From positions 1 to 47,468 of IMG/VR virus record IMGVR_UViG_3300025424_000438: a stretch of DNA of 47,468 bases. One strand, given 5' to 3'. The stretch comes from a virus. Positions 1 through 47,468 of this stretch are shown here, piece by piece; position 1 is the stretch's first letter, and each line of letters begins with the position of its first letter. A model generated the notes under the pieces. The model was not told the origin of the DNA. It worked only from the letters and a program-made list of their open reading frames with translations, and made no database searches. Made by a program: the position numbers and the translations under genes.

Positions 1-284
1 GTATCCGGGTACAAATGGCCGCTGTTGAAGAAGTCCCTGGTGCGATTAGTTGTATAAATCGGCCTTCTGCAATGATTCAATATCTTGCATTCAAAATTAT
101 GTTTTCTAGAGGTCTGAGTCGGGGATATATAAAAGACGTGATCGAATATTTAGAAAACCAACACTACCTGGATGAATCAGTTCAATTCTATATCATCAAA
201 GAACGTCCTGAATTTTTTGAAGACATAAAACATCCCACTGAAAAAGCTCAACGATTCTATCAATCCTATTTGGACGAGTTGTAA
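1..284 (+). CDS. VQxAAV-repeat protein, C-terminal part (cut by window edge)
   Basis: The frame is open at the left edge, so only about 93 C-terminal residues are visible and the start lies outside the window. The first visible residues, IRVQMAAV, followed by a segment ending in PSAMIQYLAFK, match the repeat core VQ(L/I)AAV...PPPLVQW of the large protein at 27285 and the small one at 16501. It is therefore a third member of one dispersed helical-repeat family. The rest is charged and probably alpha-helical, with no catalytic motif. The function is unknown. Ordinary codon use and an intact stop speak for a real gene. Confidence 0.75.
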   Translation, partial: IRVQMAAVEEVPGAISCINRPSAMIQYLAFKIMFSRGLSRGYIKDVIEYLENQHYLDESVQFYIIKERPEFFEDIKHPTEKAQRFYQSYLDEL

Positions 285-350
285 CAAAATCGAATTTCAT
301 ATTTAGAAAAAACTAGACAATCCCATCAATCACAGTTAGACGACCCAAGT

Positions 351-358
351 GATAAATA
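351..358 (+). promoter_or_regulatory. T4-type late promoter box GATAAATA
   Basis: The octamer differs at one base from TATAAATA and lies 26 nt upstream of the AAA+ gene at 385. No -35 box is seen at the sigma70 distance. In T4 such a box is read by the gp55 late sigma factor. The same octamer recurs in front of many genes in this window. Confidence 0.5.
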
Positions 359-384
359 ACTGACATTTAAAAATAAAGAGACTC

Positions 385-2874
385 ATGAGCAGCGCAACAA
401 CAATTATCGACCAATTAGAAATAATCATTGACAACATGCTGTTGGAACACAAGACTGGACTTATCCTATCTGGTGCAACAGGCATCGGTAAAACCAGTTT
501 CATCAAACAAATGGGTCAACTATTTGGGTTGCCTGTTTTCCTAGTTGAAGCACCACATGTTACTGCTGAACATCTAATCAATATTCCGTTCCTTGTAATC
601 AAACCAACCGGTCAAGAAAAAAAGAACAAAGATGAATTTGTCAACCAACTGGAAAAAGACAACACATATTCAGTTGTATTGAGCAAAAGTTATTTGGCAA
701 CTGAACTTAATACTGCTCGTCGACTTTCTGATGCACAATTGCTACAACAAATTTACAAGAGTTCTCGCACCTTTCAAGAAATTTGGCAGGAAATGGGTGG
801 AGATCAAAATACCATTCCTCGTGAAATACTCAAAGTACGTGCCAAATATCGTGGCATCCTATTCCTAGATGAATATTTCCGAAACACTGATCCCACTGTA
901 AGAAATATTTTGCGTGGTATTTTGAATGGCAAGATCGGTAATGACCGAGTTCCCAAAGGTGTTTATGTCATTTATGCTAGTAATTTTTCTGATGTAGGCA
1001 ACACTGTTGAGCCACCTGCACTAAATGCAGACTTTAAAAAATTGGACTTTAAGCCACCTTCCAAAGATGAATTCTTCAATTACATGATTGCCAAATTTGA
1101 AAAAGACACCGACAACAAATTGAAGCCTGAAGTAATTGAAGCATTTAAAAAAGAAGTCAAAGAAGAACACATAAGTTATGATGATTTGGAAACTGAAATC
1201 CGAACCAGTCCACGTCGTTGGGAACAATTACTTCTCTACGTAAATGCCAGTATACCTGTAAAATCAGAAGCCGATGCAGAACGGCTATTAGCAAATGTTC
1301 GCGCAAATTTCCAACATGAAACCACAATAAGCAGTTTACACAAATTAGTTGAAGGCATTGTTAGAAAGATTATTGCCAAATCCACCCCTCAATTTGCAAA
1401 TGCCACTGCACTTTCAAATGAAGAATGGCGTGATATTCTATATCACCAAATTGAGATCAAAATCAAAGTGGGTGAAGCTCGTTCCTATATTCCTGCGATA
1501 CAAGGTATGCCAGGAATTGGTAAAACTGCGGCAATATATAGTGTTACTGAAAGACTCAATATGAGACTGGTATACCTTGATTGTAGTTTATTAGATGTTG
1601 ATGAAATTACTGGTATCCCAATTCCCAACAAGGGAACCGGTGAAGAAGAAGGACAGATGAGCACTGATTTCGGTGAACCCAGCTTATACCAAGAGATCAT
1701 GAAACAAATACGAGAAGCAGATGCTGACTTCTTTGCCAATCCAGAAATCAGCAAGGAAGAAAAAGCTGCCTATAAAAAGAAAAAGTACAAATATGTTATT
1801 TTCTTTGACGAGTTAAACCGGTGTAAAACATCAGGTGTATTCAACAGCTTGCGACGTGTTATTCTAGAAAAAAGCTTTACTGATCATCTACGTCTTCCCA
1901 AGGATTCAATTATCGTTGCTGCACTAAACCCCTATGATCGTGGTACACAACAATTGACGAACCACGTGCGTGACAGCATGGACTTGATTGATACAGCACC
2001 AAGTTGGTCAACAACAATTCAATATATCAAGTCAATCAGTGACAGTGGACAATATGCTGAATACCGACCTGAAGCAAAGTCTGCCGCACTCAGTTTGTTG
2101 AGTGGATTTGTTTCAACGTTTGCTATTAAACGTAATGTGGATAACATTCGTGAAAATGCACGCAACTATTGGATCAAGGTTGGATCAGATATGGTTTATA
2201 TCAGTCCACGTGAATATACTACCATGTATTTGGATTTGATTGCTGCATTAGAACGTGGCTTTAGAAAGCAGACACAAAATTCCAAGGAAAATATCGATAG
2301 ATTGACTAAGATTTCTCAGGAAACTATGATGCGAACTATCAGCATGGTGTTTGAAAAGCACCAAGTTAACAGTCCTGAATGGGTTCGCGGTTTTGAAAAT
2401 TGGGTAGCTCGTATCTTCCAAGAACAAATTACCAAGAAGCGTGATGCATCCGTAACACTTAAAGACGTGTTTGATCACGTTTTGGAAAATCCCTTGGATC
2501 ATTTGAAAGACGATCCTGAATTTGTGAACTATGTCAACAATAAATTCAGTGTTGCCAAGTTTAGTGAAGATCTAGACAATTATTTGGATCATTTGTGCAA
2601 AAAAGAAAAAGAGGTTGTTGATCTACTATTGAAGAAAACACATAAGAAAAAAGAATTCCGTGATGCTGCGATCATTGAGCTGGATGAATTTACAGATAAA
2701 ATAAATTATCTAATTGATGAAATCTTAATTGCTGCCCGAGCAAATAACTTGAGCGGCGATATTATTGATCAAATGAAATCAACTATACAAAATAAAGTTG
2801 CAAGCTTGCCGGGTCTAGACTGGAGCAAGTATGGCGATGAAGTTCAAGAATACTTTAGCAAGTTGTTTACCTGA
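385..2874 (+). CDS. MoxR-like tandem AAA+ ATPase
   Basis: A protein of 829 residues with two AAA+ modules. The first has Walker A GATGIGKT at about 30-37 and Walker B ILFLDE near 157-162. The second has Walker A GMPGIGKT near 374-381 and Walker B IFFDE near 471-475. The C-terminal third is helical and charged. The next gene overlaps by one base (TGATG) and encodes a von Willebrand A protein. That arrangement is the MoxR/vWA pairing, in which the ATPase and vWA protein act together as a chaperone or metal-insertion machine (RavA/ViaA, NorQ/NorD). Fusing two AAA+ domains in one chain is less usual. The substrate is unknown. The ATG follows AAAGAG and a late-promoter-like box. Confidence 0.85.
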   Translation: MSSATTIIDQLEIIIDNMLLEHKTGLILSGATGIGKTSFIKQMGQLFGLPVFLVEAPHVTAEHLINIPFLVIKPTGQEKKNKDEFVNQLEKDNTYSVVLSKSYLATELNTARRLSDAQLLQQIYKSSRTFQEIWQEMGGDQNTIPREILKVRAKYRGILFLDEYFRNTDPTVRNILRGILNGKIGNDRVPKGVYVIYASNFSDVGNTVEPPALNADFKKLDFKPPSKDEFFNYMIAKFEKDTDNKLKPEVIEAFKKEVKEEHISYDDLETEIRTSPRRWEQLLLYVNASIPVKSEADAERLLANVRANFQHETTISSLHKLVEGIVRKIIAKSTPQFANATALSNEEWRDILYHQIEIKIKVGEARSYIPAIQGMPGIGKTAAIYSVTERLNMRLVYLDCSLLDVDEITGIPIPNKGTGEEEGQMSTDFGEPSLYQEIMKQIREADADFFANPEISKEEKAAYKKKKYKYVIFFDELNRCKTSGVFNSLRRVILEKSFTDHLRLPKDSIIVAALNPYDRGTQQLTNHVRDSMDLIDTAPSWSTTIQYIKSISDSGQYAEYRPEAKSAALSLLSGFVSTFAIKRNVDNIRENARNYWIKVGSDMVYISPREYTTMYLDLIAALERGFRKQTQNSKENIDRLTKISQETMMRTISMVFEKHQVNSPEWVRGFENWVARIFQEQITKKRDASVTLKDVFDHVLENPLDHLKDDPEFVNYVNNKFSVAKFSEDLDNYLDHLCKKEKEVVDLLLKKTHKKKEFRDAAIIELDEFTDKINYLIDEILIAARANNLSGDIIDQMKSTIQNKVASLPGLDWSKYGDEVQEYFSKLFT

Positions 2875-4724
2875 TGTCCAGATTAATCAAACTTTTAGAA
2901 ATGGGATTGGATATGACACGGGCCGAACTGGGCCAAGTCAAATTCCGCTCATCCACAATCTCAGACCCACATATACGAATGTTGGTGAATGAAGTCGCCA
3001 AAAGGACTGGAATACCTACAGCCGCTCTAGATGCCAAACTATCTGAATTTATTCAAAAAATTAATGATATGAAACAATACAGTCAATTGCTTTATGAAAC
3101 CGCAGCTCGCAATGCTGTGGAAAATGCAGCATTTGATCTAATTGGTACAGATGATTTTTCCAAAGAAAAGTTTGATATCAATGTTTTTGTCAAACTATGC
3201 AACATAATCCAACAGGAGCATGAAGCATTCTTTCCACTTAGAGCACCCGGTGATACAAATTATATCTTTTCTATTACACCAATCATTGTTCCTTCAACCA
3301 AAGAAGTTTTTAAAAAATACAATGATATTGAAACTGCTGCTGCAACGGAAGGCGGTGATTTTATTTTCAATCGCGACTTTATGCAAAAGTTAATTAATTG
3401 GGCAACCATGGAGCATGCCAAACCAACAGGCCTAAAATATGTTTCAAACGGTGGTGTGATTCCTGACAGCTATTGTTATATTGAATTTCTCATTATGCAT
3501 GAATTACTGCATTATGCTTATGGTGACATGGCTAGAAGTAAAAAATTAAAACAGTACGCGCATTCTACTCACAATATGGCCATGGATTTTAGAATCAATT
3601 ATCTGTTGGTTAAGAGTGGATATAGTCAATTGCCAATTGGGTTGTTTAGTGATTATATCAACTATGACCGACAAACCAGCTATGAAGACATGGTACGTAT
3701 TGTTCATGAAGAACTTAAAAAATTACCCAAACCACTACAGGATACCTATCAAAAGATTGCTGACCAAATGGATGATCACAGTCAAAGCGGTCGTCCAACG
3801 CCGGGGTCATCTGACGCAGAAGAATCAAATCCCGGTAACAATCCAGATGATCCCACTCCAACTGAAGAAGAAATTCAAAAATCAATTGAAGACAAGTTGA
3901 GCAAAAAACAAGAAGAGACTGGTAAAGAAAATGGAGTCGACAGCAAATTTGATCCAAACAGTCGAGGTAATGGTAGTCCTGGTACAGGCGGATCACTCGA
4001 TGACATGACAGATATCAGTGATTTGATTAAGCAGCAAAAGCCCAAATACAATTGGCGTGCTCTAATGAAACTGCTAATTCAATCAGCCACCAGCCATGAT
4101 GAGCTTAGTTATGCTAAACCACATCGTCGATCAGCAACTGGTATTACTGTAGCCGCCGCCCTGGGAGCGGGGGCAATCAAACCAGGCAATAAAACGCTGC
4201 AAGAACCCACTCTAGATCTAGTCTTAGTAATCGATACTAGTGGATCCATGGGACATCACATTCCATTGGTTCTAGCTGAAGCTAAAAGTTTATTAAAAGC
4301 CGCTGGCAAATCCAATCGATCAATCATGGTGGTTTTCTTTGCTGGTGAAGATCGCTATTTCAAAGTTAATATTGGCAAGAATTGTTATGCAGAAGTAACG
4401 ACCGTTGATGAATTCCTAGACAAAGACATGCCCAAAGACGCTGAAACTGGAGCAGACAATGTGTTTAACAAAGCTGGGTCTGGTGGAACTGAATTTACTA
4501 AAAAAATAGCTAATAACTTGGATCTATTAGCCGACAAGAAATATAACATCATTATATTCAGTGACGGTGATTTGTTGTCAGGTGAAAACTTTATCAACCT
4601 GTCGAACTTGTGGCTCAAACATAAAAAGTCTAACAACGTGTGTTTTATTGCTGATTGCAAAGAAACTTGGGTTAATGCTTGTAAAGCAATTGGACAAATG
4701 CCAGCCACCTGGACCCATATATAA
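2874..4724 (+). CDS. vWA protein with HExxH metallopeptidase-like domain
   Basis: A protein of 616 residues. The N-terminal half has an HELLH motif at about residues 209-213 within a helical region, as in the predicted metallopeptidase domain that precedes vWA-like domains (DUF2201 type). A low-complexity linker rich in Pro, Asp, Glu and Gly spans roughly 300-380. The C-terminal vWA domain carries the MIDAS sequence DTSGS at about 454-458. It starts inside the stop of the AAA+ gene, so the two are probably translationally coupled and form one complex. Whether the HELLH site is catalytic or structural cannot be seen. A cytoplasmic location is likely because there is no signal peptide or membrane segment. 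Confidence 0.8.
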   Translation: MSRLIKLLEMGLDMTRAELGQVKFRSSTISDPHIRMLVNEVAKRTGIPTAALDAKLSEFIQKINDMKQYSQLLYETAARNAVENAAFDLIGTDDFSKEKFDINVFVKLCNIIQQEHEAFFPLRAPGDTNYIFSITPIIVPSTKEVFKKYNDIETAAATEGGDFIFNRDFMQKLINWATMEHAKPTGLKYVSNGGVIPDSYCYIEFLIMHELLHYAYGDMARSKKLKQYAHSTHNMAMDFRINYLLVKSGYSQLPIGLFSDYINYDRQTSYEDMVRIVHEELKKLPKPLQDTYQKIADQMDDHSQSGRPTPGSSDAEESNPGNNPDDPTPTEEEIQKSIEDKLSKKQEETGKENGVDSKFDPNSRGNGSPGTGGSLDDMTDISDLIKQQKPKYNWRALMKLLIQSATSHDELSYAKPHRRSATGITVAAALGAGAIKPGNKTLQEPTLDLVLVIDTSGSMGHHIPLVLAEAKSLLKAAGKSNRSIMVVFFAGEDRYFKVNIGKNCYAEVTTVDEFLDKDMPKDAETGADNVFNKAGSGGTEFTKKIANNLDLLADKKYNIIIFSDGDLLSGENFINLSNLWLKHKKSNNVCFIADCKETWVNACKAIGQMPATWTHI

Positions 4725-4727
4725 ATA
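4720..4727 (+). promoter_or_regulatory. Late promoter TATAAATA, 4 nt before an ATG
   Basis: A perfect T4 late octamer ends 4 nt before the ATG at 4732, at the end of the upstream vWA gene. Transcription starting about 5-6 nt after the box would give an mRNA with no leader. No Shine-Dalgarno sequence is present. Confidence 0.7.
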
Positions 4728-4731
4728 GTGT

Positions 4732-5055
4732 ATGTCACAAACACCACGCATATTTGGTCAAGCCAAACCACTTGCTTCAATAGATACTACTCTATTCATT
4801 GTTGCTGCCAACACACAAGCGCAATTTACCATCTATGTTTGTAATCAAACACCTGACATGGATAAAATTAACATTGGATTGGTTCCGTTTGGACAAAATG
4901 AAAACAGTGCCAGTTATATTGCTTATCAAACAGCAGTCATTGGAAATTCAGTTTTGAGTTTCAGTGGATTGTTTTTGAGTTCAGGTGATCAAGTACAGGT
5001 ATTCAGTACCAATGGAACAACCAGCTTTGTGGCAACTGGATTAGAAACTGCTTAA
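4732..5055 (+). CDS. Small beta-rich protein, possible virion protein
   Basis: A protein of 107 residues that I cannot assign to a named family. It is rich in beta-prone and small polar residues (segments such as TQAQFTIYVCNQTP and SFVATGLETA). It has no signal peptide, membrane segment or charged clusters, which suits a small virion or tail accessory protein. That assignment is only an inference. The gene is driven by a perfect late box only 4 nt upstream, which supports late expression. It sits between the vWA gene and a further AAA+ gene, with its own late box and no ribosome-binding site. Confidence 0.65.
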   Translation: MSQTPRIFGQAKPLASIDTTLFIVAANTQAQFTIYVCNQTPDMDKINIGLVPFGQNENSASYIAYQTAVIGNSVLSFSGLFLSSGDQVQVFSTNGTTSFVATGLETA

Positions 5056-5057
5056 AG

Positions 5058-5065
5058 CATAAATA
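5058..5065 (+). promoter_or_regulatory. Late promoter box CATAAATA
   Basis: The box lies just after the stop of the 107-residue gene and 21 nt upstream of the ATG at 5087. That ATG has a proper ribosome-binding site (GAGGA). There is no sigma70 -35 box at the N17 distance. Confidence 0.6.
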
Positions 5066-5086
5066 AAATAAACAATTGAGGACCCC

Positions 5087-6832
5087 ATGAGACTTTTTGA
5101 ATTTGCTGTTGATTCAATGAAAAATACTGTTGTTACTACGTCTTTGCAGAAAACATTTCGCTGGCAACGAGTCGGAGGAGCTACTAGAGAATATCGAATT
5201 GATGATCTAACAGCGGCCATTTATGTTATCCGAAACAGTACTAGGGCTGTTGCCATTTGTTGGAATAATCAAAAGTCAGTTGAACGACTTTATATTTGGG
5301 ATGAATTTGATGTAACTCGTTCACCCAATTGGCAACTGGATATCCCACTAGGCACAGAACTTGCAGACATACAACATTTGTTAATTGACTGGATATCAAA
5401 TCCCTCACTGGGCCAGATAATGGAAACACAGCAAATATTCAAAAAAATTATTTCTGAAGCACGTAGAACCACAGCAGAAGAATTTATTCAAATGGCGAAA
5501 GATAAATTCGGTGATCGAGCAAATGCATTGAGCATGAAAGATCTCAGAGAAATAGCAGCAGAAAATGATGTTCAAGTACCAAATACAATCTGGAACAATT
5601 ATAAAATTAACAGCTTTACATGGAACTTGAGTGGGGAGAGTGCCGCAGCATCAGATGCCGATCGAGCAGGATTATCACAAGCAATGGGTGCACCAATTGA
5701 AGAGCCAGATCAAACTCTGGACCCAGTTTATAATGACATGGTTCAACTTGCCAAAGTCAAAACAGCAGCCAAACTGGCCAGCAGTGGAAAACTTTATCTC
5801 ATGGGGCGTAAACCCAATGGTGCTTTCTTTAGTATCAAAGGATTCGATCAAACATTGGCCAGCTTAGAACGCATGTTGAGCAATCAAATTGCAGCAGCGG
5901 GTGGTTCAGATCGTAAAAACATGGCCGAGCAATATGAAGAAATGAACAGTAAAGTTCGGCTGATTGCTGGTGGAGAATCCAACTTCATCAAAAGCTTGCT
6001 AATTACTGGTGCACCCAGTTCTGGCAAAACATACAATGTTATGAAAACAATCAAATCTTTGGGATTGGCTGAAGGACGTGACTATGTGGTTAAAAAAGGT
6101 CGAATCACTGCAATGAGCATGTACCGCACATTGATTGAACAGGTTGATGGCATGGTCATTTTTGATGACTGTGATAGTGTAGTTGATGACAAGAATGGTG
6201 TAAACATGCTCAAGGGTGCATTGGATACAGATCCCATTCGTGAATTGAGCTATGACGTCCGTGGAACTCTTAATACTGCGGTCATGGATTATAAAGAACG
6301 TGTTGAAGTTGTTAATGCAATTTCTAGAATACTCCGTGGTAAACCAACTCGAGATGACGTGGAAAAATATTCCTATCTTTTGAAAAAGAAAAAGAAGTCA
6401 GAAGAAATGGAAGATGATGATGATTTCGGTGTACTATATGACCTGAATGATAATGAAGACACCGACATGACAGACATTCATGAACTACAATCCTACTTCT
6501 CCAAGCACTTGCCCAATAAGATTGATTTCCGTGGACGAGTCATATTCATTTCCAACATGGAAGAATCACAATGGGATTCAGCAATTCTAACTCGTGCATT
6601 CACCGTTAATATGAATTTCACCAGCCAGGAAATGTTGGATTACATTGATGAAATCAAAGACGGTATTAAAACACCTGGATTGACTGATGAACAAAAACAA
6701 GAAGTGGTTGACTTTATCCGTCAACAATTTAACACTGGCAAACTAAAAAGGCAGATCTACTTCCGACTAATACAACAGTGTTTTGACCTTCGACTAATTG
6801 ATAACTGGCGGGCATTAGTCAGTCAGCTCTAG
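5087..6832 (+). CDS. AAA+ family ATPase
   Basis: A protein of 581 residues. The Walker A motif GAPSSGKT lies at about 308-315 and Walker B is MVIFDDCDS near 358-366. An acidic and lysine-rich insertion (KKKKKSEEMEDDDD region) sits near 445-460. The first 85 residues form a separate small domain starting MRLFEF, and residues 90-300 are mostly helical. The family is not a helicase I can name. The single AAA+ core with a long accessory N-terminus suggests a remodelling or motor ATPase. The 3' end overlaps the convergent membrane-protein gene by 14 bases. The start is supported by GAGGA 7 nt upstream. Confidence 0.75.
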   Translation: MRLFEFAVDSMKNTVVTTSLQKTFRWQRVGGATREYRIDDLTAAIYVIRNSTRAVAICWNNQKSVERLYIWDEFDVTRSPNWQLDIPLGTELADIQHLLIDWISNPSLGQIMETQQIFKKIISEARRTTAEEFIQMAKDKFGDRANALSMKDLREIAAENDVQVPNTIWNNYKINSFTWNLSGESAAASDADRAGLSQAMGAPIEEPDQTLDPVYNDMVQLAKVKTAAKLASSGKLYLMGRKPNGAFFSIKGFDQTLASLERMLSNQIAAAGGSDRKNMAEQYEEMNSKVRLIAGGESNFIKSLLITGAPSSGKTYNVMKTIKSLGLAEGRDYVVKKGRITAMSMYRTLIEQVDGMVIFDDCDSVVDDKNGVNMLKGALDTDPIRELSYDVRGTLNTAVMDYKERVEVVNAISRILRGKPTRDDVEKYSYLLKKKKKSEEMEDDDDFGVLYDLNDNEDTDMTDIHELQSYFSKHLPNKIDFRGRVIFISNMEESQWDSAILTRAFTVNMNFTSQEMLDYIDEIKDGIKTPGLTDEQKQEVVDFIRQQFNTGKLKRQIYFRLIQQCFDLRLIDNWRALVSQL

Positions 6833-7199
6833 TTTTTTCAATAGCTGATTGAAAAATTTTTGCGGTGATAGTTGTGACAATTATAATCGATTGGAAAATT
6901 GTCACTACTACTATTGCCAGAGCCATAAGTCCTAGCGTGTTGATGGTATTAGATGTCCAATAGACTTCACTTGCACTTTTGGTGAATACTGTAGATTCAA
7001 CCCAATCATAAAAATTTAAACCAAATGGATAAATGTGCTGTGAAGCTAGGTATCCCATGATCAACCAAAATGGCCAGCCAAACAGAAGTAGTATGATACC
7101 AATCATTGAAATGTCTGGAACCACAGCGTATACTGGTGACATGATTATTGCGCCCGCAACTAAATACCACCAACCCAGACATTTCAAAAATTTATCCAT
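6819..7199 (-). CDS. Small integral membrane protein
   Basis: A protein of 126 residues with about three hydrophobic segments: near residues 6-22, 25-48, and a long one in the second half (GLMALAIVVVTIFQSIIIV). It ends in a short charged tail. The ATG at 7199 overlaps the stop of the nucleotidase gene by eight bases (ATGGATAA), which suggests coupled translation. A longer frame from a TTG seven codons upstream is possible but less likely. No family is recognised. Possible roles are membrane modification or lysis control, but nothing in the sequence decides this. Confidence 0.65.
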   Translation of the reverse strand: MDKFLKCLGWWYLVAGAIIMSPVYAVVPDISMIGIILLLFGWPFWLIMGYLASQHIYPFGLNFYDWVESTVFTKSASEVYWTSNTINTLGLMALAIVVVTIFQSIIIVTTITAKIFQSAIEKTRAD

Positions 7200-7728
7200 T
7201 ATCTTTGATCCATTCTTCAATAATATCTACCAATTCTTCAATTAATTCTTCACTGGGTTCATTCCAATAAAACATGCGGCCGCCTGAATTGGCAAACAGC
7301 TCAACGTTTTTCACATAATCATCAACTAACATGGTATTTGAGTTTGCAAAGAACGACTTTCCTGCACCACTAGTCGTAAAAATTACAGGGATTGAATCCA
7401 GTTCTGGGAAATGATTTTCCAACCACCTCTTTTTCTGAGTCACAATTTCAGAAGTTGGTTTATAAAAATCTCCAATTGATCCGCAAATCGCCAATGATAC
7501 TGCGCCTACATGTTGTAATGACAACAGCTCATTCACCAATTGATCCGCAAATGGCATCTTTGGTTGATAGAGGAATCCACCATGTTGTGTATAACGTGGC
7601 AAGTGTGTCTTAAACATGTCTGAACGATTGTTTTCAGCCACAATAGTCGGGTCTTTTGTGAACTCAACTAGCTGTGCCGAAAGATCTGCTAGTACCCCAT
7701 CCATATCGATTAAAATTTTTCTTGTCAT
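7192..7728 (-). CDS. 5'(3')-deoxyribonucleotidase-like HAD phosphatase
   Basis: A protein of 178 residues whose N-terminus IDMDGVLAD carries the HAD motif I aspartates (D8 and D10). A C-terminal motif near MLVDDYVKN supplies the acidic pair of motif IV. Size and motifs match the NT5C-type deoxyribonucleotidases that many phages encode. These dephosphorylate deoxynucleoside monophosphates and so adjust the dNTP pool. The gene has its own sigma70-type promoter just upstream, implying early expression, and is followed by an overlapping membrane-protein gene. Confidence 0.85.
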   Translation of the reverse strand: MTRKILIDMDGVLADLSAQLVEFTKDPTIVAENNRSDMFKTHLPRYTQHGGFLYQPKMPFADQLVNELLSLQHVGAVSLAICGSIGDFYKPTSEIVTQKKRWLENHFPELDSIPVIFTTSGAGKSFFANSNTMLVDDYVKNVELFANSGGRMFYWNEPSEELIEELVDIIEEWIKDNG

Positions 7729-7748
7729 CTAAATTCCCTGTTTAGTCA

Positions 7749-7777
7749 ATTATATGCAATTGGCAGTCAATAGTCAA
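7749..7777 (-). promoter_or_regulatory. Sigma70-type promoter TTGACT-N17-TATAAT
   Basis: The -35 TTGACT (7772-7777) and -10 TATAAT (7749-7754) are separated by exactly 17 nt. They lie 20 nt upstream of the nucleotidase ATG and overlap the end of the 58-residue gene. Confidence 0.8.
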
Positions 7778-7943
7778 CCAATCGTGGATCATCTGGTTTG
7801 GACCAACCACCCGGTGGCGGAGTTACTTTACCGATCCTACTCTGGTTGACAAATTCATCAATATGCAGGAGTTCACCTGTTTTTGCATACACATATCGTA
7901 CCCAATCATTGGGTTCCAATTGTGATCTTGATCTAGTTACCAT
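7767..7943 (-). CDS. Hypothetical 58-residue protein
   Basis: A small frame of 58 codons beginning MVTRSRSQLEPNDWVRY and ending DDPRLVDY. It is supported by a strong ribosome-binding site (AGGAG, about 7 nt before the ATG) that overlaps the stop codon of the upstream HerA-like gene. The two genes are therefore one transcription unit. The protein is polar, with a Pro/Gly-rich centre (TPPPGGWSKP) and no membrane segment. No function can be assigned. Confidence 0.75.
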   Translation of the reverse strand: MVTRSRSQLEPNDWVRYVYAKTGELLHIDEFVNQSRIGKVTPPPGGWSKPDDPRLVDY

Positions 7944-7953
7944 TTAGTCTCTC

Positions 7954-9318
7954 CTAAAATGCTGCAAACGGGAGTGCACCAATTGCCAAGAAGCTGGCCA
8001 GCACTGCTGAATTAAACATACTAAACATGAGCTTACCAATCCATGGATGACGAACGCGTTGCTTCTTTTTCTTCGGACTGGTAACTTGTTCAACGATTGT
8101 ATGTGAAACAACTGGTCTAGTAGCGGTTTCTTTTGTAATAGACGTTTGATTTTTTACAATTTTGTTTCGATTCTTTGATACTGCGGAAGTCTTCAACACC
8201 GGCTTTCGATTAGTGGTTTGCACCACATTGGCTGATCCGACAACAACATCAATTCGAGTCTTTTGCACAATACCGGGTGTTCCATCTTCCTGCAAGAAAC
8301 TTGTAAGGGCTTCTCCTACTGCAAGGCTTTGAATAGTGTCTGCTGTATCAAATGCAGGATTAGTTCTAAAGCTTTGTGCAGCAGCCTTCAAACCCTTTTG
8401 ATCATTGGGAGTATATGCTCGCAAGGCATGCTGAACTCGGTTTCCTAATTGTGCAAGAACAGAGTCAGGAATATCTGCAAGTGATTGGGTAACAAAGTAT
8501 ACACCAACTCCCTTTGAGCGAACCAATCGAACAGTTCGTTCAATTGTCTGCAAGAAGTTTTTGCTGGTATCAGCAAACAGCAGATGTGCTTCATCAAAAA
8601 AGAAAATCATTTTGGGTTTATCAGGATTGCCGACTTCAGGCAAAGTTTTCCAAAGTTGATTCAACAACCAAAACAAGAATGTTGAGTAGACCACAGGATT
8701 TGAAATCAGTTCTTCTGAACGAAGTATGTTAATCACGCCTGCGCCAGACTGAGTCTTAATGAGATCCTGCAATTTGAAGTTGGTAGCACCAAACAAATTA
8801 TCCATGCCAGACAATTTGAACTTCAAAAGTTTGCGTTGGATAGTAGCAATGCTACTGATCATATAGCCACCATACTTGAGATTGATGTTCTTCTGGTCTT
8901 CAACCATCCAGTTCAGACCACGACGCACATCATCCAGTGTTTCCAATTTTTGGTTTTGATCCTGCATGTAGACAAACAAGATCGTAATGATACCATCCTG
9001 TGATTCACTCAATTCCAGCAGTCTGGAAAACAAATCTGACCCAAGATCTCGAATAGAGATTTTGATTGATTGCCCACGATCTCCCATCAAGTCCCAAAAC
9101 TTAGTGGGTGATCGTGTGATCTTTGCTGCAAGGTCACCTTTGACATCTTGTGCAAAAACAGGCACACCTTGCTGACTAAATTTCTGTGCGATACTTTGAA
9201 GTGTCGTGGTCTTACCAGTTCCCGTAGCACCAGCTACGATTCCATGAAAGTTTGCCTTATTCAACAGCAACAGTTGTTTTTCAGTTCCAGCAGTACCCAC
9301 CAGAATCGAACGAGACAT
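7954..9318 (-). CDS. HerA-like (DUF853 type) ATPase with C-terminal membrane anchor
   Basis: A protein of 454 residues. Walker A GATGTGKT lies at 30-37, followed by FAQDVKGDLA, which is characteristic of the DUF853/HerA-like group (E. coli YjgR). Walker B MIFFFDEAHLL follows, then the conserved region FVTQSLADIP. HerA/FtsK-like proteins are DNA pumps or translocases. The last 60 residues differ from that family: a basic stretch (KKKKQRVRHPW) leads into a single hydrophobic helix ending GALPFAAF, so the ATPase may be tethered to the membrane. It has its own sigma70-type promoter and a good ribosome-binding site (AAAGGA). Confidence 0.85.
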   Translation of the reverse strand: MSRSILVGTAGTEKQLLLLNKANFHGIVAGATGTGKTTTLQSIAQKFSQQGVPVFAQDVKGDLAAKITRSPTKFWDLMGDRGQSIKISIRDLGSDLFSRLLELSESQDGIITILFVYMQDQNQKLETLDDVRRGLNWMVEDQKNINLKYGGYMISSIATIQRKLLKFKLSGMDNLFGATNFKLQDLIKTQSGAGVINILRSEELISNPVVYSTFLFWLLNQLWKTLPEVGNPDKPKMIFFFDEAHLLFADTSKNFLQTIERTVRLVRSKGVGVYFVTQSLADIPDSVLAQLGNRVQHALRAYTPNDQKGLKAAAQSFRTNPAFDTADTIQSLAVGEALTSFLQEDGTPGIVQKTRIDVVVGSANVVQTTNRKPVLKTSAVSKNRNKIVKNQTSITKETATRPVVSHTIVEQVTSPKKKKQRVRHPWIGKLMFSMFNSAVLASFLAIGALPFAAF

Positions 9319-9348
9319 GTTCAGTCCTTTGCAATAGTTCTTGCTTTA

Positions 9349-9377
9349 ATCATAATGTGATTCTATCAACATGTCAA
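9349..9377 (-). promoter_or_regulatory. Sigma70-type promoter TTGACA-N17-TATGAT
   Basis: The -35 TTGACA (9372-9377) and -10 TATGAT (9349-9354) have 17 nt spacing, 31 nt upstream of the HerA-like ATG. The -35 box directly follows the T-run of the rIIB terminator. Confidence 0.8.
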
Positions 9378-9404
9378 GAAAAGAGTGGGAATCACTTCCC
9401 ACTC
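9376..9404 (-). terminator. Rho-independent terminator after rIIB
   Basis: A perfect 9-bp stem GAGTGGGAA/TTCCCACTC (9383-9391 with 9396-9404) with a 4-nt loop. On the minus strand it is followed by TTTTCTT. It lies 30 nt after the rIIB stop. Confidence 0.85.
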
Positions 9405-9433
9405 CGGAGTTGTTTCTGCAGATTATTTTATTT

Positions 9434-10735
9434 TTATGCCTTTGCTTCAGACCATCCTCGGGCATAATCAGCCAGTACTTGGGGATCCTTGGAATTCGGT
9501 GCATAATTTCTACCATTTACCGCATCCGAATAACCGCGGTCACGTGCTTCAACACCAGTCGGTCGTGATTTATTAATTGAATTTCGAACTGATGCTTCAG
9601 TCCAACCTTCTGAATACCCGTCTGCATATGCTTGTTGGTATTCTTGGTTAGCAGCATTGCCGTCTTCTGTTCGATATACCCAGGTATTATAGGGATTGCC
9701 ATTCTCTAGATCACGAGCAGCCGCCGTCCACCCATGTTCATACGCCACCTCATCAGAAATAACTTCTGACGACTCTTCATCCTGTGCTGAATTCCAACCT
9801 TCCTTATAACCCTTGGCATATGAAGTTCGATATTCTTGGTTTACAAAAACACCTTTTTCATTCCTAAGAACCAGTGGATCATATTCTGTCTGTGTTTCAT
9901 ATGCAGTCTTACCAGCTTTATAACCACGGTCATAGGCGTTAGCCAATGCCATAACATTTTCACGAACTGGTTCTGCAGGCGTTTCTGCATCTTTATAAAC
10001 TGAAGCCGCTTCAAACGTTGGTTTGACATCATGCCCTTCGTGTTCACCAATAATAGTGTATTCGCATGCACGACCCTTGGCATTGTTATAGTCAACCGGA
10101 ATTGACACCACATCACGAGGGTTGATTTTCAGAATCACAACTCGACCTGATCCACCATGGTAGTGAGGTAGGTAGGAAAATGCACAAAAGTGAAGTCCAT
10201 GACTACAAGTTTGACTCGCATTTTCATCCACTTGGTTACGTGGCATTTTTAGAACCTGCCCAATTGAATTGTCCATCTTACCTGTATAAAAATCCTTATA
10301 GTCTTCTCGAACCTTTTTGTAGGCTAGAAAGTGACCATCTTCAGTAATTGGCAGTTTAGCAGCTTCTAGAAAACCATAAAGTTCATCCACTGCTCTTTTG
10401 CTGGGATTGGACATTAGATTTTCCAGGAATCGAACCATGGGATCAATATCAAACCCCTCGTTCAACATTGTTAGAATTCGATCAACCAGAGTGTTATGCA
10501 GTGGTTCACCATTGTAGTAGACGCCACCATTCTTAACTTCAACAGCACCGGATGAAAACTTTTCAATTGCAGCTGAGATATTAAGTAGGCTTTCAACTAG
10601 ATCATAGTTTTTAATCTTGAGTGCATCCCGGATCTTACCATAATTGGGATGGCTGGAATTGATAGTTTCAACCTGTGATCCCATCATGAGAGTGATGAAG
10701 GTAGAACCAATAATAGAAGCAGAAATTTTTGACAT
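9434..10735 (-). CDS. rIIB: rIIB-like protein with C-terminal repeat extension
   Basis: A protein of 433 residues. The N-terminal 270 residues match the T4 rIIB family: start MSKISASIIGSTFITL, then a region with GHFLAYKKVREDYKDFYTG and ASQTCSHGLHFC. In T4, rIIA and rIIB are early membrane-associated proteins that affect lysis inhibition and protect against the RexAB exclusion system. Residues 270-433 are an added tail of about six loose copies of a YxxGYxxGW-like motif (AYDRGYKAGK, SYAKGYKEGW, AYADGYSEGW, DYARGWSEAK). The gene lies 33 nt downstream of rIIA, has AAGGAA as ribosome-binding site and ends at a clear terminator. Confidence 0.88.
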   Translation of the reverse strand: MSKISASIIGSTFITLMMGSQVETINSSHPNYGKIRDALKIKNYDLVESLLNISAAIEKFSSGAVEVKNGGVYYNGEPLHNTLVDRILTMLNEGFDIDPMVRFLENLMSNPSKRAVDELYGFLEAAKLPITEDGHFLAYKKVREDYKDFYTGKMDNSIGQVLKMPRNQVDENASQTCSHGLHFCAFSYLPHYHGGSGRVVILKINPRDVVSIPVDYNNAKGRACEYTIIGEHEGHDVKPTFEAASVYKDAETPAEPVRENVMALANAYDRGYKAGKTAYETQTEYDPLVLRNEKGVFVNQEYRTSYAKGYKEGWNSAQDEESSEVISDEVAYEHGWTAAARDLENGNPYNTWVYRTEDGNAANQEYQQAYADGYSEGWTEASVRNSINKSRPTGVEARDRGYSDAVNGRNYAPNSKDPQVLADYARGWSEAKA

Positions 10736-10768
10736 TGTATTTTCCTTTTGTGATAGTTGAATTATAAG

Positions 10769-12928
10769 TTATTCAGCTGGAATTGTCAAGCTGAGTTGCT
10801 GACGCAGGTATTGATTTTCATCAACCAGGTCGACATAAACGCTGAGTGCTTCTGTCGTTTTCATATGTGTCAATCCAGGATAACGCTGCTTGATAGATTC
10901 CAGATTTGACTTCAGGATCTTGAAACGTTGGTTTTGTGCATGAATAGCCACAATCTCGTTTCCTTCAATTTCAACAAGTCCCATCATTTCATTTAATTGT
11001 GTCAAACTTCTAGAACGATTTTGCACTGGTTTTACGATGTTTTGAATTTCCAGAACATGTTTATCAAACAGACCAGTTGTTTTTCGATCAGTCAGTTCAC
11101 AAAGAACCGTTAGCATATTTTCAAATTGCCGATCAGATTGGATCGTGAAATTCAAAATTTGAATGTCTTCAATTAGAGCAGTCAAATTCATTGCTCTGGC
11201 ATTCTTTTTGACATGTTCTTCCAAGGTGACCCAGTTGGAATCGGTCACTAGTTCTTTACGTGTTTTGTTTCGTCCAGCATAGATTTTCAGTTTGCTATCA
11301 ATCAACCCTGCGGTAACCAATTTTTCTTTTAGTCTGTCAAATGCGGCTGCACCATATGTTCGATTAAAACATTTGATGTCCCAGCGATCCAATTCCACAT
11401 AAACACCACCTGCTTTTTGATTCCAGGTTTCTTCCACCCAATTGGTTGGATAGCTGTAATCATACTTCAAAATCTTGAGAACCGGGCTGACTGGTTTTGT
11501 CTGTTTAACCGGAGCAGGTAGTGTGCTCATCAATTGAATATCCACATCGCCCAAATAAGTCTTCAATTTATCCAGGGTCATTTTGGCAGTAGGATAAAAC
11601 ATATAGTAGGTTTGATAATCTTTGTGATTGTATACCAGTCTGGCGTTGGCAGCTGACTTAATGTCACATACAAAAATTTTGACATTTTTATCTGCTGTAA
11701 TATTAAAATTATTCAAATCAATCCTTCGAGGTCTTTTCCACATGTCATCTTTGATAACGACTCGCATTTCTGCGTTTGGTATCTTAATGGACTTTCCAGT
11801 TGCGTCTACTACATCAACCAAATCATAAAAATCGGTTGATCGAATTTCAAATTGATTGGTATCAATTGTTTGATTTCGCCACTTGAGACCATTCGGGTAG
11901 AACAATTTATAATGTAGTCCTCGATTTTCAGCCTTCATTGCACCAAAAAGCTTTCTAGCTTCCCAGAGGGTAGGTGCGTCTGACAATCTCTTTTCAAACA
12001 GAGGCCGAATTTCAGCAGTCATAATATCCAGCTTCTTTCGAATATTGGCAATCGTCCTTGCATCATAACCCAAGCCTTCTCGGCTGGCAGTTACTTCTAG
12101 ATCACCAATCGCAAAGCGCAAAACAACCCGGCACTGCTCCAAAATTTGAGCTTGTTGTGTCGTCAAATTGCCTTTGATTGACGTGACGTTGATTGGATAA
12201 GCCACATTTCCCATTAGAGCAAGAGGCACATTCTTTTCATAATAAGAGGTTTCACCAGCCACAATGCCCCAATCAACAGTTGACCAAAGATATTCTACCG
12301 GAGGAATAACCATTTGTTGTCCAGTCATCTTCGGAGTAACCGGAAACCATTTGTAGATTGACACTGCTTTACTATGCCATTCTCTGATATCACCAATGGT
12401 GACCGGAATCTTAACAGTCACGCCGTTGGGATCATCTGTGGTTTGATCGGCAACCAGTTCAGCACAACAAGGCATACCATATTCATCCTTGTACATGCTG
12501 TAAATTGACATGACACCATTTTTAACAGCAATAACATCAAATGCATCTGCATAACTGAATGGACTCTTTGAACCAAGCCCCAACTGACCAATCACATCAT
12601 TTGATTGAGTCTTCGTGCTGCTACCATAAATGGTATAGATTCGCTTTACTTGTTCTGAGCTGAGTCCAACCCCGAAATCCTTGACAGAAAACCAGGGTTC
12701 TAGGCTGGTTGGTAGATGAACTTCAAACGGTAGATCCGGGTGTCCTGCTTCCACATGACTGTCCAAGGCATTGCAGGAAATTTCTCGAATGATACTGGCA
12801 ATCTTATCTTGGTAGAGTCCATCACTCAAGATTTTGCTCATCTTGTGGTCAAAAATAATCCCGAACTGCTTTTCATGTAACAGTCCAGACCTTTGGATGT
12901 TGGCTTCAACTTCAGTAGCAATTTTCAT
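10769..12928 (-). CDS. rIIA: rIIA-like GHKL ATPase
   Basis: A protein of 719 residues starting MKIATEVEANIQRSG, the typical rIIA N-terminus. The GHKL ATPase core is visible: N box with REISCNALDSHVEAG, G1 box KDFGVGLS and G2 box GQLGLGSKSPFSY. T4 rIIA pairs with rIIB at the membrane and controls lysis inhibition and exclusion by prophage systems. The order rIIA-rIIB is the same as in T4. A near-consensus sigma70 promoter sits upstream, consistent with early expression. GAGGAA lies 9 nt before the ATG. Confidence 0.9.
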   Translation of the reverse strand: MKIATEVEANIQRSGLLHEKQFGIIFDHKMSKILSDGLYQDKIASIIREISCNALDSHVEAGHPDLPFEVHLPTSLEPWFSVKDFGVGLSSEQVKRIYTIYGSSTKTQSNDVIGQLGLGSKSPFSYADAFDVIAVKNGVMSIYSMYKDEYGMPCCAELVADQTTDDPNGVTVKIPVTIGDIREWHSKAVSIYKWFPVTPKMTGQQMVIPPVEYLWSTVDWGIVAGETSYYEKNVPLALMGNVAYPINVTSIKGNLTTQQAQILEQCRVVLRFAIGDLEVTASREGLGYDARTIANIRKKLDIMTAEIRPLFEKRLSDAPTLWEARKLFGAMKAENRGLHYKLFYPNGLKWRNQTIDTNQFEIRSTDFYDLVDVVDATGKSIKIPNAEMRVVIKDDMWKRPRRIDLNNFNITADKNVKIFVCDIKSAANARLVYNHKDYQTYYMFYPTAKMTLDKLKTYLGDVDIQLMSTLPAPVKQTKPVSPVLKILKYDYSYPTNWVEETWNQKAGGVYVELDRWDIKCFNRTYGAAAFDRLKEKLVTAGLIDSKLKIYAGRNKTRKELVTDSNWVTLEEHVKKNARAMNLTALIEDIQILNFTIQSDRQFENMLTVLCELTDRKTTGLFDKHVLEIQNIVKPVQNRSRSLTQLNEMMGLVEIEGNEIVAIHAQNQRFKILKSNLESIKQRYPGLTHMKTTEALSVYVDLVDENQYLRQQLSLTIPAE

Positions 12929-12954
12929 TAACCGTGTTCCTCTAGTGATGCTTT

Positions 12955-12983
12955 ATCATAAACTGTATTCAATTGATTGTCAA
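12955..12983 (-). promoter_or_regulatory. Sigma70-type promoter TTGACA-N17-TATGAT for rIIA/rIIB
   Basis: TTGACA (12978-12983) and TATGAT (12955-12960) are separated by exactly 17 nt, 26 nt before the rIIA start. The boxes lie across the 3' end of the CCA-adding enzyme gene. Confidence 0.85.
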
Positions 12984-14315
12984 CTGCTGAGCATATGTCA
13001 GAAGTTGATCTTTATAGTCTTTACCAATTTTTTCAATAACATACCAGTTTGGCGCGGCTAGGTCAGCTTGAATTAATTTGACCCATTTCTGTTTAATTTG
13101 AGTAAGTGCAGCGCCAAGTCCAGGACCATCTGACCATCCAATAGCTTTCAAATCAGTACCTGTAATAGGACATTTCAAATCCTTATAGTGGTTGATGTGA
13201 TTTGAATTTGGTAGCCATGGACTGTAATTTATCGCTAATGGCCTAATGGATTTGAATTCCTGTCTATAGCGAACAAGGTCACCAATCCATTCAGCTGGAA
13301 TGTTGTCAATCAACACCAATTCCAAAGCGTCTTTTTGTGTTTCTTTGTAATCGATTAGAAACTGAACGTATTTCAATTCCGAATTTGACCATCGCCATTC
13401 TCGAGCCAATTGTTCAAGTTTTGTTTTGCTATCCAGAACTATTGTCAAAAATATAAGAAGGCCATTCACTGAATTATAGTGGTAATTTTGGTTTCCAACC
13501 AAATTAAAATCTTTTAAATCAAATTCTATTCGGGCAACTGCTGAAAGAATATCCAGTTCCTGTAAATGCTTAAGAAGATTTGTCGCAATTGAATTTGACA
13601 TTTTATTGGCAACAAACATCTTTTTGAATTCTGACCAAACTCGTTCAGCCGAAATTTTCCGAAGCCCGTATGCATTTTTCTTTATTGCAGATAGCGTTGG
13701 TTGGTATTTTTCCCAATTGGGACTATTCATTGGATAGTAATATGTGCCACTAGAAAACCTGACAAAGAATCTGAACCAACGAAGGATTCGCAGATAATCT
13801 TCTCGAATTCTCTCATCAGGATCACCCACAAATTCTAGATTGACATCGAATAGATCTTGGACACCGCCGAATGGATCAATCAATTGATCATCAAAGGTCA
13901 GTGACATGGAATTCATTCGGAGATCTCGACGTGCGGCATCCAATGTCCAGTCGCTGGTCCAGGCAACATCAGCATGACGGCCATCAGTTTTTGTATCAAT
14001 TCTCAGACTGGTAATTTCAAATTTATTGGTATCACCATCTTTGTCATCAATCAGAACCGTGACCGTGCCATGTTGCAAGCCAGTTTCAATGTATCTATAG
14101 TGATAGGTCTTGTAAATTTCTATGGCCTGTTCAGGCGTTGCATTAGTTGAAAGATCAATATCAGCAATGTGATGATAAGAATACCCCTGTGCTTCATTGA
14201 GGTAGGCATCACGAACACATCCGCCCACAAATCGAATATCAAATCCATGTGATAGGAAGATGTTTCTCAGAAGAACGATTTCTTCTGGAATATCAAGTTG
14301 TTTCAATAGTGACAT
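12969..14315 (-). CDS. cca: CCA-adding tRNA nucleotidyltransferase
   Basis: A protein of 448 residues. The class II nucleotidyltransferase signature is clear: FVGGCVRDAYL near residue 30, then ADIDLS with the catalytic DxD pair, the RRDLRMNSM motif, and DPFGGVQDL followed by IREDYLRILRWFRF of the RNA-binding region. It adds or repairs the 3' CCA of tRNA. The tRNA gene at 35768 has no encoded CCA, and this enzyme could complete it. The ATG at 14315 was chosen because the family N-terminus begins there; the frame is open further upstream but overlaps the membrane-protein gene. It overlaps that gene by 23 bases. Confidence 0.9.
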   Translation of the reverse strand: MSLLKQLDIPEEIVLLRNIFLSHGFDIRFVGGCVRDAYLNEAQGYSYHHIADIDLSTNATPEQAIEIYKTYHYRYIETGLQHGTVTVLIDDKDGDTNKFEITSLRIDTKTDGRHADVAWTSDWTLDAARRDLRMNSMSLTFDDQLIDPFGGVQDLFDVNLEFVGDPDERIREDYLRILRWFRFFVRFSSGTYYYPMNSPNWEKYQPTLSAIKKNAYGLRKISAERVWSEFKKMFVANKMSNSIATNLLKHLQELDILSAVARIEFDLKDFNLVGNQNYHYNSVNGLLIFLTIVLDSKTKLEQLAREWRWSNSELKYVQFLIDYKETQKDALELVLIDNIPAEWIGDLVRYRQEFKSIRPLAINYSPWLPNSNHINHYKDLKCPITGTDLKAIGWSDGPGLGAALTQIKQKWVKLIQADLAAPNWYVIEKIGKDYKDQLLTYAQQLTIN

Positions 14316-14727
14316 TGGGTTTCTCAAAAAGCGTTGAACCAGTTTTTTTAGATGATGTTGTTTCCCCAATATAACAACCAAATGCTGCTATTAGAAAAAT
14401 CAACATCACCCCAATCGCCGGCAATGCAGTCAACCTAAGCCAAAAATCTTCGAATGTCAACAGAAAAATAGCAATTCCTGCAGAACATCCACTAAGCCAA
14501 AAGAACAACAATATTTTTAAAAAGGTCTTTATTTCAATGAATGGAGTTGTTATGATCTTTTTACGAGAATCAATTGCAGCAATCGCAAACAAAATATCCG
14601 GAATATCAGAACACCCATCAAAAAGTTCAGGATGTGCGTTTTTGATTTTCAAAAGTTCATATTCCAAAAGCTTGTTGTCAAATTCCAATTTAGCTAAATT
14701 GTTTTTTGACACGTTTTTCTTAAACAC
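14293..14727 (-). CDS. Two-helix membrane protein
   Basis: A protein of 144 residues with a charged helical N-terminal half and two hydrophobic helices near 73-93 and 97-118, separated by a short polar turn. A polar tail rich in Thr and Lys follows. The only plausible start is GTG at 14727; the GGGAGG about 13 nt upstream is rather far for a ribosome-binding site. It lies 9 nt after the stop of the Cys-rich gene and overlaps the cca gene. It is probably an inner-membrane protein. No family is recognised. Confidence 0.6.
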   Translation of the reverse strand: MFKKNVSKNNLAKLEFDNKLLEYELLKIKNAHPELFDGCSDIPDILFAIAAIDSRKKIITTPFIEIKTFLKILLFFWLSGCSAGIAIFLLTFEDFWLRLTALPAIGVMLIFLIAAFGCYIGETTSSKKTGSTLFEKPNVTIETT

Positions 14728-14736
14728 TACTGGTAC

Positions 14737-15012
14737 TTAACCTCCCAATTGTTGTCGCATCAACCAACTTGATTTTGTGCTATTTCCAATAGAATCAGGA
14801 ACATCATCCAAGTCGGTTTCTGCACCACAATAACAACAGCGAAATGTTTTATAAGTTTTTGTTGCTAGTCGACCAGTTTGATAAGTAGTGTATACGTCAC
14901 CTGCTTCAATTAACAGCTTGGCACCACACCCATTATTCAAATTCCCTTTACCAGTACATTCACACGTTTGTGACCAAGAATTGGGATCAACAGCTGGTTC
15001 TAGGATTTTCAC
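14737..15012 (-). CDS. Cys-rich zinc-ribbon-like small protein
   Basis: A protein of 91 residues with two cysteine knuckles: CEC near 17-19 plus GCG near 29, and CCYC near residue 60. This looks like a zinc-ribbon fold. The start is a GTG overlapping the stop of the HD-hydrolase gene (GTGA), so translation is probably coupled. No catalytic domain is visible. It could be a nucleic-acid-binding or structural zinc protein, but the sequence does not decide this. Confidence 0.65.
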   Translation of the reverse strand: MKILEPAVDPNSWSQTCECTGKGNLNNGCGAKLLIEAGDVYTTYQTGRLATKTYKTFRCCYCGAETDLDDVPDSIGNSTKSSWLMRQQLGG

Positions 15013-15545
15013 GATTCACTCTCCTTGATAAGATCAATTGCTTGAGCATGAGTTTGATTCAACTTCTCAAGCAAATTAAAATCAGCCAATAGTAGATTTT
15101 CTTTGAAATCTGAAAATTCGCGCACATACATTCTGCATAGTCCCAAATTACGTGACGCAACAGTGTTTGCAACATTGGCAATTCTATCAGCAGCTTTGGT
15201 ATTCTGTGCTCGAACTCGAATCTCTTTTGGAGTTTCAACGTCGTTTAATTTGGATTTGATATTGGCATTTCTAGCGCGTCTATTTTCGCCAAATCCAGAA
15301 ACTGCTTGAATTACGATCAACATATCTGAACCAAATGTGTTTTCAATTTCAGTTGCAGTAATTTGAGTATCTTCCAGAATGTCATGAAGCCAGGCTTGAA
15401 TTCTGTAATCGTCAGAATCCAAACCGGCTTCAACCAGTATTTGTTCAACTTGATTTAGGTGATAAGAATAGGGATGTTCTCCATATTTTTGATCACCATG
15501 CCATTTAATGGCTAGTTCCCGTGCTGTTTGAATAGAGTTTGTCAT
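15009..15545 (-). CDS. HD hydrolase of the RelA/SpoT-MESH1 type
   Basis: A protein of 178 residues with the hydrolase half of RelA/SpoT: HGDQKYGEHPYSYH near residue 16-29, the HD pair in AWLHDILEDT (54-55, with E58 and D59), and the later KAADRIAN motif with its metal- and base-contacting Asp. There is no synthetase domain, so it resembles the small alarmone hydrolases (MESH1). These cleave the 3' pyrophosphate of (p)ppGpp, and MESH1 also acts on NADPH. In a phage this could counter the host stringent response, which is an inference. A sigma70-type promoter lies directly upstream and the ATG is preceded by AGGG. Confidence 0.8.
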   Translation of the reverse strand: MTNSIQTARELAIKWHGDQKYGEHPYSYHLNQVEQILVEAGLDSDDYRIQAWLHDILEDTQITATEIENTFGSDMLIVIQAVSGFGENRRARNANIKSKLNDVETPKEIRVRAQNTKAADRIANVANTVASRNLGLCRMYVREFSDFKENLLLADFNLLEKLNQTHAQAIDLIKESES

Positions 15546-15551
15546 AACCCT

Positions 15552-15580
15552 ATTTTAACAGAGTTTAAATTGTTTGTCAA
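15552..15580 (-). promoter_or_regulatory. Sigma70-type promoter TTGACA-N17-TAAAAT
   Basis: TTGACA (15575-15580) and TAAAAT (15552-15557) with 17 nt spacing. The -10 box lies 6 nt from the HD-hydrolase ATG, so the leader is very short. Confidence 0.75.
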
Positions 15581-15876
15581 GAGCCTTTTTTGACTACTTT
15601 TGCAATCTTTGTTTCAACTGCGGTAGCATCAGTTACAGTGGTTTCAACATCTGTAATTGTTTGTTGTCCATCTGGAATTAATTTACCCACATTGGTTGTG
15701 GCTGCGTCAGTTGCTAAATTTTTCACATCTGCAATATCTGTTTTGACATCAGCTACAACTTTTTCAGTGCCTGCAACAATGTTAGTTCCTTCGACGACCA
15801 CATTTGATGCAGTACCAGAAGTGAATATATTGGTTACCTTGTTGACGAGATTCGTAATATTATCTAAAATACTCAT
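15577..15876 (-). CDS. Small amphipathic helical protein of unknown function
   Basis: A protein of 99 residues, rich in Val, Thr, Ala and Asp. Hydrophobic residues recur at 3-4 residue spacing (DNITNLVNKVTNIF, VVADVKTDIADVKN), which suggests amphipathic helices or a small coiled coil. The C-terminus is basic (KIAKVVKKGS). There is no signal peptide or true membrane helix. AAAGGA precedes the ATG at about 7 nt. Its stop lies within the promoter of the HD gene. No family is recognised. Confidence 0.65.
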   Translation of the reverse strand: MSILDNITNLVNKVTNIFTSGTASNVVVEGTNIVAGTEKVVADVKTDIADVKNLATDAATTNVGKLIPDGQQTITDVETTVTDATAVETKIAKVVKKGS

Positions 15877-15909
15877 AGAAAATCCTTTGTTTTTCGATTC
15901 AATTTAAAC

Positions 15910-15917
15910 TATAAATA
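15910..15917 (+). promoter_or_regulatory. Late promoter TATAAATA
   Basis: A perfect T4-type late octamer on the plus strand, 38 nt upstream of the serine-hydrolase ATG at 15956. It is the only gene on the plus strand between 7 and 27 kb and so needs its own promoter. Confidence 0.75.
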
Positions 15918-15955
15918 ATTGGACAATATAAAATCAATTTAATTTGGAAAATAAA

Positions 15956-16528
15956 ATGACCAACGTTTATATTCATGGCGCACATGCCACCCCCGAAACA
16001 TTCAACTATATTCGTTCAAAGTTTGGACAATCAGATGATGTTTTGATAAGCTATAGCAGTGTACATAGCTTTAAAAACAATATGCGTGACATGGCCAGCC
16101 AATTGAAATATTGTGAAGACATTACTTTTATAGCTCACAGCTTGGGTGGTGTTTATGCGCTTTATCTAGCAAACTTGTTTCCCAAAAAGGTTCACAAAAC
16201 ATTTTCCATGTCAACTCCCTATGGAGGAAGCACCCAATCAAATCTGATTCGATGGATGCTGCCACATAATCAAATGTTTCGAGACATTGCTGCAAATGGT
16301 CCGGTTATTCAAGCAGCTCTAGCTATGACTTTGCCTTGTCCATGGACTAATATTGTATCAACCCGTGGACATAATCCCTGGCTAATGGAAGCTAATGATG
16401 GTGTTGTTTCTGTTGCTAGCCAAAAAGCAAGAAAAGATATGCAGTTAATTGATGTTCATGTGAATCACTATGAAGTTGTCATTAGTGAAAAGACCATGGT
16501 CTATTTGTCAGATTTTCTATACAAATAA
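15956..16528 (+). CDS. Alpha/beta hydrolase (lipase/esterase-like)
   Basis: A protein of 190 residues with the nucleophile elbow AHSLGG (Ser62) and an oxyanion-type N-terminus VYIHGAH. A likely acid Asp lies in EANDGVVS and a likely catalytic His in VNHYEVV, in the order Ser-Asp-His of lipases. There is no signal peptide, so it acts in the cytoplasm. The substrate is unknown; a lipid or ester cleaved during infection is possible. ATG at 15956 is preferred to an upstream TTG because GGA lies 7 nt before it. The gene is an island on the plus strand with a late promoter, and its end overlaps the convergent repeat gene by 28 bases. Confidence 0.8.
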   Translation: MTNVYIHGAHATPETFNYIRSKFGQSDDVLISYSSVHSFKNNMRDMASQLKYCEDITFIAHSLGGVYALYLANLFPKKVHKTFSMSTPYGGSTQSNLIRWMLPHNQMFRDIAANGPVIQAALAMTLPCPWTNIVSTRGHNPWLMEANDGVVSVASQKARKDMQLIDVHVNHYEVVISEKTMVYLSDFLYK

Positions 16529-16818
16529 TCACCATATTTTATTCTCAAACTGTGATCAATTGAATCAACCGGGTGAATTAGATTAATCAACGCTGGATGA
16601 TGCTTCAGCGCCATCCACTGAATCATTGGAGGTGGATTCACTATATATGCAATTGATTCAGGGAAAGTTTGTAGGGCAACTAATTGAAGTGTCAAACTGG
16701 GATTGGTGAATGCACCAATATTTTTAAATGATCTCTTTATATACCAAATTTGATGGCTTTCTTCCCAGGTATCAGGAGAAGGCAAGTCATCTAAATCTGG
16801 ATCATTGTGATAAATCAT
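16501..16818 (-). CDS. Short VQxAAV-type repeat protein
   Basis: A protein of 105 residues that is a small member of the repeat family at 27285. It contains SPDTWEESHQIWYIKR (compare DPNTWTEEQQIDWVRR), then LQLVALQTFPESIAYI and PPPMIQWMALKHHPALINLI (compare PPPLVQWAAIKNNPKAINNI), and ends DHSLRIKYGDYL (compare DPSLLEKYGSYL). It therefore equals exactly one module of the big protein. It starts 2 nt after the stop of the RlaP-like gene. The function is unknown. Confidence 0.8.
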   Translation of the reverse strand: MIYHNDPDLDDLPSPDTWEESHQIWYIKRSFKNIGAFTNPSLTLQLVALQTFPESIAYIVNPPPMIQWMALKHHPALINLIHPVDSIDHSLRIKYGDYLYRKSDK

Positions 16819-16820
16819 AA

Positions 16821-17708
16821 TTAGGTTTTGTATCGATCTAAAACAGTTTGGATATCTCGGATTACGATGTCGATCTCTGGATTGCGAGCTACAGCAGTGC
16901 TGATGTCTCCATAGTGATGTTCTAGACATTCTAATAGCAACATTTTGATTTTTGATTCATCTGGAAAGGTTGGTAGAGTGCACCTAGTATATAGGTCTTC
17001 CAGCGTGCGTTCTTTTTCCACAAAGTAGGTTTCAAATTGTTCAAAAGTCCATTCACCACGACGAATAGATTTCAACTGTTCGCGATTACGTTGAAGATCT
17101 AGATCATGTTCAGTCATGATCTGTTCAATTTCATTCAATAGACGAACTGCTTGATAGGCATTTTTTAGATCATATCCAAACTTGGCAATTGTTTCTGCTC
17201 GGCGTGGATTAGCTGCATTGGTTTTGTTTCTGATTTTTGAAAGTTCAGAAAATGCATATCCTTTGAATTTGGGCCACATTTGTTTGGATAGAAAAAGATG
17301 ACGACTTTCTCTGACTCGTTCACCAATTTGAGTTGTGTGGATCAAAGAATTGCGTGGACAGAATAGACTATCGATCATATTCGGATTTCCACCCATACAC
17401 AAATTGAAATATTTCACAATATTGTAGATCACAATATCATATGAAATATCTTTATCAGGATCCTGAATATGATGTTGTTGAATCTGTTCAAATAATTCTG
17501 GTTCTTTTCCAAATCCAGGAATATGACCGGATAGATGAGGAAACGTCATTTCTTTGGGAGCAATGCAGAAACCATAAATGTCAAGGTCACTGTCATCTGT
17601 ATTTACAGCATATGCCTGGCTTCCCATTTTTGCCAAATAGCAAGTGTTTGCAAGAACCCATTTGGGAGCATGAAATAGATTCTTTTTGTGTAGTCTGTCC
17701 AAAATCAT
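16821..17708 (-). CDS. RlaP-like nucleotidyltransferase
   Basis: A protein of 295 residues in the polymerase-beta superfamily. The signature MGSQAYAVNTDDSDLD carries the GS motif and the metal-binding DxD (about 41 and 43), as in the RlaP/COG3541 predicted nucleotidyltransferases found in phages and bacteria. The rest is helical with conserved GNPNMIDSLFCP and RAETIAKFGYDLKNAYQAVRLL. The biochemical substrate is not known; an RNA-end or tRNA role has been proposed for the group from its neighbours. ATG at 17708 was chosen because the family core begins directly after it. An ATG 12 codons upstream is possible and would overlap the previous gene. Confidence 0.8.
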   Translation of the reverse strand: MILDRLHKKNLFHAPKWVLANTCYLAKMGSQAYAVNTDDSDLDIYGFCIAPKEMTFPHLSGHIPGFGKEPELFEQIQQHHIQDPDKDISYDIVIYNIVKYFNLCMGGNPNMIDSLFCPRNSLIHTTQIGERVRESRHLFLSKQMWPKFKGYAFSELSKIRNKTNAANPRRAETIAKFGYDLKNAYQAVRLLNEIEQIMTEHDLDLQRNREQLKSIRRGEWTFEQFETYFVEKERTLEDLYTRCTLPTFPDESKIKMLLLECLEHHYGDISTAVARNPEIDIVIRDIQTVLDRYKT

Positions 17709-17721
17709 GACGCCATCTTTC

Positions 17722-18690
17722 TTAGAATTTCTGAAACTCAGCATATATTGTGTAGAGATCAGCGTCAACTAAATCAAATATCTTTTCATAATTCCATTCA
17801 CAATCGCGGAATATTCGGCCATCGCCATCCCAAGACGCACAAGTCGAACTCAATGATTCAAAAATTTGATATTCCGTGCTATTTGATTGATCTAATTTTT
17901 CCAGTGCATAAAGAATTGGTTTATAACCTCGATCAAATTCATTTCTGGTCATCTGCATTTGATGCGCCAAATTCAAGAATCGATCTCGATTCAACATCGC
18001 ATCCAGGATATCTTCTTCATTGGCTTCCCAAGGAAGTTCCAACTTGATTTTAACAGATGCCAAGAATTTTTCACGAGCAATACGCTTGGCTTCGTCTGCT
18101 TTGAATCGTTCAGTTTCCCGAATTGTTTGAATCAAAGTTTGATATTGTTTTTCAATTTGTTCTTTTTTGTTTTTGATTGTAGTCTGCATTTGATTTTTAG
18201 AAACGTCTTGCAGTGGTACAGTGCGCCCAATGTCTGACAAATAACCTGCTCTGTGCGTCACATATTTGGGAGTTCTTGCTCGACTTTTGAAATCACGTTC
18301 TGAATAAGTTTCTGGAATTCCCAGACTACGCATCAAAAATTTAATCTTTTCTACTACTTTGGCATTATGCTCGACAGTCTGTTGATTTTCTTGCCAAATA
18401 GGTTCACAAATTTCCAAGACTTGATCCAGTTGTTGAATCAATTGATCTCGGCGTTTCAGCAATTGTTCGGCGCTAGTAATGTTGGAATCCCAGCTGGAAT
18501 AATCTGGATTGGTTTTCCACCAACGCTCGGGAACCCATTTCAATGCCCAAGCAGTTTTGTTGAGATCGTTTGGTAATGTTTTTAGAGGGCGCCACGATTG
18601 TAGAGTGTCATCAGCCTTCTTTTTCTGAATTTCAAAATTTTCTCGGATGAATTGCCAAGCATCATCAATGTTTGAAACAATAGCCATCAT
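17722..18690 (-). CDS. Hypothetical coiled-coil protein
   Basis: A protein of 322 residues, mostly helical. A heptad-rich region spans about 165-215 (KNQMQTTIKNKKEQIEKQYQ), with another near 75-120. Several Trp-containing conserved-looking patches lie in the N-terminal 70 residues. No enzyme motif or signal peptide is seen. The start ATG forms TGATG with the stop of the small membrane protein upstream and has AGGA close by, so it is translated as part of the same operon. It could be a scaffold or DNA-associated protein. The family is not recognised. Confidence 0.65.
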   Translation of the reverse strand: MMAIVSNIDDAWQFIRENFEIQKKKADDTLQSWRPLKTLPNDLNKTAWALKWVPERWWKTNPDYSSWDSNITSAEQLLKRRDQLIQQLDQVLEICEPIWQENQQTVEHNAKVVEKIKFLMRSLGIPETYSERDFKSRARTPKYVTHRAGYLSDIGRTVPLQDVSKNQMQTTIKNKKEQIEKQYQTLIQTIRETERFKADEAKRIAREKFLASVKIKLELPWEANEEDILDAMLNRDRFLNLAHQMQMTRNEFDRGYKPILYALEKLDQSNSTEYQIFESLSSTCASWDGDGRIFRDCEWNYEKIFDLVDADLYTIYAEFQKF

Positions 18691-18869
18691 CAATCCTGAC
18701 TTTTGCAAATTTTTAGAATTTCATCAGCTGATCGATTGCTGGTTTTGAACTGAATTTTGCAAGCTGATTCAGCATTGTATTTGATACTTGATGAAATTGC
18801 TAGTCCACCAAATGCAGCTATACAAAGTACTGACATCATAATCATGAGCCATTTCACGTCATTATTCAT
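18690..18869 (-). CDS. Small single-pass membrane protein, 59 residues
   Basis: A 59-codon frame starting MNNDVKWLMIMMSVLC, with one hydrophobic helix at about 7-26 followed by a polar tail with two cysteines. The ribosome-binding site AAGGAA lies 7 nt before the ATG, and the stop shares a base with the next gene (TGATG). This is good evidence for translation. It is probably inserted in the inner membrane with the short N-terminus inside. The function is unknown. Confidence 0.75.
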   Translation of the reverse strand: MNNDVKWLMIMMSVLCIAAFGGLAISSSIKYNAESACKIQFKTSNRSADEILKICKSQD

Positions 18870-18880
18870 GAGTTATTTCC

Positions 18881-19330
18881 TTAAGAATTTACAAGTTGTT
18901 TGATAATCTCACTTGCCATTTTGGAATCATACTGCCCAGAATAACAGGCTTTCAATTCTGCCATTATTGGACCCAGTGTTTTTGGTCCTGAAACACCAGT
19001 TTTTGCCATAATTTCACCAATGATTTCAGTAAGTTCAGTTTCAGAAAACTGTTTTGGTACGTAGGCACTAACCAGTTCATATTCTCGCTGAAGTTCAGCA
19101 ATTTTTGAGGTTTCAGATTCAGCTAGAATCTTCAATGTCTGTTCTGCGTTACTTTGATATTTCTTGGCCAGCGCCACTACTTCGGCGTCTGCTATAGTAG
19201 CAGCATGTCCTGCTGATTTGGTAAGATTTGCCAGCTCACTGTAGAAAACGGTTAGTAGATTCTTTGCTGTTGAATCGCCACTTTTCCTAGCGGCGATCCA
19301 ATCTGCTTTGACTTGTTCAAAAAGTGACAT
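18881..19330 (-). CDS. yqeY: YqeY/GatB-like protein
   Basis: A protein of 149 residues that matches the bacterial YqeY family over its whole length. It has an N-terminal helical half (MSLFEQVKADWIAARKSGD...NLLTVFYSEL) and a C-terminal tRNA-binding-like half (SETELTEIIGEIMAKTG...GPKTLGPIMAELK). YqeY resembles the tail domain of GatB, the aminoacyl-tRNA amidotransferase subunit, but its own role is unsettled. In this phage it joins several translation genes. The ATG directly follows the stop of the winged-helix gene, and the ribosome-binding site GAGGAA lies inside that gene. Confidence 0.85.
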   Translation of the reverse strand: MSLFEQVKADWIAARKSGDSTAKNLLTVFYSELANLTKSAGHAATIADAEVVALAKKYQSNAEQTLKILAESETSKIAELQREYELVSAYVPKQFSETELTEIIGEIMAKTGVSGPKTLGPIMAELKACYSGQYDSKMASEIIKQLVNS

Positions 19331-19993
19331 TTATTCCTCGACTAGTTGATAGAATGTTTCAGTGGGGGTACGAACAGTATGAATATTGTAGCCTTCTTTG
19401 CGAAGCCTGTGAACAAGAGCTGCGGCTTGAAGTGGATAGGCAGCATATTTGCTTTGGCTGACAAATTTATTGTCCTGCAAATCCACCAGCATTTGATCAA
19501 TCAATTTGTATTTCATTCCAACCGTGCTGGGATCAGTTAAAACATGAATATAATTCATTCCGTTTGCACCCTGTTTGGTAATAACAGTATTTTCGGAAAT
19601 AACACTTAAAATTTTATGACCCTGCTTTCGAAGGTTAGCTGCCATCACAGTCACATACAATTCATTGGTATGATATTGCTTGGCAAATTTAACGGGCTCA
19701 ACCACTCCACCAGAATAGATGATTTCCAAAAAGATTTTAGTCAGAGGACGATCTCTTTTTGTTTCGGTATGTGGCGTTGGTTGGATTACGTCAACCCAAT
19801 CAGACTCATTGTCTGCCAGTGAATAAGTCTTGAGTCGATTTTCAACTACAACATCTAGATCAACTTCAGTTTCGAGTTCAGCAATCACCTTGTAGAAATA
19901 TTTGGGCGCAATACCAAACTGTTCCCGAGCAATCTGACTATTGATTGCGTTGCCTTCTGACAGAAATTCATAGATGCGATCTGCGTGAGTCAT
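19331..19993 (-). CDS. Triple winged-helix-like DNA-binding protein
   Basis: A protein of 220 residues in which three similar helix-turn-helix-like units can be traced. They run at about 5-55 (DRIYEFLSEGNAINSQIARE...FYKVIAELE), 85-135 (FLEIIYSGGVVEPVKFAKQ...VTVMAANLRKQGHKI) and 165-215 (MLVDLQDNKFVSQSKYAAY...ALVHRLRKEGYNI). Each ends in a recognition-type helix followed by a beta hairpin. This suits a DNA-binding regulator or a nucleoid-type protein; the target is unknown. ATG at 19993 has AGGA upstream. Possible promoter boxes lie at 20026-20054. Confidence 0.65.
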   Translation of the reverse strand: MTHADRIYEFLSEGNAINSQIAREQFGIAPKYFYKVIAELETEVDLDVVVENRLKTYSLADNESDWVDVIQPTPHTETKRDRPLTKIFLEIIYSGGVVEPVKFAKQYHTNELYVTVMAANLRKQGHKILSVISENTVITKQGANGMNYIHVLTDPSTVGMKYKLIDQMLVDLQDNKFVSQSKYAAYPLQAAALVHRLRKEGYNIHTVRTPTETFYQLVEE

Positions 19994-20025
19994 TTTATTT
20001 TTCCTGTTGTTGAAATTTATAAAGT

Positions 20026-20054
20026 ATAATGTGGTATACAATTGGATATGTCAA
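20026..20054 (-). promoter_or_regulatory. Probable sigma70-type promoter TTGACA-N17-CATTAT
   Basis: A good -35 TTGACA (20049-20054) and a weaker -10 CATTAT (20026-20031) at 17 nt, upstream of the winged-helix gene. A TATAAATT sequence, one base from the late octamer, lies at 20014-20021, so the gene may also be read late. Confidence 0.55.
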
Positions 20055-20057
20055 TGC

Positions 20058-20366
20058 CTATTCAGGTTCGATTTCTACTCTGAGTGGAAATTCAAAATTT
20101 CGTGCCAGTTCCCGTACATATGTGCGTTTTTCATCAGCAATCTCATGACTGTAGATACCAGCAATGCCTGATCCCGTGTTGTGAATTAGCATTGTGATTT
20201 CAGTTGCTTCTGTCAAATCCTTGTGAAACACATTGATTAGAACACTGATAACAAAATCCATGGGTGTGAAATCATCATTGAAGAAAATAACTTTGTATTT
20301 CTTCGGGGGTTGCAGCCGAGTTTTCGTAATTGTTGCAACGCCTCCTTCATTTTCAAATTCAGACAT
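20058..20366 (-). CDS. clpS: ClpS-like adaptor protein
   Basis: A protein of 102 residues matching ClpS along its length. It has a flexible N-terminal extension, then KVIFFNDDFTPMDFVISVL with the NDD contact residues for the N-degron amino group, and MLIHNTGSGIAGIYSHEIA with the conserved His. ClpS hands N-end-rule substrates to ClpA/ClpP. No ClpA or ClpP is in the window, so a host ClpAP is the likely partner. ATG at 20366 has a strong AAGGAG. Its own sigma70-type promoter lies directly upstream, separated from hsp20 by a terminator. Confidence 0.92.
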   Translation of the reverse strand: MSEFENEGGVATITKTRLQPPKKYKVIFFNDDFTPMDFVISVLINVFHKDLTEATEITMLIHNTGSGIAGIYSHEIADEKRTYVRELARNFEFPLRVEIEPE

Positions 20367-20385
20367 GGCATTCTCCTTCAACAGC

Positions 20386-20414
20386 AATATATGCTGATAC
20401 CAAAATCAAGTCAA
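20386..20414 (-). promoter_or_regulatory. Sigma70-type promoter TTGACT-N17-TATATT for clpS
   Basis: TTGACT (20409-20414) and TATATT (20386-20391) with exactly 17 nt spacing, 19 nt before the clpS ATG and right after the hsp20 terminator. Confidence 0.75.
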
Positions 20415-20415
20415 C

Positions 20416-20443
20416 AAAAAAGGGACGATTTCTCGTCCCTTTT
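20416..20443 (-). terminator. Rho-independent terminator after hsp20
   Basis: Stem GGGACGA/TCGTCCC (20422-20428 with 20433-20439), GAAA loop on the minus strand, extended by A-T pairs and followed by a run of six T. It lies 8 nt after the hsp20 stop. Confidence 0.92.
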
Positions 20444-20450
20444 CCTATTT

Positions 20451-20924
20451 TCAGTTTGAGTTAGTAATTTTCTTTGTGGACGTATCACCAACAACCTCAA
20501 CTGAAATTTCACGGGGTTTTGCCGATTCGGGAATTTCACGATAGAGTGAAATGGTCAACAACCCGTCCTTCAGTTTTGCAGAAGTGACTTCCACATGTTC
20601 TCCCAGTGAGAATTTTCTCTGGAAGTTGCGTGTGGCAATTCCTTTGAACAGGAAATTTGAGTCATTGGTTGTTTCAACTTGTCCTTCAACAGTCAATTCC
20701 TGTTGATGAACTTGAACTCGAATCTCATCCGATTTGAATCCTGCAAGTGCAATATCAATTTGATAATTGTTTTCATCCAATTGCAGAATATTGTAGGGTG
20801 GATAAGTTCCTGCATCTGTTCGGATATCCAAAAGTCTTCGGAATGTTGGTTCGAAACCCACAGTCAATCGACTCAAATCACGAGCAAATTCCGTTTGTAG
20901 TGCATTATAAAAGTCTGTTCGCAT
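20451..20924 (-). CDS. Hsp20-type small heat shock protein
   Basis: A protein of 157 residues with an alpha-crystallin domain: YQIDIALAGFKSDEIRVQVHQQELTV...FLFKGIATRNFQRKFSLG...LKDGLLTISL. It closes with a C-terminal REISVEVV (V/I-x-V type) tail for oligomerisation. Small heat shock proteins hold unfolding proteins. In T4-like phages a related protein is common, but its task is unknown. ATG at 20924 follows a full AAGGAGG. The gene stands alone between its own promoter and terminator, and its leader can fold (see 20925-20991). Confidence 0.92.
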   Translation of the reverse strand: MRTDFYNALQTEFARDLSRLTVGFEPTFRRLLDIRTDAGTYPPYNILQLDENNYQIDIALAGFKSDEIRVQVHQQELTVEGQVETTNDSNFLFKGIATRNFQRKFSLGEHVEVTSAKLKDGLLTISLYREIPESAKPREISVEVVGDTSTKKITNSN

Positions 20925-20991
20925 GTTAAACCTCCTTGAAAAAGCGAAGCTTGAATTTAGGTACCTCACTGAGCATACCTAAATCAAATCA
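20925..20991 (-). promoter_or_regulatory. Foldable 5' leader of hsp20
   Basis: The leader holds an 8-bp hairpin TTTAGGTA/TACCTAAA and a small AAGC/GCTT hairpin just before the SD AAGGAGG, with a U-run between them. Heat-shock leaders often act as RNA thermometers. Whether the U-run masks the SD here is not clear. Confidence 0.35.
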
Positions 20992-21020
20992 AATATAAAC
21001 AAACCGGTTTATAATGTCAA
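20992..21020 (-). promoter_or_regulatory. Sigma70-type promoter TTGACA-N17-TATATT for hsp20
   Basis: TTGACA (21015-21020) and TATATT (20992-20997) spaced by 17 nt. The -35 box overlaps the last codon region of the bS21 gene. Confidence 0.75.
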
Positions 21021-21307
21021 GAAGTGGGAGCCACTTTTTTTACAATTTTTTCTTTGGGCTTTCGTTTGGGTTTTACGACTTCTGCAATTTGATCGCGCTT
21101 TTTATTCCAACGCACTTTGGCTTCACTAAGTTCGCGACGGCGCTTTTCAGTATTTGTTTCAAAATAGCGGCGAGCTCGAACTTCTTTGGTAATACCTTCC
21201 AAGTTAACTTTGCGCTTTAACTGACTGATGGCAGCTTCAATATTATTGTTGTAGACTTTGACTGTGATGCCTTTTTTGCCATGATCTGGCTTTTCTTCAT
21301 ATATCAT
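21017..21307 (-). CDS. rpsU: Ribosomal protein bS21
   Basis: A protein of 96 residues. The bS21 core is clear: VKVYNNNIEAAISQLKRKV, then RARRYFETNTEKRRRELSEAK and a lysine-rich tail (KPKRKPKEK). bS21 sits next to the anti-Shine-Dalgarno end of 16S rRNA and affects translation initiation. Phage copies are known in very large phages and may alter which mRNAs are read. ATG at 21307 is preferred; a TTG six codons upstream is also open. The GGAG site lies about 12 nt upstream and can pair with a sequence at the end of the IF-3 gene (see 21318-21371). It is the last gene of the SpeD-ClpX-IF-3 operon. Confidence 0.9.
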   Translation of the reverse strand: MIYEEKPDHGKKGITVKVYNNNIEAAISQLKRKVNLEGITKEVRARRYFETNTEKRRRELSEAKVRWNKKRDQIAEVVKPKRKPKEKIVKKVAPTS

Positions 21308-21317
21308 CTGATATTTG

Positions 21318-21371
21318 TTCTCCAATAGCTAAAAATATCAAATAAATGATACTAATTCAACTATTGGAGAA
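21318..21371 (-). promoter_or_regulatory. SD-sequestering hairpin in front of bS21
   Basis: An 11-bp perfect inverted repeat (CTATTGGAGAA-type, 21318-21328 with 21361-21371) encloses a 32-nt loop. The arm next to bS21 contains its GGAG. There is no T-run, so it is unlikely to be a terminator. Confidence 0.6.
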
Positions 21372-21377
21372 ACAATA

Positions 21378-21935
21378 TCAATCTGCTTTTTTGGTTTTTG
21401 CAGTAGACACTAATGCCATGATTGAGTTACCAGCAAGTAGTGGCGCCTTATCAATCTTACAGGGCTGAAGTTGTTCAATGAATTCATTGATCACATCAAA
21501 ACCCTTTTGGCTGAAATTCATTTCGCGCCCACGGAACTTGACCACAATCTTTACTCGATTGGAATCTTCTAGGAATTCCAAAGCATGTTTGGCCTTGATT
21601 TGGATATCATGGCTGCTGGTTACTGGACGTAGTTGAATTTCCTTGGTAACAATCTCATTTTCTCGATTTTTTCGAGCTTGTTCTTTTTGCTGAATCTTTT
21701 GATCATAGGAGTACTTATTGTAATCCAAGATCTTAGCAATAGGAGGATCTGCTTGTGCATTCACAACAAAAAGATCCAGTCCTAGATTTCGACTTCGCTG
21801 TAGCGCTCTATATGTTTCAATAACACCAACGTTTGTGCCTGTTTCATCAATTAGTCTGACATGTTTGGTTCTAATATATTCGTTAATTAGAACCGGCGCT
21901 GTTTTTGCTTGAGAGCGTTGTTGAGCGTTATTCAT
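21378..21935 (-). CDS. infC: Translation initiation factor IF-3
   Basis: A protein of 185 residues with both IF-3 domains. The N-terminal part has INEYIRTKHVRLIDETGTNVGVI...ALQRSRNLGLDLFVVNAQADPPIAKILDYNKY. A lysine-rich linker follows, then the C-terminal domain KEIQLRPVTSSHDIQIKAKHALEFL...VKFRGREMNF. IF-3 prevents 30S-50S joining and checks the start codon and initiator tRNA. A phage copy could shift initiation toward phage mRNAs. The start overlaps the clpX stop by eight bases (ATGAATAA), and bS21 follows directly. Confidence 0.94.
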   Translation of the reverse strand: MNNAQQRSQAKTAPVLINEYIRTKHVRLIDETGTNVGVIETYRALQRSRNLGLDLFVVNAQADPPIAKILDYNKYSYDQKIQQKEQARKNRENEIVTKEIQLRPVTSSHDIQIKAKHALEFLEDSNRVKIVVKFRGREMNFSQKGFDVINEFIEQLQPCKIDKAPLLAGNSIMALVSTAKTKKAD

Positions 21936-23211
21936 TCGGCGAGCTATCTACTTTCTTTTCTAAAATTTTAATTGGTGGGATGATTCCCTGAACCACATCC
22001 TGATTTATAATGACTTTGGCCACATTGTCAACTGTTAAATTTGGCAATTCAAACTGAATTGGCAATAAAACTGTTTCTATAATAGAGCGAAGTCCTCGTG
22101 CACCTGATTTCTTTTGAATGGCTAAATCAGCAACTGCTTCACATGCTTCTTTAGTAAATTCCAGCTCAATTCTATCCAACTTAAATAATTTCTGATATTG
22201 TTTTATAATAGAATTCTTGGGTTCTGTTAATATTTTTACCAGCTGGTCTCGACTTAAATTCTCAAAAGGAACAATTACAGGAAGTCGTCCAATCAACTCT
22301 GGTATAATACCAAACTGAATTAAATCTTCACTTTCCAATTGTTTTAGTAGTTCAAAATAATCAAGTTCCAAAGTATCTTCAGACAATGTCGCTCCGAATC
22401 CAATAGTTGATTCCGAATTCAATCTTCGAGAAATAATTTCTTGAATACCAGTAAATGCTCCACCAACAATAAACAAAATGTTCTTTGTATCAATGGTGAT
22501 GTATTCAGCAGCGGGATTCTTTCGACCACCATTGGCTGGTATTTTACATTCAGTACCTTCGATCAATTTGAGTAATGCTTGCTGCACACCTTCTCCACTC
22601 ACATCACGTGTGATACTAGCATTTTCACTCTTCCGGCCTTTTTTATCAATTTCATCAATAAAAATAATTCCATGTTGTGTTTTAACAACGTCTTGTTCTG
22701 CTGCTTGATATAATCTGGTCACACAATCTTCAACATCAAGCCCTACATAACCACTTTCAGTTAAACTGGTAGCGTCTACAATCACAATTGGAATTTCTAA
22801 AAGCTTGGCAATTGTTTTAAGTAAATGCGTCTTTCCCGAACCACTAGGTCCGATGACGCAGCAATTTGACTTGTCAATTTCCACCCCATCAATAACAGGA
22901 TTGTTGATTCTCTTTTGATGATTATATACTGCAACACTTAAAATCATTTTAGCCAAATCTTGACCAATCACAAATTCATCCAAAGCAGCTTTGATTTTGG
23001 CCGGAGTAAGTGTGTTGATATCTAAAATAGTCTGTGTATTTGATTCACGATGTAAAATTTCATAACAAAGGTCTATGCATTCATTGCAAATAAAAACTTC
23101 ATTGGTTCCTTTGATCAACTTTTGAACTTGAATCTGGTTTTTATTACAAAATCCACATTGTCTAAGTTCAGTTGTTGACATGTCAGTTGTGCTTTTTCCT
23201 TTGTTTGTCAC
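21928..23211 (-). CDS. clpX: ClpX unfoldase
   Basis: A protein of 427 residues, full-length ClpX. The N-terminal zinc domain has Cys19, 22, 42 and 45. Walker A is GPSGSGKT (121-128), the pore loop is GYVG, Walker B is IIFIDEID, and the ClpP-docking loop IGFGA is kept. ClpX unfolds tagged proteins, including ssrA-tagged ones, for ClpP. No clpP is in the window, but the intact IGF loop suggests it can dock to host ClpP. The start is GTG in GTGA overlapping the membrane-protein gene; MTNKGK resembles the bacterial MTDKRK N-terminus. An ATG ten codons later is a weaker alternative. Confidence 0.94.
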   Translation of the reverse strand: MTNKGKSTTDMSTTELRQCGFCNKNQIQVQKLIKGTNEVFICNECIDLCYEILHRESNTQTILDINTLTPAKIKAALDEFVIGQDLAKMILSVAVYNHQKRINNPVIDGVEIDKSNCCVIGPSGSGKTHLLKTIAKLLEIPIVIVDATSLTESGYVGLDVEDCVTRLYQAAEQDVVKTQHGIIFIDEIDKKGRKSENASITRDVSGEGVQQALLKLIEGTECKIPANGGRKNPAAEYITIDTKNILFIVGGAFTGIQEIISRRLNSESTIGFGATLSEDTLELDYFELLKQLESEDLIQFGIIPELIGRLPVIVPFENLSRDQLVKILTEPKNSIIKQYQKLFKLDRIELEFTKEACEAVADLAIQKKSGARGLRSIIETVLLPIQFELPNLTVDNVAKVIINQDVVQGIIPPIKILEKKVDSSPNE

Positions 23212-24263
23212 TTGTAGTGACCATCTTGATTTAGAAACCTCTGTATACGGTGCACAATATCAACACCATCGACTTCAACTTCTTCACTAATATTATTTAT
23301 CGAATCAGGTGTTGATTCTATTGGTTTTTCCATATTTTCTAATATCTCAGGTTGTGAGTCTAAGTTTGAATGCAACTTCTCAGAGTCGTTTATTGGTATA
23401 TCTGTTGATAGATTAATTTCAGCATCCGTTCTCGGTAATTCTGGTATTTCAACAATAGTATCAATTTTATTTTCAACTGGTTGTTCAGACAGCTTTTCCT
23501 TCTTTTCCTGTTCAGCTATTTCAAATAATTGCGAAGCTGAAATAGCTAACACTACTGCCAGAGGGTCAAACACACAGACAATCAAAATAATCACCCAACG
23601 AACTGCTCGTTCTAGTATATCAGTATTTGTTTTATCACCATAAATTAATTGCGCAATATATTTGATTGGCCCAACATCAGCTTCAGCTTTCCGAGCTTTA
23701 GCGGCGATGGGTGCTTTTTGAATTTGTAACTGATTAATTTGTGCCTGTGCAGTATTGATTTCATTTTGCAACTTTGATCGGTCGGCTTTTTGTGAATCAC
23801 GCAATTTTAAAGATCGCGTAACACCAGATCCTGATGTAGCTAAATCTGAAATTTTTGCCAATTGTGAATCCAATTGACTCAGTGTTTTTTTATTGTCAGT
23901 AATAATTGATTGTTGATAGGCAATTTGTTGATCGAACAAATCTACTTGAGCTTGTATATCTGAATTGGGCGCAGTTTGACTTAAATGTGCTTTGGATAGA
24001 AAGCCATAGGTCCCCATGCTGGTAATCAACATTAAAACCAAAATGCTGGGAACCAAATACAATTTGATTACCAGTGATATTTTTTTCCAGTAGTGATGTA
24101 GGAATACCGCTGAAGTTAGTTTGCCAATTTCCAAAGCAGAACCCATTATAATAATTGGAACCACTGAACCCGGAAAGATAGCAATCAATCCTGCCACACT
24201 ATAAAAGGCCGAAACAGATGATATCAATGCAGCAACTAATAATAGAACAATTCCGAAAAACAT
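23208..24263 (-). CDS. Membrane protein with periplasmic or cytoplasmic coiled coil
   Basis: A protein of 351 residues. Three hydrophobic helices lie in the first 90 residues. A coiled coil follows at about 105-190 (FDQQIAYQQSIITDNKKTLSQLDSQ... and INTAQAQINQLQIQ), then a further helix near 218-245 (VIILIVCVFDPLAVVLAISA) and an acidic C-terminal tail rich in Glu, Asp and Ser. This architecture is seen in uncharacterised phage membrane proteins; the function is unknown. It overlaps both neighbours (TAATG with the SpeD-like gene, GTGA with clpX), so it belongs to the same operon. Confidence 0.75.
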   Translation of the reverse strand: MFFGIVLLLVAALISSVSAFYSVAGLIAIFPGSVVPIIIMGSALEIGKLTSAVFLHHYWKKISLVIKLYLVPSILVLMLITSMGTYGFLSKAHLSQTAPNSDIQAQVDLFDQQIAYQQSIITDNKKTLSQLDSQLAKISDLATSGSGVTRSLKLRDSQKADRSKLQNEINTAQAQINQLQIQKAPIAAKARKAEADVGPIKYIAQLIYGDKTNTDILERAVRWVIILIVCVFDPLAVVLAISASQLFEIAEQEKKEKLSEQPVENKIDTIVEIPELPRTDAEINLSTDIPINDSEKLHSNLDSQPEILENMEKPIESTPDSINNISEEVEVDGVDIVHRIQRFLNQDGHYK

Positions 24264-24679
24264 TAATGACCTTCTGAAAAATTAAATTTTCCTGCGGCCA
24301 ATTCCTGCAAATTATTTTCTCTGTCTAGGAACTTGTATTGAATGCTAGTAACATCCCAAGTTTCCTGTATTTTTGCAATTACTTCTTCAGGCGTAAAAGC
24401 AGAACAGCTATAGAGATCAAATTCAAATTTGCTGTCATGTGGTTCCGGCATATTCCAAATATGCACAACTGCATGACTAGTTGTCAATACCACAACACTT
24501 GTAATGCCTTCATTTCCTGCGTCAGCACACCAGGCAGTCGCCGGCGGAATCATGACTCGCATGCGTACATGATCAACCATGTCAGTCATAAATTTACTCA
24601 CCTTATCACATTCATGTTCCTGAGGTGGATTTTTAATTGTGGCTTGCACAATAAGATGAAGATGGGCAGATGGTTTCAA
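24263..24679 (-). CDS. speD: SpeD-like (AdoMet decarboxylase family) pyruvoyl enzyme
   Basis: A protein of 138 residues aligning with the class 1b SpeD proenzyme. Ser68 in TTSH is the expected pyruvoyl-forming residue, His73 lies in VVHIW and Cys92 in LYSC; all three catalytic positions are kept. The residue before the cleavage serine is Thr instead of the usual Glu, so self-processing may differ. SpeD makes decarboxylated AdoMet for spermidine synthesis, but relatives with other decarboxylase activities exist, so the substrate is uncertain. The start is probably TTG at 24679 with AAAGGAA upstream. It is the first gene of the ClpX/IF-3/bS21 operon, behind a late promoter. Confidence 0.8.
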   Translation of the reverse strand: MKPSAHLHLIVQATIKNPPQEHECDKVSKFMTDMVDHVRMRVMIPPATAWCADAGNEGITSVVVLTTSHAVVHIWNMPEPHDSKFEFDLYSCSAFTPEEVIAKIQETWDVTSIQYKFLDRENNLQELAAGKFNFSEGH

Positions 24680-24696
24680 TGACAGTGTTTCCTTTC

Positions 24697-24725
24697 AAAA
24701 AGCATAGCTTTATTTATATGCTTTT
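24697..24725 (-). terminator. Terminator hairpin enclosing a late promoter TATAAATA
   Basis: A 9-bp stem AAAAGCATA/TATGCTTTT (24717-24725 with 24698-24706), followed by T on the minus strand, ends the virion-protein transcript. TATAAATA at 24711-24718, mostly in its loop, is a perfect late promoter 32 nt before the SpeD-like start. Confidence 0.7.
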
Positions 24726-24740
24726 GAAACAAACTGCAAT

Positions 24741-25886
24741 TTATATTACTTTGGTAACTGCAATATTATTTCCCAAAACCATGACATTAGAATCCAAAGC
24801 CTGTGCAGTTACAGATATGATAGAAGCAGGATTATATCGACTTGCTGTTGCACCAATTTGACCAATTGTTGGATCAAATGTCATTTGATTTTTCACAATT
24901 GTTTCATTCAATGCACGAGCAACAGATCGTTGTATTGCAGCAGTATCTACAAATACCGTGCCTGAATCTGGCTCTGAAGATTTGGCAACAGTGGTTACCT
25001 GATTGTTTCCAGCTATAGCGACCGTAAATTGTAGGGTGGTTGGAGTAACCGTGCCTGTTTGGTTTCCAGTTTTAACCACGTTACCAATATATTGAACAGG
25101 AGTAGTGGTCTGTAGTTCTGAAATCATTTGATTCCAACGCAAATTTCCCTGGGTAATTGCTAGACTTTGAGCAATGGTTGAAGGTGTTCCTCCATGTGTG
25201 CCTACTGTAATACCTAGATTTGATACCGCGTTACCTTGATTAATAACCCAGGGTTGACCAGGAACCTTGCTATAAAATTGTAGATAAGGCCCAGCTGGTG
25301 TAGCTCCTACTCCGGTTAAATTTGACATGGCATTTATTTGCTGACTAGCAATCAGTGTATTTCCCGCTGTTCCAAATACTATAGTGGTTCCATTAATCAT
25401 AACATTGGAATTTGCAGTTACATTAGTATAGCTTCCTCCCAATTCACGAGGATAATATTGGTGTGTTTCTGCCAGCAATCCCAATTTATATAGTGCTGTA
25501 CCATTTCCCTCATTTAGATAAAACGGCGTACCGGCTGATTCCCAAGTGTTTGCAAGTGTCAAGTAAGTAGCTGCCACTCGTTGATCAGCAATGACATTTG
25601 TAAATTTGGTCACGGCGTTTATTTTTGTTATGATGTCAGCAAGTGCATCTGCTGCTGCAAAAGTTACAGTCACACCATTTATTATAATAGTTTCACCAGC
25701 GTTCATCACTGTCGTAGAAATAGCAGTTCTACCAGTGACTGCGATCAGTCTATTATAATCTGCTGGTGTTGTGGGATCCAAACTGCCTGCTTGATTGCCA
25801 GTTAAACTGGAATAATCAGTTGGAGAATTTAGAGTCCAAGTTACATTATATATAACTGGTGGTTGGTTAGACGTGGTGGGATTCAT
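24741..25886 (-). CDS. Virion protein with duplicated flagellin-IN-like module
   Basis: A protein of 381 residues, rich in Thr, Asn, Ala and Gly and poor in charge, typical of an extracellular structural protein. Two homologous modules are visible at about 63-143 and 160-235. Each has a (T/S)(I/V)xING(V/T)T(V/I)xF beta start, an IxxINA helix, a GxPxxIxxGN segment and a final LGxxxxTH. The first part resembles the hook/flagellin IN motif. A fibre, tail or capsid-decoration role is likely but not proven. The gene has a late box CATAAATA and GAGG upstream, and its own terminator. Confidence 0.7.
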   Translation of the reverse strand: MNPTTSNQPPVIYNVTWTLNSPTDYSSLTGNQAGSLDPTTPADYNRLIAVTGRTAISTTVMNAGETIIINGVTVTFAAADALADIITKINAVTKFTNVIADQRVAATYLTLANTWESAGTPFYLNEGNGTALYKLGLLAETHQYYPRELGGSYTNVTANSNVMINGTTIVFGTAGNTLIASQQINAMSNLTGVGATPAGPYLQFYSKVPGQPWVINQGNAVSNLGITVGTHGGTPSTIAQSLAITQGNLRWNQMISELQTTTPVQYIGNVVKTGNQTGTVTPTTLQFTVAIAGNNQVTTVAKSSEPDSGTVFVDTAAIQRSVARALNETIVKNQMTFDPTIGQIGATASRYNPASIISVTAQALDSNVMVLGNNIAVTKVI

Positions 25887-25912
25887 ATAAAATAACCTCG
25901 ATGACTGTCAGC

Positions 25913-25920
25913 TATTTATG
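25913..25920 (-). promoter_or_regulatory. Late promoter box CATAAATA
   Basis: The box lies 26 nt before the ATG of the virion-protein gene, inside an imperfect inverted repeat (25897-25935, CTCGATGAC with GTCACCGAG). No sigma70 -35 box is at the N17 position. Confidence 0.65.
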
Positions 25921-25943
25921 CCAACTGTCACCGAGATCTATTT

Positions 25944-26501
25944 TCATGCTCTGAACCTATGGTGGCCAATAATTCTGCCACCAGACCCAGATCTGGCACT
26001 TTCAAAATACATATAGTGATTGATTGGTCCAGTTTCCAAAAGTTTAATAGCAACTTCTTCTGCTATTCGCAAACTGGCATCATTTGTGGTCCTTAGTTTT
26101 CGTCTGCAATAGTGACGCCAAACTGCAAATTGACTGGGTTGTAGAACCACTGCTTTAATCGTTTTGGGATATTTGGGATTAGTCGTCCTATTTAAGATTA
26201 CACTACCAACGTGCATCATTCCCAAACGACCTTCACCCCGAGCTTCTCCCCAGATAGTCCGGCTCAAGTAATAAATGTTTTCTTCAGTGGTATCCATCCA
26301 AGCGGTAGCTTGGGGTGTATCTTGAAAAATAGTTTCCTTTTCTAAAAAATTATATTCAGAAAAGTTGGTAAATCGAATGTTTTCTCTCAAATTAAAATTT
26401 GTTGTCTGAGTTAACATAGGTTCTGTTGTGAGTGTTTGAGTTTGGGCACTTGTTGCCAAAAAACAGAAAAACGCCAACATTACTGTTGTTAAAAACCTCA
26501 T
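25944..26501 (-). CDS. SleB-type cell wall hydrolase (endolysin candidate)
   Basis: A protein of 185 residues. A signal peptide (MRFLTTVMLAFFCFLATSA) precedes the hydrolase_2 domain of the SleB/CwlJ family: LSRTIWGEARGEGRLGMMHVGSVILNRTTNPKYPKTIKAVVLQPSQFAVW. The glutamate of the WGEARGE motif is the expected catalytic residue. The enzyme cuts peptidoglycan in the periplasm. The signal peptide suggests export by the host Sec system without needing a holin pore for access. The gene has a 153-nt leader from a late box and a GAGGAA ribosome-binding site, fitting late expression for lysis. Confidence 0.88.
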   Translation of the reverse strand: MRFLTTVMLAFFCFLATSAQTQTLTTEPMLTQTTNFNLRENIRFTNFSEYNFLEKETIFQDTPQATAWMDTTEENIYYLSRTIWGEARGEGRLGMMHVGSVILNRTTNPKYPKTIKAVVLQPSQFAVWRHYCRRKLRTTNDASLRIAEEVAIKLLETGPINHYMYFESARSGSGGRIIGHHRFRA

Positions 26502-26727
26502 TTCATTTCCTCTTAAATGCTATCTGATGCACCAACCTGGGGCTGATTTTGGAGATTGTGCAGGGCACGAATACTCAGTTGGGGTAAAGATTTTTATATA
26601 AAAATCAGTTGAATCTAGATAGTCTTGTTGCCTCCAATCAGCCTTTACTGAAAATATTTATGCTCAGTTTATAGCACAAAACTACAAACTTATCAAGCGA
26701 AATAATTTCCTGTGTTAATTCAATTAC
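26502..26727 (-). promoter_or_regulatory. Structured leader and late promoter of the endolysin gene
   Basis: CATAAATA at 26655-26662 (minus) is the likely late promoter. The 150-nt leader holds an 18-nt perfect palindrome, GATTTTTATATAAAAATC (26589-26606), and complementary CCAAC/GTTGG arms nearer the gene. No coding frame of note lies here. From 26663 to 26727 I see nothing. Confidence 0.45.
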
Positions 26728-27222
26728 TTAAAGTTCTTCGTTCCATTCGCGATGGCCTGTTCGGTAAGCCATGTTGGCTTCTGTTTCTCGAACTTCTACT
26801 CTAAAACACCAGACACGTTCTGATTCAGCTTTTCCGAAACTTGGAAGAAACTCTGTGTTCACATAAGTATAGAGAAAGTCAGCTAATGCTTCACATCCTG
26901 TTTTTTCAACTTCAGTTACTTTGGCAATCTTTGCATCGTGCAATGCTATCAGTAGATCCTTTTGAGGATCATCTGCGGCAACAAGGAGACGATGATCGAA
27001 CCATTCTTCCAACTGTGCTTTTAGTGGCCGCAAGGACCCATAATCTTGAACCCAATTTCTGACATCTAATTCATCTGATTCAAAATAAAATTTAATAGTT
27101 AAAGCATAGCCATGAACAATTGAACACTTTCCATTGTCTCGCCATTGACGATATGCAACCGGAAATGCATCACGATATTCTTTAGTACTAACATATTTTT
27201 TTTCTATAGCTGGGTAACCCAT
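26728..27222 (-). CDS. QueD/6-pyruvoyl-tetrahydropterin synthase-like protein
   Basis: A protein of 164 residues with the PTPS fold order: KCSIVHGY (Cys kept), LDVRNWVQDYGSLRPLK, FDHRLL, CEALADFLY and VEVRET. Compared with E. coli QueD, two of the three zinc-binding histidines are tyrosines (AAH is VAY, HGH is HGY), so metal binding or activity may be changed. QueD makes the carboxy-tetrahydropterin precursor of queuosine and deazaguanine bases, which some phages put into DNA. No other queuosine gene is in the window. ATG at 27222 follows GAGG by 7 nt. Confidence 0.8.
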   Translation of the reverse strand: MGYPAIEKKYVSTKEYRDAFPVAYRQWRDNGKCSIVHGYALTIKFYFESDELDVRNWVQDYGSLRPLKAQLEEWFDHRLLVAADDPQKDLLIALHDAKIAKVTEVEKTGCEALADFLYTYVNTEFLPSFGKAESERVWCFRVEVRETEANMAYRTGHREWNEEL

Positions 27223-27272
27223 TGTCAATCCTCGATCTTTTAAAAATTGTAGAATATTTTTTATTCAATATC

Positions 27273-27280
27273 AATAAATA
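27273..27280 (+). promoter_or_regulatory. Late-type box AATAAATA, 4 nt before an ATG
   Basis: The box and the following GTTGATGAAA are identical to the upstream sequence of the SprT-like gene at 31684 on the other strand. A leaderless transcript is expected. No ribosome-binding site is present. Confidence 0.6.
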
Positions 27281-27284
27281 GTTG

Positions 27285-29471
27285 ATGAAAATACTAGACC
27301 TAATTGAAGATCGACGTCCTGCTGACATAAATGATTGGTCTGATGAACAATTACTAGATTTCATCATTAGCAAATATTCTGAAGCATATTCAATTAGTGA
27401 CAAATCTAGAAAGTCAGATTATATTCGTGGCTTTTTAGAAAATGCTACCAATATATCTGAAGATGTCATGTTACAAGCAGTACAATTTGAACCACTATTA
27501 TTATATGTTTTTCGAAAATTCAATCCCAGCTTGAGAGTTCAACTAGCTGCGGTACAGGGAAATGGTCGTGTAATTGGTAACTTAAAATATCCTGCTCCAC
27601 TGATTCAATGGGCTGCTTTTAATCAAACCCCACAAGCATTTTATCATATCCAGCCCCCTGAATGTTGTATTCCTGAAATTAGAAAAATACATGAAGAACG
27701 AACAGGTGCACCAACGTTGACTGAATCTTCTAAATTGCCCACCTCAGAAAAATTGCAATATTGGTTAAGCAAATTTAATCCTATTGATTATATCAATCTT
27801 TGGTCGGATAATATTTTAATTGAATATTTCAAAACTCGGTATGCAACAGATATGGGTGAAATTTCATTCAATGATATATTTGAATATCGCAATACTTTAA
27901 GTGATCAAGTCATGTTAGAATTAATCAAATTAAACCCTGGTTTTTATACGGTCCTTGAAAGATTTCATCCTAGTTTAAATGTACAAATAGAATGTTTGAA
28001 ACGATCTGGATTACATATATACTATATGACGAATCCGCCACCACTTCTTCAAACAGTAGCATGTCGTCAAAATCCCCTTGCGATTAATTGGATCAATCCA
28101 ATTAAATCAATCGATATATCACTACTGAAGAAATACAGAGACATATTAGAACCAGACCAACGATCGTACTTGGAGTCTCTGGAAAAATTAACAGAGTCTG
28201 ATGAATCCATTGACCTAGATGATCCAAATACATGGAGTGAAGAGGATCAAATTGATTATTTAAGATCTTTTCCAGGCGCAATAAAAGAATTTATAAATCC
28301 CAGTAAGAAGCTTCAATCGGTGGCAGTTCGATCTGATGAATGGGCATTAAGCAATATTGAAGATCCTGATGAAGATGTTCAATTGGCTGCTGTAACTGCT
28401 TATCCCAACAGTGTCCGATACATCAAAAACCCATCGCAAAAAGTCAAATTGGCTGCTGTTTCAAAAGATGGGATGGCTTTGTTGCGCATAAAACCTGAAG
28501 AAAGAAACATAAATATTCAATTAGCTGCGGTTATGCAAGATCCAGAAATCATATATGAAATAGATAATCCAGTACCTCTGGTTCAAACAGTTGCATTGAA
28601 AAAGACTCCCAAAGCAATCAATTGGATCCGACCCGAAGCAGCAATAGTTCCTGAACTACGAGAAAAATACAAAGATTACTTTTATGGATCATTGACTGAA
28701 TCTGCTTATGATGCAGATGACCCCAATACCTGGACAGAAGAACAACAGATTGATTGGGTACGCCGATACATTGAAAGAATCAAACAGATTAACCACCCAA
28801 GCAAAGCTTTACAAATTGCAGCAGTCAATGAAGACGGTTGGGCCATAAGTCAAATTAAACCCGAAGACCAATGTCTAGAAGCGCAATTAATCGTAGTGCG
28901 AGAAGACGGGCATGCTACTAGAATACGATATATGCGATATCCTCCACCACTCGTTCAATGGACGGCAATAAAAAACAACCCAAAGGCAATTAATTATATT
29001 GTACCACAATCTTGTATAGATCCAAGTTTACTGGAGAAATATGGTAGTTATTTGAATGAATCATTGACTGAATCTGCTTATGATGAAAGCGATCCTAATA
29101 CCTGGTCTGCATATGATACAGATAATCCCAATACCTGGACAGAAGAAAAACAGATTAATTGGGTAAGTCGAGACACTATTATTCGAATTAGGCGCATTAA
29201 CCACCCGAGTAAAGCAGTTCAAATCGCAGCGGTGAAGCAAGATGGTTGGGCAATAAGTCAAATTAAACCCGAAGAACAATGCCTAGAAGCACAATTAATC
29301 GCAGTCAGAGGGAACAATGCTCCTTTAATAAGATATATGAGAAATCCCCCACCACTCGTTCAATGGGCGGCAATAAAAAACAACCCAAAAGCAATTAATA
29401 ATATCGTACCACGATCCTGTATAGATCCTAGCCTATTGAAAGAATATGGTCACCTGATAAATACCCAGTGA
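27285..29471 (+). CDS. Large VQxAAV-repeat protein (helical solenoid)
   Basis: A protein of 728 residues, starting MKILDLIEDRRP, made almost entirely of repeats of 20-40 residues with the cores VQ(L/I)AAV, xAIxxIxxP and PPPLVQxxA(V/I)xxxPxAI. Larger modules of about 115 residues begin DDPNTW(T/S)EExQIDWVR and end DPSLLEKYGxYL. The last two modules are nearly identical, the result of a recent duplication. The repeats look like helical hairpins of the DUF4116 kind, so a protein-binding solenoid is likely. Two smaller relatives lie at 1-284 and 16501. There is no enzyme motif. The function is unknown. Confidence 0.82.
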   Translation: MKILDLIEDRRPADINDWSDEQLLDFIISKYSEAYSISDKSRKSDYIRGFLENATNISEDVMLQAVQFEPLLLYVFRKFNPSLRVQLAAVQGNGRVIGNLKYPAPLIQWAAFNQTPQAFYHIQPPECCIPEIRKIHEERTGAPTLTESSKLPTSEKLQYWLSKFNPIDYINLWSDNILIEYFKTRYATDMGEISFNDIFEYRNTLSDQVMLELIKLNPGFYTVLERFHPSLNVQIECLKRSGLHIYYMTNPPPLLQTVACRQNPLAINWINPIKSIDISLLKKYRDILEPDQRSYLESLEKLTESDESIDLDDPNTWSEEDQIDYLRSFPGAIKEFINPSKKLQSVAVRSDEWALSNIEDPDEDVQLAAVTAYPNSVRYIKNPSQKVKLAAVSKDGMALLRIKPEERNINIQLAAVMQDPEIIYEIDNPVPLVQTVALKKTPKAINWIRPEAAIVPELREKYKDYFYGSLTESAYDADDPNTWTEEQQIDWVRRYIERIKQINHPSKALQIAAVNEDGWAISQIKPEDQCLEAQLIVVREDGHATRIRYMRYPPPLVQWTAIKNNPKAINYIVPQSCIDPSLLEKYGSYLNESLTESAYDESDPNTWSAYDTDNPNTWTEEKQINWVSRDTIIRIRRINHPSKAVQIAAVKQDGWAISQIKPEEQCLEAQLIAVRGNNAPLIRYMRNPPPLVQWAAIKNNPKAINNIVPRSCIDPSLLKEYGHLINTQ

Positions 29472-29489
29472 ATTTTCGGAGATCACACC

Positions 29490-29813
29490 ATGTCTGAACC
29501 CATTATGCCAGTTCCTACTCTAGAAAAACCCAGCACAAGAAGTGAATGGACATTAATCGCCTCACTGCTTTGTCTATGCATATTTTCACTGGCAATGGTA
29601 GCCGCCCTTATTTTCAAAGACTGGAACACCCCAGCAGGAACTCAAATTATTGACATTTTGGGGTGGGGTTTGAAATTGAGTGTGGGCGGAATTTTGCTTA
29701 TAGTTGTTGCAATCAACAGTCCCTGGTATGGTGTGGTCAAAGCATCTGGATTCGGAGCTAATTTGGAAATCGATGGAAAAGACACTAACCTACAAGTCGG
29801 TGATAAAACCTGA
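29490..29813 (+). CDS. Two-helix membrane protein
   Basis: A protein of 107 residues. Hydrophobic helices lie near 21-43 (LIASLLCLCIFSLAMVAALIF) and 55-78 (GWGLKLSVGGILLIVVAI), with short polar ends. The C-terminal 25 residues are hydrophilic. ATG at 29490 follows GGAG 9 nt upstream. The gene continues the plus-strand unit of the repeat protein, and the Smr gene starts inside its 3' end. No family is recognised. A hairpin membrane protein with both ends on the same side is likely. Confidence 0.65.
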   Translation: MSEPIMPVPTLEKPSTRSEWTLIASLLCLCIFSLAMVAALIFKDWNTPAGTQIIDILGWGLKLSVGGILLIVVAINSPWYGVVKASGFGANLEIDGKDTNLQVGDKT

Positions 29814-30132
29814 AGATCAAAAGACGTGGGATGATTTCATTTCACGAGTCGATTGGAATGTAACTTATCTAATTCAACCCATTCATCAACCTCCTAAATT
29901 GATTTTAGATCTTCATGGTCTAACTATTCAAGCTGCTTGGCAACAAACTATTGATTTTATCAAACTTCACAAAATTTATAAAACAAAATCGGTAATCGTC
30001 GTAACTGGGAAAAGTGGAGAAATTTTTAAAGAATTTATCACTTGGACAAAACTCAACCCATTGGTCAAAAAAATAGAACCCATTCTAGATCGAAGACAAG
30101 AGGTGGGTTCTTTTAGAGTTTATTTGAATTAA
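29773..30132 (+). CDS. Smr-domain protein
   Basis: A protein of 119 residues. The C-terminal half is a small MutS-related (Smr) domain: LDLHGLTIQAAWQQTIDFI with the conserved LDxHG, then SVIVVTGKSG and a final FRVYL. Free-standing Smr proteins are endonucleases acting on DNA or on mRNA in stalled ribosomes. ATG at 29773 lies 40 nt inside the preceding gene and has GGA upstream; earlier in-frame starts (a TTG at 29704 and an ATG at 29728) would overlap it further. It could take part in ribosome rescue alongside the tmRNA, but that is inference. Confidence 0.75.
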   Translation: MEKTLTYKSVIKPEDQKTWDDFISRVDWNVTYLIQPIHQPPKLILDLHGLTIQAAWQQTIDFIKLHKIYKTKSVIVVTGKSGEIFKEFITWTKLNPLVKKIEPILDRRQEVGSFRVYLN

Positions 30133-30632
30133 TCTTCTTCGACTAGCTGTCGCAATAGATAACCATTCGCTCGATCATTGACTCTTTGACAGGCTGCGAC
30201 AAATTTCCCATCTGCAGACAACAAAGCATCATAATGATTGGCCATCAACATATTGGGCATGGCAATTGGTCGAATTTTTATAATCCAATCAGAAACCGTG
30301 TCAATTGATTCCTGACCATTTCTCAAAACATGGACTGCCATTGCTGTTGCAGTACTACGACTCATTCCAGCGTAACAATGTATCAGAACTACTTTATCAT
30401 CAGGAATCTCGCTAGCCCAATTCAAAATGTCTTGACAATTTTCAACAGTTGGGGCACCAATCTTATCTTTATGTTCAGTATCCCAGAAGAACAGTCTTTT
30501 GTGATTAGTAGGAAGTACCCCCAATGGAGTTTCTAACTCATCACCCACGTCCAAAATAGTCAGAAGATAACTGGGCCTGTATCTCCAAGCAAATGCTTCC
30601 ACTTCATGTTTTCCACAGACCCAGATGGTCAT
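30129..30632 (-). CDS. Dual-specificity/tyrosine phosphatase-like protein
   Basis: A protein of 167 residues with the Cys-based phosphatase signature HCYAGMSRS (Cys86, Arg92) and an upstream FFWDTEH segment whose Asp51 is a candidate general acid. Size and motif match small dual-specificity phosphatases. The target may be a host phosphoprotein or another phosphoester. AAGGAA lies 8 nt before the ATG. It follows the small helical gene 3 nt downstream of its stop, and its end overlaps the convergent Smr gene by four bases. Confidence 0.82.
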   Translation of the reverse strand: MTIWVCGKHEVEAFAWRYRPSYLLTILDVGDELETPLGVLPTNHKRLFFWDTEHKDKIGAPTVENCQDILNWASEIPDDKVVLIHCYAGMSRSTATAMAVHVLRNGQESIDTVSDWIIKIRPIAMPNMLMANHYDALLSADGKFVAACQRVNDRANGYLLRQLVEED

Positions 30633-30635
30633 CGG

Positions 30636-30896
30636 TTAATTTCCTTGTCGATCAATAGTTTCAATCGCTGCGACAGCAAATGCAGCAGTCTTTACCATGG
30701 TAGCTCTATATGCTGTCACAGCTGGCTTGGTCCAGTTCTTGAAATCAACTGGTTGTAGCTTGCTGGTAGATTCTGAAAGATTGTTCCACCAGCTGGTTAG
30801 TGCGTTTTTCGTAGTGGTTGAAGCATTGTTCCAAACAGTTTCTTGATTGGCACGTTCAGCTTCAATTTCTTTATAAATTTCTTGACGTGTCGTCAT
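30636..30896 (-). CDS. Small helical protein of unknown function
   Basis: A protein of 86 residues starting MTTRQEIYKEIEAERANQETVW. That pattern (EIxxERxxQxxxW) is shared by a group of short phage proteins. The C-terminal part, VTAYRATMVKTAAFAVAAIETID, resembles the helix of MazG-like small proteins but lacks their clear metal-binding residues. GGAG lies 6 nt before the ATG, and a sigma70-type promoter precedes it. It heads a two-gene unit with the phosphatase. Confidence 0.7.
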   Translation of the reverse strand: MTTRQEIYKEIEAERANQETVWNNASTTTKNALTSWWNNLSESTSKLQPVDFKNWTKPAVTAYRATMVKTAAFAVAAIETIDRQGN

Positions 30897-30918
30897 ATGT
30901 ATCTCCAGTTAAAAACAT

Positions 30919-30947
30919 ATGATAACTTATCAGAGATCGGAAGTCAA
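30919..30947 (-). promoter_or_regulatory. Sigma70-type promoter TTGACT-N17-TATCAT
   Basis: TTGACT (30942-30947) and TATCAT (30919-30924) with 17 nt spacing, upstream of the 86-residue gene and the phosphatase. The -35 box overlaps the stop of the SprT-like gene. Confidence 0.75.
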
Positions 30948-31684
30948 TTATTTTTTCTAATAGTTCCAACTGGTATTGACAATATTTCTTTGCCCAATTT
31001 TTTTAATTCTGGATAGGCTTCCGGATTGGTTAATTTGTAGAACGCGCATGGAATTCTTCTCTGTACAGGACTTCTCAGACTTAATGTAGTCCAAATAGCT
31101 GAATCCTCAATATAAAATATATCGAAAGTATCAACAGTCAAACGCAAAGCATAGTTTTTAAAATTTTCCAAATTAGCTTTCAAAAAGTTGGGCGCAATAC
31201 AAGCATAAGCAGGTCGATCTAATTCACCATTTAGAACTATAACTGAAACAGGTCGAGTTGCAATATTCAAAACCGGATCTGTCTCAACTTCAGTTATTGG
31301 TATTTTGATTCCAGTTTTATATTCCAGTTCTAATTTCTTTCGACGAAAAGCTGGTCCATGGTTGTCATCAAAATCCCCAACCACTGCCAACAAATAGACG
31401 TGAATCATTTCATGCAGAAGAACAGAATCCAATTGTTCAGCCGTCTTTTTGAAGATATTAGAGAATGTCATTGTCATACTATCAGGAACAATGGCTCGAC
31501 TAGTAGCAGTTTTTTGGATCTTACAGTCTACTTGTCCACCAACCCCTTTGAGTGGTTTGAAATAAATTGGAATAACAGGCAATTGGTTATTGAATAAAGT
31601 TTGATTGAAATGGCGATATCGCTCCAGCATTTGTTTGGCCAGAGCGATATCAGAGTCTTTTTGTTTTATTTCCCAAAGTTTCAT
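30944..31684 (-). CDS. SprT-like zinc metalloprotease
   Basis: A protein of 246 residues. The motif HEMIH (91-95) with a downstream DDNHGPAFRRK (His109) is the SprT/Spartan active site: two His and Glu in HExxH, and the third ligand in HGxxF. Spartan proteins digest DNA-protein crosslinks; bacterial SprT is less studied. The C-terminal 100 residues are specific to this protein. ATG at 31684 lies only 4 nt after a late-type box, with no ribosome-binding site, so a leaderless mRNA is likely. Confidence 0.8.
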   Translation of the reverse strand: MKLWEIKQKDSDIALAKQMLERYRHFNQTLFNNQLPVIPIYFKPLKGVGGQVDCKIQKTATSRAIVPDSMTMTFSNIFKKTAEQLDSVLLHEMIHVYLLAVVGDFDDNHGPAFRRKKLELEYKTGIKIPITEVETDPVLNIATRPVSVIVLNGELDRPAYACIAPNFLKANLENFKNYALRLTVDTFDIFYIEDSAIWTTLSLRSPVQRRIPCAFYKLTNPEAYPELKKLGKEILSIPVGTIRKNN

Positions 31685-31688
31685 CAAC

Positions 31689-31696
31689 TATTTATT
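31689..31696 (-). promoter_or_regulatory. Late-type box AATAAATA, 4 nt before an ATG
   Basis: On the minus strand the box is followed by GTTG and the ATG of the SprT-like gene. The surrounding bases are the same as in front of the repeat protein at 27285. Confidence 0.6.
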
Positions 31697-31740
31697 GATT
31701 TGGATTAGTTGATATCTTTCTGAACCAATTGTGTTTCAAG

Positions 31741-31808
31741 CATAAATAAAAGATGTAGTTCGCGGGACGGGAATCCCCAACTACTCTAACGCTTATAGGA
31801 GCATCAGC
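31741..31808 (+). promoter_or_regulatory. Late promoter CATAAATA and hairpin leader of the GIY-YIG gene
   Basis: CATAAATA at 31741-31748 is followed by a leader that forms a GTAGTT/AACTAC stem (31755-31760 with 31779-31784) with G/C-rich pairs inside. A free AGGAG follows, 8 nt before the ATG. Free-standing homing endonucleases of T4 also have leader hairpins that limit their expression. Confidence 0.6.
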
Positions 31809-32573
31809 ATGACTATTTATTCTGCAAAAAACCCACCACTTGATTATTATGTATATGCTTATTTAAGAAGTAAAGATTCTGCAACAGCAAATGCAGGAAC
31901 TCCATATTATATTGGTAAAGGAAAGGGTAAAAGAGCATGGAATAAAGAGCATAACGTGCATGTTCCAACTGATAATAATTTGATCGTTATCTTAGAATCT
32001 AATTTAACTGAATTGGGTGCATTTGCTTTAGAACGTAGGATGATACACTGGTATGGAAGAAAAAATTTAGGTACAGGTATATTAATGAATAAAACAGATG
32101 GTGGAGAAGGAGTATTTAGTCCATCAATTGAAGACAGAATGAAAAAATCGCAAAATCTTAAGCAATTTTATGAAGATCCAAATGAAAGACTAAAAGCGTC
32201 AATTCGAACTAAGAATGCACACTTAAATGACCCAACTCTTTCTCTTCGAAAAGCTCATCCCGGAGAATCAAATGGAATGTGGGGAAAAACTCATACTGAA
32301 GAAGTGAAACAAGCACAAAGTATTAGGGCCAAAGGAAACTCTTCAACACGTGGTTTGATGCGAATTTATAATACAATGACGTTAGAAGTCAAAACAATAC
32401 CATGTTTAGATCCAATACCTCCCGGATGGAAACGAGGTTTGCGGCCTTCTAATTCGAAAAATAAAATTAAACGTATAGCAATTTATAATCCAGAATTAAA
32501 TCTTAGAAAAACTATTGCAATTGATGAAGAAATTCCTACTGGCTGGTTACTTGGGTACAAAATCAAAAAATAA
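31809..32573 (+). CDS. GIY-YIG homing endonuclease
   Basis: A protein of 254 residues. The N-terminal GIY-YIG catalytic domain reads YYVYAYLR...[15 protein letters not shown], with a conserved glutamate region [10 protein letters not shown]. The motif [16 protein letters not shown] is a NUMOD3-type DNA-binding repeat. The C-terminal part ([13 protein letters not shown]...IPPGWKRG and [12 protein letters not shown]...IPTGWLLG) is a duplicated DNA-binding-like unit. Such free-standing enzymes spread between related phages by cutting genomes that lack them. The gene is alone on the plus strand between minus-strand genes, consistent with insertion, and its end overlaps the DUF2828 gene by 11 bases. 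Confidence 0.9.
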
Positions 32574-33999
32574 TTTTTGAATATCTTTCTGAGCTAATGG
32601 TTTCCCACATCACATCTGCGGGCGTAAATGTCTTACTTGCCAATATTGACTTCAACAAGCTAGGACTAAATCCAGAAACCAATGCCGTTCCGTTTTGATC
32701 ATATGTCACTGGCACATTCCCTTGTCCTGCTGAACGAGCATTCAAATTCCAAAAAATAATATTGGGCAATGAATAATTGGCCTGTTCAAACATATTCCTA
32801 GCTAGATCAAACACGCCGATTGATTTACCATCTCGGCATGCAGCATTGTATTCTTGGTCTGAAAAAATGATTAGTGATTTAGGCATCTGATCAGCTGGGA
32901 TTTTATGATTAACTGCCAATTGCAAAATTGCTCTAAAAGCAGATTCAATATTCGTACTACCAGCCCAATCTGCATTAGACATGCTATTATATTTGGTCAT
33001 CAAATCACCGGCTGGAAGTTTCGCAATCTTACTATCAGTTGTGAATGTCAAATACAGACCAGCAAATGGACCCTGTTGCTTGGTCGCTAGATAGAGGCCA
33101 AGGCTAACTGCAACATCCATACAAGTAAGATTTGGATTATCGCCCACTGAGCATGTCATGCTTCCGCTCACATCAACCAGTGGTAGGATAAAATCATCAC
33201 CCAAATAATTGGGAAGTGCTTCCCATTGTGCATTGGCAACAACTCGATCACCCCCTTGCTTCAAACTCTTGATGATGTCATAGGGATAAACTGCACTTGC
33301 GTTGACTTTCGCAGTACCAGCTTGCAAGCTGGCTCGGTAAGCAGCATATCGTTCACCATCACGCTTTGTGAAAGCCTTTTGATAACGAGCGGCCGCAACA
33401 GAAGGAACATGACTATAATTAATAGCCGCCCAATCTTTGGCTGACATCTTTTGTTCAACAGTGTTGCTTGCACTAACGATCAATTGGCGATATGACTTGG
33501 GAGTCAAATTCATATACTTACGAAGCGCATTAGCAACTGGTCCTTTGCGAGGACTCCACTTGCCTGCCAGACCATCTGATTGACTCAAAGCCAGTGCAAA
33601 CATTGAATAGGCCATGTTTTGAAAACGACTGGTTTGGAAAATTAGCAAATCATCCCAACGACCATAGGTTGGTACAAACGGAATCAACTTTTCCAATTGT
33701 TCCGGGTGAGTCTGTTCAAGCCAAAGTAATCCTTGTCGAAACAATTCTCGCTCTCCCGAACCACCACGAACATCTCGTGCCCAAAAAAGAATACGAGCTG
33801 CATTTTCTGGATCAGCCTGCCAGGCACGTTCCAGAGCTGCTTGAATTGGTTTGCCACGAGCAGCACCAACGAAGAAAAAGAAATCAACCAGTGGATCCAA
33901 GCTACTGTTTAGAGTAGCCATACCATTGGCAGTCAGTGATTGATTGTTACTGGCTTCTGGAACCAGACGAGTTTCAAGCGCGGCGGCAAATGCAGACAT
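32563..33999 (-). CDS. DUF2828/Ro60-like protein (helical repeats plus vWA)
   Basis: A protein of 478 residues. The N-terminal part is helical, with the DUF2828 landmarks [18 protein letters not shown] and [12 protein letters not shown]. The C-terminal vWA domain has the MIDAS motif DVSGSM, a conserved [12 protein letters not shown] and LIIFSDQEY. This order, helical repeats followed by a vWA domain, is the architecture of the Ro60/TROVE RNA-binding proteins, which hold Y RNAs and misfolded RNAs; the link to Ro60 is an inference from architecture. Directly upstream on the same strand lies an array of three homologous hairpin RNAs. AAGGAA precedes the ATG. No promoter is seen between array and gene, so they may share one transcript. 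Confidence 0.82.
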
Positions 34000-34110
34000 A
34001 GTAGTTTCCTTTTTGTTTGTTGAAAGATGTCAACCATTTCTAGTTGTCATCCAGGGGGCGTTTTTAGTCGTCTTCACCACTCATTTTTTCTAAAGTGAGA
34101 AACGTATTAC

Positions 34111-34165
34111 AGGCCGAACTTTTTTTCATTAGCATTGAAAATTAAGTAGTTGCGGAACTCGGCCT
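34111..34165 (-). ncRNA. Hairpin RNA unit 1 of a three-unit array
   Basis: The outer stem AGGCCGA/TCGGCCT (7 bp) encloses, on the minus strand, a conserved 5'-side bulge GTTCCGCAACT and an inner stem TTTTCA-N7-TGAAAA. It has the same length (55 nt) and the same bulge as unit 2. The outer stem differs from unit 2 by paired, compensating changes, which is evidence for RNA structure. Confidence 0.75.
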
Positions 34166-34182
34166 TTTGAAATTTATAAAAC

Positions 34183-34237
34183 AGGACCAACTTGGTTTCA
34201 TTGGACGTGAAATTTGGTTAGTTGCGGAACTGGTCCT
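34183..34237 (-). ncRNA. Hairpin RNA unit 2 of a three-unit array
   Basis: The outer stem AGGACCA/TGGTCCT (7 bp), the same bulge GTTCCGCAACT and an inner stem TTTCA-N7-TGAAA. Outer stem and loop sequences differ from unit 1 while pairing is kept. Seventeen bases separate it from unit 1. Confidence 0.75.
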
Positions 34238-34255
34238 TCTAAAAATGTACTAAGC

Positions 34256-34312
34256 GGAAGAGCTAACGTTTTTCATCCAAATTGAAATGTTTTTAGTTGC
34301 TGTATGTCTTCC
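34256..34312 (-). ncRNA. Hairpin RNA unit 3 of a three-unit array (promoter-proximal)
   Basis: The outer stem GGAAGA/TCTTCC, a bulge with the shared core GCAACT, an additional CTAA/TTAG pairing and the inner stem TTTCA-N7-TGAAA. It is the most diverged unit. It begins about 6 nt after the late box, so the transcript would start almost at its first base. Confidence 0.7.
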
Positions 34313-34318
34313 TTGTCT

Positions 34319-34349
34319 TATTTATGCAAAATCCCGATTGGAATGTCAA
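34319..34349 (-). promoter_or_regulatory. Dual promoter TTGACA-N17-CATAAATA of the hairpin array
   Basis: -35 TTGACA (34344-34349) and, exactly 17 nt on, CATAAATA (34319-34326). The second box serves both as -10 (CATAAA) and as the late octamer. The same design is found at the tRNA, tmRNA and three-way-junction RNA. Confidence 0.8.
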
Positions 34350-34379
34350 TTGTTTTCAAAAATTATTTTGAAAAAATTT

Positions 34380-35474
34380 TCAATTAATTTGGGTGAACCA
34401 ATCAATTGTTTCATACCAATCTTTTCTGCTCAATTTGTTATAGTTTTTCAAGCCCTTAATATGTGGCTTGATCCATGGCATAGTGTCATGAACAAACATT
34501 GCTCGTTCCATGGCCTTTACAATACTAGCAGAATCAGTGGGGTGAGCTCGCATAAGTGGGTCACTCCAGTGAATTTCATCTGAAGTTACAATTGGTACAT
34601 TGTTGATAGCAAAGTCTGCGGCAACAATATTAAATGTTTCTGTAAAACTAACTTGTAGACCAATGTCCATCTTGCAGATCAAACGATTGAATTCTTTGTG
34701 GTCGAACCAGGGATGCTCAACAAGCTCTGCATTGTCAACTCTGGTAAAAATATCTCGCAGGTTTTTCAAAATAGGTGCCCCATTCCCTTCAACGCGAGAT
34801 CCGTTAATGTGGAACTTTAGGTGCTTACCATGCTTCTGTGCATATTCAATTGCAGCAATTGCTTGAATTACATGATTCTTAAGTGGGCGAATTGCGCCGA
34901 AGCATCCAACATTTAGAATGTGCTTGTGTTTTGTAGTCTTTGGAAAGCTATAGGTTGGAACATCAACCGGATAATAATTGGGAAGATAACAAATACCACT
35001 AGCAGGATGAGTTTCTCCGATTATGACACCCAATTCACGGTGTGCATTTCTGTGATTTGATGCTACCCACACATTGGGGTATTTTACATAATCAATTGTC
35101 CAACCAAATGCAATGCCTTCATTGGCAAGGAAAGGAGTGTTGGAATGGTTTCGGATGATCCAGGTGACCTTAGGGTGCAACTTGGTTAAAACAGCAAATT
35201 TTTCTGGCACTACCCAGTAAGCTTCAATCACAACAATGTCTGGTTTAAACTGTGTGACTTCACGATCAATGCAATTGTTGTCAATCACTTGAACCATTTT
35301 GACTTCATAATTGGGATTTTCGTTCAACATTTCCACTACGAATCGAGCAGAATTATAGAGGCCTGAACTGAGTCCTTTGGTATATGCCCAATCTTTCTTG
35401 GGATCTACAGGTGAATCCTTGTAATCACCATAATCAGTTTCACGATACTTTAATATAAATAGAACTTTGGTCAT
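34380..35474 (-). CDS. GT-B fold glycosyltransferase (GT4-like)
   Basis: A protein of 364 residues starting MTKVLFILKYRETDYG. The C-terminal donor-binding half has NVGCFGAIRPLKNH and the acidic SFTETFNIVAAD motif that contacts the sugar nucleotide, as in family-4 glycosyltransferases. Phage glycosyltransferases modify phage DNA, virion proteins or host surface sugars. Which of these applies cannot be read here. A second glycosyltransferase (GT-A type) lies 0.5 kb upstream. The gene has a late box and a GAGG ribosome-binding site. Confidence 0.85.
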   Translation of the reverse strand: MTKVLFILKYRETDYGDYKDSPVDPKKDWAYTKGLSSGLYNSARFVVEMLNENPNYEVKMVQVIDNNCIDREVTQFKPDIVVIEAYWVVPEKFAVLTKLHPKVTWIIRNHSNTPFLANEGIAFGWTIDYVKYPNVWVASNHRNAHRELGVIIGETHPASGICYLPNYYPVDVPTYSFPKTTKHKHILNVGCFGAIRPLKNHVIQAIAAIEYAQKHGKHLKFHINGSRVEGNGAPILKNLRDIFTRVDNAELVEHPWFDHKEFNRLICKMDIGLQVSFTETFNIVAADFAINNVPIVTSDEIHWSDPLMRAHPTDSASIVKAMERAMFVHDTMPWIKPHIKGLKNYNKLSRKDWYETIDWFTQIN

Positions 35475-35499
35475 AAATGCCTCTGGAAATCACCAGAAC

Positions 35500-35507
35500 T
35501 ATTTATG
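35500..35507 (-). promoter_or_regulatory. Late promoter box CATAAATA
   Basis: The box lies 25 nt before the glycosyltransferase ATG on the minus strand. No sigma70 -35 box is at the N17 position. Confidence 0.65.
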
Positions 35508-35561
35508 TCTCGAAATTTAAATTAAATTGAGTTTTACAAATATTTTACATATATTTTTTAA

Positions 35562-35738
35562 ATGACAAACATTACTGAAACAACATTTGAAGATTTTGAA
35601 AATCAAAAACGGATTAGTCAAATCGCACAGGGTTATATTGAAATACCCTTTGCACTATCCAAATTTTTTGGACACGCCAAATGGATTCATCGCGATGAAT
35701 TGAAAGCGTTGAAAGCTTTTATCAATGAAGATCGATAA
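35562..35738 (+). CDS. Small hypothetical protein, 58 residues
   Basis: A 58-codon frame, MTNITETTFEDFENQKRISQ to KALKAFINEDR, on the plus strand between two minus-strand units. The composition is that of a normal soluble helical protein with acidic and basic residues. However, there is no clear ribosome-binding site (the ATG follows an AT-rich stretch) and no late box is close. It is therefore only a candidate. Confidence 0.5.
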   Translation: MTNITETTFEDFENQKRISQIAQGYIEIPFALSKFFGHAKWIHRDELKALKAFINEDR

Positions 35739-35767
35739 TTCACACAATTAATTTCACAAACGTTCAG

Positions 35768-35923
35768 TAGGCCAGGTGAGATTCGAACTCACGCTAGCTC
35801 CGTTAATTGACGAAAATAAACCAATGAGTCTATTTTCGAATGGGGTTCCCTATTATTTCTAATAGGGGGAAGATCGAACTTCCTAATATGAGCGGAGTGC
35901 CTTAACCACTTGGCTACTGGCCA
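35768..35923 (-). tRNA. tRNA(CAU), interrupted by an 83-nt insert in the anticodon loop
   Basis: Minus strand. Acceptor TGGCCAG/CTGGCCT (six pairs plus a U1-U72 mismatch), T8, A9, D arm GCC/GGC, anticodon stem CTCCG/CGGAG, five-base variable loop, T arm GTGAG-TTCGAAT-CTCAC and A73. Removing 83 nt inside the anticodon loop (about 35805-35887) leaves a regular 73-nt class I tRNA. For most junctions the loop reads CTCATAA, giving anticodon CAU (Met or, with lysidine, Ile for AUA codons). CCA is not encoded, but a CCA-adding enzyme and TilS are. The insert holds three hairpins: 35811-35838, 35848-35867 (GAAA loop in RNA) and 35868-35883. It is too short for a normal group I intron. Confidence 0.85.
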
Positions 35924-35942
35924 ACTCAACGTTTGCATAAGT

Positions 35943-35973
35943 TATTTATAGCAATAATATACCATTTTGTCAA
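35943..35973 (-). promoter_or_regulatory. Dual promoter TTGACA-N17-TATAAATA of the tRNA
   Basis: TTGACA (35968-35973) and TATAAATA (35943-35950) spaced by exactly 17 nt, 19 nt before the tRNA 5' end. It combines a sigma70 -35 box with a late octamer. Confidence 0.82.
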
Positions 35974-35976
35974 CAG

Positions 35977-36723
35977 TTATATGGTGATCCGCCATTCATT
36001 CCAAGGGAATTGATCTGGATAACGTTCTTTCATTACTCGGTTGCCAATTTCAAAAAATTCCCGTGTCACAGATCCTGGATTACCTGCCAAACGATAATTC
36101 AAAGTATATTTGCCTGTACCTCCCCAATTAGGATAGAAGTGATTAATGTTATGTAGGAATTGTCGATCAGCACCCCATTGTCCATGCCAAGCAGCACCAC
36201 ATCTGATTGCTACATCACGTCGAATACAAAATGCAGAAGTATCAACCAAATGACTGTTAGAATCCACATAGGTTGGGTATTTCCCCAGGCTTTCGCAATT
36301 GTCATCCAACAGATAATTTCCTGAAACGTCACATATTTTTCTTAGACTGTGTCCCCAAGCATAACCCTGCATCTTGCATGATTCAATTTGTGAACTCACG
36401 TGATTAGGATCAAACCAATTGTCTTGGTCCAGATAAAATATCCAGTCTTGATCAACTAGAAAATTTGCAGCAGCATAAATCCTATGCCCATACCAACCAT
36501 TAGCGCCAGTGTTATACGGCAAGACCATCACTGAAACGTTATTTTTTTCTGATTTTCCACTAGTAGCATCTGCAATATATATACGAACATCTTCTTCAAA
36601 CTGCGGGCCATCAACGACCACCAACACTCGCGTATTGGACCAATCTTGTTCAACTGCTGATGCTAGACATTCATATAGAGTACTAGCACCAGTTGTTGGA
36701 ATTATAATAACAGCAGAATCCAT
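35977..36723 (-). CDS. GT-A fold glycosyltransferase (GT2-like)
   Basis: A protein of 248 residues. The N-terminus MDSAVIIIPTTGASTLYECLASAVEQ and VLVVVDG, followed by the metal-binding DQDNWF motif (FYLDQD), is typical of family 2 glycosyltransferases. A catalytic-region candidate lies in WGADRQFLHN. It probably transfers a sugar from a nucleotide donor; the acceptor is unknown. ATG at 36723 forms TGATG with the stop of the upstream membrane-protein gene, so the three genes 35977-37558 are one unit. It lies right next to the tRNA promoter. Confidence 0.82.
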   Translation of the reverse strand: MDSAVIIIPTTGASTLYECLASAVEQDWSNTRVLVVVDGPQFEEDVRIYIADATSGKSEKNNVSVMVLPYNTGANGWYGHRIYAAANFLVDQDWIFYLDQDNWFDPNHVSSQIESCKMQGYAWGHSLRKICDVSGNYLLDDNCESLGKYPTYVDSNSHLVDTSAFCIRRDVAIRCGAAWHGQWGADRQFLHNINHFYPNWGGTGKYTLNYRLAGNPGSVTREFFEIGNRVMKERYPDQFPWNEWRITI

Positions 36724-37136
36724 CAAATCATCACTCGCTTTCTGGGACCAAATAATACCAATGACAATAACCAATACAATGTGCCAATTCCAATTTCAAT
36801 TGTCATCAGAAAATAGTTACCAATCAAGTAGGCAGCAATTGGAAAGACAATGAACGTTTGAATAAAGCTTCGTAGGAACACAACGTCCTGATATTCTTCG
36901 TGTAATGCAATTGCTGTTTGAATATCAGGATCTTGACAAGCGACCGCTTGAGAAGAATTAAAAAACAAAACAGTTAAAAACGCCACAAGAGTAAGTACGA
37001 TATCAAAGATTATTGTTCCTGTCACAAGAATGTCGGCCGGTGATTTTAGAACAGTCAATTTTAAACTGGCTATCACAAATGCTAGCAGAATCACATCATA
37101 TGCTCTAGATAACCAAAATTGTCTTTGATAAATCAT
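36723..37136 (-). CDS. Multi-pass membrane protein
   Basis: A protein of 137 residues with four hydrophobic stretches at about 12-30, 38-60, 85-105 and 108-130, and a short charged C-terminus (GPRKRVMI). It overlaps the preceding membrane gene by four bases (ATGA) and the following glycosyltransferase by one. The neighbours suggest a role in sugar transfer at the membrane, for example as a flippase-like or anchoring partner, but no family is recognised. Confidence 0.65.
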   Translation of the reverse strand: MIYQRQFWLSRAYDVILLAFVIASLKLTVLKSPADILVTGTIIFDIVLTLVAFLTVLFFNSSQAVACQDPDIQTAIALHEEYQDVVFLRSFIQTFIVFPIAAYLIGNYFLMTIEIGIGTLYWLLSLVLFGPRKRVMI

Positions 37137-37558
37137 TTTTTGAATCCAGTCTTATAACCAATTTTAAAAACCAACTTCAATGCCAAATAGCCCGCGATCA
37201 TAATCGCCGCCATCTTAGCTTGTAGTTGATTGCCTGAACACCAAACCAAGACCAGCGGGAGCACCCATACAAAAAATGTAGTTGATGGATCCCAATTCCA
37301 TGTGTGAAGAGTTACATAAGTCAATGTGGAATTTTTATATTTTTGGAAATTTTCCAATTGATTATTTCGAATCCAACCGGTGGTTACATTATACAAGATA
37401 ACTACCAAACAAACTGAAAATGCTAACAGCGCAACCCAACACCAACTTAAGACGCTAGCGATATCCTGCAATATAGGAAAGTCTCGACCAAATGAAATTG
37501 AGAGAGCCAATATACAACTAAAAACATAGTGGCCGATTGAAGGAACTCGTTTAACCAT
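37133..37558 (-). CDS. Multi-pass membrane protein
   Basis: A protein of 141 residues with hydrophobic helices at about 9-25, 35-57, 93-110 and 115-131, and a basic C-terminus (KIGYKTGFKK). The start overlaps the tilS stop by eight bases (ATGGTTAA) and the end overlaps the next membrane gene. The two membrane proteins and the GT2 enzyme form a coupled three-gene unit. No family is recognised. Confidence 0.65.
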   Translation of the reverse strand: MVKRVPSIGHYVFSCILALSISFGRDFPILQDIASVLSWCWVALLAFSVCLVVILYNVTTGWIRNNQLENFQKYKNSTLTYVTLHTWNWDPSTTFFVWVLPLVLVWCSGNQLQAKMAAIMIAGYLALKLVFKIGYKTGFKK

Positions 37559-38492
37559 TTTCCCAACTCATCATTAATTTATTGCCAACTTTGTGCAATG
37601 TTAGATTTTCTACTCGAATTTCATTCCTAGCATCTGGCCCGGCAGTCAACAATTCACGGCTGAAGTGTTCAATTTGTCCAGTACTAAAACTTGTAATATT
37701 ATAATGATCAAAGATATGCAAAATCAAATTCTTAATTCTGATCTGTGACCAAGTCTTGATTATTTTCAAATCCAAACTGTTTTGTGTAATTTCTGCAGAT
37801 CGCCAATCCAATTGTGCTAATTCACGCGTCAATTCAAATGTTTCACTCAACAAGTCAATTGATTTGTTGATGTTGATATCAGCAATTGCATATCTTGATT
37901 GAATCAGTGGCCACATGACATTGCGAATCCAATTTCTATCAAATCGATTGGATGCATTACTGGGATCAGTAATATGTTCAATGCCATTGATTAAAGCATA
38001 GGATTCCAGTTGTTCACGTGTTTGATTGAGCAATGGTCTGACAACTTGAATTGCAGGATCCAACCAACATGCGGTAGTGGTTGTCATACCTTTGAGACCT
38101 TTGATGCCAGATCCTCGCATCAATTTCATAAAAAACGTTTCAATACGATCATTTAAATGATGAGCTAGCACAATAGTATCAGCGCCCAGGCTGCACAGAG
38201 CTTGGTAGCGAGCTGAACGAGCAGCAAATTCCAAATTGTTACCTGCCACGTCAACGCGAATCGTTTGTTGTTCAAATCCCAGCTTGGTAGCTTCTCGTTC
38301 AACAAAGTCGCCCCAATTTCGACTGTCAGGATTCAATTGATGATCAACATAAACAACTTGCCAAGTTTTGTCAGCTGTTTTTAATTTAGCCAGGGAGTGC
38401 ATCAGCACCATGCTATCCAGACCACCACTGACACCAATGACAATATTGTGACTATTTGCAAATAGTTGATCAAATGTTTTTTGAGTAATCAT
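37551..38492 (-). CDS. tilS: tRNA(Ile)-lysidine synthase
   Basis: A protein of 313 residues. The PP-loop SGGLDS (22-27) binds ATP. HHLNDRIETFFMKLMRGSGIKGLKGM and DPSNASNRFDRNWIRNVMWPLI are the TilS signatures; the usual HHxDD is HHLND here. The enzyme turns C34 of tRNA(Ile)(CAU) into lysidine, which changes decoding from AUG to AUA. The only tRNA in the window, 1.6 kb away, has anticodon CAU, so enzyme and substrate may travel together. A short C-terminal domain replaces the longer one of bacterial TilS. Its start lies 2 nt after the previous stop. Confidence 0.92.
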   Translation of the reverse strand: MITQKTFDQLFANSHNIVIGVSGGLDSMVLMHSLAKLKTADKTWQVVYVDHQLNPDSRNWGDFVEREATKLGFEQQTIRVDVAGNNLEFAARSARYQALCSLGADTIVLAHHLNDRIETFFMKLMRGSGIKGLKGMTTTTACWLDPAIQVVRPLLNQTREQLESYALINGIEHITDPSNASNRFDRNWIRNVMWPLIQSRYAIADININKSIDLLSETFELTRELAQLDWRSAEITQNSLDLKIIKTWSQIRIKNLILHIFDHYNITSFSTGQIEHFSRELLTAGPDARNEIRVENLTLHKVGNKLMMSWENG

Positions 38493-38494
38493 TG

Positions 38495-38734
38495 TTATTG
38501 ATAAATTTTATTGTAGAGATAGACAATTGGCTTGGAATATCTAAAGGTATTCCAGTGACCAATGATTCTCATGATCAGCCGATATTCTCTGGTTTGCCGA
38601 TATGAATCAATTGCAATAGAGAGTGATTTCATTCGCTCACGTTCACTGATATTAATGATACCCTTAATCAGAAATCGTTGAAGTAGAGCCAATTCGGAAA
38701 CATCTTCTTTGTATTTTTGAAACCGAGTTTTCAT
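38495..38734 (-). CDS. Small basic protein of unknown function
   Basis: A protein of 79 residues, rich in Arg, Lys, Tyr and Ile (MKTRFQKYKEDVSELALLQRFL to YLYNKIYQ), probably helical. ATG at 38734 follows GAGGG by 5 nt; an alternative frame start 16 codons upstream overlaps the promoter and is less likely. It heads the tilS unit with a sigma70-type promoter. A nucleic-acid-binding role would fit its charge but is not shown. Confidence 0.65.
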   Translation of the reverse strand: MKTRFQKYKEDVSELALLQRFLIKGIINISERERMKSLSIAIDSYRQTREYRLIMRIIGHWNTFRYSKPIVYLYNKIYQ

Positions 38735-38758
38735 ATTACCCTCTGAGTTTGTACCAAC

Positions 38759-38787
38759 ACCATAATAGATATTGACAAACAAGTCAA
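38759..38787 (-). promoter_or_regulatory. Sigma70-type promoter TTGACT-N17-TATGGT
   Basis: TTGACT (38782-38787) overlaps the Nudix gene stop, and TATGGT (38759-38764) follows at 17 nt. It serves the small basic protein, tilS and the downstream membrane genes. Confidence 0.7.
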
Positions 38788-39233
38788 CTGTTTTCTAAAA
38801 ATTCTCGTAATTTTTCAGCAGCAAGTTCATTAGCTAATAACATATCAAGTCCCCAGTGACGAGGATGAGGTATATCTGCTAAATCACACCACACGGTGTC
38901 TTCAATTTCCCAATTGATAACTGGTTTGAATATTTTGGGAACTATTACTGCATAATTATAAAATTCAAAACGAGGCAAATAGGTGTTGTTGATATAGAGT
39001 AATTTACGAGGTTTACCAGTTATATCATACCCAACTTCTTCCAGTGTTTCACGAATTGCTGCTGGACCAGGTGTTTCACCAGGGTCAACAGAACCACCCG
39101 GAATACCCCAAGTTCTAGGGCTATTAACCAGGTTGCTTCTCAGTATGAACAAAAACTTTTGTTCTGTTTGGGCATAAATTAGGGTTCCGGCTCCCTGCTT
39201 GGGTGCGGGAGTTAATAGATCGCTGACTTTCAT
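38784..39233 (-). CDS. Nudix hydrolase
   Basis: A protein of 149 residues with a complete Nudix box, from GGSVDPGETPGPAAI to RETLEEVGYD (GX5EX7REUXEEXGU). The flanking sequence (WGIPGG, IEDTVWCDLADIPHPRHWGLD) is typical of NTP or nucleotide-sugar hydrolases. The substrate could be a damaged dNTP, a dinucleotide or an RNA cap-like end. The ATG at 39233 lies 5 nt after AATAAATA, which also contains the stop of the GMP reductase gene. No ribosome-binding site is visible. Confidence 0.88.
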   Translation of the reverse strand: MKVSDLLTPAPKQGAGTLIYAQTEQKFLFILRSNLVNSPRTWGIPGGSVDPGETPGPAAIRETLEEVGYDITGKPRKLLYINNTYLPRFEFYNYAVIVPKIFKPVINWEIEDTVWCDLADIPHPRHWGLDMLLANELAAEKLREFLENS

Positions 39234-39241
39234 GTTCGTAT

Positions 39242-40351
39242 TTATTCAGCTTGAGGTCGGTTGAGTATTCTATTTGTGCGAATAAAAGTGGTTCTTTTAC
39301 TAACTTCTTTGAGTTTCTCTGCACCAATATAGCTCATTGTTGATCTAAGTCCACCTAAGAATTCTTCTACCGTGTTGGCAACAGTTCCTTTATAGGGAAC
39401 GAATGATACCCGTCCTTCGGCAGCCTTGTAGTCACTCTTACCACTATAATGTTTGTCCATGGCTTCTTGACTTGCCATACCATAAATCTTCATCTTAACA
39501 TCAGGAATGGGATCATTTGGGCGAGTGTTTACAATTGTATCATTTACTATTCTAATAGGATTGTAGAGTTTTCCTCGTTCCCAAAGTTCTCCGTCACATT
39601 CTTTGTGACCACCGAGTACAGAGCCCATCATGATAAAATCTGCATTTCCTCCAAATGCCTTGCCAAGATCACCAGGATAAACAATTCCTCCATCACTGCA
39701 AAGCAATCCTTTGAGTCCATGTGACGCGTCGGCACATTCGATCACTGCCGATAGTTGTGGAACACCAACCCCTGCTACACGACGAGTTGAACATTGTCCA
39801 CCTCCACCAATTCCGGTTTTTACTATGTCTGCTCCTGCCAAAACCAAAGCTTCCGTCATTTCAGGAGTGCAAACATTGCCCGCCATAATGGTTAAGTCAG
39901 GATTCTCCTCACGTACTTTTGATAAAAAATCCACGAATGATTCCAAATAAGCACTTGGTACATCAATGCATAAATTTTGAATTCTGTTGTCCAGTTTTTC
40001 TTGTACAGCTTGAAAAAGCTGATAGTCCTGCTCTCGCATGCCAATTGAAAACCAAGCCAATTCAACTTCTCGATCACTCATCGATTGCCAAGCTGTCAAA
40101 TGTTGCTCTTCAGTATAAAATTTATGAAAAGCTGTCATCATATGATATTTAGACAAAGCTTTGTGCATGGCAAAGGTACCAATAGTGTCCATGTTGGCAG
40201 CAATAATAGGCACGCCTGTCCAAGTTCGACCACTGTGCTTCATGACAAAGGTGCGAGTAATATCTACGTCTTTTCGAGACTTTAATACACTGCGCTTGGG
40301 AAGAATTAGAACATCATCAAAATCAAGTTTAACTTCCAAATCAATTTTCAT
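39242..40351 (-). CDS. guaC: GMP reductase
   Basis: A protein of 369 residues. It follows bacterial GuaC from the start (MKIDLEVKLDFDDVLILPKRS...GVPIIAANMDTIGTF) through the catalytic cysteine loop GGGGQCSTRR, the phosphate-binding LLCSDGGI and the FGG...FIMMGSVLGGH segment, to the end (RTTFIRTNR). It has no CBS domains, unlike IMP dehydrogenase. GuaC converts GMP to IMP with NADPH and lets guanine nucleotides flow to adenine ones, useful for an AT-rich phage. The start shares a base with the exonuclease stop (TAATG). Confidence 0.93.
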   Translation of the reverse strand: MKIDLEVKLDFDDVLILPKRSVLKSRKDVDITRTFVMKHSGRTWTGVPIIAANMDTIGTFAMHKALSKYHMMTAFHKFYTEEQHLTAWQSMSDREVELAWFSIGMREQDYQLFQAVQEKLDNRIQNLCIDVPSAYLESFVDFLSKVREENPDLTIMAGNVCTPEMTEALVLAGADIVKTGIGGGGQCSTRRVAGVGVPQLSAVIECADASHGLKGLLCSDGGIVYPGDLGKAFGGNADFIMMGSVLGGHKECDGELWERGKLYNPIRIVNDTIVNTRPNDPIPDVKMKIYGMASQEAMDKHYSGKSDYKAAEGRVSFVPYKGTVANTVEEFLGGLRSTMSYIGAEKLKEVSKRTTFIRTNRILNRPQAE

Positions 40352-40941
40352 TAGAGTGCCTTTGCAGATTCAATAAATTTGGTGACTTCAGCATGTCGGT
40401 TAACAAAATAAGCAAACAGCCTTAGTGTATTGAATGCGTCTGCATCTGCTCGATGTGGATGACCTTGAAATTTTAGCCGAAATCTTTCCATGGTGCTTTT
40501 TAAGCCACCAGCATAAGTTTTACCTAATGCCAATTGTTGCATGACAAAATATGTTTTGACATCTATCCACCGACGTCCAAAATTTTTGAAAGTAATGCCT
40601 CGTTGGGAAAATTCAAACAATAGTTCTGAAGAATCTCCACCACCCCATGTCACAGGATTAATAAAGGGCTGATGTTCTTTTATCAGAGCATCTAATTCAT
40701 CGGCAACCGTTTGATGGCTAACAGCTTCATGTTTGATATCAGCATCCGTGATACCTGTCAATTCTGTTATGAATGGAAAAATGGGTTCTTCGGGGTCAAT
40801 AAACCAACTACGCATGATCCAATTGGTTTCTGGTTCATCAACTGCCCCAATAGTGATGCCAACCTGGATAATTTTTGGCCTGACGGTTTCTGGACCATTG
40901 TTGAGTTCTAGATCTAGGCTAAGAAATTTCTGTGTTTTCAT
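40351..40941 (-). CDS. DEDDh-type 3'-5' exonuclease
   Basis: A protein of 196 residues. Exo I motif LSLDLELN (D10, E12) is followed by LTGITDADI, a motif II region DSSELLFEF and motif III HRADADAFNTLRLF with the HxAxxD of DEDDh enzymes. It resembles RNase T or the DnaQ proofreading domain but is free-standing. It might trim tRNA 3' ends or mRNAs, or act on DNA. It heads a two-gene unit with guaC and has its own sigma70-type promoter. Confidence 0.85.
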   Translation of the reverse strand: MKTQKFLSLDLELNNGPETVRPKIIQVGITIGAVDEPETNWIMRSWFIDPEEPIFPFITELTGITDADIKHEAVSHQTVADELDALIKEHQPFINPVTWGGGDSSELLFEFSQRGITFKNFGRRWIDVKTYFVMQQLALGKTYAGGLKSTMERFRLKFQGHPHRADADAFNTLRLFAYFVNRHAEVTKFIESAKAL

Positions 40942-40947
40942 AAAGCA

Positions 40948-40976
40948 AATATGCGCTATTTGTTTTTGGTAGTCAA
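40948..40976 (-). promoter_or_regulatory. Sigma70-type promoter TTGACT-N17-CATATT
   Basis: TTGACT (40971-40976) and CATATT (40948-40953) with 17 nt spacing, in the 36-nt gap before the exonuclease gene. Confidence 0.65.
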
Positions 40977-40977
40977 G

Positions 40978-42336
40978 TTACCTTATTAATTTAGGCAGCT
41001 TCTTCAGAGCAGCAACTTCAGTCTTGTAGATTTTTTTAATAGCTGCTGGGTCTGACAATATTTTTTGATAGCCTGCAATTTCACCTTCCAATGCTCGAAC
41101 TCTGTCAACTACTTCTTGATAACCATTTTTGGCCCACCTATAGCTGGGCAATCCCACAATTCTGTCATATTGTTCCGGTGTTAAAACCACTCGTGTACCA
41201 ACAATGTTCTTCACTTGAGTCATAACACCTGCTCGATCAGCTGCTTTTGGTAAGAATTCCGGCAATTTTTGTTCATAGCACAATTTTAATGCCAGGTTGA
41301 AATTCAAATCAACTGTCAAGTCTTGAATTAATTTTTCGTATCGTTTGACATAAAATCCCAATCGCCATTTGACAAACTCAGTTATTAGTTCAGTTGTATT
41401 TGCAAACTGACGTATATTGGTGCCGTCCCAATCCAGTACCACCAATCGCTGACTTGCTTTGGTTCTCAGCTTCAAATAATTAATGCAGTCATCAATGGAC
41501 CATTTGTCAATTACACCACGTTTGAATTTGATTTCAACTTTTATGTGATCTGTGCTGCGATCCACATAGTTGGCAATCGCATCAGCATCTTCCATGTCAT
41601 TCAAACGAGCTTTGAATTTTTCCAGGCTCAAATCTGGTGGTAGCTCCTCAACCCAAATCACATTACCATCTTTACGTACCTTGCCCGTAAACTCCCAGGA
41701 ATTCTCACTTAAAGTTTTGACCTGGCAATCCAAATATTCAAAACAGGGCTTTAAAGGCTCCCACTTCTTTCCGTCAATAGCTGCAATCGTAGCATCCACG
41801 ATGTCACACAAACGATGTGGTAAAATATCAGTTGACCAACCCACAGCAATACCACTAACCCCATTTAGGAGTACCATGGGAATCAGTGGTAGAAAATGAA
41901 CAGGCTCTAGAACACTGCCATCATAGTTTTCTTTCATGGGAATAATATCATAATCGGTGTATACTAATTGTTCAGTATAGTTTGATTTTTGAACATATGT
42001 ATAACGTGGAGCACCCCAGTCATTGGGTCCTACTCGGGTTCCGAAACTTCCAATTCCCTGCATGAGAGTAATATTATTTGCATAGGGAGCGGCCATTAGA
42101 CTGATCATATCAGCTGCTGAAGAATCTGAATGTAGATATAGGTTGCTGGAAATCAGATTCCCGACTAAGCTGATAGTTTTGATTTCACCAGAAACCCGCT
42201 TCAAAATAAAGAGTGCTTTGCGTTGTGAATCCTTGAGTCCATCACTCACACTGGGTATTCCTCGATTTTGACAGACATAGATACTATAATCGCGACTTGT
42301 GCTTAGGATATATTCACTGGTTGTTTGTTGTTTCAT
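40978..42336 (-). CDS. 52: Type II topoisomerase, DNA-cleaving subunit (T4 gp52-like)
   Basis: A protein of 452 residues, the short phage form of GyrA/ParC. It starts MKQQTTSEYILSTSRDYSIYV and carries RGIPSVSDGLKDSQRKALF. The catalytic tyrosine is Tyr112 in GAPRYTYV. Further signatures are YDGSVLEPVHFLPLIPMVLLNG and GIAVGWSTDILPH. There is no C-terminal DNA-wrapping domain. With the gp39-like subunit it relaxes and decatenates DNA for replication start. Its start overlaps the stop of a small gene (ATGA); two small genes separate it from the ATPase subunit. Confidence 0.92.
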   Translation of the reverse strand: MKQQTTSEYILSTSRDYSIYVCQNRGIPSVSDGLKDSQRKALFILKRVSGEIKTISLVGNLISSNLYLHSDSSAADMISLMAAPYANNITLMQGIGSFGTRVGPNDWGAPRYTYVQKSNYTEQLVYTDYDIIPMKENYDGSVLEPVHFLPLIPMVLLNGVSGIAVGWSTDILPHRLCDIVDATIAAIDGKKWEPLKPCFEYLDCQVKTLSENSWEFTGKVRKDGNVIWVEELPPDLSLEKFKARLNDMEDADAIANYVDRSTDHIKVEIKFKRGVIDKWSIDDCINYLKLRTKASQRLVVLDWDGTNIRQFANTTELITEFVKWRLGFYVKRYEKLIQDLTVDLNFNLALKLCYEQKLPEFLPKAADRAGVMTQVKNIVGTRVVLTPEQYDRIVGLPSYRWAKNGYQEVVDRVRALEGEIAGYQKILSDPAAIKKIYKTEVAALKKLPKLIR

Positions 42337-42641
42337 TGGGTAATTCGCCTAAATACTATTTCCTGCAGAATTTGATTTGCAATATTTTCTGATAGATGCT
42401 GTTGTTCCACAGGCAAGCTTTCTTTGACAATCTGGTTGATTGTAGTTTGATCAATTATATAGCCAAAATTCTTGATCGCATTCAATATATGCATCACATC
42501 ATTTCCGGTGGCACTACTGCATCTCCGCCCATATAGTCTACAAATATCCCAACCTTTGATTGCTTGCCAAACAGTTTCAAACTCCAGTCGTTCTAAATCA
42601 GCTTTGGTGGGATCTGGATAATTATTAAAATCGACCATCAT
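42333..42641 (-). CDS. Small hypothetical protein between topoisomerase subunits
   Basis: A protein of 102 residues, MMVDFNNYPDPTKADLERLEF to LQEIVFRRITQ, mostly helical with no known domain. Four-base overlaps (ATGA) with both neighbours mean the whole block gp39-110 aa-102 aa-gp52 is translationally coupled. It may help topoisomerase assembly or simply be a passenger. No family is recognised. Confidence 0.7.
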   Translation of the reverse strand: MMVDFNNYPDPTKADLERLEFETVWQAIKGWDICRLYGRRCSSATGNDVMHILNAIKNFGYIIDQTTINQIVKESLPVEQQHLSENIANQILQEIVFRRITQ

Positions 42642-42970
42642 ATTCTATCCGGAAATGCAAATTTGAATTCTAAAATGTCTTCTGGATCTGCTATCAAATA
42701 CCAATTCACAACATATTCAAAATTGGCCACATCATGATAGGGACCAAATCTTTGTATCAACCAATCATTACTCAGTGTTTGTTGCGCCCAGTTATATGCG
42801 TATTTAATATGTTTGTTCTCGTATTTCCAAAGGTTCATTCGGATCAAAGGTGAATGAACTATCTCTAAATCACCGCGATATATGCCCAGTAGACACCTGG
42901 TAGAGGCCGGTCCAGGCCGCGCAAAATGATCTAAATCAATAATGTACCGTGCTGACTGTTGATCAACCAT
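42638..42970 (-). CDS. Small hypothetical protein between topoisomerase subunits
   Basis: A protein of 110 residues, rich in Tyr, Trp and Asp (RYIIDLDHFARPGPASTRCLLGIYRG and WAQQTLSNDWLIQRFGPYHDVANFEY). It begins inside the stop region of the gp39-like gene (eight-base overlap ATGGTTGA). No catalytic motif or membrane segment is seen, and the family is not recognised. Its place between two subunits of one enzyme is the main clue to its function. Confidence 0.7.
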   Translation of the reverse strand: MVDQQSARYIIDLDHFARPGPASTRCLLGIYRGDLEIVHSPLIRMNLWKYENKHIKYAYNWAQQTLSNDWLIQRFGPYHDVANFEYVVNWYLIADPEDILEFKFAFPDRI

Positions 42971-44864
42971 TCAAACTAATCCAAGCTTTTCGGTCATCTG
43001 CACGAGCATGATTAAAAATCAAATCCAGTGCTTGGTTCAATTTTCCATCATCTACTAGTGGCACCAACTGGGGTTTTGCTAAACTCATTTGCCAATCTAC
43101 CTTATCCAAAGTACCAAGTCCTTTGGCACGACGCACATGTGGGTGACCACGCCATTTTTCTGGATCATATTCTCCCACATTGTGAGCATACCAATAATGG
43201 CGACCCTTATTTTTATCCAATTGTATCAGAAATGGTGTCATGAAAGCATTAAAGAAGGGTGGCTTGTCTGGATCAAATAGCTCTGGCCAATTCAAGTAGA
43301 AAAAATTAACTAACAGGGCCGTAATATTGGCACCATCTGGATCTTGGTCTGCTGCCAACCAAACTTCACCATATCGCAAATTTTTACGATCAGCAGTTTG
43401 ACCAAAGCTCAAGCCAATTGAAATCATAACATTTTGAATGATTTGATTTTCTATTAGTCTTTTTGGTGATTCTCCATGTGCATTGATAATTTTACCACGC
43501 AAAGGAAACGTGCCGTGTATTTCCGGTGTTCGAACAGCTGAAGACATTGAAGCCGCAGAATTGCCTTCACAAATTATGAGGATGCATTTAGTTCGGTCTC
43601 GGCCAGTTGCATCCAATAAGCTGGGTACTTTTGTTCGCAACATTTTTTTATTGGCTTTGTTGATATCAGCATCATCACGCTTTTGAGTGCGCTTCGCACA
43701 ACGTTCATATATTTCATCTATCCAAGCTCGATTTGATTTAATCAACTTGTCTAAATTTGCTTCATCATCAAAGAATGCTTTGATATATTGATCCACTTCT
43801 TCATTGATCAAACGCGTCTTGCTTTGACTGTCAAAGTTGGGAGCATGCATGGTGGTGACATTGTAGATCAAGAGTCCTTCACTGACATCACTTCGATTGG
43901 GAGTGAGTCCACGCTTTCGGCTTTCTTTTTCCAAAGCACGAATGAGGCCGCCATAAAATAGTTTTTTAAATGTATCGATATGTTGGCCACCATTGAAAGC
44001 TGGAATGTCATTTACTGTGGTGTGAACGATTTCATCACTGTCAGTAAAGTTAGGAACAAGAATATATTGGCTGGAAAACTTGGGTTGGTCTATTACCAGT
44101 TTGATAACTGACTGTCCATCAAAGAAGGTCTTTTCAATTGTGGGTTTTACTAGAATCTTTTTTGTGTTGAACGTGAATTTGATATTGGGATGAGCTGCTG
44201 CAATTTCCCAGACTCGTGCTTGCACAAATTCTAGTGACAATTGGGGATTTTTGAAAACAGATTTACTCAATTTGAAAACAATTCTAGTTCCAGTCTTGCC
44301 TTTTAAGGGACTGATCTTAGGATCAAATATTTGAAGTTGATCAAATAATTCATTTCCTTCTTTGTATTCCTGTGAAAATTTCATGCCATCTCGATAGATA
44401 TCAACATGAAAATATTCACTGCAATTGACTACGATTGATGAGCCAACGCCATTAGTTCCTCTTACGATTTCACGGTCGCCAAAGTTTCGACCTGCGCGAG
44501 TATGTGTTAGAGCTAGTGTCGCTTTGTGCATCTTTTCAACTGGATCCCAATCAATTGGAATGCCACGTCCATCATCAATCACTTCAAAAACAAAAGTTTT
44601 GGGATCAAATGAAATGTCTATTTTTGTGCCGTGACCGTGTCCAACAATTTCATCCAGAGCGTTGTCGAAAATTTCACGAAAAAAAGCATAGACTGCTGGT
44701 GTCCAAGTTTGTTCTTGAACTTCTAGTTTGGAACCAGTCCAATTGACAACATTTTGTGTATGTGGTGATTTTGATCCCAACCACATCTCTGTTCTAAGAC
44801 GCGCATGCTGGTATTCACTTAGTTTGACAATCGTGTCTTTTTCTGGTTTGGTTGTTTTTTTCAT
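42963..44864 (-). CDS. 39: Type II topoisomerase, ATPase subunit (T4 gp39/gp60-like, unsplit)
   Basis: A protein of 633 residues. The GHKL ATPase part has FDNALDEIVGHGHG, DDGRGIPI and GTNGVGSS. The transducer follows, and then a Toprim domain with CEGNSAASMS and the metal-binding DQDPDG. T4 splits this protein into gp39 and gp60; here both parts are one chain, closer to GyrB/ParE. The ATP-driven strand passage needs the gp52-like partner 0.6 kb downstream. A late octamer and a possible sigma70 promoter precede the gene, but the ribosome-binding site is weak. Confidence 0.92.
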   Translation of the reverse strand: MKKTTKPEKDTIVKLSEYQHARLRTEMWLGSKSPHTQNVVNWTGSKLEVQEQTWTPAVYAFFREIFDNALDEIVGHGHGTKIDISFDPKTFVFEVIDDGRGIPIDWDPVEKMHKATLALTHTRAGRNFGDREIVRGTNGVGSSIVVNCSEYFHVDIYRDGMKFSQEYKEGNELFDQLQIFDPKISPLKGKTGTRIVFKLSKSVFKNPQLSLEFVQARVWEIAAAHPNIKFTFNTKKILVKPTIEKTFFDGQSVIKLVIDQPKFSSQYILVPNFTDSDEIVHTTVNDIPAFNGGQHIDTFKKLFYGGLIRALEKESRKRGLTPNRSDVSEGLLIYNVTTMHAPNFDSQSKTRLINEEVDQYIKAFFDDEANLDKLIKSNRAWIDEIYERCAKRTQKRDDADINKANKKMLRTKVPSLLDATGRDRTKCILIICEGNSAASMSSAVRTPEIHGTFPLRGKIINAHGESPKRLIENQIIQNVMISIGLSFGQTADRKNLRYGEVWLAADQDPDGANITALLVNFFYLNWPELFDPDKPPFFNAFMTPFLIQLDKNKGRHYWYAHNVGEYDPEKWRGHPHVRRAKGLGTLDKVDWQMSLAKPQLVPLVDDGKLNQALDLIFNHARADDRKAWISLNG

Positions 44865-44885
44865 TCATATTCCACTAGGAAGCAA

Positions 44886-44921
44886 TATTTATATCTAAGG
44901 AATCAATTGGTTCAATGTCAA
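44886..44921 (-). promoter_or_regulatory. Late promoter TATAAATA with a nearby sigma70-like promoter
   Basis: TATAAATA at 44886-44893, 21 nt before the gp39-like ATG. TTGACA at 44916-44921 pairs better with TAGATA (44892-44897, 18 nt spacing) than with the octamer, so two overlapping promoters are likely. This differs from the exact N17 design of the RNA genes. Confidence 0.65.
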
Positions 44922-44927
44922 GCATTT

Positions 44928-44959
44928 AGAAAAAGAAAGCAGCATTTCTGCTGCTTTCT
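44928..44959 (-). terminator. Rho-independent terminator after the tmRNA
   Basis: An 11-bp stem AGAAAGCAGCA/TGCTGCTTTCT (44934-44944 with 44949-44959), a GAAA loop on the minus strand and a following T-rich tract. Confidence 0.9.
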
Positions 44960-45219
44960 AATGTCAGTTGATTCTGTTATTAGGCTCAACTGACAAATCC
45001 CTCGAAAAGTCGCTTACGCGGCCATTTCCATGAATGCATTATCGTTAGCATTTCTTACGTTTGGACTAATTGCAGGTCGTTCCTTACCTAAAGCCTAAAT
45101 ATCATCTCTATTACCTGTCGATAACTAGTCACCCACATATGAAAGTGGGAGAAGTTGGTGTAGGTGGAGGAATTCGCATCCTCGTCCAGTCTAACATTGA
45201 ATCTACGTCAAGCAGCTTC
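44960..45219 (-). ncRNA. ssrA: Circularly permuted tmRNA
   Basis: Minus strand. The acceptor piece comes first: GGAC, T arm GAGGA-TGCGAAT-TCCTC, acceptor strand CACCTAC and ACCA ending at 45156. After a 19-nt spacer the coding piece starts at 45136 with GTGGGTG, which pairs with CACCTAC over 7 bp (one G-U). It is followed by ATCGACAGG, the conserved tmRNA TCGAC(R)GG element. The tag frame, ending ANDNAFMEMAA-stop (45049-45014), follows TTAGTCC; the exact resume codon is uncertain. A 9-bp hairpin (44963-44971 with 44986-44994) and a terminator close the gene. The 3'-half-before-5'-half order defines the permuted, two-piece form. Confidence 0.9.
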
Positions 45220-45224
45220 AAAGA

Positions 45225-45255
45225 TATTTATGCATTCTTTTTAGAGAATTGTCAA
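45225..45255 (-). promoter_or_regulatory. Dual promoter TTGACA-N17-CATAAATA of the tmRNA
   Basis: TTGACA (45250-45255) and CATAAATA (45225-45232), exactly 17 nt apart, directly upstream of the tmRNA acceptor piece. Confidence 0.82.
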
Positions 45256-45257
45256 AT

Positions 45258-45329
45258 GAAAAGCCACCGACATCTCAACCAAATCTTTTGGAAATGGGTA
45301 CTGGATTCACAGCTGAGTCGGTGACTTCT
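45258..45329 (-). ncRNA. Three-way-junction small RNA of unknown function
   Basis: On the minus strand an 11-bp closing stem (AAGTCACCGAC with GTCGGTGGCTT, 45317-45327 and 45261-45271) encloses two hairpins: CTG/CAG with a 6-nt loop, and CCAAA-AGA-TTTGG. A TTTTCATTT tract follows. It has its own dual promoter and lies just before the tmRNA promoter. No frame in it looks coding. I know no RNA family with this shape. Confidence 0.65.
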
Positions 45330-45333
45330 AAAA

Positions 45334-45364
45334 TATTTATATATCACAAATTATTCAAAGTCAA
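45334..45364 (-). promoter_or_regulatory. Dual promoter TTGACT-N17-TATAAATA of the three-way-junction RNA
   Basis: TTGACT (45359-45364) and TATAAATA (45334-45341) with exactly 17 nt between them. The -35 box overlaps the stop of the 135-residue gene. Confidence 0.8.
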
Positions 45365-45768
45365 TCATCTTGTTCTCGACGACGATGTTTTTCAATCAAT
45401 CGTTGCCTAAGTCCCAATCCCTTGCCTGTATATTTTTTATGTCCTTTATGACTTTTTATACCAGGAATTGGCAATCCTTGTTCAGCAGCTTTTGCGATTT
45501 CCTGTCGACGTCGTTCCCAATAAGTCACTCGTTTAGGCCAATTAGAATTGATCCAATCATCAACATCCACCGGTTGTCCTAAATCATCCCGTACAATCCA
45601 GTCATTGACAATGATTTGTTCTTTATAAGAATCAAAAACATATTTGACATATAATTTGTTGGACCAACGGCCCCAGTCTCTTAAAAATTGGTTGACTTCA
45701 TCTATAGATGTCAAAAGAATAGTGTAGCCACTTTTATGAATGGCCAGTAGTGGAAATTGATATTGCAT
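45361..45768 (-). CDS. Hypothetical basic C-terminal protein
   Basis: A protein of 135 residues. The N-terminal two thirds are mixed alpha/beta (LAIHKSGYTILLTSIDEVNQFLRDWG...KLYVKYVFDSYKEQII). The C-terminal third is strongly basic, with a GLPIPG turn, and ends KHRRREQDD, which suggests RNA or DNA binding. A strong AGGAG lies about 7 nt before the ATG. It is followed by the RNA gene cluster. The family is not recognised. Confidence 0.7.
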   Translation of the reverse strand: MQYQFPLLAIHKSGYTILLTSIDEVNQFLRDWGRWSNKLYVKYVFDSYKEQIIVNDWIVRDDLGQPVDVDDWINSNWPKRVTYWERRRQEIAKAAEQGLPIPGIKSHKGHKKYTGKGLGLRQRLIEKHRRREQDD

Positions 45769-45835
45769 GTTTATCTCCTAAGCTAACCTGCTTAGAAGAC
45801 GTCCTGATCCAAATAATTCATCTCGTTATTTAATC

Positions 45836-46009
45836 TTATTCATCAATCAATTGTTTTTGAACCATTTCCACTGCTTGGTCCAAATACATTTGTCGCTTTT
45901 TGAAGCTCAACTTTTCCCAAGCGGCTGCATCACAACCAGCATTCAAGAGGGCTTGTTGCCGGACTCGACCAGCATAGTAGAATTCCACATCTGCTTTGTT
46001 CAATTGCAT
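45836..46009 (-). CDS. Hypothetical 57-residue protein
   Basis: A 57-codon frame, MQLNKADVEFYYAGRVRQQA to VQKQLIDE, with a strong AAGGAG about 7 nt before the ATG and a sigma70-type promoter upstream. The protein is helical and charged with one cysteine. It has no known domain; the combination of promoter and ribosome-binding site makes translation likely. Confidence 0.75.
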   Translation of the reverse strand: MQLNKADVEFYYAGRVRQQALLNAGCDAAAWEKLSFKKRQMYLDQAVEMVQKQLIDE

Positions 46010-46029
46010 TAGAAATCTCCTTCGACAAA

Positions 46030-46058
46030 TAGATAGTTGTTTTTTATCTGATTGTCAA
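46030..46058 (-). promoter_or_regulatory. Sigma70-type promoter TTGACA-N17-TATCTA
   Basis: TTGACA (46053-46058) and TATCTA (46030-46035) with 17 nt spacing, upstream of the 57-residue gene. Confidence 0.65.
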
Positions 46059-46067
46059 GAAGAGTCT

Positions 46068-46095
46068 GAAGACGGTCTCCGAAAAGACCGCCTTC
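46068..46095 (-). terminator. Hairpin after the lipoprotein gene, possible terminator
   Basis: An 11-bp stem GAAGGCGGTCT/AGACCGTCTTC, fully paired on the minus strand only if one G-U pair is counted (46068-46078 with 46085-46095). It has a TTCG-type loop. There is no clean T-run, so it is a weak terminator or processing site. Confidence 0.5.
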
Positions 46096-46133
46096 GAATG
46101 CACCTACTACATATGGCAGCGGTGACAGTTTAT

Positions 46134-46280
46134 TTAGGTCGGTGCAGTTACGTTGTCTGTAGTAGCATTATCCATCACAGTATTTGTGGTGTTATCAGCA
46201 GTGTTGTTTGCTGAATTTGAACCACATGCAGCCAAACCCAAAGCAATAGTTGCCATTACGGCAATCATAACAGTTTTCAT
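46134..46280 (-). CDS. Small predicted lipoprotein
   Basis: A 48-residue frame starting MKTVMIAVMATIALGLAACG. The lipobox LAAC is clean, so signal peptidase II should cut before Cys19 and leave a lipidated peptide of about 30 residues, rich in Asn and Thr. GGAG lies upstream and a sigma70-type promoter precedes it. Small phage lipoproteins can block superinfection or serve as outer-membrane spanin subunits; neither role is proven here. Confidence 0.8.
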   Translation of the reverse strand: MKTVMIAVMATIALGLAACGSNSANNTADNTTNTVMDNATTDNVTAPT

Positions 46281-46304
46281 TTTTCGTTCTCCAGTTAAAA
46301 AACA

Positions 46305-46334
46305 ATTATATGTGATGCGGACTTATGAAGTCAA
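46305..46334 (-). promoter_or_regulatory. Sigma70-type promoter TTGACT-N18-TATAAT
   Basis: TTGACT (46329-46334) and the consensus TATAAT (46305-46310) with 18 nt spacing, 25 nt before the lipoprotein ATG. The rest of the gap up to 46443 shows only a late-like box TATAAATG (46433-46440) just before the TnpB start. Confidence 0.7.
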
Positions 46335-46443
46335 GCTTGTTACTTCTTACGAGCATAATGCTGTTGTATCTTTAGATCAACAGATAACGGCGGGTTAAAT
46401 AAAAACAAATTGCAAATTGTTTGATAATTAAATATAAATGAAT

Positions 46444-47468
46444 ATGAAAGTAACCTATTTAGTAAAACATAATCGTGATTACACAGACGAGCTAACAAAA
46501 GCTCGTCTGGTTGCTGAATGGGCTATTCAAAATAAATTTCAAACCAGTTCCAAACACGTAAAACATATTGGACTTAAATCGGCTATTGCTTGCCAAATAT
46601 TGCGTAAATATGGCAGAAATAAAAACTGTAAGTCAATCACTTCTGTTAAATTGACTATACCTGGTGCTAATGGAAATATACAAATAACCAAAAACGGCGA
46701 AATTAAAATCACTTGTCTAAATGAGCTATTCGTACCCTGGTTTGATTTAACAAACATTACTAAAATATGTCAAATAGAAGCTGATAACGAAAAATATTAT
46801 ATTACTTGTGAGATTGATGAAGAAATACCAAATAATCCAGAATCATATATTGGTGTTGATTTGAATTCAACAGAACATTTTGCTGTGATATCAAGTGGCA
46901 ATAAGATAATCAAACGCGGTAAGCGTCTACGTCATACCAAAGAAGCTGCTATTGCACATCGAGCTAGATTGCAGAGAAAGAAACATTATAAACAGATCAA
47001 AAGAAACAAAAACAAGGAACGTCGTCGTGTACGTGATCAATTACATAAAATAACACGCGAACTAGTTGATCTTGCCAAATCAACAGGACAAGGCATTAGA
47101 ATAGAAAATTTGACGGGAATACGTAAGAAAACAACAAAGAAATATCGAACAAAAAGCAATCGTACCACAAATAACTGGAATTATAGTTTGTTTAGGCAAA
47201 TGCTGGAATACAAAGCCAAGATATGTGGTGTAGTTGTTGAAGCTATTAATCCATTCAACACAAGTAAAACTTGTTCTAGATGTGGCGCAATAGGTCTTCG
47301 AGAACACAAAAAATTTGAATGTCTGGATTGTGGACATCGAGATCATGCCGATTCAAATGCAGCTTTCAATATTGCATTGGGATCACTGATCACTCCTACT
47401 AGTAAAGCGCCTAGTAGTGATGGCTGCTGTGAATCAGCCACGTCAGCTCTGTCTGTGAAAGCCGGACA
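46444..47468 (+). CDS. tnpB: TnpB (IS200/IS605 OrfB-type RNA-guided nuclease), runs off the window
   Basis: An open frame of at least 341 codons with no stop before the right edge. The RuvC-like triad is visible: Asp in YIGVDLN, Glu in IRIENL and Asp in HADSNAAFNIA. A zinc ribbon (TCSRCG...FECLDCG) lies between the last two. The basic bridge-helix region (RARLQRKKHYKQIKRNKNKERRR) is present. TnpB is the RNA-guided DNA nuclease of IS605-type elements and the ancestor of Cas12. No TnpA transposase is in view. The start follows a TATAAATG box by 3 nt, without a ribosome-binding site. Confidence 0.9.
   Translation, partial: MKVTYLVKHNRDYTDELTKARLVAEWAIQNKFQTSSKHVKHIGLKSAIACQILRKYGRNKNCKSITSVKLTIPGANGNIQITKNGEIKITCLNELFVPWFDLTNITKICQIEADNEKYYITCEIDEEIPNNPESYIGVDLNSTEHFAVISSGNKIIKRGKRLRHTKEAAIAHRARLQRKKHYKQIKRNKNKERRRVRDQLHKITRELVDLAKSTGQGIRIENLTGIRKKTTKKYRTKSNRTTNNWNYSLFRQMLEYKAKICGVVVEAINPFNTSKTCSRCGAIGLREHKKFECLDCGHRDHADSNAAFNIALGSLITPTSKAPSSDGCCESATSALSVKAG
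47396..47440 (+). ncRNA. Stem-loops in the tnpB 3' end, candidate guide RNA scaffold
   Basis: Two hairpins, CTACTAG-N8-CTAGTAG (47396-47417) and TGGCTG-N8-CAGCCA (47421-47440), lie in the last visible part of tnpB. In IS605 elements the omega RNA overlaps the 3' end of tnpB. The end of the element is outside the window. Confidence 0.4.

What the first reader, a model, noticed from the sequence alone, without database searches (positions are those of the whole stretch)
32563..34349. Ro60-like gene with its own array of three homologous hairpin RNAs
Seen: three 55-57 nt units (34111-34165, 34183-34237, 34256-34312) share a 7-nt-loop inner hairpin and the bulge (GTTCC)GCAACT. Their outer stems differ in sequence but keep pairing (GGCCGA/TCGGCC, GGACCA/TGGTCC, GGAAGA/TCTTCC). 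That is covariation, the signature of a functional RNA. They lie on the same strand as, and directly upstream of, a DUF2828 protein with the helical-repeat-plus-vWA order of Ro60. Established: bacterial Ro homologues (Rsr) are often encoded next to Y RNAs that they bind. Inference: this is a phage Ro/Y-RNA-like particle with multiple small RNAs made from one promoter.
Basis: partly seen in the sequence, partly recalled or inferred. Interest (0 to 1): 0.92.

Follow-up and report, generated by a model that had tools for sequence, protein, structure and literature searches.

The report
Phage Ro-like protein with tRNA-mimic RNAs
Many bacterial viruses carry a relative of the human Ro60 protein next to a row of small RNAs that share one handle and each display a different piece of a transfer RNA (an anticodon loop or a rearranged tRNA), probably an RNA-protein machine that meddles with the cell's tRNA enzymes during infection.

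Summary
Similar units lie within 1 kb upstream of the DUF2828 gene in 52 of 59 non-redundant relatives: 106 units against 0.4 expected. In the reverse scan of viral contigs, all 28 non-redundant hits to one unit's 5' half that had the pairing strand also had DUF2828; the 20 without it lacked DUF2828. The DUF2828 model's four best PDB matches are all Ro60/TROVE.

New here: the shared stem and [U/A]C[A/C]GCAA motif form a constant handle, and the inserts are tRNA parts. Short inserts, as in the window, mimic anticodon stem-loops: 7-nt loop with U33 and R37 in 35 of 105, 1.35 expected. Long inserts carry T-arms (108 of 182, 2.2 expected) or whole permuted tRNAs (22, 0.04 expected). Eight unpermuted tRNAs carry the handle in the anticodon loop.

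Y RNAs with one permuted-tRNA domain (YrlA) were already known in bacteria and some phages. Multi-unit libraries, anticodon mimics and the unpermuted form appear new. RNA binding, expression and function are untested.

The parts
32563..33999 (-). Ro60-like protein (Pfam DUF2828 + DUF7788; PHROG 850 'RNA-binding protein'), helical part followed by vWA-like part with DVSGSM (MIDAS) motif
   Evidence: Pfam/PHROG hits; AlphaFold model pLDDT 78, pTM 0.74; Foldseek top four PDB hits all TROVE/Ro60, E 2.2e-9 to 4.4e-5
34111..34165 (-). Y-like RNA unit 3 (gene-proximal)
   Evidence: Held-out covariance model 42.6 bits, E 4.4e-7; fold -14.5 kcal/mol, z -2.64
34129..34135 (-). 7-nt loop of unit 3, AUGCUAA: anticodon-loop-like (U33, GCU, A37, A38)
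   Evidence: Read from sequence; loop statistics
34183..34237 (-). Y-like RNA unit 2
   Evidence: Held-out covariance model 39.5 bits, E 2.1e-6
34201..34207 (-). 7-nt loop of unit 2, CGUCCAA (G at position 33); in the 95%-identical relative L003 the otherwise identical unit has CUGCUAA
   Evidence: Alignment
34256..34312 (-). Y-like RNA unit 1 (promoter-proximal, core variant CAUACAGCAA)
   Evidence: Held-out covariance model 20.1 bits, E 0.033; identical copy in L003
34276..34282 (-). 7-nt loop of unit 1, AUUUGGA: U33, UUG, G37
   Evidence: Read from sequence
34321..34349 (-). Promoter-like site: TTGACA (34349-34344), 17 nt, CATAAA (34326-34321)
   Evidence: Read from sequence; the stricter scan does not list it because its -10 does not end in T

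Best explanation
The locus encodes a phage version of the bacterial Ro60 (Rsr)-Y RNA particle. The DUF2828 protein is a Ro60-fold ring. Each unit is a separate small RNA made of a constant handle (6-8 bp outer stem, [U/A]C[A/C]GCAA motif on the 5' side, UGU after the stem), which is the likely protein-binding site, and a variable insert that displays a piece of tRNA: an anticodon stem-loop (the window's three units), an anticodon-less permuted tRNA, or both. Shown by computation: gene-RNA linkage, paired handle, tRNA-like inserts, Ro60-like fold. Inferred: the protein binds the handle, and the RNAs act in trans as tRNA look-alikes tethered to the ring. The function I think most likely (about 0.35 on its own) is to engage enzymes that recognise tRNA, above all host anticodon nucleases or the phage's own tRNA-repair enzymes, so that translation survives during infection.
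For: Linkage: 52 of 59 non-redundant loci, 106 units against 0.4 in shuffles; reverse scan 28/0/0/20. Units sit at the DUF2828 locus in FelixO1, A511 and mycobacteriophage DuncansLeg when the whole genomes are scanned. Ro60 fold. Inner hairpin covaries although it was not selected on pairing: 5 of 5 pairs change on both sides. Anticodon-loop features 35 of 105 against 1.35; T-arms 108 of 182 against 2.2 and permuted tRNAs 22 against 0.04; unpermuted tRNAs carrying the handle 8 against 0. Permuted and unpermuted forms put the handle at the same place on the tRNA, so the 3D shape seems to be what is kept. In trans rather than only in cis: units lie downstream of the gene in FelixO1 and DuncansLeg. 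Literature: in Listeria phage CKA15 the homologue (CKA15_055) is in purified virions and strongly transcribed non-coding regions lie within 2 kb upstream (PMC12282133). PARIS AriB cleaves tRNA-Lys(UUU), Thr(UGU) and Asn(GUU), and phage T5 tRNAs for these block it (PMC12409363); UGU and UUU are the commonest and joint second-commonest triplets among the short mimics (5 and 4 loops).
Against: No binding, transcript or phenotype was measured here. The phage handle does not match the Ro-binding part of the Rfam YrlA model; sub-threshold YrlA hits rest mainly on the tRNA-like part. Window unit 2 lacks U33. About two thirds of short inserts do not meet the anticodon-loop criteria. Some DUF2828 phages (Vibrio XZ1, Sinorhizobium phiN3, Erwinia pEa_SNUABM_47, Xanthomonas XaC1) showed no convincing unit near the gene. 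The most transcribed CKA15 region corresponds to a ROOL RNA in the related phage A511, not to Y-like units.
Confidence: 0.68

Rival explanations
1. Same particle, different job: a Rsr-Y RNA-PNPase-like machine for tRNA or RNA quality control or degradation, in which the tRNA-like inserts recruit host tRNA enzymes or nucleases or gate the ring, not decoys.
For: D. radiodurans Rsr and Y RNA specialise PNPase for structured RNA (described in PMC7790460); Ro60 fold; T-arm modules common.
Against: Does not by itself explain several units with different anticodon-like triplets in one array, or loops that differ between near-identical phages.
Confidence: 0.27
2. Cis-acting leader: the hairpins are operator sites by which the DUF2828 protein controls its own mRNA.
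For: In the window and most relatives the units lie between a promoter and the start codon.
Against: Units lie downstream of the gene in FelixO1 and DuncansLeg and about 10 kb away in Cronobacter S13. Permuted or complete tRNAs with CCA ends are not needed for an operator.
Confidence: 0.1
3. Permuted and interrupted tRNA genes: the handle is an intron-like element removed by nuclease and ligase to give functional phage tRNAs.
For: Unpermuted forms have intact acceptor, T-arm and NCCA ends; RNA ligases lie near some loci.
Against: The commonest class (short inserts) has no D-arm, T-arm or acceptor, so could never yield a tRNA. Anticodon stems are often incomplete in long inserts.
Confidence: 0.08
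4. The units are ordinary terminators or attenuators, or a chance repeat.
For: Single units fold only modestly better than shuffles.
Against: No U-tract terminators found; enrichment, swap control and held-out model E-values.
Confidence: 0.01

Closest known systems
YrlA (Rfam RF02553), bacterial Y RNA that mimics tRNA, with Rsr (Chen et al. 2014, RNA 20:1715, not readable here; Salmonella rsr-yrlBA-rtcBA, PMC7790460)
   Same: Ro-fold protein gene next to small RNAs; outer stem plus permuted tRNA-like module whose anticodon end joins the stem; sub-threshold YrlA hits fall inside phage units, some over the full model length in Enterococcus and other phages.
   Different: Handle motif not recognised by the YrlA model in most hits; none reaches the gathering score; many units per locus with different inserts; anticodon-stem-loop-only units and unpermuted tRNA-handle fusions.
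Phage 'Ro-like RNA binding protein' / PHROG 850 / ROT-TROVE proteins of jumbo phages (PMC7824862; mycobacteriophage annotations)
   Same: Same protein family; a 'tRNA-like partner' is mentioned for cellular organisms in PMC7824862.
   Different: The RNA partners' sequence, arrays and modular tRNA parts are not described in the papers I could read.
CKA15_055 and non-coding RNAs of Listeria phage CKA15 (PMC12282133)
   Same: Homologous locus; authors propose Rsr plus Y RNAs.
   Different: They give no RNA motif; their most transcribed RNA corresponds in the related phage A511 to ROOL, whereas three handle-bearing units lie directly upstream of the gene.
Phage-encoded tRNAs that defeat anticodon nucleases (T5 against PARIS, PMC12409363)
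   Same: Phage RNA presenting Lys(UUU)/Thr(UGU)/Asn(GUU) anticodon loops.
   Different: Those are functional tRNAs; these are fragments or rearranged tRNAs on a protein-binding handle.

Membership tests
Ro60/TROVE (Rsr) protein | Ro60 fold: helical-repeat ring plus vWA-like domain over the full length | tested here: met
   Foldseek top four PDB hits TROVE/Ro60, 517-554 columns, E 2.2e-9 to 4.4e-5, TM 0.50-0.56; next hit 9.3e-3
Ro60/TROVE (Rsr) protein | Sequence match to the Pfam TROVE model or to solved Ro60 | tested here: not met
   Pfam gives DUF2828/DUF7788 only; profile search of PDB sequences finds TROVE only at E 0.63
Ro60/TROVE (Rsr) protein | Binds Y RNA and 3' ends of misfolded RNA | not testable with these tools
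   Needs biochemistry
Y RNA / YrlA | Encoded beside a Ro/Rsr gene | tested here: met
Y RNA / YrlA | Conserved outer stem with an asymmetric internal loop and a distal effector module | tested here: met
   33 distinct paired stems with constant core; model R1
Y RNA / YrlA | Reaches the Rfam RF02553 gathering score | tested here: not met
   Window: none; best phage hit 47.8 bits against 69
Y RNA / YrlA | Permuted tRNA-like effector module | tested here: met
   22 strict cases in related phages, 0.04 expected; the window's own units have anticodon-loop-like inserts instead
Y RNA / YrlA | Bound by the Ro protein in cells | not testable with these tools
   Needs pull-down
DUF2828 / PHROG 850 | Profile match over the whole protein | tested here: met
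   PHROG 850 E 9.5e-143, residues 1-474 of 478
Anticodon stem-loop mimic (window units) | 5-bp stem, 7-nt loop, U33, purine 37 | tested here: inconclusive
   Units 1 and 3 meet all; unit 2 has G33, while its copy in L003 has U33

The most novel reading that the evidence does not exclude
Phages of many host phyla carry a Ro60-type ring that displays an interchangeable library of tRNA parts (anticodon loops of chosen specificity and anticodon-less permuted tRNAs), used as decoys against anticodon nucleases and perhaps carried in the virion so that it acts at the start of infection.
Probability: 0.3. Interest if true: 0.93.

Novelty: new variant of a known kind. Interest (0 to 1): 0.8.

Why it matters
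The purpose of the tRNA mimicry in bacterial Y RNAs, and of Ro60 itself, is an open question. Here nature has run the experiment many times: one constant handle with dozens of different tRNA parts, including minimal anticodon loops whose triplets can be read off. That makes the question testable in laboratory phages (FelixO1, A511, mycobacteriophage DuncansLeg, Cronobacter S13). It also points to a possible new class of RNA-based counter-defence against tRNA-cleaving immunity, and explains odd 'tRNAs' of 110-120 nt in phage annotations.

Tried and rejected
DNA-level similarity of the array in named phages found nothing real, because only stem pairing and a short core are kept. Single-sequence folding was not informative enough. 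An all-insert count of anticodon-like hairpins is contaminated by T-loops (TTCGAAT), so only the short-insert count and the position-restricted count are used. Genome-wide Rfam YrlA hits in named phages are weak, and the control genomes also ring below the cut-off. The bacterial genome scan gave eight contigs, several with units; they look like phage contigs in metagenome bins, though I did not test that. Key papers (Chen 2014, Sim and Wolin 2018 and 2020) are not held, so what they say about phages is taken from papers that cite them. No link of the window proteins to known defence systems beyond marginal hits.

Full report
WHAT IS THERE. The window is a fragment of a large phage genome (T4-type topoisomerase and rIIA genes; virus record). 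On the - strand lies a 478-aa protein (32563-33999) matching Pfam DUF2828 and DUF7788 and PHROG 850 'RNA-binding protein'. Each has an outer stem of its own sequence, the motif GUUCCGCAACU (units 2, 3) or CAUACAGCAACU (unit 1) on the 5' side, and an inner hairpin UUUCA-7 nt-UGAAA.

MORE THAN CHANCE. Eighty related viral loci were fetched; 59 are non-redundant. In the 1 kb upstream of the gene the core motif is 13 times denser than elsewhere in the same loci, and 106 cores have a perfect stem of at least 6 bp, against 0.4 in dinucleotide shuffles; 52 of 59 loci have at least one. Because that search selects for pairing, I used a swap control: the stem's complement is found in its own downstream DNA for 75.2% of anchors but in other loci's DNA for 4.8%; 33 different stems are paired. 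In the reverse direction, scanning 2.9 million viral contigs with only the 16-nt 5' half of a common unit gave, after removing redundancy, 28 places with both the complement and a DUF2828 gene, 0 with only one of the two, and 20 with neither. A second unit type gave 29 with both, 15 with the complement only, 3 with the gene only and 7 with neither. A covariance model (29 units; window relatives and isolated phages held out) finds the window's units with E 4.4e-7, 2.1e-6 and 0.033. Over 329 kb of FelixO1, A511, DuncansLeg and part of S13 its best hits lie at the DUF2828 locus or, in S13, in clusters up to about 10 kb from it. The inner hairpin, which was not used for selection, covaries: all 5 pairs change on both sides. 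The score for the whole structure is 0.49 against at most 0.17 for slid versions, but the outer stem adds to that score and was selected for pairing.

THE PROTEIN. By sequence it is not linked to TROVE (best PDB profile hit E 0.63). The AlphaFold model (pLDDT 78, pTM 0.74) has as its four best PDB matches, all full length, a TROVE domain (9kop, E 2.2e-9), human Ro60 (9nen, 1.1e-5) and two older Ro structures (2i91, 1yvr); the next hit is at 9e-3. Giant viruses encode relatives.

WHAT THE INSERTS ARE. The handle is constant; the insert is not. Of 317 distinct inserts, 182 are at least 55 nt long. Of these, 108 contain a T-arm (2.2 expected) and 22 satisfy a strict test for a circularly permuted tRNA: T-arm, 7-bp acceptor, loop, complementary acceptor strand, D-arm (0.04 expected). 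These have the architecture of YrlA, and sub-threshold Rfam YrlA hits fall on them. Short inserts, the window's type, form hairpins with 7-nt loops in 46 of 105 non-redundant cases (8.8 expected), with U33 in 37 (2.3) and U33 plus purine 37 in 35 (1.35). Loops include CUUGUAA (anticodon UGU), CUUUUAA (UUU), CUCAUAA (CAU), CUGCUAA (GCU), CUGUAAA (GUA) and CUGAAAA (GAA), that is, loops of anticodon stem-loop form. In long inserts an anticodon-like loop sits at the right distance before the T-arm in 20 of 81 (2.8 expected). Eight cases show the opposite topology: an ordinary, unpermuted tRNA with 7-bp acceptor and T-arm (seven ending in NCCA), whose anticodon loop is replaced by the handle closed into a hairpin (0 in shuffles). 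Cronobacter phage S13 has two such places (annotated as a 121-nt tRNA-Ser and a 113-nt 'tRNA-OTHER'; one passes the strict test); Aeromonas phages Ah1 and LAh_8 have one each.

THE WINDOW'S UNITS. Loops are AUUUGGA (U33, UUG), CGUCCAA (G33) and AUGCUAA (U33, GCU). In the relative L003 (95% protein identity) unit 1 is identical, unit 2 differs only at three loop positions (CUGCUAA), and unit 3 has CUCAUAA. Over the few comparable pairs, loops differ at 14% of positions and the rest at 3.7% (small sample). In L003 a TnpB-type insertion separates unit 1 from unit 2.

HOW IT PROBABLY WORKS. Shown by computation: linkage, paired handle, tRNA-like inserts, Ro60-like fold, promoter enrichment ahead of arrays (27 of 51 loci against 9.3%). 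Inferred: the ring binds the handle and displays the insert. Action in trans is favoured over a mere leader element because units lie downstream of the gene in FelixO1 and DuncansLeg. For Listeria phage CKA15 the homologous protein was found in purified virions, and strongly transcribed non-coding regions lie within 2 kb upstream; the authors suggested Y RNAs without giving a motif (PMC12282133). I add that in the related A511 the region matching the most transcribed one is a ROOL RNA (RF03087, E 3e-16, below the gathering score), while three handle-bearing units sit directly upstream of the gene in a stretch conserved in 53 Listeria phage records. The preferred function, engagement or decoying of anticodon nucleases or tRNA-repair enzymes, rests on the anticodon-loop design, the variety of triplets, nearby RNA ligases in some phages, and the precedent that T5 tRNAs for Lys, Thr and Asn block PARIS (PMC12409363). 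It is not shown.

KNOWN OR NEW. Ro-like proteins in phages, and Y RNAs with a tRNA-like domain in bacteria and mycobacteriophages, are known (PMC12282133 and PMC7765460, citing Chen 2014 and Sim and Wolin 2018, which I could not read). I found no description of multi-unit arrays with exchangeable tRNA parts, anticodon-loop-only Y-like RNAs, or unpermuted tRNAs carrying the handle. Limits: the library is open-access only; the key Y RNA papers were not readable; nothing was measured at the bench; about two thirds of short inserts do not meet the anticodon-loop criteria and remain unclassified.

Noticed in passing
window 35768-35923 (-): A tRNA whose anticodon loop (CUCAU...AA, CAU-type) holds an insert of about 84 nt folding into three hairpins, the first T-arm-like; too short for a group I intron (fold -58 kcal/mol, z -6.07). 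No CAGCAA handle.
   Followed up: partly
window 37551-38492 (-): Phage-encoded TilS (tRNA-Ile lysidine synthetase; TIGR02432 162.6 bits against cut-off 93.6), about 2 kb from the CAU-type interrupted tRNA: a possible enzyme-substrate pair.
   Followed up: partly
window 44962-45266 (-): Permuted tmRNA (RF04321, 88.2 bits; also alpha_tmRNA) in the same phage.
   Followed up: no
window 46438-47466 (+); L003 about 2360-3700: TnpB-type RNA-guided nuclease at the window end; in L003 what reads as a TnpB-bearing insertion sits inside the unit array between units 1 and 2.
   Followed up: partly
L082:2465-3016 (A511): ROOL RNA homologue (RF03087, 87.5 bits, below gathering 99.1, E 3e-16) that corresponds in position to the most transcribed 'CKA15_059-061' region of Listeria phage CKA15 (PMC12282133).
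   Followed up: partly
L085:5878-6280 (Cronobacter phage S13): Two unpermuted CCA-ended tRNA bodies with a handle hairpin in the anticodon loop, head to tail, followed by a permuted unit; annotated as tRNA-Ser and tRNA-OTHER.
   Followed up: yes
L329, unit at 771 nt upstream of the gene: A tRNA-like body in normal orientation nested inside the handle, a third way of joining the two.
   Followed up: no
BFVD models A0A481Z9J2, A0A481YYB8, E3T4S5: DUF2828/DUF7788 relatives in Pithovirus, Marseillevirus and Cafeteria roenbergensis virus; whether they have RNA partners is unknown.
   Followed up: no
L090:3190-3860 (Enterococcus phage vB_OCPT_Ben): Four units, each preceded by a similar repeated block ending in a GTTCC...GGAAC-type hairpin and ATAAAGAA; may be a per-unit promoter or processing element.
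   Followed up: no
window 34026-34051 (-): A further hairpin GATGACAAC-TAGAAATG-GTTGACATC between the array and the ribosome-binding site; perfectly paired in L003.
   Followed up: no

Follow-up and report, generated by a model that had tools for sequence, protein, structure and literature searches.

An 83-nt folded insert interrupts the anticodon loop of a probable phage tRNA-Ile2(CAU) gene encoded near tRNA(Ile)-lysidine synthase

Results and Discussion

Structure of the interrupted tRNA locus

The CAU tRNA gene that lies near a gene for tRNA(Ile)-lysidine synthase (TilS) in the investigated phage DNA (IMG/VR virus record IMGVR_UViG_3300025424_000438; the whole stretch of 47,468 nucleotides is termed the window) is interrupted just 3' of its anticodon by 83 nt that fold into three hairpins, an insert that we tentatively infer to act as an intron. 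TilS converts C34 of tRNA(Ile)(CAU) to lysidine, so that the tRNA reads AUA, and the first-pass annotation had interpreted the two genes as an AUA-decoding kit. Such a plain kit is of a known kind; unusual here is the interruption of the Ile2 tRNA. The features concerned are the following:

35945-35973, minus strand: TTGACA-N17-TATAAA, resembling a promoter and placed immediately 5' of the tRNA gene (read by eye)
35924-35935, minus strand: leader arm CAAACGTTGAGT of a helix prolonging the acceptor stem (inverted repeat I1, MFE fold)
35888-35923, minus strand: 5' exon of the probable tRNA-Ile2, TGGCCAG TA GCCAAGTGGTTAAGGC A CTCCG CTCAT, tRNA positions 1-36 (Rfam tRNA alignment)
35805-35887, minus strand: insert of 83 nt, splitting the anticodon loop immediately after CAU
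35768-35804, minus strand: 3' exon of the probable tRNA-Ile2, AA CGGAG CTAGC GTGAG TTCGAAT CTCAC CTGGCCT A, without CCA (Rfam alignment)
35757-35767, minus strand: trailer arm CTGAACGTTTG, the pairing partner of the leader arm, covering the three would-be CCA bases (inverted repeat I1, MFE fold)
37551-38492, minus strand: TilS of 313 aa (PF01171, 158 bits; TIGR02432; SGGLDS motif)
12969-14381, minus strand: CCA-adding tRNA nucleotidyltransferase (PF01743 and PF12627 above cut-off)
16821-17768, minus strand: RlaP-type RNA-repair nucleotidyltransferase (PF10127, 50 bits, cut-off 23)

The tRNA gene was recognised by Rfam over the whole window (RF00005, 47 bits, E 4.9e-7; 35768-35923, minus strand), the alignment placing 85 bases in the anticodon loop where the tRNA model has 2; because the 83-nt insert resides in this loop, the gene comprises 156 bp and not ~75 bp. 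ARAGORN with default settings reported zero tRNAs in the whole window. After removal of positions 35805-35887, the joined exons (TGGCCAG TA GCCAAGTGGTTAAGGC A CTCCG CTCATAA CGGAG CTAGC GTGAG TTCGAAT CTCAC CTGGCCT A) form a canonical 73-nt cloverleaf with a predicted folding energy of −28.1 kcal/mol, in which the stems and the invariant D-loop and T-loop bases are intact according to the Rfam alignment and ARAGORN reads CAU. An uninterrupted CTCATAA loop with CAU is thus absent from the gene as encoded and appears once the insert is gone; shifting the insert border by one base either way leaves this product unchanged. With introns allowed, ARAGORN set the border to read CTT and called tRNA-Lys(CTT); this call was rejected, as the other splice choices all give CTCATAA and every relative has CAU. 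The first-pass annotation was right about the tRNA and, after closure of the loop, its anticodon, but had overlooked the insert and the gene length of 156 bp. Its remarks on the acceptor end were accurate: the A73 discriminator is followed by CTG, hence CCA is not encoded, and U1 and U72 do not pair. By pairing with each other, leader and trailer lengthen the acceptor stem to 19 positions, two of them mismatched (inverted repeat I1, MFE fold). The promoter-like sequence was not listed by the promoter scan, whose rule demands T as the last base of the −10 element; the relative L004 contains TTGACG-N17-TATAAA at the same place.

The reported full TilS gene and the CCA-adding enzyme at 12969 were both recovered. 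Judged from its sequence, TilS is genuine: it possesses the N-terminal PP-loop domain and the SGGxDS motif, scores 162.6 bits with TIGR02432 (cut-off 93.6) and matches the solved TilS structures PDB 1ni5, 3a2k and 1wy5. The CCA-adding enzyme reached 159 bits with NF009814, which is under the cut-off of 290 for that model. An RNA ligase was not found in the window or in the overlapping contig G001; the 139.6-kb relative encodes one and has no insert.

Further genes of the window comprise a permuted tmRNA of alphaproteobacterial type (44962-45266, minus strand; RF04321 88 bits, RF01849 53 bits), which is also present in the related phages L004, L146, L147, L150, L166 and L226, as well as translation initiation factor IF-3 (21378-21935, minus strand), a YqeY-like protein (18881-19330, minus strand), a ClpX-like ATPase (21928-23211, minus strand) and a TnpB/OrfB_IS605-like gene that runs off the window end (46438-47466, plus strand). 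The long ORF 27282-29471 matches DUF4116/DUF2674 and contains a 345-bp stretch twice (28701-29045 and 29106-29450, 81% identical).

Isotype of the joined tRNA

Four bacterial genomes with members of the exon family were examined: three (G024, G026, G027) each encode an initiator, an elongator Met and a third type of CAU tRNA, while in the fourth (G025) only an elongator type and the exon-family type were found. The exons resemble the third type, to which their identity is highest and which, standing beside initiator and elongator Met in three of the four genomes, is Ile2 by elimination. They carry C4:G69, C5:G68, A73 and C29:G41; C4:G69 and C5:G68 are TilS determinants in E. coli, and most CAU tRNAs adjoining viral TilS genes also have C4 and C5. 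The three G:C pairs of the initiator at 29-31:39-41 are absent (stem CTCCG:CGGAG, with C:G at 29:41). Many relatives have A:U or G:U at 1:72, so the U1/U72 mismatch looks like a local change rather than an initiator feature. The sequence comparison thus supports a probable Ile2 and not a Met identity: the methionine or initiator-like alternative raised earlier shares the CAU anticodon and the unpaired 1:72 of initiators, but is highly improbable in view of the C29:G41, C4:G69 and C5:G68 pairs, the closest identity to the third type, and the distinctness of the family from initiator and elongator Met in the genomes holding all three.

TilS and CAU tRNAs as a viral module

The combination of TilS with a CAU tRNA is supported as a common viral module and known phage equipment. 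An ordinary CAU tRNA was found in the examined flank of 30 of the 80 viral TilS loci, at a distance of no more than 300 nt in 22; other anticodons were rarely so close to TilS. The two nearest relatives (L003, L004; TilS 93% identical) also have a CAU tRNA in this place, but a different one that is uninterrupted and has its CCA encoded, and the CAU tRNA at this spot is the sole tRNA found by ARAGORN in the 139.6-kb relative. Near the TilS genes of more distant clade members (39-48% identity) no tRNA was detected, and none of the small number of tRNAs recognised on their contigs was a CAU tRNA; as this clade keeps TilS without a nearby tRNA, the enzyme may also act on the host tRNA. Virus-encoded TilS accompanies tRNA sets in other phages (e.g. 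Pseudomonas phage Callisto/PA5oct), where it has been proposed to aid AUA reading, as here. Chloroviruses likewise encode TilS, proposed to help read AUA, and use AUA 12-13 times as often as their host (PMC7589089). The interrupted tRNA distinguishes the window from both kinds of kit. As separate observations, many viral contigs (L173-L204) carry TilS with a CAU tRNA ~90 nt downstream, some of them with tmRNA too, and in a relative with a related glycosyltransferase a CAU tRNA lies ~2 kb downstream of that gene (L348:2575-2646).

In the main ORFs of the window, AUA occurs 13.0 times per 1000 codons and makes up 16.5% of the Ile codons, compared with ~38% expected from third-position composition. 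In contrast to the chloroviruses, in which AUA is high relative to the host, the usage in the window lies below compositional expectation. Of the earlier AUA-decoding kit, the real TilS, the probable Ile2 tRNA and their recurrent proximity in viruses therefore stand, but AUA is not enriched. Across 25 orthologous ORF pairs, the AUA fraction was 0.200 in this phage and 0.198 in a relative whose CAU tRNA is uninterrupted, and AUA changes (16 versus 12, p 0.57) did not differ between the two; in consequence, AUA has not been reduced by the interruption of the tRNA.

Properties and distribution of the insert

The insert consists of the hairpins GGAAG/CTTCC, CCCTATTA-GAAA-TAATAGGG and CGAAAATAGACT-CATT-GGTTTATTTTCG and folds alone at −27.5 kcal/mol (shuffled mean −13.5, z −5.2). 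Since the whole 156 nt fold at −55.9 kcal/mol, against −28.1 for the joined tRNA and −27.5 for the insert taken apart, insert and tRNA body are predicted to be independent modules. The overlapping contig G001 contains the identical insert and shows no mismatch to the window across 21,252 bp, the contig ends being different; an assembly error is thus unlikely, even though the two contigs may derive from related samples.

In Rfam searches up to E 10, the insert region matched no family credibly except tRNA, and no group I match was obtained. The 83 nt end in T or A and not in G, and by inspection no complement of CTCAT occurs inside, hence no evident guide pairing with the 5' exon; in the predicted fold the borders lie in 9 and 8 unpaired bases, and inspection revealed no 4-bp central helix of a bulge-helix-bulge. 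The insert matches neither the group I nor the bulge-helix-bulge type. Two other origins were discarded: for a decayed or permuted second tRNA the first hairpin is T-arm-like, but a D-arm is absent, and for a miniature IS200/605 element (compare the TnpB gene at 46438) both end hairpins are unlike each other.

A family pattern of D-arm plus CTCATA retrieved 63 loci (12 bacterial, 51 viral), including 61 complete family members without insert (L283, cut by a contig end, was excluded); the tRNA of the window was the sole carrier. The nearest insertless relative, the phage tRNA L279, is identical to the joined exons at 60 of 73 positions. The insertless Ile2-type family with the D-arm GCC-AAGTGGTTAAGGC (L279, L330, L328) has the same exon sequence, loop and fold as the tRNA of the window, but lacks the insert, and in most of its phage members, unlike in the latter, CCA is encoded and positions 1 and 72 are paired. 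Exact exon patterns had no match beyond G001; when IMG/VR was scanned by pattern for CAU tRNAs carrying ~64-94 nt of insert, the at least 120 matches listed were, this locus apart, ordinary tRNAs; blastn of the locus gave nothing against plasmids and just short tRNA or chance matches against phages. No second copy of the insert was present in the window or in 3 Mb of loci examined, nor in 385 genomes belonging to a single bacterial class, a search that was run without a positive control. Since the insert was seen in one population only, there is no variation that could show selection. Introns of such kind in phage tRNAs were not found in the literature searched.

Splicing and its alternatives

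Because 83 additional bases separate position 36 from position 38, the tRNA as written is not expected to decode before their removal. We tentatively prefer, at somewhat less than even likelihood, a phage AUA-decoding module of TilS and tRNA-Ile2(CAU) that has acquired a self-folding insert resembling an intron, with removal by cleavage and ligation. Cuts would occur at both open single strands bordering the insert, and the tRNA halves would be rejoined, most likely by RNA-repair/ligase enzymes of phage or host, a route proposed because neither a ribozyme nor a bulge-helix-bulge is recognisable; the CCA enzyme would then complete the 3' end and TilS would then turn C34 into lysidine. Slightly in favour of splicing are the intact exons, the exact loop, the CAU tRNA retained at this place in relatives and an AUA use that has not dropped; that the insert folds without disturbing the predicted tRNA body is a further point for it. 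RlaP in the window and the RNA ligase of the relative are circumstantial support for a protein-dependent process; against it speaks that this relative lacks the insert and that no ligase was found in the window or in G001. Neither the Rfam search nor the predicted fold of the insert region revealed a splicing signal of any known kind.

Bacterial tRNA introns have been described as self-splicing ribozymes located in the anticodon loop (PMC4390854). The Azoarcus pre-tRNA-Ile, as cited there, is likewise a bacterial isoleucine tRNA with an intron; its intron is a self-splicing group I ribozyme, in contrast to the 83-nt insert with no group I match, terminal G or evident guide pairing. The tRNA introns of archaea and eukaryotes, which a splicing endonuclease removes (PMC4090602), are short and located at or next to the canonical site one base 3' of the anticodon, as is the insert, which however has no bulge-helix-bulge and resides in a phage with bacterial-type TilS, a permuted tmRNA and no RtcB (none in G000, G001, G003). 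It is conceivable, if rather doubtful, that the insert represents a class of compact, folded tRNA introns undescribed in bacteria and phages, distinct from group I, group II and bulge-helix-bulge introns and removed by a mechanism as yet unrecognised.

The main evidence against splicing is that CCA and the 1:72 pair, both kept in most of the family, have been lost, which could reflect decay; the pairing of the would-be CCA bases with the leader was also counted against it. Both losses would fit a tRNA recently inactivated by a small palindromic element, with TilS serving the host tRNA-Ile2. Such a pseudogene, which we consider possible but on the unlikely side, is consistent with an insert made mostly of hairpins with TA at both ends and with the distant clade members, which keep TilS although no CAU tRNA was detected near it or among the tRNAs of their contigs. 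The intact stems and invariant bases, the lack of a second insert copy in the searched loci and genomes and the unlowered AUA usage argue against it, but each of them is likewise compatible with an insertion that happened very recently.

Less probable still is an unspliced small RNA whose tRNA body would act as a scaffold protecting a folded cargo, e.g. a decoy for anticodon nucleases or TilS. The independent folding of the insert, the extended terminal helix formed by leader and trailer and the promoter-like sequence just upstream would suit such an RNA, and phage tRNAs have been proposed to evade anticodon nucleases by loop changes (PMC10264068); however, the bases bordering the insert still give exactly CTCATAA, relatives carry a plain CAU tRNA at the same spot, and no target is known.

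Implications

Interrupted tRNAs escape ARAGORN at default settings, so further cases may exist. With TilS and tRNA(CAU) travelling together in phages, AUA decoding becomes a testable phage function. If an 83-nt insert without recognisable ribozyme or splicing motif does reside in an otherwise complete tRNA, this would imply either that splicing takes a new route in the phage-infected bacterium or that the molecule is a tRNA-scaffold RNA of natural origin.
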